Source: a virus | Direction: 5' to 3' (one strand) | IMG/VR virus record: IMGVR_UViG_3300028895_000297 | Span: 1 to 24,480 of that record | Length of the DNA: 24,480 bases | Part shown: positions 1-24,480 of the stretch, piece by piece | How the letters are laid out: each line of letters begins with the position of its first letter | How positions within the stretch are numbered: position 1 is the stretch's first letter | The notes under the pieces: generated by a model | Database searches by the model: none | Told to the model about the DNA's origin: nothing | The model's input: the letters and a program-made list of their open reading frames with translations, nothing else | Position numbers and translations under genes: made by a program

Positions 1-92
1 TTGTAGATATGTAAGCCTAATGATTGGACGTGAACCCATCTCTGGGGAGGGATTAGGGATGGGCGCAAGTCCTTTACCATTAAGCAATAAAT

Positions 93-386
93 ATGAAATT
101 AGTATCTAAGAGTTGGCGTGCCTTACTGAAGGCTGGTGCAGTGACAGGGAAAGTCGGTGTGCTAGCAGCAGTAGTTGTCTGGGGGTGGGAAGCATTCCTA
201 GAGGCACCAGTACAATCGTGGTGGGCTGGTGAACCTGTCACCTACGAACGTCCAACACCAGAACCAACTGAGTTTGAGTTGTGGATGGCAGCATCTACCA
301 CGAAGGCCATGTTGGACTTGGAGTTCAAGCGCCACCAACGTGACTCCCTCAACGAGGAGATTACTGAGCTGGAGTCAAAACCATAG
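93..386 (+). CDS. small membrane-anchored protein with coiled-coil tail, possibly N-terminal part of a lysozyme
   Basis: A 97-residue protein. Residues about 18-34 form one hydrophobic segment (GAVTGKVGVLAAVVVWGW) preceded by K/R residues, so the short N-terminus is probably cytoplasmic and the rest outside. A proline-rich linker (ERPTPEPTEF) follows, then a charged helical tail (residues about 72-95). No enzyme domain is present. The lysozyme-like frame immediately downstream is open from position 368 in the -1 frame relative to this gene and has no standard start before 458. One attractive reading is therefore that this is the signal-anchor and stalk of a two-part lysozyme made by frameshifting. 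Alternatively it is a free-standing spanin- or holin-like accessory protein. The topology is visible; the role is inferred. Confidence 0.6.
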   Translation: MKLVSKSWRALLKAGAVTGKVGVLAAVVVWGWEAFLEAPVQSWWAGEPVTYERPTPEPTEFELWMAASTTKAMLDLEFKRHQRDSLNEEITELESKP

Positions 387-457
387 TCCCCCATTCCGCG
401 TCACCCGTTGCAACGAGTGAATGGCGGGACTGTGAACCTTATAGGCATCTGATTGAG

Positions 458-733
458 ATGTATGACTGGCCAATTGAAACAGCTATGCGCGTCTGTGCTG
501 CTGAGTCTGGTGGCAATGCAGACATCACCAATCCAGAGCACCACCCTGATGCTGCATGTTACGGATCACATGGTCTATACCAAGTGGCATGTGTACATGG
601 GCACAGCAAAGAGAAGTTGTATGTCCCCGAGTACAACATCAAGGTTGCCTACGAACTTTGGCAGAACAGTGGCTTCTGGCCATGGGGCGTCTGTCACGAC
701 GGAAAAGTGAATTGTAAGTTAGCACTCAAATAA
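458..733 (+). CDS. lysozyme/transglycosylase-like domain protein (putative endolysin)
   Basis: A 91-residue protein from the first ATG. It carries an SLT/lysozyme-fold signature: the catalytic-Glu-type motif AESGGN, then GSHGLYQVACVHG (the G-S-x-G-L-x-Q motif), a P-x-x-N-I repeat and a C-terminal W-PWGVC. This family cleaves peptidoglycan, and in a phage the expected role is lysis or entry. The frame stays open upstream to position 368. The residues it would encode (SEWRDCEPYRHLIEMYDW) look like the missing first helix of the domain, so the ATG at 458 probably truncates the real protein. Only ATA, ACG, CTG and ATT codons are available upstream, hence the frameshift suggestion made under findings. 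A small membrane protein starts 2 nt after the stop. Confidence 0.7.
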   Translation: MYDWPIETAMRVCAAESGGNADITNPEHHPDAACYGSHGLYQVACVHGHSKEKLYVPEYNIKVAYELWQNSGFWPWGVCHDGKVNCKLALK

Positions 734-734
734 C

Positions 735-866
735 ATGTCTATTGAAACAGCAGTTTTCGCAGTAGTAGTGGCCTTTGGCTTCTTCTACGCTCTCTACCAA
801 TCGTTCAAAGCTCATCGCTACAGCATGTTTGAGGACACGTGGAGCGAGGAAGTTGACCCTCTATAG
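735..866 (+). CDS. 43-residue single-pass membrane protein (holin-like size)
   Basis: Starts at the ATG 2 nt after the lysozyme stop, in the recurring context AAC-ATG. It has a hydrophobic segment over residues 5-22 (rich in A, V and F) followed by a K/H/R-containing segment and an acidic C-terminus. That gives one transmembrane helix with the basic side next to it. Size and position directly after a peptidoglycan hydrolase would suit a small holin or lysis regulator, but no specific family is recognised. The function is inferred from context only. Confidence 0.5.
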   Translation: MSIETAVFAVVVAFGFFYALYQSFKAHRYSMFEDTWSEEVDPL

Positions 867-886
867 ACCTGTGGAAAACTCTCTTG

Positions 887-914
887 CACTACCTCCTGAC
901 TGGGGGTAGTGTTT
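887..914 (+). terminator. hairpin after the lysis genes
   Basis: CACTACC (887-893) pairs perfectly with GGTAGTG (905-911) across an 11-nt loop and is followed by TTT. The short T run makes it a weak intrinsic terminator or an mRNA 3'-end hairpin. It lies between the small membrane protein and the next gene. Confidence 0.4.
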
Positions 915-918
915 GGTT

Positions 919-1107
919 ATGAGCAGTAACCATGCACGTATGAGTCACCCAGACCCAACCTTTGACCCTACCGAAAAGTGTCCACCAGAAGACCCAACGG
1001 ACCAGGCGAAGGAGGATGAGGAGCTTCATAAGGAGCGCCTTGAACATCAGTACGATAATTCGTACGAACCATTAGCAGGAGAACCAGACCCATCATGGAT
1101 GCAATAG
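919..1107 (+). CDS. small acidic hypothetical protein
   Basis: About 62 residues from ATG 919; an in-frame ATG at 940 gives 55 residues and a TTG lies at 913. No Shine-Dalgarno site decides between them. The sequence is very hydrophilic, rich in D, E and P, with no hydrophobic core, and ends in DPSWMQ. It overlaps the next gene by 13 nt in another frame, which is typical of compact phage operons. I recognise no family. The chance that the frame is real is supported by its position in a continuous rightward string of genes. Confidence 0.45.
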   Translation: MSSNHARMSHPDPTFDPTEKCPPEDPTDQAKEDEELHKERLEHQYDNSYEPLAGEPDPSWMQ

Positions 1108-1289
1108 ACAAAATTAAAGATGCCGACGACGCACTGATGTACGTTGATATGGCAAAAAGTGGTATTGTGAGTTCCCTCACGGAGATACACACACTCCTGA
1201 AGGAAGCTTACAGTCGCACTGAAGATAGTATTACCAAGGTGCTTCTGGAGCAGGCAATGCTCAAAGTGGAGGCACAGCTAAACTACTAA
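1095..1289 (+). CDS. small helical hypothetical protein
   Basis: 64 residues, predominantly helical, with regularly spaced hydrophobic residues (for example ALMYVDMAKSGIVSSLTEI and ITKVLLEQAMLKVEAQL), which suggests a short helical bundle or coiled coil. It overlaps the preceding gene by 13 nt, and a 42-residue gene follows after 1 nt. Several tiny helical proteins like this commonly sit beside ssDNA-binding proteins in phage early operons, but no function can be assigned. Confidence 0.55.
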   Translation: MDAIDKIKDADDALMYVDMAKSGIVSSLTEIHTLLKEAYSRTEDSITKVLLEQAMLKVEAQLNY

Positions 1290-1290
1290 C

Positions 1291-1419
1291 ATGCGAGACA
1301 TGGCAGACATCGTGGAGGACTTGGTCGAAGCCTCACGGAATCAAGCAGAAATCATAAAAGAACTACTAGAAAAACTAGAGCAACTAAACATTAACTTAAA
1401 ACAATATGAGCACAGATAA
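1291..1419 (+). CDS. 42-residue coiled-coil mini-protein
   Basis: Begins with ATG one base after the previous stop, in the context ACTAAC-ATG. The product is almost one continuous amphipathic helix with leucine/isoleucine heptad spacing (IIKELLEKLEQLNINLKQ), so a coiled-coil oligomer is likely. The last 14 nt overlap the start of the ssDNA-binding protein, suggesting translational coupling. No family is recognised. Confidence 0.5.
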   Translation: MRDMADIVEDLVEASRNQAEIIKELLEKLEQLNINLKQYEHR

Positions 1420-2020
1420 CTTTGACGAATTCTTTAAGGACGGTCCCGGGCAGTATGTAAAGTTCCCCAAGGACTCAACAACGAAACTCCGCATAGTTTC
1501 AAACTTGATTATCGGATGGGAGGGATGGGCCGGCAACAAACCTGTTCGCTTCGCAGCGGACTACAAGATGCCCTCTAAGGAGCGCAACTCACTGGACGTA
1601 GACGATAAAAACTACCCCAAGTACAAGCAGTTCATGGCATGTCTTGTCTGGAACTACAATGACAGTTGTGTGCAGATTTGGCAGATAACCCAGAAGACGA
1701 TTGCTAAGGAAATCCTACGCCTCCGAACTGACACTGACTGGGGAGGTCTTGATAAGCACGACATTAAGATTCATCGGGAAGGTGAAGGCTATAATACCAA
1801 ATACAACGTCACTCCGTCTCCAGGTGACATAACAGAAGAGATTAAGAAGGCGGTAGAGGAAAGTACCCTCAAGCCCGAGCACCTCTTGAGCGATCAAAAG
1901 AACTTGGACAACATTGAGAACTTCCGTCGCTCCGTAGGAACGGCAGTGAAGAAGGAGGGCGACCCTCGTATCCCTGACGGTGACAAGGACTTAGACCCTA
2001 GCGACATTCCGTTTAGCTAA
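1406..2020 (+). CDS. phage single-stranded DNA-binding protein
   Basis: A 204-residue protein resembling the gp32-like/ssDNA-binding proteins common in tailed phages. The core contains TKLRIVSN, GWEGWAGNKPVRF, a Trp/Tyr-rich segment (CLVWNYNDSCVQIWQITQ) and DIKIHREGEGYNTKYNV, where aromatic and basic residues would contact ssDNA. The C-terminus is acidic and ends DLDPSDIPFS, closely matching the acidic DDDIPF-type tip by which SSBs recruit replication partners. The gene starts at ATG 1406 without a clear Shine-Dalgarno site. It lies upstream of the winged-helix replication protein and helicase, consistent with a replication module. Assignment rests on motif memory, not a search. Confidence 0.75.
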   Translation: MSTDNFDEFFKDGPGQYVKFPKDSTTKLRIVSNLIIGWEGWAGNKPVRFAADYKMPSKERNSLDVDDKNYPKYKQFMACLVWNYNDSCVQIWQITQKTIAKEILRLRTDTDWGGLDKHDIKIHREGEGYNTKYNVTPSPGDITEEIKKAVEESTLKPEHLLSDQKNLDNIENFRRSVGTAVKKEGDPRIPDGDKDLDPSDIPFS

Positions 2021-2061
2021 GACCAGGCTACGTCTTAAAACTAGCCATGTATAGCTTCAAG

Positions 2062-2070
2062 TGCTATACT
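2062..2070 (+). promoter_or_regulatory. extended -10 promoter (TGCTATACT)
   Basis: TG-C-TATACT forms an extended -10 element with no good -35. The same nine bases, or the TATAAT variant, recur at 2612, 15352, 16887 and 18994, always in intergenic or gene-start positions, which supports a phage promoter class. The transcript would begin near 2077. Confidence 0.55.
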
Positions 2071-2076
2071 CGAAAC

Positions 2077-2158
2077 GTACCTTTAAGGTATGTTCATACA
2101 CAGGAGCTAAAGTGTGGTTACTTTCTCCAAACCAGGCCCCCTTGTGGGGCTTTGGTGT
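2077..2158 (+). ncRNA. candidate small structured RNA 1
   Basis: Downstream of the extended -10 at 2062 lies an approximately 80-nt stretch with three stems and no convincing reading frame. They are TACC/GGTA (2078-2090); GGAG-(CT)-AAAGT paired with ACTTT-CTCC (2103-2113/2120-2128, loop GTGGTT); and GCCCC/GGGGC (2136-2140/2146-2150) followed by TTT, which looks like an intrinsic terminator. Promoter plus hairpins plus terminator suggests a stand-alone small RNA, though an attenuated leader of the zinc-finger gene at 2275 is equally possible. Confidence 0.35.
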
Positions 2159-2228
2159 TCTTGTAGAATACAGAGATACAGGCTTTCATTGGTGGCAGTC
2201 TGTATCGCCCAGCACAGCCCGAGTAGTG

Positions 2229-2260
2229 GATAAGTCCCCTTTGTAAAGAGGGGTCTTATC
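2229..2260 (+). terminator. long hairpin before the zinc-finger gene
   Basis: GATAAG (2229-2234) pairs with CTTATC (2255-2260) and CCCC (2236-2239) with GGGG (2250-2253), separated by a single T-T mismatch, with a short A/T-rich tip. It makes a long stable stem but has no T run after it on the + strand. A smaller inverted repeat, GATACAG/CTGTATC (2175-2181/2200-2206), lies just upstream. Confidence 0.4.
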
Positions 2261-2262
2261 GT

Positions 2263-2268
2263 TACAAT
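2263..2268 (+). promoter_or_regulatory. -10 box placed for a leaderless transcript
   Basis: TACAAT ends 6 nt before the ATG at 2275, so transcription would start at or next to the start codon. A weak -35 (TTGTAA, 2241-2246) lies in the hairpin loop with a 16-nt spacer. There is no room for a Shine-Dalgarno site on such a transcript. Confidence 0.4.
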
Positions 2269-2274
2269 GTAGGT

Positions 2275-2544
2275 ATGTCCGAGGTTGAATACAGCAAGTG
2301 TGCAGATTGTGGGGTGCTCGTCTTCCGTCAAGAACGCTGCGATTACTGCGCCAACCACCCCCAACGAGCCAAAGGAACTTGTATTGTCTGCCACAAAAAA
2401 CTCCCCAAGAACCACAAGCACAAGACATACGGTAACAGTTGTAGTAGGTGCAGTATGTCTATAGATATTATGAATAAGGTCGGTTCCTACAGATACCGCG
2501 CCTTAAAAGATAGGGGCGCTTTTGATAAGTACTGTGATATATAA
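2275..2544 (+). CDS. zinc-finger/zinc-ribbon protein
   Basis: 89 residues with four Cys pairs: CADC (residues 9-12), CDYC (22-25), CIVC (36-39) and CSRC near residue 59, plus several His. The spacing suggests two small zinc-binding knuckles. The middle is basic (HKKLPKNHKHKTYG), which would suit nucleic-acid binding. The start at ATG 2275 is favoured because a TACAAT -10 lies 6 nt upstream. It sits between the ssDNA-binding protein and the replication genes, so a replication or transcription-control role is plausible but not shown. Confidence 0.65.
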   Translation: MSEVEYSKCADCGVLVFRQERCDYCANHPQRAKGTCIVCHKKLPKNHKHKTYGNSCSRCSMSIDIMNKVGSYRYRALKDRGAFDKYCDI

Positions 2545-2606
2545 TAACGCCCTGGCCGTAGGGTCTGACTAGCGTTATCCCCACCACGTAACACCTGGTG
2601 GGTTTA
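2544..2606 (+). terminator. tandem hairpins ending the zinc-finger gene
   Basis: ATAACGC (2544-2550) pairs with GCGTTAT (2572-2578), enclosing a small CCCT/AGGG stem. Immediately after, CCCACCA (2580-2586) pairs with TGGTGGG (2596-2602) and is followed by TTT. The second hairpin is the better intrinsic-terminator candidate. The first overlaps the stop codon. Confidence 0.5.
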
Positions 2607-2611
2607 GCGTG

Positions 2612-2620
2612 TGCTATACT
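2612..2620 (+). promoter_or_regulatory. extended -10 promoter (TGCTATACT)
   Basis: Identical in nine bases to the element at 2062 (GTGCTATACT at both sites). No clear -35 is present. It lies directly after the tandem hairpins and would start RNA near 2627, 139 nt before the replication gene's likely ATG. Confidence 0.55.
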
Positions 2621-2626
2621 TTGTGA

Positions 2627-2757
2627 AGCAATTTCATATTGCAACCAGAGGTAAATGTGCTAATTTACACGTGAAGCTCCTATGCGGAGCGGGATGGGCC
2701 TCGGCCCGCGGTCTGCACAGCCGTCTCTGAGTCCCGACCCGCATAGGGGTTTTATTA
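2627..2757 (+). ncRNA. candidate structured RNA 2 / terminator-type leader of the replication operon
   Basis: The main stem is CCTATGCGG (2679-2687) pairing with CCGCATAGG (2739-2747), a 2x2 internal loop (AG/AC), then CGGGA (2690-2694) with TCCCG (2732-2736). Inside are two more hairpins, GGGC-CTCG-GCCC (2696-2707) and CGG/CCG (2709-2723), giving a multi-branched fold. TTTTATTATTA follows, so it can act as a terminator. A competing hairpin GCTCC/GGAGC (2676-2690) would break the main stem. Upstream are GCAAT/ATTGC (2628-2642) and GTAAAT/ATTTAC (2651-2668). It could be a free RNA or an RNA switch controlling the genes at 2766-5362. Confidence 0.45.
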
Positions 2758-2765
2758 TTACTTAT

Positions 2766-3500
2766 ATGAATTACGAACCAGGGTCCTTCTTTGTAGTGCC
2801 AAACCGAGAACAGCTGCGAAGTTTGAGTTGTTACACTCAGTCAGTTTTTATTAACCTATGCTCACGAGCGAACAATGACGGCACATGTTGGCCCTCTATA
2901 AAGAAGCTGGCTGAAGATGCTGGTATGAGTGAGACTAAGGTAAAGGAGTCACTCCGTGAGCTGGAGAAGGCAGGGCTCATCAAGACGAAACAGCGCCAAA
3001 TGGAGAACGGCGGACTTAGCTCAAATAGCTACCAATTACTCATCTGCGAGGGGGGTGGGTCACGTCACGACCCAGGGGTGGGTCGTGTGGCGCCTAGTAA
3101 TGATAACCAGTTAGAACGAAAAATTGTTTCTCTGCGAGAAACGTCTTCTCCTAACGAGACGACGACAGCTGAGGAGGAAGAAACCACCCTCGTTGAGTGT
3201 GATGATTGGGGCGAGGAAATTGAACAAAAGAAGTCAAAGAAAGACCCCCGCACTGATGCAGTGATAAACCACTTCAAGAAGACTATTGTCCGAGACTTAG
3301 GAACCAGACCAGCTGTTGCGTTAGCTGTCGCACGTAAGATGGTAAATTCCGCACTCACTCACCTAACAGAGCCACAGTTGAAGGAAATGATTAGTGACTG
3401 GACAGCACAGGGATTACCAGACCACGAAACAATGCAGATAACTAGGTGTTTATCCACAGCCCAGATAAACAAGTTCAAGGCTGAGCGTGGTATAAAGTAA
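2766..3500 (+). CDS. winged-helix replication initiation-like protein
   Basis: 244 residues from ATG 2766. The N-terminal 90 residues form a replication-protein-type helix-turn-helix: YTQSVFINLCSRAN, DGTCWPSIKKLAEDAGMSE, KVKESLRELEKAGLIKTKQR. This matches the helix-turn-helix domain of phage/plasmid initiators and DnaD-like loaders. An acidic, low-complexity linker (TTTAEEEETTLVE) and a C-terminal helical domain follow. The frame is open back to ATG 2682, but that would translate through the structured RNA and add R/S/P-rich residues that do not look like protein, so I prefer 2766. A perfect DnaA box lies near its 3' end (3450-3458). The helicase starts 2 nt after its stop, consistent with initiator plus helicase working together. 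Confidence 0.7.
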   Translation: MNYEPGSFFVVPNREQLRSLSCYTQSVFINLCSRANNDGTCWPSIKKLAEDAGMSETKVKESLRELEKAGLIKTKQRQMENGGLSSNSYQLLICEGGGSRHDPGVGRVAPSNDNQLERKIVSLRETSSPNETTTAEEEETTLVECDDWGEEIEQKKSKKDPRTDAVINHFKKTIVRDLGTRPAVALAVARKMVNSALTHLTEPQLKEMISDWTAQGLPDHETMQITRCLSTAQINKFKAERGIK

Positions 3501-3502
3501 AC

Positions 3503-5362
3503 ATGAGTGAAACGAACTTTGAAGAACTAGAAGCTGCCCTCGTTGATTACGATGGTGAGGACCGAATGATTAGCAGCTTGGAGCTTGCTGAACGTATCGG
3601 TGATGAAGCTCCGAAAGTCATCCCCACAGGCATTGGCTCACTGGATGCCATTATAGACGGGGCGGAGCCGGGTGAACTCATTGTCGTCACCGGACCTTCA
3701 GGAGAGGGTAAGTGTCTTGGGCGCGGGACAGAGGTAATTATGTTCGACGGACATAAGAAGAAAGTTGAAGACATTGTTGTTGGTGACTTATTGATGGGGA
3801 AAGATTCAACGCCAAGAAGGGTACTCGCCCTTGGTGGAGGCAAGGAACAGATGTATAAGGTGACACCGATGCGTGGTAAACCGTTTGTGTGTAATGAGTC
3901 TCATATTCTTTCTGTTGTTCGTCACATTCAACGGAAGACTGATGGAGTTAAACACCTTGAGCCGTACACAACAACAATAAGTGTGCGCGACTACCTCAAT
4001 CTAAGTGAGACTCAAAAATCGTTGACTAGGTTGTATCGTGTACCGGTTGATTGGGATCATGCTGACGTTACCGTGGACCCATACTTCCTCGGTCTTTGGC
4101 TTGGCGATGGGCACTCAAACGGCACGCTGATAACAACAGCTGATAAGGAGATTGTTGACTATCTTTATGAGTATGCGGCGCTCCATGAGATGAAGATTGT
4201 GCGCGTTGAACAGGCGAACAATAAGTCATCCATATACAGACTCTCGAAGGGTTGGAGGAATGATGTTTTGTTGCATATGAAACTCCTTGGCGTGATAAAT
4301 AATAAGCACATTCCGCATGTCTACAAAGCAAACAGTAGGCTTGTGCGATTAAACATGCTGGCCGGACTTTTGGACTCAGATGGGTATGTAAACAGGACCG
4401 GTTATGTGTTTTCAAATAAAAATAAGCAGTTGGCACAAGATGTGGAGTTTTTGGCGCAGTCACTTGGCTTGTTCGCGAGTATAGGAACGCATTATGTTGA
4501 CGGAACTGAATACTACAAGGTGTACATCAGTGGTGATTGTTCGGTCATACCGGTAAAAATTGCACGGAAGGCTGTTCCTAAACGGAAAATAAACAAAGAC
4601 ATTCTCCTAACCAACATTAAAACGATTGAACCAGTTGGTGTCGATGATTACTATGGTGTGGTTCTTGGTGACGACCATGAGTATCTGCTCGGTGATTTTA
4701 CTGTCACGCACAACACTACAATGCTTATGTCCATCACCCAGAACCTAACTGAGAAGAGCGCATGGTTCACACTTGAGGTCACACCACAGCAGTTCATTCG
4801 TAAGATGAAAGCCCGTGGTGTGCTCCCAGAGTTCTACGTTCCCAACGAGAACACAGAGTCTCACATCAAGTGGTTGGAAGAGCGCATCATTGAGTCAGTG
4901 GTGAAATACAACACCCGCATCATTTTCATAGACCACATCCATATGATTATGTCCCTGGCGAAATACCAGCAGAACATTTCATTGGAGATAGGCGACCTCG
5001 TCCAGCGCATCAAACAGCTGGCAATCAAGTACGGCCTAGTCATCTTCCTCATTGCTCACTGTTTGGATAACAAGACAGCACCCACAGCTGAAATCCGCAA
5101 GGAAGACATCAGGGACTCCGGCATGATTATCCGTATTGCTGACACCATCCTCGGTGTGTGGCGCATCAGGAACGACGATGACGTGGATGTGAAGCGCCGC
5201 CCCAACGACTTGGACGAGAACGACAACAAGGCAAAGGTTCGTGTGCTGAAGAATCGTAAGACTGGAAAGCTAGGAGCCATCGCGCTTTACCATTATGATC
5301 ACTATCTAACCGAGCATGACCCACGATACCCATATGACGCAGATGGCAACAAGCTTGTATAA
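3503..5362 (+). CDS. DnaB-like replicative helicase (RecA-fold ATPase) containing an intein
   Basis: 619 residues, of which about 285 are the mature helicase. The N-extein ends at the P-loop GPSGEGK (64-70) and the C-extein resumes TTMLMS, so splicing rebuilds GPSGEGKTT, the Walker A motif. Later motifs are FTLEV (422-426, the DnaB-type catalytic Glu), RIIFIDH (Walker B, 472-478), LVIFLIAH, and the C-terminal KNRKTGKLGAI region typical of RecA-fold DnaB relatives. The N-terminal domain of full DnaB is missing, so this is the short phage/RepA-like type. It should unwind the replication fork after loading by the upstream winged-helix protein. The start ATG 3503 follows TAAAC with no Shine-Dalgarno. 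The last 20 nt overlap the next gene. Confidence 0.8.
   Translation: MSETNFEELEAALVDYDGEDRMISSLELAERIGDEAPKVIPTGIGSLDAIIDGAEPGELIVVTGPSGEGKCLGRGTEVIMFDGHKKKVEDIVVGDLLMGKDSTPRRVLALGGGKEQMYKVTPMRGKPFVCNESHILSVVRHIQRKTDGVKHLEPYTTTISVRDYLNLSETQKSLTRLYRVPVDWDHADVTVDPYFLGLWLGDGHSNGTLITTADKEIVDYLYEYAALHEMKIVRVEQANNKSSIYRLSKGWRNDVLLHMKLLGVINNKHIPHVYKANSRLVRLNMLAGLLDSDGYVNRTGYVFSNKNKQLAQDVEFLAQSLGLFASIGTHYVDGTEYYKVYISGDCSVIPVKIARKAVPKRKINKDILLTNIKTIEPVGVDDYYGVVLGDDHEYLLGDFTVTHNTTMLMSITQNLTEKSAWFTLEVTPQQFIRKMKARGVLPEFYVPNENTESHIKWLEERIIESVVKYNTRIIFIDHIHMIMSLAKYQQNISLEIGDLVQRIKQLAIKYGLVIFLIAHCLDNKTAPTAEIRKEDIRDSGMIIRIADTILGVWRIRNDDDVDVKRRPNDLDENDNKAKVRVLKNRKTGKLGAIALYHYDHYLTEHDPRYPYDADGNKLV
3713..4714 (+). 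mobile_element. intein with LAGLIDADG homing endonuclease inside the helicase P-loop
   Basis: 334 residues (71-404 of the helicase). Splicing elements: Cys71 first residue with CLGRGTEV (block A), CNESH (130-134, block B His), a DDYYGVVLGDDHEYLLGDF-type block F, and terminal His403-Asn404 followed by Thr405 as +1 nucleophile. Endonuclease elements: LGLWLGDG (196-203) and LAGLLDSDG (286-294), the two DOD motifs. All catalytic residues are in place, so both splicing and homing look intact. Base use is more A/T- and GTT-rich than in the flanking extein codons, consistent with horizontal acquisition. Confidence 0.85.
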
Positions 5363-5657
5363 GACACCGCAGCGGGCACCACAGGAGCTTGAGGATGCCA
5401 CTAAGGAGCACATGCGAGTTTTGTATGCAAGGTGTAGAGAGATTCTGAACCAGACGACAGTAGATTTGAAGACAGCCCGTAAAAGTGGTGATCCAATTAA
5501 GCACCTCATTGTTCGCCGTAGGGAAGCACGCAACTACCTCAACCTCCTAGAGGAGCACGGTGCACGGCCGGTAATGGTGTCTCAAGATGACACCGACCAC
5601 TGCACCCCCAAAGACTTAATTACAAGACTGTGGCAATATACAACCCAATATGAATGA
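5343..5657 (+). CDS. hypothetical helical protein after the helicase
   Basis: About 104 residues from ATG 5343; in-frame ATGs at 5316 and 5334 would extend it further into the helicase gene. The product is charged and helical (LEDATKEHMRVLYARCREILNQ, HLIVRRREARNYLNLLEEHG), with a basic middle that could contact DNA or the helicase. It overlaps the helicase by 20 nt and the next gene by 8 nt, so all three are probably co-translated. No family is recognised. Confidence 0.6.
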   Translation: MATSLYKTPQRAPQELEDATKEHMRVLYARCREILNQTTVDLKTARKSGDPIKHLIVRRREARNYLNLLEEHGARPVMVSQDDTDHCTPKDLITRLWQYTTQYE

Positions 5658-6159
5658 AATCGTAAAGCTCCCCGTTATCAAGGATGAGAAGTACATGGCG
5701 CTTCTTGAAGAAATAGAAGCAGCCAAGCAAGAGACACAGTTCAACGTAGCCATGACCCTCCTTAATGGCAACCACATCATTGGCCGAGCAATGGTTGAGT
5801 TCGTGGAGTATGGTGAAGTCCGCGCCACTCCTCTAGTGAAAGAGGTCGCCAAAGACATGAAATACTCCGAAAGGAACATGTGGGACATCTACCGCATAGC
5901 AAAAGACTACCCAACTATGGAGGGACTCATGGCTGCAATGGAACCCCATGGCTACTCAGGCAAGAACATCAGCTGGACAGCCTGCCGTCGTCACCTACTC
6001 GGTTCAGGAGAAAAGACAGACGTAGAAGTAGACCTCGGGAAAGTCGCTAGAGGAATTGTGAAACGATACGGTCAGGAGGACGCAAAGACGATAGTAGTGG
6101 AGGTTGTGAACTATTTAGCAGAACTCAAGCAGCAAGCACGTGCTGACATAGCCCTGTGA
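5650..6159 (+). CDS. DUF1016-N-like phage protein
   Basis: 169 residues. The central part resembles the N-terminal domain of DUF1016 (YhcG-like) proteins: NGNHIIGRAMVEFVEYGE, then PLVKEVAKDMKYSERNMWDIYRIAKDYP, that is an IG-x-x-I helix followed by a helix-turn-helix-like S-x-x-N-M-W-x-I-Y-R segment ending at YP. A C-terminal helical segment with GIVKRYGQEDAKTIVVEVVNYL follows. YhcG-type proteins are linked to nuclease or DNA-processing roles, but the nuclease half is absent here. It lies in the replication/recombination block. The match is by pattern only, so the family name is moderate confidence. Confidence 0.5.
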   Translation: MNEIVKLPVIKDEKYMALLEEIEAAKQETQFNVAMTLLNGNHIIGRAMVEFVEYGEVRATPLVKEVAKDMKYSERNMWDIYRIAKDYPTMEGLMAAMEPHGYSGKNISWTACRRHLLGSGEKTDVEVDLGKVARGIVKRYGQEDAKTIVVEVVNYLAELKQQARADIAL

Positions 6160-6197
6160 GGCCACAGGATGCGTTCTAAGCGATTTAATTGTCAGGT

Positions 6198-6683
6198 ATG
6201 AAGCAGCAGAAGAAGGAAAAGTCCGATAATTTGCGAAATCTGAAAGAAATGGCTCAACTGTACCATACAATGGTTATTGGGGTTGATATCGTGCAATGTG
6301 CCTATTGCGGAGCTCCTGCGGAGGACAGGGAACATGTTGTGCCGTACTCATGGATGTTCTCCGGTGCACGGAAGTCAAACAAGGTGAGGCAGTCCTGTAT
6401 TGTTATGGCGTGTAAGGAGTGTAACAGTCTCGCTGGCGGTACTGTGTTCGCCACATTTGGTGAGAAGAAGGCTTACATAGCGGGGTGTGTAGAGCATCGC
6501 TACAGAAAGGTTCTCAAGAGTCCAGAGTGGACAGATGATGAATTGGAAGAATTAACTGGTAGGCTACAGAGAGAGGTGTTTGCATATACGCAAGTGAAGA
6601 AGTTTGTGAAGTTGAGGTTAGAGAGGTTGCTAAACGGTGAGATACCGAAAGAGGTTATTAGGTGGAATGAAAAACATGGTTAA
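6198..6683 (+). CDS. free-standing HNH endonuclease
   Basis: 161 residues from ATG 6198. It has a zinc-type HNH core: CAYCGAPAEDREHVVPYSWM (Cys pair, then the D-R-E-H-V-V-P segment whose His would activate water), followed by CKECNSLAGG (second Cys pair and conserved Asn). The C-terminal half is helical and basic (VKKFVKLRLERLL). Such genes in phages are usually mobile homing endonucleases, sometimes packaging-associated. Here it sits next to a NinG-like nuclease and a second homing endonuclease, so mobility is more likely. Its 3' end overlaps the next gene by 17 nt. Confidence 0.75.
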   Translation: MKQQKKEKSDNLRNLKEMAQLYHTMVIGVDIVQCAYCGAPAEDREHVVPYSWMFSGARKSNKVRQSCIVMACKECNSLAGGTVFATFGEKKAYIAGCVEHRYRKVLKSPEWTDDELEELTGRLQREVFAYTQVKKFVKLRLERLLNGEIPKEVIRWNEKHG

Positions 6684-7161
6684 GAAAAAACGTGGCACCA
6701 CGAGCATCACAGCGCGTAAGAAGAAAAAAACAATAACACAACTTAAAAAGCAGCTGTGGGAGCTGGTTAAGCAAACTATCCGCAAAAGAGATGGGCCACG
6801 CTGTGTTATTTGTGGGGCTACTGGTCTTGATGGGAGTAATTGGCAGACAGGACACTTCATACCATCGTCCACGTGTGGAGCCTTTTTAAGGTATGATCTA
6901 AGGAATTTGCATTCTAATTGTTATAGATGTAACATAAATCTTGGTGGTAATGGTGCGATGTATTACGAGGCACTGAAACGTGACTATGGTCAGGGGTTTA
7001 TAGATAGTGTCTTTGGGGACAAGCAAACAATAATAAAAGCCGACACTCAGTTTTATGAGCAGAAAATACAGGACTTCCAAGAAATATCCTCCTGGGACAA
7101 AGATAAACTACTTGACTATACGAGAGCGCTTGGGCGACGGGAAGGTGATATGTACATGTGA
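6667..7161 (+). CDS. ninG: NinG/Rap-like recombination endonuclease
   Basis: 164 residues from ATG 6667 (an in-frame ATG also occurs at 6676). A lysine-rich N-terminus (KKKRGTTSITARKKKKTITQL) leads into RDGPRCVICGATGLDGSNWQ, TGHFIPSSTCGAFLRYD and NLHSNCYRCNINLGGN. This is the layout of the lambda NinG/Rap family, a Holliday-junction/branched-DNA nuclease with an HNH-like zinc core. The 3' end is overlapped for 107 nt by the following homing endonuclease in another frame, so the tail after about residue 130 may have been reshaped by that insertion. Role inferred: phage recombination or resolution of replication intermediates. Confidence 0.7.
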   Translation: MKNMVKKKRGTTSITARKKKKTITQLKKQLWELVKQTIRKRDGPRCVICGATGLDGSNWQTGHFIPSSTCGAFLRYDLRNLHSNCYRCNINLGGNGAMYYEALKRDYGQGFIDSVFGDKQTIIKADTQFYEQKIQDFQEISSWDKDKLLDYTRALGRREGDMYM

Positions 7162-7705
7162 CTGCGGCAAAGAGAAGATTTTTTGGCTTAGTAATATAAT
7201 GCCAAGGAGTAAGGGTAGGTACACAAAGTCTTGTGGCTGTAAGAAGAGTGAGCTGACTTCAGATAAAAATAGGGTGCATGGGATGTCTGGTACCAAGTTC
7301 TACAAACATTGGAGGTCGATGTTTGACAGGGGTCTACCGAGCTATGTAGACAAGTCATCGTATGTTGGGGTCTGTGTTGCAGAGCGCTGGAAGAAGTTTG
7401 AGTTTTTTTATGAAGATATGTATGAAAGTTGGGAACGGCACGAGGCGGCGTGTGGAGGACGGGATACAACATTGGATCGGATAGATGTCAGAATGGGTTA
7501 CTCAAAAGATAACTGTAGGTGGGCAACTCAAGCTGAGCAGAGTGTGAACAAAAAGAACACGGTGTATATTACATGCAATGAAAAAACGAAGCCGCTTAAA
7601 ATCTGGTGTACAGAAAAAGGCAAAAAGTACGATCGTGTCTATTACCTCAATCGTGCCCACGGAGAGCAGGCGGCATGTCAAGAGTTGGGTATCGAGGTTC
7701 GTTGA
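7055..7705 (+). CDS. HNH/AP2-type homing endonuclease with zinc ribbon
   Basis: 216 residues. N-terminus: PPGTKINYLTI...CTCDCGK and KSCGCKK, the zinc-binding DNA-recognition motif of phage homing endonucleases. The middle matches the family signature HGMSGTKFYKHWRSMFDRG, with VCVAERWKKFEFFYEDM. The HNH-like core is TLDRIDVRMGYSKDNCRWAT followed by QAEQSVNKKN. The start at ATG 7055 is needed to keep the zinc motif, which forces a 107-nt out-of-frame overlap with the NinG-like gene. Codon use is more A/T-rich than in neighbours. It most likely moves as a selfish element; whether it still cuts cannot be judged here. Confidence 0.75.
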   Translation: MSRKYRTSKKYPPGTKINYLTIRERLGDGKVICTCDCGKEKIFWLSNIMPRSKGRYTKSCGCKKSELTSDKNRVHGMSGTKFYKHWRSMFDRGLPSYVDKSSYVGVCVAERWKKFEFFYEDMYESWERHEAACGGRDTTLDRIDVRMGYSKDNCRWATQAEQSVNKKNTVYITCNEKTKPLKIWCTEKGKKYDRVYYLNRAHGEQAACQELGIEVR

Positions 7706-7820
7706 GGAAGAAGTGCGGCACGGAACCTCTAAAAAGCAGGCAGTAAAGCGGGCGCAGGAGCATGTGGATAACTGCCTTGCACTTCCACTGCACTCTAGTA
7801 CAGTGAATTTATACAAGTAA
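7578..7820 (+). CDS. small protein overlapping the homing endonuclease, possibly a remodelled gene end
   Basis: The open frame of 80 residues starts inside the preceding gene; only the last 38 or so codons (from about 7706) are free of it. That part, FVEEEVRHGTSKKQAVKRAQ followed by EHVDNCLAL, looks like a genuine phage protein segment. The overlapped N-terminal part is basic and less convincing. A GTG at 7713 is an alternative start. It may be the 3' remnant of a gene disturbed by the homing-endonuclease insertion, or a short real gene. A perfect DnaA box lies within it (7763-7771). Confidence 0.4.
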   Translation: MKKRSRLKSGVQKKAKSTIVSITSIVPTESRRHVKSWVSRFVEEEVRHGTSKKQAVKRAQEHVDNCLALPLHSSTVNLYK

Positions 7821-7830
7821 CCATGCAAAT

Positions 7831-8019
7831 ATGGAACGACGAGAAGTAATCCGGCAAATAGCCGCCGTGCACCTTGCGAAGCTCTATAAAGTGCTGGAAG
7901 ATTCCGCACAGAAGGAGCGTGAAGCTAAGAGTGGCGAGAAGAAGGCGCTCTATGAGCGCAATCACAGGCGGATTGAACATGTGTTCTCCCGCTATGATGA
8001 GGCAGTAAAAGCTGTATAA
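7831..8019 (+). CDS. small helical charged protein
   Basis: 62 residues starting MERREVIRQIAAVHLAKLY, almost wholly helical and rich in Lys, Arg and Glu; a coiled-coil or nucleic-acid-associated mini-protein is plausible. First of a series of closely spaced small rightward genes, it ends 1 nt before the next ATG. No family is recognised. Confidence 0.55.
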   Translation: MERREVIRQIAAVHLAKLYKVLEDSAQKEREAKSGEKKALYERNHRRIEHVFSRYDEAVKAV

Positions 8020-8020
8020 C

Positions 8021-8263
8021 ATGAGCTACGATCCAAACGAGTTTCCAGAAAATCTGGACCTAATGAATGAAGGTGAGGTAAAGGCAGAACTCCACGAACG
8101 CTGTGACCGCTGCCGAACGTGGGAAGACGAAGAAATAATTGAAGGCGCCAAGTTCAGTGAGACTTCAATGTGGGTAGCAATAGGACTCAACCTGTTCATC
8201 CTCTTCGTTACTGTGGGAGTCATCATCGCTATATGGGAAGGACTTAAAGCACTACTAACATGA
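8021..8263 (+). CDS. small tail-anchored membrane protein
   Basis: 80 residues. The first 47 are hydrophilic and acidic with a CDRC pair. Residues about 50-72 (WVAIGLNLFILFVTVGVIIAI) form one strong transmembrane helix near the C-terminus, so the N-terminal part probably faces the cytoplasm. It starts at an AAC-ATG and overlaps the next gene by 4 nt (ATGA). The role is unknown; small phage membrane proteins of this kind often modify host envelope or exclusion behaviour, but that is only a possibility. Confidence 0.6.
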   Translation: MSYDPNEFPENLDLMNEGEVKAELHERCDRCRTWEDEEIIEGAKFSETSMWVAIGLNLFILFVTVGVIIAIWEGLKALLT

Positions 8264-8499
8264 ACACAGAGGATGTACTGGATGAGTTGTTTGATACTGA
8301 GTATATGACAGGCAAGCAGCCCAACCTCACAAAAGAGAACGTGCGCCAAGCTCTCACTAAAGCCAGAGAGGAAGAACGGTACGCATGCATGGACTTGATT
8401 GAAGAATGTAGGTCAGAGCACAACGTCGCAAGACATGGTGAAGACTACGAAGGAGCGTACGACAGAGCCATTGACTGTATTAACCCAGCACTAACATGA
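8260..8499 (+). CDS. acidic hypothetical protein
   Basis: 79 residues, acidic and helical, with TKENVRQALTKAREEERYA as a clear helix and three Cys. Starts at ATGA overlapping the previous stop, in the ACTAAC-ATG context, and overlaps the following ATG in the same 4-nt manner. It belongs to the same small-gene operon. No family is recognised. Confidence 0.55.
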   Translation: MNTEDVLDELFDTEYMTGKQPNLTKENVRQALTKAREEERYACMDLIEECRSEHNVARHGEDYEGAYDRAIDCINPALT

Positions 8500-8636
8500 A
8501 CGACCCAGTAACAGTCACAGCTGAAGTCCTCTGCAACGGTATCAACTGTCCAATGCTCGGTGAAGCATACAGCTACGTGATACCTCTAGCAGAATACATA
8601 CAGGCTGTAGCGTTCCCTTATATGTCACTAATCTAA
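8496..8636 (+). CDS. 46-residue hypothetical protein
   Basis: Starts at ATG 8496, again preceded by CACTAAC and overlapping the previous stop by 4 nt. The product begins MNDPVTVTAEVLCNGINCPM, has two Cys and a mildly hydrophobic C-terminal half (VIPLAEYIQAVAFPYMSLI) that is too weak for a confident membrane helix. Real by position and spacing; the function is unknown. Confidence 0.45.
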   Translation: MNDPVTVTAEVLCNGINCPMLGEAYSYVIPLAEYIQAVAFPYMSLI

Positions 8637-8641
8637 CGAAT

Positions 8642-9001
8642 ATGAAACTAAGAGACATTATTGCAGTACCATTTTGGCTTGTTGGCGGGGTGTTCCTGTA
8701 TCTAGCGGTAAGGATTGGAGGAACTTTCACAGCGTCAATGGTTGCGAGAAATGAAAGAGAAACACTAATAACAAAGAGAAACACTAATAACCTAGAAAGT
8801 ACGAACCAAGAGTATATAGACAGTAAGGTTAAGGATTTTGACCTTGCCAACTCCGAGGTGGTTGAGGAATATGACAATGGAAAGAAAGTACGAAAGGGTC
8901 TGAGTCCAGAGTTGTTGAATAGCCTTCGTAAAACCCTACAAGACGTAGAGAACCACAATGCACAGGTATTGTGCTGCCGTCGTAGCAACCCTAACCACTA
9001 A
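8642..9001 (+). CDS. membrane-anchored hypothetical protein with an internal 19-bp duplication
   Basis: 119 residues. Residues about 6-25 (IIAVPFWLVGGVFLYLAVRI) form a transmembrane helix, followed by a hydrophilic helical region and a C-terminal LSPELLNSLRKTLQDVE helix. A perfect 19-bp tandem duplication lies between the membrane segment and the rest; 19 bp is not a multiple of 3, so the two copies are read in different frames (RETLIT and KRNTNN). The reading frame downstream may therefore have been shifted relative to an ancestor. Function unknown. Confidence 0.5.
   Translation: MKLRDIIAVPFWLVGGVFLYLAVRIGGTFTASMVARNERETLITKRNTNNLESTNQEYIDSKVKDFDLANSEVVEEYDNGKKVRKGLSPELLNSLRKTLQDVENHNAQVLCCRRSNPNH
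8754..8791 (+). repeat. perfect 19-bp tandem duplication
   Basis: AAAGAGAAACACTAATAAC occurs twice back to back (8754-8772 and 8773-8791). It contains CACTAATAAC, which resembles the start-codon contexts used elsewhere in this operon, for example just before 9404. Confidence 0.9.
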
Positions 9002-9006
9002 GTAGT

Positions 9007-9219
9007 ATGAAGTATTTAATTCAAAGACAAACAGCAGGAGTACCTGATGGAAAGCGTGGAGACATCCTTGAGGTACATGAGTTAATAGATGAAACACAAG
9101 ACCTATACATCCACCGCAGGTTTTCACGCAACCCCGACGAGGTTTTGCACGCAACACTAAAAACGTGGATAGACGAGAGTCCTGGGTGGGAGATTCATGA
9201 GTCTCTAACTAACCACTAA
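9007..9219 (+). CDS. hypothetical small protein
   Basis: 70 residues beginning MKYLIQRQTAGVPDGKRGDI, a mixed alpha/beta composition with alternating hydrophobic residues (LEVHELIDETQDLYIHRRF). The start codon is preceded by AACCACTAAGTAGT, which is repeated exactly before the next gene's ATG at 9225. No family is recognised. Confidence 0.55.
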   Translation: MKYLIQRQTAGVPDGKRGDILEVHELIDETQDLYIHRRFSRNPDEVLHATLKTWIDESPGWEIHESLTNH

Positions 9220-9224
9220 GTAGT

Positions 9225-9392
9225 ATGAAAGACGAAGAAGAACTAGAACTATCACGCAAGCTCGCTGCCTATGTAGCACTCGCCATGTGGAAGGAGTACC
9301 TAAAAGCGTTCAACAACGGTGAAACAGACGACGACTACGAGAGCTGGCTTATCGCTCAAACAGAAGAAGATAACGCTCACAATGAGCGATAA
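9225..9392 (+). CDS. 55-residue acidic helical protein
   Basis: Starts at ATG 9225 after the same AACCACTAAGTAGT context as the gene at 9007. The product is acidic and helical (MKDEEELELSRKLAAYVALA, MWKEYLKAFNNGE). The repeated start context suggests that the leader and first codons were copied or co-selected. No family is recognised. Confidence 0.55.
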   Translation: MKDEEELELSRKLAAYVALAMWKEYLKAFNNGETDDDYESWLIAQTEEDNAHNER

Positions 9393-9403
9393 CTAATAAC
9401 ACT

Positions 9404-9628
9404 ATGGAACGGAGAACAGGAGATGGAACGGAGTACACCACAGGCACATGGTGGCAAAAAACGTTCGGGGTAGACTACGGGAAAGCCGATAGAGAAAAGG
9501 CAAGAGAGTATCTAATAAAGCTTGGTTACTCAGAGCTTGCCGACACAATCTTTACTTGCAATCACTCAGAGAAGCGATATGACTGTCCTGTATGCCACCA
9601 CGTAGAGCAATCAACACACGCACACTAG
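9404..9628 (+). CDS. small zinc-binding protein
   Basis: 74 residues. The C-terminus carries CNH...CPVCHH, a Cys/His cluster of the single zinc-knuckle type. The N-terminal half contains TGTWWQKTFGVDYG and a helix EKAREYLIKLGYSELADTI. The start ATG 9404 is preceded by ACTAATAACACT. First of several Cys-rich mini-proteins in this stretch. Confidence 0.55.
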   Translation: MERRTGDGTEYTTGTWWQKTFGVDYGKADREKAREYLIKLGYSELADTIFTCNHSEKRYDCPVCHHVEQSTHAH

Positions 9629-9651
9629 AGCACAACTGGAACCAGAGCAAT

Positions 9652-9666
9652 ATGCAATTATTGCAT
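9652..9666. repeat. 15-bp palindrome covering a start codon
   Basis: ATGCAAT-T-ATTGCAT is a perfect inverted repeat with one central base. The loop is too short for an RNA hairpin of full length, so a dimeric protein-binding site is the more natural reading; chance is possible. Confidence 0.5.
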
Positions 9667-9801
9667 GGTGCACCACACCCAGAGTGTTACAACGAGCACC
9701 TTGGCTACTACAAAAGTTTGATACAGAAGCACAACGAGTCCAAGCCAAAGCGACCAGATGATGGTTGTCCACACCCAAAAGTCCAGTCTGTCAGGCATTA
9801 G
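9652..9801 (+). CDS. 49-residue Cys/His-containing mini-protein
   Basis: Start chosen at ATG 9652 after the previous gene's stop; the frame is open upstream into that gene, but those codons are basic and low quality. The product MQLLHGAPHPECYNEHLGYY ends with a second Cys (CPHPK). The start codon lies inside a perfect 15-bp palindrome. No family is recognised. Confidence 0.4.
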   Translation: MQLLHGAPHPECYNEHLGYYKSLIQKHNESKPKRPDDGCPHPKVQSVRH

Positions 9802-9840
9802 GTGTACAATAACAGAGGACGTTCATTGACAGGAGTTCAA

Positions 9841-10032
9841 ATGAAAGCAAAACAAGTGAAAAGTAAGGAAGTTTCACCGTCCAGGCAATTCACATGCGTT
9901 GTGTGTCATGCAAAAACAACCGCACCGTATGGCTTTGTTGGACGACAAGACGGCTGCACATGCAGCAAAAAGTGTTACCAAGAACACACTAGCCGCGCTA
10001 AAAGCGCACTGAAAGGAGGGCACCATGCCTAG
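9841..10032 (+). CDS. zinc-ribbon mini-protein
   Basis: 63 residues from ATG 9841, which has a proper Shine-Dalgarno site (AGGAG, 9831-9835) unlike most genes here. After a basic N-terminus comes CVVCHAKTTAPYGFVGRQDG and CTCSKKC, a two-pair zinc ribbon resembling the FCS/MYM-type small fingers. It overlaps the next gene by 8 nt. Confidence 0.6.
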   Translation: MKAKQVKSKEVSPSRQFTCVVCHAKTTAPYGFVGRQDGCTCSKKCYQEHTSRAKSALKGGHHA

Positions 10033-10273
10033 AGTGCTGTACTACTGCGCCTTTTGCGGCGCACCCATCTTTTACTACCACCTTGACGGTATGGTAAAAG
10101 TCCGTACTAACCCAAGCGGTAAGATTGACTACTACTGCTATGACAGGGAGGAAGGCATAGATTGCCTCGCTGAAGAAGAGCGCCAGATAGGACTACTTGA
10201 AGGCAAAGACAAGCAGATGGAACTTGACTTTGATGATGACCTGGAAGGCGTTGCCGTACTTGGAGAAGACTAA
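10025..10273 (+). CDS. zinc-ribbon protein with acidic tail
   Basis: 82 residues. CAFCGAP near the N-terminus and CYD...CLAEEE further on form a Cys2-Cys2-like zinc site. The C-terminus is strongly acidic (MELDFDDDLEGVAVLGED). The start has a strong Shine-Dalgarno site, AAGGAGG, ending 5 nt before the ATG. The acidic tail could mimic DNA or mediate protein contacts; no family is recognised. Confidence 0.6.
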   Translation: MPRVLYYCAFCGAPIFYYHLDGMVKVRTNPSGKIDYYCYDREEGIDCLAEEERQIGLLEGKDKQMELDFDDDLEGVAVLGED

Positions 10274-10411
10274 ATGCAAGAAACACGTCGTTGTTATTAT
10301 TGCGGTGAAATACTGTACCGCTTTGATGCCTACAGAAAGGATGACAAAGGCTATATTCATGTTTCATGTCAACGCAGGAAGGAACGGGAAGACATGCGGA
10401 AACAAGAGTAG
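10274..10411 (+). CDS. 45-residue zinc-finger mini-protein
   Basis: ATG 10274 immediately follows the previous stop. The product MQETRRCYYCGEILYRFDAY contains CYYC and a later H-V-S-C, so one zinc site, then a basic/acidic helix (QRRKEREDMRKQE). The stop codon lies in the Shine-Dalgarno site of the following gene (GAGGTGAT). Confidence 0.55.
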   Translation: MQETRRCYYCGEILYRFDAYRKDDKGYIHVSCQRRKEREDMRKQE

Positions 10412-10420
10412 AGGTGATAT

Positions 10421-10792
10421 ATGTGGAACGTAATACGGGACTTTGTGTTGAAGTTCCTTTGTGCTGTGCTGGTATTGTTCGTGCTGGTATGGCAATCAAC
10501 ACGGGCTGAAGGTGTGTATCACATCATTCATGTAGAAGAACTTGTTGCGTGCTCCATGGATGGAGCAACAGCAGTAGCCACTTCGTTTGAAGATGGAGGA
10601 ATGGACCAGATCGGTGTAGTTATGCAAGTCTTACAAAGTGCTAATGTATGCACGTCCTTTACAGGACACGTTGTTGTTGTTGAGGACGTAGACGTTCGTA
10701 TGTATGGCACGTATGTGCTCATCGTGCAGGCTGCATACCTAGTTGAGGATGAGCGTATGTCCTACATTTTCAAGAGGAAGGAAGCTACATGA
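10421..10792 (+). CDS. exported or membrane-anchored hypothetical protein
   Basis: 123 residues with a hydrophobic N-terminal segment (residues 7-24, FVLKFLCAVLVLFVLVW) followed by STRAEG, which reads like a signal peptide or anchor. The rest alternates beta-type segments (GHVVVVEDVDVRMYGTYVLIV). A good Shine-Dalgarno site (GAGGTGAT) precedes the ATG. The gene closes the small-gene operon just before the terminator at 10824. Possibly a superinfection or envelope-acting protein, but nothing specific is recognised. Confidence 0.6.
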   Translation: MWNVIRDFVLKFLCAVLVLFVLVWQSTRAEGVYHIIHVEELVACSMDGATAVATSFEDGGMDQIGVVMQVLQSANVCTSFTGHVVVVEDVDVRMYGTYVLIVQAAYLVEDERMSYIFKRKEAT

Positions 10793-10823
10793 ACTCCAAC
10801 GAGCGAGCGCCACAAGCGCCTTA

Positions 10824-10849
10824 GCCCCCAACATTAACGGGGGCTTTTT
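10824..10849 (+). terminator. strong intrinsic terminator
   Basis: GCCCCC (10824-10829) pairs with GGGGGC (10839-10844) across a 9-nt loop and is followed by TTTTT: a textbook rho-independent terminator closing the small-gene operon. A second small hairpin, GTTCC/GGAAC, follows at 10850-10864. Confidence 0.9.
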
Positions 10850-10868
10850 GTTCCATTTTGGAACAGGT

Positions 10869-10877
10869 TGTGGATAA
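10869..10877 (-). promoter_or_regulatory. perfect DnaA box
   Basis: TGTGGATAA, the complement of TTATCCACA, lies in the intergenic space after the terminator. Identical boxes occur at 3450-3458 and 7763-7771. Confidence 0.5.
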
Positions 10878-10936
10878 CTTTCAATACCACAACACATTCC
10901 GTGGTACCATGTAAAGATATAAGCTAACAGCCCCAT

Positions 10937-12421
10937 ATGACTCGACGCCAACGGGAACAGGCAGAGAGGAAAGAACTCACCCGCCTGTACGCCAGTACGC
11001 CGAACCATGAGCTTGCCGCACGGTTCAACACAACAGTACAGGCCATTAAAAACAGAGCACAACGGTATGGATTGAAAAAAGACCCTCGTGTTAAAATAGG
11101 TACAGGCACAGCAACTGAGGACACTCAAGTGGAACCAAAGACCGGTATAGAGATACGACAGGACGGTCTCATTGTGGTCAACTGGACCAACAAAACCGTC
11201 ATCACAGACTTAGGTGAGTTCGGGAGCTACACATGTTCCTTTACAACTCACGGAGCAATACAGAGAGCCTACGTCGATAGTTACGAAGGCAAAGGAGACA
11301 CGGCAGCAATCGTTGCCACACGCTTCGACTTCCCGCACGCCAAGGCGGTTTATTTATATGCGAGAGCGCATGGGTTCACAAAGTCCTCCCTTGGACAAAC
11401 TGACCTTGAGTTCGAGCAAGGATTGACCGTTGAGGAGGCGGTGGAAGAAAACGTGCAGTCGATGAAGCGACGCGCAACCAAACTCACCGAGAAGCGTAAG
11501 TGGCAGGAGACCCAGAAGGACGCTGACAAGTGGAACAACTTCAAGAACACGGTGTTCTACCCCTTAAAGGACTGGGTAGAAGCTAATCTTCCGAAGTATA
11601 AACCACCCAAGTTCAGGCCAAAGACGCAACCTGGGGCATTCTGTGCGGTTGTTGGGGTATCTGACTGGCACTACATGAAGTATGCCTACGACCACAACGG
11701 GAAGACCACCTACGATAAGAAGAAGGCACGCAAGGCATTAGAGGAAGCCAACAACGCGCTCATCACCCGTATGCTCAAGCACGGAAAGCCGGAGCGCGTC
11801 TACATCCCTAGTGGCACCGACAATCTGCACATCGACAATGTACAGCAGACCACCACCAAGGGCACGCCTCAGGCAGCACAGACTGACGGCAACTTCCAAA
11901 TCGACATAGAAGCATACATGGACATTGTTGTTGGCATGATTGAGTTATATGCTCAGATAGCACCAGTGACGGTTATCCCGATGGCGGGCAACCACGATCT
12001 GCACACCAGCTACCTACTGCATACCTTTCTCAGGAAGCTGTACGAGAACCGCAAGGACGTTGATGTGGTCAAGAACTATGATCCACGGGTCTACCAGCAA
12101 TACGGCAACAATGCCATGTGCTTCACCCACGGCGACCAAATGAGCCAACCGAAGCTTAAACGGGACGCACACAAGTTCTTCATGCACGAAGCCCCCAAGC
12201 AAGGCGTAAGGATGAACCAAGCTAAGCACTTCGCACTGTTCAGTGGCCACATACACGTTGACCACTACGAAGACTTGGGTGTAGTCAAACACTTCATCAT
12301 TCCGTCACTTTCCCCAAGTGACTCATGGCACAAGGACTCAGGGTATGTCGGTAGCAAAGAAGAAGCCTCCATCTATCTGTTCGATAAGAAAGACGGACGC
12401 AAGGCAGTATTGTATTCGTAG
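10937..12421 (+). CDS. metallophosphoesterase with N-terminal helix-turn-helix
   Basis: 494 residues. N-terminal 50 residues resemble a homeodomain-type helix-turn-helix (ELAARFNTTVQAIKNRAQRY). The C-terminal half carries the calcineurin-like metallophosphoesterase motifs in order: D243-W-H245 in SDWHYMK, SGTDNLHID as a variant of GDxxD, GNHD (351-354), H398-G-D and GHIH (437-440). These bind two metal ions and hydrolyse phosphodiesters or phosphomonoesters. Such phage proteins are often called DNA-repair exonuclease or phosphatase-like. The HTH suggests DNA targeting. In the second motif Thr sits where Gly-Asp is usual (GTDN), worth noting. It follows the operon terminator, so it starts a new transcription unit, possibly from TATAAG at 10918-10923. 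Confidence 0.8.
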   Translation: MTRRQREQAERKELTRLYASTPNHELAARFNTTVQAIKNRAQRYGLKKDPRVKIGTGTATEDTQVEPKTGIEIRQDGLIVVNWTNKTVITDLGEFGSYTCSFTTHGAIQRAYVDSYEGKGDTAAIVATRFDFPHAKAVYLYARAHGFTKSSLGQTDLEFEQGLTVEEAVEENVQSMKRRATKLTEKRKWQETQKDADKWNNFKNTVFYPLKDWVEANLPKYKPPKFRPKTQPGAFCAVVGVSDWHYMKYAYDHNGKTTYDKKKARKALEEANNALITRMLKHGKPERVYIPSGTDNLHIDNVQQTTTKGTPQAAQTDGNFQIDIEAYMDIVVGMIELYAQIAPVTVIPMAGNHDLHTSYLLHTFLRKLYENRKDVDVVKNYDPRVYQQYGNNAMCFTHGDQMSQPKLKRDAHKFFMHEAPKQGVRMNQAKHFALFSGHIHVDHYEDLGVVKHFIIPSLSPSDSWHKDSGYVGSKEEASIYLFDKKDGRKAVLYS

Positions 12422-12433
12422 GGAGATGCAATC

Positions 12434-12553
12434 ATGTATTCAAAAAACTTCAAGCACGGCATTTGTCGTGAGAGGTATGGTTGGACTATCTGGTTCCAGA
12501 TTTTCAAGAGGCAGTTCCATGTCTCGATTAGCGTACATAAGTCTAGGTATTAG
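12434..12553 (+). CDS. 39-residue basic aromatic mini-protein
   Basis: ATG 12434 has a GGGAG sequence 8 nt upstream. The product begins MYSKNFKHGICRERYGWTIW and continues FQIFKRQFHVSISVHKSRY: basic, aromatic-rich and probably beta-hairpin in nature. It starts shortly after the phosphoesterase stop and ends just before a terminator hairpin. No family is recognised, but composition and spacing look like a real phage gene. Confidence 0.45.
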   Translation: MYSKNFKHGICRERYGWTIWFQIFKRQFHVSISVHKSRY

Positions 12554-12559
12554 ACTACA

Positions 12560-12580
12560 CCCCACCGCAATGGTGGGGTA
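12560..12580 (+). terminator. intrinsic-terminator-like hairpin
   Basis: CCCCACC (12560-12566) pairs with GGTGGGG (12572-12578) over a 5-nt loop, followed by TATGTT. The T run is poor, but the stem is strong and it separates two units. Confidence 0.6.
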
Positions 12581-12589
12581 TGTTATAAA
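12581..12589 (+). promoter_or_regulatory. extended -10 for a leaderless zinc-finger gene
   Basis: TG-T-TATAAA lies directly after the hairpin, and its end is 7 nt from the ATG at 12597. The predicted transcript would start at the start codon. Confidence 0.45.
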
Positions 12590-12596
12590 TAAGGAC

Positions 12597-12737
12597 ATGG
12601 AGAAAAAAGACGTCAAAAAATGTTACTCGTGCCGGAAGCCGATTAAAGGCAAGGCACTGTTCTGTAAGGACTGTGAGGGCAAGAAAGACTCCCGTAAACA
12701 TAGCGCCAGCACCCTTGTTTTCTATCATACTGTCTAA
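12597..12737 (+). CDS. 46-residue zinc-finger mini-protein
   Basis: The start ATG 12597 is favoured over a longer open frame (back to 12318) because that would run inside the phosphoesterase gene and through a terminator. The product is MEKKDVKKCYSCRKPIKGKA with a second pair, CKDC, so one four-Cys zinc ribbon, then a basic tail. Predicted leaderless. The function is unknown. Confidence 0.55.
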   Translation: MEKKDVKKCYSCRKPIKGKALFCKDCEGKKDSRKHSASTLVFYHTV

Positions 12738-12740
12738 TTC

Positions 12741-12749
12741 TGGTATACT
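12741..12749 (+). promoter_or_regulatory. extended -10 promoter (TGGTATACT)
   Basis: TG-G-TATACT lies 21 nt before the ATG of the terminase-small-like gene at 12771. No clear -35 is seen. Confidence 0.5.
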
Positions 12750-12770
12750 TTTACTGAACCCTAGTACAGT

Positions 12771-13112
12771 ATGCCTACAATCGCACAAAAAAAGACCTTC
12801 GAGGAGGTACAGAGACAAATAGCTAACGGGCAACGCCCAAACATAGCAGCAGCACAACGCACTGCTGGTTACGCGCCCTCTACTATCAAGAAAAGCACCA
12901 CATTAACCAAGTCAAAGGGCTGGCAGCAGCTCATGGCACAGATAGACGACACTGACCTCATGCAGCGAGTCGTTGACATCGCGCTCGACACTCAGGACAA
13001 GCGAGCGTGCCTCGCAGCAGTAGATATGCTCATGAAGCTCAAAGACCGCTACCCAGCAGGCAAGCTCAAGGTAGACCAGTACGACAGCGAACTCGACGCC
13101 CTATCTGACTAG
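12771..13112 (+). CDS. terminase small subunit-like protein
   Basis: 113 residues. The N-terminal half contains a terminase-small-type helix-turn-helix: NIAAAQRTAGYAPSTIKKS followed by TLTKSKGWQQLMAQI. The second half is helical (LMQRVVDIALDTQDKRACLA, AAVDMLMKLKDRYPAGKLK). This arrangement fits small-terminase proteins that recognise the packaging site. It is unusual that the large subunit is 2.5 kb away, beyond a leftward gene cassette and a non-coding region. It has its own extended -10 promoter, and convergent terminators follow. Other HTH proteins remain possible. Confidence 0.55.
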   Translation: MPTIAQKKTFEEVQRQIANGQRPNIAAAQRTAGYAPSTIKKSTTLTKSKGWQQLMAQIDDTDLMQRVVDIALDTQDKRACLAAVDMLMKLKDRYPAGKLKVDQYDSELDALSD

Positions 13113-13235
13113 TCGTATTTCAAAAAAGCTCTCTGACGGCCTTATTCATTTTCAAACTAAGGCCATTTTCCCCCATTTTCAAACTACTGCTATTTTCCTC
13201 TGTTTCGTATTTCAAAAAAGCTCTTCGACGGCCTT
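13113..13235. repeat. 31-bp direct repeat pair in the convergent terminator region
   Basis: The sequence beginning TCGTATTTCAAAAAAGCTCT occurs at 13113-13143 and 13205-13235; both copies end GACGGCCTT, with only a CT/TC difference in between. Between them ATTTTCAAACTA is also repeated (13148-13159 and 13175-13186). Each long copy leads into a hairpin. Confidence 0.9.
13138..13168 (+). terminator. hairpin ending the rightward unit
   Basis: GGCCTTA (13138-13144) pairs with TAAGGCC (13158-13164), followed by ATTTTC. A second stem, CGGCC/GGCCG (13229-13233/13252-13256), follows the second direct-repeat copy. Confidence 0.55.
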
Positions 13236-13297
13236 TGTGTTTGTGAACGTGGGCCGGCTCTCTCCTAGTGTCGCACAACGTAGGTGGTAGGCATAAC

Positions 13298-13324
13298 AAA
13301 AAACCACATAGCTAGTATATGTGG
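13298..13324 (-). terminator. intrinsic terminator of the leftward cassette
   Basis: Read on the minus strand, CCACATA and TATGTGG (arms 13318-13324 and 13304-13310) form a 7-bp stem with a 7-nt loop followed by TTTTTT. This is a clear rho-independent terminator for the genes at 13344-14867. Confidence 0.85.
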
Positions 13325-13343
13325 CTCTTGTCCTCAACTCACG

Positions 13344-13634
13344 TCAAGCGTGGTCGGTTCCCTGGCTCTCTATGTACTTACACGTTGCACATGCTGCTCT
13401 CGCTTTGTTGTGCTGGCATATATGGCTCTCTATCCCACACGCCGCTAGAAAGCGTGCACGTTGGAACTTTGGATTGTCCTGTTCGAAGTAGTCTGCTAGG
13501 CGGTGGGCAACGTCTTGCACGTACCAGTACGTGGTAAAGTTTACGCCATGAGCGTGTGGGTTAAACTCGTCTTGTTCCCTGTCAAGCACGCTTGCCAGTA
13601 TAGCTGCTATAGCTTCGTAGTGTTTGCGTGTCAT
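13344..13634 (-). CDS. phage protein of the MTRKHYEAIAAIL type
   Basis: 96 residues. It opens MTRKHYEAIAAILASVLDRE, contains VNFTTYWYVQDVAHRLADYF, then FQRARFLAACG, and ends with a Cys/His cluster (HICQHNKARAACATC) that may bind zinc. Small proteins with this opening and the RARFLAACG segment are widespread in phages of Actinobacteria and others, with no known function. It is the last gene of the leftward cassette, 4 nt after the ArdA-like gene, and just before its terminator. Confidence 0.65.
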   Translation of the reverse strand: MTRKHYEAIAAILASVLDREQDEFNPHAHGVNFTTYWYVQDVAHRLADYFEQDNPKFQRARFLAACGIESHICQHNKARAACATCKYIESQGTDHA

Positions 13635-13638
13635 ATGC

Positions 13639-14193
13639 CTATAGGTTGCGGAAGTAGTACCCCGCCTCCTCGCTATAGTCGTACATTAGTTCACGGGCAG
13701 CGCGCTCCCAGTCAATGCAGTAGTGTGGCCAGCGTGTTTCTGTTGGTACTTCTCCAATGTTTTCTGCCATGTCCTGTGCAAACTCCTCGTCGCTGTCGTA
13801 CTGTCCTGCGTATGCCTCCTCGAAGTTGTCGAGGCCATTATCACTTTCGATACCCAGTGCTAGATACGCGTCAACGGCTCCCTGGTCGTACTGGTTGCAT
13901 AGGTCGAAGTATTGCTCTGTTTGTTCGTCGATGTATTTTGCAACTCGTATGCCTTTGTGCTTATCCGGTGTTGTGATAGTCTCATGAAGCTCTGTTTTCG
14001 TCATGTCTGGCCCCACAAAGTACTCACCGTCTATGGCGAAGTACGAACCGTATACCGGCTCGCCGTGCTTGTTGTGCGTTGTTGGCTCCCCAATGAGAAA
14101 AGCCCGTATGTTTGCGTGGCTATCCATTGCAGCAGGTGGTAGTACCTCAAGCGCGCTATTGTACGCACGCTCTGTAATGCGTTTGTATTCCAT
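13639..14193 (-). CDS. ardA: two-domain protein with C-terminal ArdA-type antirestriction domain
   Basis: 184 residues from the minus-strand ATG at 14193 (context AAAAAAC-ATG; the frame is open further, but that part looks random). Residues about 1-75 form a separate module (ALEVLPPAAMDSHANIRAFL, IGEPTTHNKHGEPVYGSYF). Residues about 95-184 match the ArdA C-terminal pattern: NFEEAYAGQYDSDEEFAQ, then RWPHYCIDWERAARELMYDY and YYFRN. ArdA is an acidic DNA mimic that occupies type I restriction enzymes, and the segment here is strongly acidic. In a phage the expected job is to protect incoming DNA. The N-terminal module is not part of classical ArdA, so this is a fusion or a diverged relative. The symbol applies to the C-terminal domain only. 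Confidence 0.65.
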   Translation of the reverse strand: MEYKRITERAYNSALEVLPPAAMDSHANIRAFLIGEPTTHNKHGEPVYGSYFAIDGEYFVGPDMTKTELHETITTPDKHKGIRVAKYIDEQTEQYFDLCNQYDQGAVDAYLALGIESDNGLDNFEEAYAGQYDSDEEFAQDMAENIGEVPTETRWPHYCIDWERAARELMYDYSEEAGYYFRNL

Positions 14194-14263
14194 GTTTTTT
14201 CTGTTATGTAGTAGGCCGTGGCCCACGTTGCTAAAGAACGGGCGCGCCACCACTAGCAAGTGA

Positions 14264-14307
14264 TAGCCCGTATAGTATGCCCCGTATAGAGGCACACTAA
14301 CGGGCTA
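14264..14307. repeat. inverted repeat at a leftward gene end
   Basis: TAGCCCGT (14264-14271) and ACGGGCTA (14300-14307) are perfect 8-bp arms spanning the stop codon of the gene at 14305-14505. No T run follows on either strand, so an mRNA-stability or processing hairpin is more likely than a terminator. It lies in the 111-nt gap before the ArdA-like gene. Confidence 0.5.
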
Positions 14308-14505
14308 CGCTGTCATTTGCGCCACCTCTGCACAAGCAGCGTCAAAGGTACGTTGCGCGTCCTTTGGGGTGCAATCATACTCCCGTACAGGCCAGCCGTT
14401 GGGGTGTATAACTTCTACTCCCCCGCGCTGTGCCACATAGGTAACTCGTAGCTGCATGCTTTTATCAGCTTTCCAAACGTACGTAGATAAGTCTTTAGTT
14501 TCCAT
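14305..14505 (-). CDS. small hypothetical protein of the leftward cassette
   Basis: 66 residues from the minus-strand ATG at 14505 (context ACAACAAC-ATG). The product METKDLSTYVWKADKSMQLR has beta-type segments (LRVTYVAQRGGVEVIHPNG) followed by an Ala-rich helix (AQRTFDAACAEVAQM). The frame continues upstream, but those residues are arginine/serine-rich and overlap the neighbouring gene, so this start is preferred. No family is recognised. Confidence 0.55.
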   Translation of the reverse strand: METKDLSTYVWKADKSMQLRVTYVAQRGGVEVIHPNGWPVREYDCTPKDAQRTFDAACAEVAQMTA

Positions 14506-14515
14506 GTTGTTGTGT

Positions 14516-14677
14516 TTACTTTGTAACGGGGTGCAGCTTGTCGTACCATTCCGGCAACACAGCACGCCAGTCTGCCATGCCACCACGTATGAGTATCTTT
14601 GTGCGCTCCGGCAATTCCGCAAAGAACGCCTGAAACTCGTGCTCTGGCATGTTTTCTAGTTTTTCAAGCGTGTTCAT
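14516..14677 (-). CDS. 53-residue phage protein of the leftward cassette
   Basis: Minus-strand ATG at 14677, stop at 14516. The product runs MNTLEKLENMPEHEFQAFFA, then ELPERTKILIRGGMADWRAV, then LPEWYDKLHPVTK. The segment RTKILIRGGMADWR...LPEWY closely resembles small unannotated proteins that recur in actinobacterial phages. Ten nt separate it from the genes on both sides, supporting a single transcript. The function is unknown. Confidence 0.6.
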   Translation of the reverse strand: MNTLEKLENMPEHEFQAFFAELPERTKILIRGGMADWRAVLPEWYDKLHPVTK

Positions 14678-14687
14678 GTTTCAAGTA

Positions 14688-14867
14688 TTATCGCGTATCC
14701 ACACGGATATAATGCGTTGGCACCATGCCGGACACTTTGATCATCTTTGTGCGCTTGTATGACTTGCGCGCCTTACTCATTCGAGCCTTACGTGACTGCA
14801 TGTCATTAAATGCTTGCCTATTGCTACAAGCCTTATACCCGCGCAACATACTCTTGATACTTTTCAT
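14688..14867 (-). CDS. 59-residue highly basic protein, first gene of the leftward cassette
   Basis: Minus-strand ATG at 14867. The product MKSIKSMLRGYKACSNRQAF is followed by NDMQSRKARMSKARKSYKRT: very Lys/Arg-rich and likely to bind nucleic acid. TATATA- and TACAGT-type -10 candidates lie upstream on the minus strand (about 14890-14915), so this probably begins the leftward transcript. No family is recognised. Confidence 0.55.
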   Translation of the reverse strand: MKSIKSMLRGYKACSNRQAFNDMQSRKARMSKARKSYKRTKMIKVSGMVPTHYIRVDTR

Positions 14868-15015
14868 ACTATAAGTGTGGTTACTCTTATATACTCACAC
14901 TGTAGCACCCGTGCAGTATATTGCAAGCATATACCTGTGGAAAACTCAAACACCGCACAACATCACCATTCACTGCACTATAGGTCAGTAAACCACCGGC
15001 GCAAGGATTCACAAG

Positions 15016-15090
15016 CCGCGCCCTAGAACGTGGACACCCTAGTAGAAAGGTATACACGTAGCAAAACCGCGCTTTAGAACAAAGGTACAC
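15016..15090. repeat. iteron-like direct repeats
   Basis: CCGCGCCCTAGAACGTGGAC (15016-15035) and CCGCGCTTTAGAACAAAGGT (15067-15086) are clearly related. A third, shorter relative, TAGTAGAAAGGTATACACG (15040-15058), lies between them. All share AGAA followed by AGGTA/GGACAC. Spacing is roughly 25 nt. Confidence 0.6.
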
Positions 15091-15118
15091 ACATAAGGGA
15101 TAGTGTTCAGTAGTTCTG

Positions 15119-15140
15119 TATAAGTAGGTTATAAGTAGGT
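15119..15140. repeat. tandem 11-bp repeat
   Basis: TATAAGTAGGT is repeated twice without a gap (15119-15129 and 15130-15140). It is A/T-rich and close to the iteron-like repeats, as in many replication origins. Confidence 0.8.
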
Positions 15141-15227
15141 TTTCTCACACACGCACACAACCACTGACAATAGCGTATATGGTGGCTTATTTGTGTGTTT
15201 TCGCTGTTTCGTGGCTTAAACGTTGAG

Positions 15228-15253
15228 TGTCGCGCAATATACATTTTGCGACA
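15228..15253. repeat. inverted repeat near the C run
   Basis: TGTCGC (15228-15233) and GCGACA (15248-15253) are perfect arms around an A/T-rich centre; a run of Cs begins a few bases later. Confidence 0.5.
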
Positions 15254-15331
15254 TTACCCCCCCACCCCCCAGTTCAATCAAAGAAATATCAATAGGTACT
15301 TCACATACAGAACCGGGGGGATTCTGACAGA

Positions 15332-15360
15332 TTGATATGAAATATGACAAATGCTATACT
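15332..15360 (+). promoter_or_regulatory. strong sigma70-type promoter (TTGATA-17-TATACT)
   Basis: TTGATA (15332-15337), an exact 17-nt spacer and TATACT (15355-15360) with TG in the extended position (TGCTATACT). This is the best canonical promoter in the window. RNA would begin near 15367, with no gene for about 245 nt. Confidence 0.75.
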
Positions 15361-15366
15361 TAATCC

Positions 15367-15530
15367 AGATGGTTGAGCTATGATCCGCTATGCTCTGGAT
15401 TTCATCATAGGCATCAAATACGGCTCTACTTAGCTACATTAATGGTTCGCTCCTAGTGAGGATTTCCTGCAATACGCTATACCACTTACATTCTGTTCCT
15501 TCCCCAACCCCGCTAGTCGGGGTATTGGTA
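15367..15530 (+). ncRNA. candidate small RNA 3 upstream of the terminase
   Basis: The strong promoter drives about 160 nt without a credible reading frame, ending at the hairpin ACCCCG/CGGGGT (15507-15523). The inverted repeat AATCCAGA (15362-15369)/TCTGGATT (15394-15401) spans the predicted start, so it is either a 5' stem or an operator. A phage small RNA or a leader of the packaging genes are the two readings. Confidence 0.35.
15507..15523 (+). terminator. terminator-like hairpin before the terminase gene
   Basis: ACCCCG (15507-15512) pairs with CGGGGT (15518-15523) across CTAGT. It is followed by ATTGG, so the T run is weak. A TTGACA (15534-15539) follows. Confidence 0.5.
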
Positions 15531-15599
15531 GTATTGACAAGTGTATTAAGCTGTAGTCTAACTAAGAAAAAATAATTTCGTCCCTTACGGGAAAAGAGG

Positions 15600-15605
15600 T
15601 ATACT
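15600..15605 (+). promoter_or_regulatory. -10 box placed for a leaderless terminase mRNA
   Basis: TATACT ends 7 nt before the ATG at 15613. The hairpin TCCC/GGGA lies just upstream (about 15581-15592). The transcript is predicted to begin at or next to the start codon. Confidence 0.5.
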
Positions 15606-15612
15606 TGGGCAA

Positions 15613-16881
15613 ATGGTCTCTGATACAAAGATCCAAAAGAAGATTAAGTGGCAACCACACGAAGCTCAGTTGGGAGTGTTAAAGGCAGTGAAGGAGGGAA
15701 AGAGGGAGATTGTCCTTAGTTGTGGGAGACGTTGGGGGAAAAGTGCGCTTTGTGCCTATATCGCCCTCAGGGTCCTTTTTGGCGAGCGGAAGAACATTTG
15801 GGTTGTTTCCCCTACATACGACCTATCACAGAAGGTTTTTAATTACGTTGTGCGTTGGTTCTCTATTTTAGCTCCCTCTCAGAGGGGGGGAGTTTCAAAT
15901 AGACCATATCCGAAGATAAAAACGGCCAAAGGTTCCGTATTGGAATGTAAGTCTGCGGAAAACCCTACCTCTCTATTGGGTGAAGAACTTGACCTCCTTA
16001 TCATTGACGAGGCATCCAGAGTCCCCCGTAGGGTGTGGGAGCAATTTCTATTCCCTACACTCTCCAGTCGTAAAGGTGCGGCTATCTTTATCAGCACCCC
16101 TATGGGGAAAAATTGGTTTTATGAAGAGTACATCAAGGCAAAAGAACACAATGCAGCGTTTAACCACCCTAGTAACTCAAATCCCCACCTTTCTCAGGAG
16201 GAGTGGGACCGAGCCAAGGAAAAACTCCCAGAGGACATATTCAACCAAGAGTATAAAGCAACATTCCTCGATGACGCTGCCGCAGTCTTTAAAGGAATTG
16301 ACTCTATTGTTCACGAACAGTGCCTTGCAGAACCGTCAGAAGGGCATAGTTACGTCATGGGAGTTGACCTCGGAAAGCACAACGACTTTACGGTCATCAC
16401 CGTCATCGACACCTATAACAATCACGTAGTGTATATTGAACGGTTTAATAAGATTGACTACGCCCTCCAGAAGGAACGTATCAAGGCGGTTGCTCAGAAA
16501 TACCACGCTAGAGTCCTCGTTGACTCTACGGGAGTGGGAGATCCTATATTTGAAGACCTGAGACGAGATTCCATCGTTATTGACGATTACAAGTACGGTG
16601 GCAGTAAATCAAAGGGTCGTCTTATCGACAAACTCTCTATATTCATCCAACAGAAGAACGTCTGGATACCCAACCACCAAATCCTCATTGATGAGCTTAA
16701 ATCCTTTGGTTACAACATGACTGAGTCCGGCAACGTAAAGTACAGTGCTCCAGCCGGATACCATGATGACTGTGTTAATTCACTCGCACTTGCGGTCTAC
16801 CAGCTGGAAGGAGAAGCCCTAAGCGAGGAAGGCGCCACCCAACTGGAGGAATACGACCTCTACCAGCAAAGCTACGCATAG
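15613..16881 (+). CDS. terL: terminase large subunit
   Basis: 422 residues, full length. ATPase domain: CGRRWGKSA (37-45, Walker A of the terminase type), VVSPTYDLSQKVF, LLIIDEAS (128-135, Walker B with catalytic Glu), and FISTPMGKNWFY (coupling motif). RNase H-like nuclease domain: VMGVDLGKHNDFT (D252), VLVDSTGVGD (D304) and HDDCVNSLALAV (D385/D386), the metal-binding acids. It pumps DNA into the prohead and cuts concatemers. The gene heads the late operon, directly followed by the portal. A TATACT box 7 nt before the ATG predicts a leaderless transcript. Confidence 0.9.
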   Translation: MVSDTKIQKKIKWQPHEAQLGVLKAVKEGKREIVLSCGRRWGKSALCAYIALRVLFGERKNIWVVSPTYDLSQKVFNYVVRWFSILAPSQRGGVSNRPYPKIKTAKGSVLECKSAENPTSLLGEELDLLIIDEASRVPRRVWEQFLFPTLSSRKGAAIFISTPMGKNWFYEEYIKAKEHNAAFNHPSNSNPHLSQEEWDRAKEKLPEDIFNQEYKATFLDDAAAVFKGIDSIVHEQCLAEPSEGHSYVMGVDLGKHNDFTVITVIDTYNNHVVYIERFNKIDYALQKERIKAVAQKYHARVLVDSTGVGDPIFEDLRRDSIVIDDYKYGGSKSKGRLIDKLSIFIQQKNVWIPNHQILIDELKSFGYNMTESGNVKYSAPAGYHDDCVNSLALAVYQLEGEALSEEGATQLEEYDLYQQSYA

Positions 16882-16886
16882 TTATT

Positions 16887-16895
16887 TGCTATAAT
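16887..16895 (+). promoter_or_regulatory. extended -10 promoter (TGCTATAAT), leaderless spacing
   Basis: TG-C-TATAAT is a consensus extended -10. It ends 6 nt before the portal ATG at 16902, so the RNA start should coincide with the start codon. Confidence 0.65.
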
Positions 16896-16901
16896 GACAC
16901 A

Positions 16902-18701
16902 ATGACAAAAGAAGACGCTCAAGCGCAAGCTATTGAAATAGTAAAGAAGGAGGTGGAAACCTGGCGTGACCCTACAGTATTTATTACTGATAAGGTTGCC
17001 TTTGCTATCAAACCCCTTATAAGACAACTCCGAAAGAATTATTACGGTGTATTCGACCAACCAAAAGACAAAATTACCGGCCGCTCTAAAACATGGGTGC
17101 CCCTTACTCAGATGGTGGTTGATAACACCAGGAAGAACGTAGACCTCGACACCAAGGATATTAACTTCTTCTCCAACAACCCGAATGGTCTCGGGATTAC
17201 CCAGTTGCTCCGTGCAACACTCCGAACCTACCTAGACCGCACCTATTATGGGGAGGACATGGATAACGTTACATTTAACGTATGTGTGGACCCGGTCTCC
17301 ATCATGCAGATTTACGCTGCAAAGCAGAAAGGAAAGATTGCCGTGAAGCGTTCAGTAATTGACCCACTCAATATATACATTGACCCTGCTGCGAAAAGTA
17401 TTCAGGATGCCTACCGCTTCACCCACAAGAAACTACTGACCTCCAATGAAGTAACCGCTATGGACGGGTGGGAGAACACTGGCAAGGCAAAGGCAACTAC
17501 CAAGAACGAGGCAGATGACTTCCGTCCTGCTTACAGCAAGACGACCAAGCTTGTAGACACCTACGAGATGTGGGGACTCGTGCCGAAGTCGCTCATCACG
17601 CTTAATGAGGAGGACGAGGGTGAGGTAGAGGCACAGATTGTTGTCTCCAACATAAACGACGACCCAGTTCTTCACGTATTGAAGGAGAACAAAGAAACTG
17701 ATCCAGAGGGCAATGTCATCAAGCCATTTGAGGACACCCGCTATATGAAGATTCCGTGGAGCTTCTACGGTATTTCACCTGCAATGAAGGTCATGGATAT
17801 TCAGGAATGGATTAACACGATTGTCAACCTGCGCATAAACAAGAACACTGTTGCACAGTTGGGCCTCTTTAAGGTCAGGGCCGGCAGTAATATCAACACG
17901 CAGTCCCTTACCCGTCTTGTCTCTAATGGAGTCATAAAGGTCACGAACATGGATGACCTTGATAACTTCCAAATCCCTGAAGCAGGGGCTGGTTCATACA
18001 AGGACGAGGAGACCGCTAAGTTCTGGGCGACCGAGGTAACCTCAGCATATGACGTCGTCCGTAGCTCTCTCCCTTCCACCACCACAGCCACCGCAGCAGT
18101 TATTCAGGACAAGAACTCCAAGACCTCATTCGTCATTGTCCGTGAAGGTTTGGGCATGTTCAACGAGAAGGTAGTACAGCGTCATATCTTGAAATACCTC
18201 CCACAACTCCTCAAGAAACAGGGCACCGTTCGCTACATGTCAGACTTTGATGAGATAGATAATCTCCGTGAACGAGTCGTAGCAGTTGCAGCAAAACGTG
18301 AGCTTGATAGAATGGGTGGAGTAGGGGCAGTTCCTACTGAACTAGAGCTTCAGTCAGCAATGGATCGCGCACGGAAGAAGATTGACGGCGACATGTTTAT
18401 AGACGTTGTATCGGACGTTGCAATAGATGGCATAGAGACACGTGTCCAAGTGACGAACGAGAAGATGGATACCGGCACAATGGCACGCAACCTTCTTGAG
18501 CTGATGCAGCTACTTCCACCGGAAGCACAGCGAGAGACAGCCGCAGACATCTACGATGTACTCGGCATGACTCCACCAAAGTCACTCATGTCACCCATTC
18601 AACCTCAGCAACCAGACCAGGTTCCACAAAAGCCACAAACGATAGGCGAGATGGGACAATTCCTTGAAGCTAATACGGCACAGAATCAAGGCACTATTTA
18701 A
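16902..18701 (+). CDS. portal protein
   Basis: 599 residues directly after the terminase, the standard portal position and size. Recognisable features: the N-terminal YYGVFDQPKDKITGRSKTWV segment (large podovirus/P22-type portals share the R-S-K-x-W-V-P pattern), SVIDPLNIYIDPAAKSIQDA, ISPAMKVMDIQEWINTIVNL, and a C-terminal Gln/Pro-rich tail (PIQPQQPDQVPQKPQT). The portal forms the dodecameric ring through which DNA enters. The stop overlaps the next start by one base (TAATG), so the two are translationally coupled. Confidence 0.8.
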   Translation: MTKEDAQAQAIEIVKKEVETWRDPTVFITDKVAFAIKPLIRQLRKNYYGVFDQPKDKITGRSKTWVPLTQMVVDNTRKNVDLDTKDINFFSNNPNGLGITQLLRATLRTYLDRTYYGEDMDNVTFNVCVDPVSIMQIYAAKQKGKIAVKRSVIDPLNIYIDPAAKSIQDAYRFTHKKLLTSNEVTAMDGWENTGKAKATTKNEADDFRPAYSKTTKLVDTYEMWGLVPKSLITLNEEDEGEVEAQIVVSNINDDPVLHVLKENKETDPEGNVIKPFEDTRYMKIPWSFYGISPAMKVMDIQEWINTIVNLRINKNTVAQLGLFKVRAGSNINTQSLTRLVSNGVIKVTNMDDLDNFQIPEAGAGSYKDEETAKFWATEVTSAYDVVRSSLPSTTTATAAVIQDKNSKTSFVIVREGLGMFNEKVVQRHILKYLPQLLKKQGTVRYMSDFDEIDNLRERVVAVAAKRELDRMGGVGAVPTELELQSAMDRARKKIDGDMFIDVVSDVAIDGIETRVQVTNEKMDTGTMARNLLELMQLLPPEAQRETAADIYDVLGMTPPKSLMSPIQPQQPDQVPQKPQTIGEMGQFLEANTAQNQGTI

Positions 18702-18991
18702 TGGACGACGAACAAATTGAAAAGATAGAAGAAGCCCGCCTCACCGAGATGTTAGCATCCGAGGGATGGGCTTTGGCTCGTCAACGGTTCTATGACTACA
18801 TAGAAACACTGGAGTCCGTTATGACGCTCCCGGATAAGGACGCCATGGAGATAGGCGTGGAGTGTAAGGCACGAGCCCGCGCTATAGGACTCATCCGTAC
18901 ATGGATGGGTGACCTTGAGGCAGTTAGTGAAGCAAAACACCAGCAGGAAGATGTGGCTGAAACAAAGGATTATATAGTGACCAGCGACTAA
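18701..18991 (+). CDS. small helical head-module protein
   Basis: 96 residues, acidic and helical (EQIEKIEEARLTEMLASEGW, RQRFYDYIETLESVMTLPD). Its start overlaps the portal stop by one base. Small proteins at this spot in phages with SU10-like capsids are frequent and unassigned; a portal-associated or scaffold accessory role is only inference. Confidence 0.6.
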   Translation: MDDEQIEKIEEARLTEMLASEGWALARQRFYDYIETLESVMTLPDKDAMEIGVECKARARAIGLIRTWMGDLEAVSEAKHQQEDVAETKDYIVTSD

Positions 18992-18993
18992 CT

Positions 18994-19002
18994 TGCTATA
19001 AT
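18994..19002 (+). promoter_or_regulatory. extended -10 promoter (TGCTATAAT) for the capsid genes
   Basis: Identical to the portal promoter core. It lies 4 nt before an ATG (19007) that opens a 26-codon frame ending at 19087, and 71 nt before the scaffold start, so the main transcript has a short leader with a strong hairpin. Confidence 0.6.
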
Positions 19003-19010
19003 GGACATGG

Positions 19011-19047
19011 GTCGTACGCCGGTTGAAACCAGGAACCGTCGTATGAC
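19011..19047 (+). promoter_or_regulatory. stable hairpin in the scaffold-capsid mRNA leader
   Basis: GTCGTACG-C-CGGTT (19011-19024) pairs with AACCG-T-CGTATGAC (19034-19047): 13 base pairs including one G-T wobble, with a single C/T mismatch and a 9-nt loop GAAACCAGG. It sits at the extreme 5' end of the predicted scaffold/capsid transcript. Confidence 0.6.
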
Positions 19048-19073
19048 GGATTACAAGTTCATTGTAACTTCAT

Positions 19074-19652
19074 ATGGAAGAAGATAACCGTCCTTCGGAC
19101 ACCGTCCCTGCTGACTCGGACGTAAAGCCAGCAGAAGGTGACGAAAAGGTATCTGACGAATCCCAGCCGGGAGAATCAGACATCGCGTCACTCTCCCTAG
19201 AGGAGCTTAAGGGCACCTTGGGCCGCGAATTCAAATCAAAAGAAGACGCACTCAAGTCCATTAAAGACACCTACGCATTTGTTGGCAAGAAGCAAGAAGC
19301 CGCACCAGAGCAGTCAAAAGAAGAACCATCAGCACGAGATGAAATTGACAATCTGAAGCAAGAGCTTTTCTTCACACAACGCCCAGAGCTGAAAGATGCT
19401 CGTCCCATCCTCGACGCTCTAGCAAAGGCAAACGGACAGTCACTCCAAGAAGCAGCTGAATCAGATGTTTTTAAGGAGACATTCTCGAAGATTAAGGGGT
19501 TCGATGAAAGCCAAGAGAAGCGAACAGTGATGGATGGGGCTCGCCGTTTCGACGGTGGCGCTGAGGACACTCAAAAAGAGTTCTCAAACGCTATCGGCGA
19601 CAAAGAAAAAATGGCAGAGTTCACCATCAAGCACTTCTTAAACAAGGAATAG
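19074..19652 (+). CDS. capsid scaffolding protein
   Basis: 192 residues, highly charged: a disordered acidic N-terminus (MEEDNRPSDTVPADSDVKPA), then helical segments (SLEELKGTLGREFKSKEDAL, RDEIDNLKQELFF) and a basic/helical C-terminus. Composition, size and position one base before the major capsid gene are those of phage scaffolds, which guide prohead assembly and leave. No protease is encoded nearby, so removal may be by exit through pores. It lacks a Shine-Dalgarno site and follows the leader hairpin. Confidence 0.75.
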   Translation: MEEDNRPSDTVPADSDVKPAEGDEKVSDESQPGESDIASLSLEELKGTLGREFKSKEDALKSIKDTYAFVGKKQEAAPEQSKEEPSARDEIDNLKQELFFTQRPELKDARPILDALAKANGQSLQEAAESDVFKETFSKIKGFDESQEKRTVMDGARRFDGGAEDTQKEFSNAIGDKEKMAEFTIKHFLNKE

Positions 19653-19653
19653 T

Positions 19654-20544
19654 ATGGCTATTGGTCTCATTACGTACCAAGATGCAAGCCGTCGCGAAGA
19701 CCTCATTCCAGTTGTAACTAACGTCAGCCCTGACAAGACTCCTCTCTTGAGTGGTCTCCGTCGCGGCCCAGACGCTACGAACACACTGCACGAGTACGCT
19801 ACCGACGCGTTTGCTGATGGTGCAGACAACGCAGCTGTGGAAGCCTCAGGCTTCACCGCAGTTGATCTCACCGCGCCTTCACGCGCTTCTAACAAAACTC
19901 AAATCTTCAAGGATGACATCCTGGTGTCTGACACCGAGGTTGCTGTCAACGGCGTAGTAAACGCATGGCAGTACCAGATGGAGAAGGGTCTTGTTGAGCA
20001 CGCAAAGGACATTGAGCATGCATTCATGGCTGGAACCACCGCTTCAGGTGCTTCTGGTGTTGCACGTCGCCTCACAGGTGTAATCGCTGGTCTTACCACC
20101 AACGCTACCACCCAGGCTTCGGCTCAGACTCTTACAGAGGCAGGTTACAACGACCTCCTCGAACTCGTTTACGCTTCAACCGACGAGTCACCAAACGTTG
20201 CATTTGTAGGTGGTAAGCTCAAGCGAACTATCTCTGGCTTCACTGGTGGCGCTACGAAGAACGTAGACACTGAGGACAAGCGCCTCACAAACACTGTTGC
20301 TATCTACGAAGGTGACTTCGGTGTTCAGAAGATTATGTTGCACCGTGACGTTGCTAACGCAGCTTCAGGTCGCGACTTGGTCCTTATGAACATGGACTAC
20401 CATCGTATCAGCTACCTCCGCCCTACAAAGATGGAGAAGCTTGAGAAGGATGGCGACCGTGAACGCGCACAGATTGTTACTGAAGTTACCCTCGAACACC
20501 GAGGCGAAGCTACAGGCGCAGTTTCAAAGCGTTACGCGAGCTAG
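19654..20544 (+). CDS. major capsid protein (DUF5309/SU10-like)
   Basis: 296 residues. Typical opening for this capsid family: GLITYQDASRREDLIPVVTN followed by SPDKTPLLSGLRRG, then HEYATDAF, and a C-terminal region YRISYLRPTKMEKLEKDGDR with VTLEHRGEATGAV. This matches the HK97-fold DUF5309 (SU10-type) capsids. Codons are strongly regular (many GCT, CTC, GTT), consistent with very high expression. Start ATG 19654 has a partial Shine-Dalgarno AAGGA. The gene is followed by a terminator-like structure. Confidence 0.85.
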   Translation: MAIGLITYQDASRREDLIPVVTNVSPDKTPLLSGLRRGPDATNTLHEYATDAFADGADNAAVEASGFTAVDLTAPSRASNKTQIFKDDILVSDTEVAVNGVVNAWQYQMEKGLVEHAKDIEHAFMAGTTASGASGVARRLTGVIAGLTTNATTQASAQTLTEAGYNDLLELVYASTDESPNVAFVGGKLKRTISGFTGGATKNVDTEDKRLTNTVAIYEGDFGVQKIMLHRDVANAASGRDLVLMNMDYHRISYLRPTKMEKLEKDGDRERAQIVTEVTLEHRGEATGAVSKRYAS

Positions 20545-20564
20545 ACTTAACGAGTAAGTCGTTT

Positions 20565-20609
20565 ATCCCCCTTGCTTCCCTATTAGGCTTGGGGGATACT
20601 AATAGGGAA
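20565..20609 (+). terminator. terminator with overlapping 11-bp inverted repeat reaching the next start codon
   Basis: ATCCCCC (20565-20571) pairs with GGGGGAT (20591-20597). Independently TTCCCTATTAG (20576-20586) is a perfect 11-bp match to CTAATAGGGAA (20599-20609), whose last base is the A of the next ATG. The two stems interleave and exclude each other. No strong T run follows. A GATACT -10-like hexamer lies at 20595-20600. Confidence 0.6.
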
Positions 20610-21001
20610 TGACTAAAAAGAAAACACACCGCTCTAAGGTGCCCGGGCAAGAACACCTTGTACTAGATGAGGACAACAGAATTGTTGGACTCTACTGTTT
20701 GGACGTTGATAACCTAGATGGAGTGGACTCCTGGGCCGCAGTAGACCAGGCTATTAAGGAGTACGCAGTAATCCACCCCAACGAAATCACGATGGTGATT
20801 GCAGAGAACGCAGACATTCGGAAGGCAAACTACAACAAGTTCGGCTCTGGTAAGTCGCAGTCTATGCGCCACGGCGTGTCTATTCCACCAGCACTCATGT
20901 TTAAGCTTGAGCGTGTGATGCCGGACATCTTTACTAACCCTAAGAAGCTTCATCACTTCATGGAGAAGTACAAGGGCTTCCGAACATGTGATGCTATATG
21001 A
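20609..21001 (+). CDS. hypothetical protein downstream of the capsid
   Basis: 130 residues. It is basic at the N-terminus (MTKKKTHRSKVPGQEH) and contains NRIVGLYCLDVDNLDGVDSW, MVIAENADIRKANYNKFGSG and a C-terminal helix HHFMEKYKGFRTCDAI. It might be a decoration or head-completion protein by position, or a partner of the following glycosyltransferase, with which it overlaps by 4 nt (ATGA). No family is recognised. Confidence 0.55.
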   Translation: MTKKKTHRSKVPGQEHLVLDEDNRIVGLYCLDVDNLDGVDSWAAVDQAIKEYAVIHPNEITMVIAENADIRKANYNKFGSGKSQSMRHGVSIPPALMFKLERVMPDIFTNPKKLHHFMEKYKGFRTCDAI

Positions 21002-23271
21002 AAATATCTCTCGCACTTATCGTCGCTCCTACTGACGACGAGGCAAAGAAGCTCAACAACTGTCTCGCCAGCGTTGCTCAGCACGTTGACGAGATTTGCA
21101 TAACTATTACCGGGGAAAACAAGAAGGTTGAGAAGGTCGCCAAGTCCCACAATGCTAAGATAAGCCACTTTGAGTGGATAGATGACTTTGCCGCTGCGCG
21201 TAATTACAACTTCTCGCAGTGTACCGGAGACTGGATACTGTGGCTGGATGCAGACGACATAATGTGGCAACCAGAGAAGCTGAAGAAGTTTATCCGGTTA
21301 GCGGAGGGTGTAAACGTCTCTGGGCTCCAAATATACTACGAATATGGACATGCAGACGATGGAACCGTCACTGACGGACACTGGAAGACGCAGCTGGTGA
21401 AGAATGACGGCCATGCACACTGGAAGGGGGCCATTCACGAGGATTTGTTGCAGAAACGACAGGTGTTGTGGTCACAAATCCCACGAGAGGAGATGTTGCG
21501 GGTTCACACCGCCAAAAAAGACGATAATATCGCTCACCATGAGCGGAACCTACGCATCTTGGAGAAAGAACAGGCACGTGACCCAGAAGAACCTCGTACC
21601 TACATTTATTTGGGACGTAGCTACATAGCAACAGAGCAATTTGAGAAGGCTTTAGAGGCCCTATCTACCTTTGTAATGCTCTCGGGGTGGGATGAGGAGC
21701 GGTATGAGGCTAAATGTCTCATGGGAGAGGTGTATGAACGCCTAAATGACAGCAAAAACGCCCTCGCAGCATACAACGATGCTCTTTTAGAGGACGAACA
21801 GTGCCCAAAGGCGCATGTATTGAAGGCACGAGTCTATATATCGCAAGAGAAGTACCGTCAGGCACTCACGTCACTGGAAATAGCGCAGCAAATCCGTGAC
21901 CCGAAGCCAGGAATCATGCAGTTGCCGACCCTTATGGGACGAGACATGTATGGAATGGCTGCAATCTGTCATTTGCACCTTGGAGATTACGATGAAGCCC
22001 TTAGAATTGCTAAGATAGCGCAAAAACATGACCCAAGGGGGGAACATAGCCGGGAATTAGTAAAAATATGTCAGCAGATGAACGATGACGAGCAACTGAC
22101 CTTGCAGTTCATTACTTTGCTCAAATGGTTCGAGCAGAAGGACGCAGAGAAGGTGCCGCACCTTGTAAGTGCACTGCCAGACTCCATAAAAGACGACCCA
22201 CGGCTCCAAAGGTTCTACATGAAACCTCAGGAGTGGAGTGACAACAGTGTGACGATATTCTGTGGTATCAGTGCTGAGACTTGGCTACCGGGGAGTGAGA
22301 ATTCTAAGGGCATAGGTGGGTCGGAGACCGCTGTCATTGAGTTGGCGAAGCGTCTGGTGAAAATGGGGCGTGAAGTGACTGTTTACAACGACTGTGCAGT
22401 CGGTCCAGAGGGAGTGGTGGTGGATGGAGTTCGCTACATGAACCACTGGCAGTTCAACAAGGATGACAAGTTTAACGTCCTCTGGATATGGCGTATGCCA
22501 GCTGTTCTCGACCTCAACGTAGAGGCAAAACAGATAGTGCTCGACATGCACGACGTGAGTTCCGCCGATGAGTTCACACCAGAGCGCGTGGAGAAGGTAG
22601 ACAAGATATTCGTGAAGACGGACTATCACCGCACTCTCTACCCGGATGTGCCGGACGAGAAGTTCGTCATTGTAGGGAACGGGATAGACCTAGACCGCTT
22701 CAACCAGAAAGTAGAGCGTAACCCGCACAAGATTATCTATAGTTCAACCCCGAACCGTGGATTGGAGAATATCCTTGATATGTGGCCGCAGATTAAGGAG
22801 GGAGTGCCAGACGCAGAGCTGCATATCTTCTATGGGTGGAATACGTTTTACGAACTGGAGAAAGACAACCCCGTGCAGATGGAGTGGATGCAAACGATGA
22901 AGAAAAAGATGAACCAGCCGGACATTTACAACCATGGGCGTGTTGGACAGAAGGAATTGGCGAAAGAGATGCTGTCTAGCGGCTTCTGGCTGTATCCTAC
23001 GGAGTTCCCAGAGATACACTGCATTACGGCGTGTGAGATGCAGGCAGCGGGTGTGTACCCGATGACAACCGGCTTCGCAGCACTCGCCGAGACGCAGAAG
23101 GTCGGCTACACCCAGATTGGAGACCCCAAGGATGAGAAATGGCGCAAGAAGTATGTGGAAACAGTGGTAGAGCGTATGAATGAAGGGGTAGACCACGAAG
23201 CAACCAAAGAAGCAGCAAGAGACTTCTCGTGGGACGATGTAGCTAAAGTTTGGCACCATGAACTACGATAG
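20998..23271 (+). CDS. bifunctional glycosyltransferase: GT2 - TPR repeats - GT4 fusion
   Basis: 757 residues with three parts. Residues 1-175: GT2 fold, MKISLALIVAPTDDEAKKLN to EWIDDFAAARNYNFSQCTGD, with the metal/nucleotide motif DADD (84-87). Residues about 190-390: tetratricopeptide repeats (PRTYIYLGRSYIATEQFEKA, CLMGEVYERLNDSKNALAAY, AAICHLHLGDYDEALRIA). Residues about 415-757: GT4 fold, with GIGGSETAVIELAKRL (from 438), IYSSTPNRGLENIL, FWLYPTEF and the EX7E motif (E672-E680, EIHCITACE). The enzyme would use nucleotide sugars to glycosylate a protein or surface polymer, the TPR giving protein contacts. Its place inside the head operon suggests modification of virion proteins; host surface modification is the alternative. 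Confidence 0.85.
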   Translation: MKISLALIVAPTDDEAKKLNNCLASVAQHVDEICITITGENKKVEKVAKSHNAKISHFEWIDDFAAARNYNFSQCTGDWILWLDADDIMWQPEKLKKFIRLAEGVNVSGLQIYYEYGHADDGTVTDGHWKTQLVKNDGHAHWKGAIHEDLLQKRQVLWSQIPREEMLRVHTAKKDDNIAHHERNLRILEKEQARDPEEPRTYIYLGRSYIATEQFEKALEALSTFVMLSGWDEERYEAKCLMGEVYERLNDSKNALAAYNDALLEDEQCPKAHVLKARVYISQEKYRQALTSLEIAQQIRDPKPGIMQLPTLMGRDMYGMAAICHLHLGDYDEALRIAKIAQKHDPRGEHSRELVKICQQMNDDEQLTLQFITLLKWFEQKDAEKVPHLVSALPDSIKDDPRLQRFYMKPQEWSDNSVTIFCGISAETWLPGSENSKGIGGSETAVIELAKRLVKMGREVTVYNDCAVGPEGVVVDGVRYMNHWQFNKDDKFNVLWIWRMPAVLDLNVEAKQIVLDMHDVSSADEFTPERVEKVDKIFVKTDYHRTLYPDVPDEKFVIVGNGIDLDRFNQKVERNPHKIIYSSTPNRGLENILDMWPQIKEGVPDAELHIFYGWNTFYELEKDNPVQMEWMQTMKKKMNQPDIYNHGRVGQKELAKEMLSSGFWLYPTEFPEIHCITACEMQAAGVYPMTTGFAALAETQKVGYTQIGDPKDEKWRKKYVETVVERMNEGVDHEATKEAARDFSWDDVAKVWHHELR

Positions 23272-23310
23272 CCCCACGCAAGAGGAAGACTTGAAACTTA
23301 GCTAGTAATG

Positions 23311-23316
23311 TATAAT
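23311..23316 (+). promoter_or_regulatory. consensus -10 with leaderless spacing
   Basis: TATAAT ends 6 nt before the ATG at 23323. A possible -35 (GACTTG) lies 17 nt upstream. The predicted RNA starts at the start codon. Confidence 0.6.
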
Positions 23317-23322
23317 TGACCT

Positions 23323-23664
23323 ATGGATCGCATTGAACCTGAACAGCCTCAGCAAGAGGCCAGTTACAACGAGGAGGGGAGCATACAACAACAACGCAAC
23401 ATGAACTTCCTGGCTCTCAAGGGTTATTTTGGCAAAGAGAACATCTCTGCCAAAGAGGAAGATCAGTTGAACACTATCTACGACCTCGTGACCGGCGGTG
23501 ACATGCGCGAAATGGGGGGAGTGCTCCTTTTCTTGCGATCCGTAGAAAATAAGCTTGGGGTTGCACCTCTCGGGGAGTCACGTATCTCACAAGTGTATAA
23601 TTACCTAACAGTTCTGGGCTCGATTCAGGACTTAACCGCAGAGAAGGCGGCACTAGAGCAATGA
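23323..23664 (+). CDS. hypothetical structural-module protein
   Basis: 113 residues. The N-terminus is Gln/Glu-rich and probably disordered (IEPEQPQQEASYNEEGSIQQ). The rest is helical (KEEDQLNTIYDLVTGGDMRE, RISQVYNYLTVLGSIQDL). Preceded by a TATAAT at leaderless distance and overlapping the next gene by 4 nt. Probably a head or neck component; no specific family is seen. Confidence 0.55.
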   Translation: MDRIEPEQPQQEASYNEEGSIQQQRNMNFLALKGYFGKENISAKEEDQLNTIYDLVTGGDMREMGGVLLFLRSVENKLGVAPLGESRISQVYNYLTVLGSIQDLTAEKAALEQ

Positions 23665-23984
23665 GTAAAGACCACGGACATTACACCAACGAGTTAGAGC
23701 ATGACGCGGAGTTCCGTGTTAAGAAAGTATCTAACTACGTTTCAGACGGAGATGGAAACCTTGTCCGAGAGATGACAGGGGATTTACTGACCTATGTTGC
23801 AGTAAACTCGTCAGACAACCTCGTTTCATATCTAGGCCGCGCAGCGCCCGGAACAGCTACCTCGGCTGCAAGTTGGCAGATACGAAAGATAGACGAGAAC
23901 AGTGGCACAATCATCACCTACGCAGATGGTGACGCTGATTTTGATAATGTCTGGGACAACAGAGAGTCACTTTCTTACAGCTAG
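23661..23984 (+). CDS. phage structural protein, probable neck/tail-region family
   Basis: 107 residues. The C-terminal half has the pattern VSYLGRAAPGTATSAASWQI followed by RKIDENSG and ADGDADFDNVWDNRESLSYS. I associate the W-Q-I...A-D-G-D-x-x-F-D-N-V-W-D-x-R form with small proteins in phage structural modules that are mostly unnamed. It is beta-rich. It overlaps the preceding gene by 4 nt; a homing-type nuclease gene starts 4 nt after its stop. Confidence 0.6.
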   Translation: MSKDHGHYTNELEHDAEFRVKKVSNYVSDGDGNLVREMTGDLLTYVAVNSSDNLVSYLGRAAPGTATSAASWQIRKIDENSGTIITYADGDADFDNVWDNRESLSYS

Positions 23985-23988
23985 GCTT

Positions 23989-24342
23989 ATGCACGAATGC
24001 ACACATTGCAAATTAAATAAGCCAACTAGGGAGTACCTTAAGGATACTAGGTATACAAACGGTCATCGGAACACCTGTAATAGGTGCCGTACTAAGCAGG
24101 TTTTGAATTGTCAGCGCAAGAAGAAATATGGGATGGGTACGGTAGAATATGAGGAGTTTTTTAAGAAACACAACCACTCCTGTGATGTTTGTGGGGCTGA
24201 GGATAGGCTTGGTGTAGACCATTGTCATACTTCTGGCGCAGCTCGTGGTTTGTTGTGCTCGCGTTGCAATACAGCTTTGGGAATGGTCAATGATGACATC
24301 GAAGTTTTAGAAGGATTAGTCGGCTATCTAAGTTACTCATAG
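23989..24342 (+). CDS. HNH endonuclease VII-like nuclease (probably homing)
   Basis: 117 residues from ATG 23989. N-terminal Cys pairs CTHC and CNRC form a zinc finger; the catalytic region is CDVCGAEDRLGVDHCHTSGA followed by RGLLCSRCNTALGMVNDD. That is the T4 endonuclease VII (His-Me finger) pattern: D-H-C-H, RGLLC, CN. Insertion between two structural genes and A/T-richer codons suggest a mobile gene rather than a dedicated resolvase. The next gene starts 1 nt after its stop. Confidence 0.8.
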   Translation: MHECTHCKLNKPTREYLKDTRYTNGHRNTCNRCRTKQVLNCQRKKKYGMGTVEYEEFFKKHNHSCDVCGAEDRLGVDHCHTSGAARGLLCSRCNTALGMVNDDIEVLEGLVGYLSYS

Positions 24343-24343
24343 T

Positions 24344-24480
24344 ATGGCGCTGCAAGAGGTCAACAGCACCACCTATAAGGTAGACAAAGTTACAGACGCA
24401 GCCCGCAAGGTTGAGGTTGAAATTGGTGACGCATTACAGCCTGATTTTAAGCCACAAATAAAGACCAAACACTGGGACAA
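24344..24480 (+). CDS. start of a structural-module gene, cut by the window end
   Basis: ATG 24344 opens MALQEVNSTTYKVDKVTDAA, continuing RKVEVEIGDALQPDFKPQIK to the window edge with no stop. It follows the nuclease gene with one base between. The first 45 residues are hydrophilic and beta-prone; the family cannot be judged from this fragment. Confidence 0.55.
   Translation, partial: MALQEVNSTTYKVDKVTDAARKVEVEIGDALQPDFKPQIKTKHWD

Follow-up and report, generated by a model that had tools for sequence, protein, structure and literature searches.

The window analysed here is a 24,480-bp stretch of viral DNA (IMG/VR virus record IMGVR_UViG_3300028895_000297, positions 1–24,480) in which the replication genes come first and the head genes after. 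An SSB-like gene lies at 1406, followed by a replication initiator of the HTH_36/DnaD- and O-like type (2766–3500, + strand), which has no Shine–Dalgarno sequence, and by an intein-interrupted DnaB-type helicase gene (3503–5362, + strand); a gene for an ordinary large terminase lies at 15613 and the portal gene at 16902. The intein consists of Hint plus LAGLIDADG and is inserted directly after the Walker A motif GEGK, and the helicase of the closest relative described below (G001) has no intein. In G004, a glycosyltransferase-like gene is split by about 1 kb (L023 2760–3802), possibly by an intron or an inserted endonuclease gene. The structured RNA considered here is intergenic, located between a gene end at 2544 and the initiator. 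When bacterial genomes were searched with the helicase, a single distant Margulisiibacteriota contig was found, which we do not take as a host assignment; the capsid protein had no match in bacterial genomes.

Few genes of these phages have Shine–Dalgarno sequences, and some window genes have a −10 element just 6–9 nt 5′ of the ATG (16887–16902, 2260–2275 and 23310–23323, among others). The scarcity of Shine–Dalgarno sequences and the ATG-proximal −10 elements suggest that transcripts are leaderless and that the host translates such messages. The replication operon is the exception to these leaderless-like genes, as its leader is long.

The unit upstream is closed by a terminator-like hairpin, CCCACCA..TGGTGGG-TTT (2582–2604, + strand, from direct reading of the sequence), which abuts the promoter of the leader. 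Its T tail scores 2.33 on a simple scale of T richness, between the 95th and 99th percentiles of the window, and G001 has an ordinary terminator at the equivalent position. The extended −10 element that a first-pass annotation of this DNA had placed upstream of the RNA is present (TGTGCTATACT, core TGCTATACT; 2610–2620, + strand), with a predicted RNA 5′ end near 2627, and G001 carries TGCTATAAT at the equivalent place (L004 6600–6608, minus strand). The motif TGNTATAMT occurs at six sites in the window, all on the + strand, a number reached by none of 100 shuffles, and we take it to define a real promoter class in this phage. A second TGCTATACT promoter and, after it, a structured leader of about 200 nt (z −3.6) lie upstream of the small gene at 2275 (window 2062–2274). 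Another very stable leader is found on the minus strand at 14185–14360 (−73.7 kcal/mol, z −4.8), before a gene starting at 14193.

The first-pass annotation had described a multi-branched RNA ahead of the replication operon, and the stems that it named are indeed there: CCTATGCGG (2679–2687) faces CCGCATAGG (2739–2747) and CGGGA (2690–2694) faces TCCCG (2732–2736), followed by TTTTATTATTA. Thermodynamic folding recovered this RNA in a larger form than first described. In the minimum free-energy (MFE) fold of 2671–2755 (+ strand), a basal stem of 17 bp (2671–2687 with 2739–2755) is separated by a 2 × 2 internal loop (2688–2689/2737–2738) from an inner stem of 6 bp (2690–2695 with 2731–2736), which opens into a three-way junction with two hairpins. 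Hairpin 1 (2696–2707) has 4 bp and the loop CUCG; hairpin 2 (2708–2724) has 5 bp and a 7-nt loop; and an unpaired 6-nt strand, CUCUGA (2725–2730; UCUUAC in G001), completes the junction. The 3′ strand of the basal stem takes in UUUUAU of a U-rich tract, UUUUAUUAUUA (2750–2760). Two small hairpins lie 5′ of the domain in the MFE fold (GCAAU..AUUGC, 2628–2642, and GUAAAU..AUUUAC, 2651–2668); both are absent from G001, the RNA of which begins about at the basal stem. The initiator ATG (2766) is about 10–11 nt 3′ of the end of the RNA, and the start codons that follow the leader are mostly unpaired in the predicted folds.

This structure is exceptionally stable. The folding energy is −58.9 kcal/mol for 2627–2765 (z −4.83) and −50.3 kcal/mol for 2671–2758 (z −5.62), each matched by 0 of 200 shuffles, and among 9,756 stretches of 90 nt scored on both window strands the most stable is this RNA. 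A descriptor of the architecture matched only the window site and the orthologous G001 site across about 290 kb of DNA from related viruses, and gave one weaker match among 605 Markov sequences, each 24.5 kb long. Because G–U pairs are used, folding favours the + strand over its complement in both phages (−48.1 versus −36.9 in the window and −43.7 versus −37.4 in G001), which argues that selection acts on the + strand RNA, read in the operon direction and transcribed with the operon.

Relatives were found by searching viral contigs with the terminase and capsid proteins. Searches of viral contigs with the initiator, the single-strand-binding protein and the exonuclease gave no close relatives; the exact DNA pattern of the stem was absent from these contigs, and no sequence-similar RNA was found in viral contigs or named phages. 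Neither the descriptor nor a covariance model detected this kind of RNA in named phages whose initiators or helicases are similar. The terminase led to a syntenic relative, IMGVR_UViG_3300049477_000096 (G001), the proteins of which share 75% (terminase), 86% (capsid protein), 48% (SSB-like protein) and 31% (helicase) identity with those of the window. Immediately 5′ of its initiator gene is the RNA GUAGAACAUUUACG-CA-GGGGGCG-C-GCGG(CUCG)CCGC-AAGGGA(ACAUGC)UCCCUU-UCUUAC-CGCCCCC-GU-CGUAAGUGUUUUAU (z −5.1), which has the structural plan of the window RNA in largely different letters. That the same shape is kept in a distant relative despite this divergence indicates that the RNA is real.

A covariance model (R1) for which the window sequence was the sole input, run in 20 kb with filters off, scored the G001 RNA at 32.9 bits (E 2.3e-7), with the runner-up site at 12.2 bits; with default filters the model missed the G001 RNA and listed one chance match. 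The search for compensating changes, set beforehand as the test that could overturn the first-pass annotation, found them in every helix. On a structure-fitted alignment of two sequences, in which covariation counts are supportive rather than exact, 14 of the 29 comparable pairs are identical, 6 have one-sided changes and 9 have two-sided changes, the last occurring in all four helices. The outer 14 pairs of the basal stem contribute 3 two-sided and 4 one-sided changes; hairpin 1 keeps an identical CUCG loop and covaries at 2 of its 4 stem pairs; and the counterpart of hairpin 2 in G001 has 6 bp and a 6-nt loop. Paired cells reach 93.8% on the model-fitted alignment versus 80.4% in shuffles (1 of 500 as high), and sliding the partners along the alignment lowers the double changes to 0–2, versus 9 in register. 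The orthologous position of the G001 RNA is evidence independent of these counts. The fold, its conservation, its strand and its place are thus computational observations.

The window and G001 are the two true members known. Model R2 has weak matches near a tRNA in G001 (L006, E 0.01–0.02) and in L032 (E 0.02), but these fold differently and are not members. In the same L006 (1150–1436), a tRNA-Tyr gene lies between two tRNA-sized structured elements, with repeated AGTACTTAA motifs separating them. A GUAAGA downstream of the G001 RNA, complementary to its junction strand UCUUAC, is taken as a chance occurrence; the 2-nt linker is too short to reach across the basal stem, and no such element occurs in the window. 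At the Rfam 15 gathering score there was no match, and relaxed E-values gave nothing relevant for the window or G001, in line with the earlier statement that the RNA belongs to no nameable class. A coding explanation was rejected: in both homologues the RNA is free of stops in the frame leading into the initiator ATG, but the two translations are unlike each other and G003 (below) has stops there. A hammerhead ribozyme, considered for its three-way junction, was rejected because the CUGANGA/GAAA core is absent by reading. The comparison therefore identifies the window RNA, at the level of sequence and predicted structure, as a conserved structured leader of a phage replication operon, in a class without a name that has two sequence-diverged members.

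A third relative, G003, has the capsid module in common with the window (capsid protein, 76%), and its replication genes start with what reads as a D5-like primase, a name given from reading the sequence rather than from a profile. Behind a TATAAT and about a dozen nucleotides before the primase ATG is a rod-like leader (L020 5390–5458, minus strand) of 11 bp, a 1 × 1 loop, 10 bp and a hairpin, followed by UUUAUUUUAA; it is equally stable (z −4.6) and differently shaped. The covariance model gives this rod only 15.8 bits (E 0.14), and we therefore regard it as a positional counterpart and not a homologue. Among the leaders of 156 open reading frames in five related phages, those of the G001 and G003 replication genes rank second and third in stability. 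The window, G001 and G003 thus have a common layout of a promoter, a very stable stem, a U-rich stretch and an ATG 10–17 nt later.

The built-in terminator proposed in the first-pass annotation is plausible. On the T-tail scale the U tract of the window scores 3.32, which exceeds the 99th percentile of the window and is like the values of ordinary terminators of these phages (3.24 and 3.03), and T richness equal to it precedes the ATG in 0.8% of 118 genes from three phages. Against it, the U tract of G001 scores 1.9 and the lower stem there is AU-rich, and the stem in both phages encloses a three-way junction of about 50 nt, far larger than the short 3–8-nt loop of an intrinsic terminator. The RNA resembles intrinsic terminators and attenuators in that a GC-rich closed stem leads into a U-rich tract, with an ordinary tail score in the window, and differs from them in having a conserved 50-nt branched domain as its loop and no conserved antiterminator fold; the G001 RNA differs further in its weak lower stem and U tract. 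In G001, the branched RNA and the ordinary terminator upstream of it have the same outer ends, AGAAC..GUUUUA.

We favour, at a probability of about 40%, a leaky terminator-type leader that would end part of the transcripts and leave an open start codon for those that read through. Host RNA polymerase would start near 2627 from TGCTATACT, and the first approximately 130 nt would fold as the three-way-junction RNA, its basal stem zipping into the U-rich tract just before the initiator start codon. Closure of the preformed branched domain onto this tract could end some transcripts and release an RNA of about 130 nt, whereas read-through transcripts would carry a stable 5′ structure and then an open, AU-rich start codon without a Shine–Dalgarno sequence. 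Partial termination and dosage control are what we infer: the supply of initiator and helicase, and likewise transcription toward the candidate origin within the initiator gene, would be held low and steady. The fold and its rarity, the recovery of the G001 RNA by a one-sequence model, the compensatory pairs in all four helices and the preference for the RNA strand in both phages speak for such a leader, as do the terminator-like U tract with its rare T richness before an ATG, the shared ends in G001, the mostly unpaired start codons and the recurrence of the layout in G001 and, before a different first replication gene, in G003. The weak lower stem and tail make strong termination doubtful in G001, the 50-nt branched domain is a loop unlike that of ordinary terminators, a −10-like TATTAT 7 nt 5′ of the initiator ATG in the window could make the U tract a leaderless promoter, and the reading rests on two true homologues.

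Alternatively, the stem may serve as a stabilizing and translation-insulating leader, guarding the operon mRNA from 5′-end-dependent decay and keeping the start codon open while the U-rich stretch serves the ribosome. The stem-to-ATG spacing is short and alike in three phages (10–17 nt) that differ in their replication genes and stems, the start codons are accessible, most genes of these phages are missing a Shine–Dalgarno sequence, and in G001 the U tract is poor but the stem is fine. Leaders of the ompA and T4 gene 32 type have stem-loops that stabilize mRNA, and the likeness lies in a stable stem near the 5′ end that is closely followed by an open start codon; here, the branched architecture is conserved by compensatory change, the basal stem of 14–17 bp reaches a U tract and there is no Shine–Dalgarno sequence. 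However, a plain hairpin would suffice for this role, which leaves unexplained the branched architecture and CUCG loop kept in two homologues, as well as the unusual T richness of the window, and we consider it possible but somewhat unlikely. The TATTAT before the ATG would instead fit a free small RNA of the phage, having a promoter and an end to itself, with transcription of the initiator left to that separate leaderless promoter. The upstream terminator and own promoter bracket the unit in both phages, −10-like hexamers recur 6–9 nt before ATGs, and the shape is kept while the sequence drifts. Yet G001 has no good −10 element beside its initiator ATG, its U tract is weak and the RNA is always directly 5′ of a replication gene, suggesting a role in cis; we regard this reading as quite unlikely.

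Other precedents are more distant. The put RNAs of phage HK022, which act in processive antitermination, are two adjacent stem-loops with a copy behind each early promoter, putL lying directly downstream of its own (PMC9378689), and the window RNA similarly is a structured RNA of about 70–90 nt immediately after an operon promoter. A put-like RNA would bind RNA polymerase on emerging from it, so that the enzyme resists pausing and termination throughout the replication operon, a role compatible with a conserved shape and needing no ligand. Unlike put (PMC9378689), the hairpins here are enclosed by a long 17-bp basal stem and have no sequence relation to it; moreover, each genome has a single copy, without a second in the window or G001, and no strong + strand terminator lies in the operon between 2766 and 10000, making this explanation very unlikely. 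The packaging RNA of phi29 is also a phage RNA with a three-way junction closed by a long 5′/3′ helix, but membership was rejected given the lack of an Rfam match, the ordinary large terminase and the position before replication genes.

Folds that exclude one another, in the manner of a classical attenuator or riboswitch, were also proposed in the first-pass annotation. The competing segments exist (GCTCC 2676–2680 with GGAGC 2686–2690, and GCGGG 2689–2693 with CCCGC 2705–2709), and the 2676–2690 hairpin is the first to form in folds of growing chains, transiently, before it is displaced near 2745. At full length, however, the equilibrium probabilities of the rivals are about 1e-9 (2676/2690) and 3e-7 (2689/2709), the 2676–2690 hairpin is absent from G001, and there is neither a ligand-like conserved core nor an Rfam match. 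The folding results give a switch between folds no support and point to a structured leader rather than a demonstrated riboswitch; we consider an attenuator or riboswitch highly improbable.

Least probable of all is that the element acts as DNA, as a cruciform or single-strand initiation site of an origin. Its inverted repeat adjoins replication genes, and a DnaA box, TTATCCACA, lies just 5′ of the promoter of the RNA in G001. But the + strand RNA folds better than its complement in both homologues, through G–U pairs, the element is weak as DNA (z −2.1) and origin-like iterons occur about 300 nt downstream, inside the initiator gene. These are two GGGGTGGGTC repeats (3052–3084, + strand), a candidate lambda-O-like origin, and G001 has two iteron-like GTGACGGATTTTCCGTC copies in its own initiator gene (L004 6168–6207). 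Because both phages carry such repeats within the initiator gene, the RNA itself is probably not the origin, and its promoter probably drives transcription toward it. Exact DnaA boxes exceed the expectation from base composition, with eight in G001 and three in the window (3450, 7763 and 10869).

Little is known of the conserved structured RNAs that phages of uncultured bacteria carry. Here, a structural plan is kept before the DNA replication genes of phages with helicases that are about 31% identical, and a counterpart occupies the equal position before an unrelated replication gene in G003. It is conceivable, if unlikely, that these RNAs represent a new class of phage RNA built on a three-way junction and govern the switch to genome replication, either through binding to host RNA polymerase, the ribosome or a nuclease, or by acting in trans after release as small RNAs. 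If the RNA does limit the dosage of the initiator, replication would be controlled at the RNA level in a phage that mostly lacks Shine–Dalgarno sequences.
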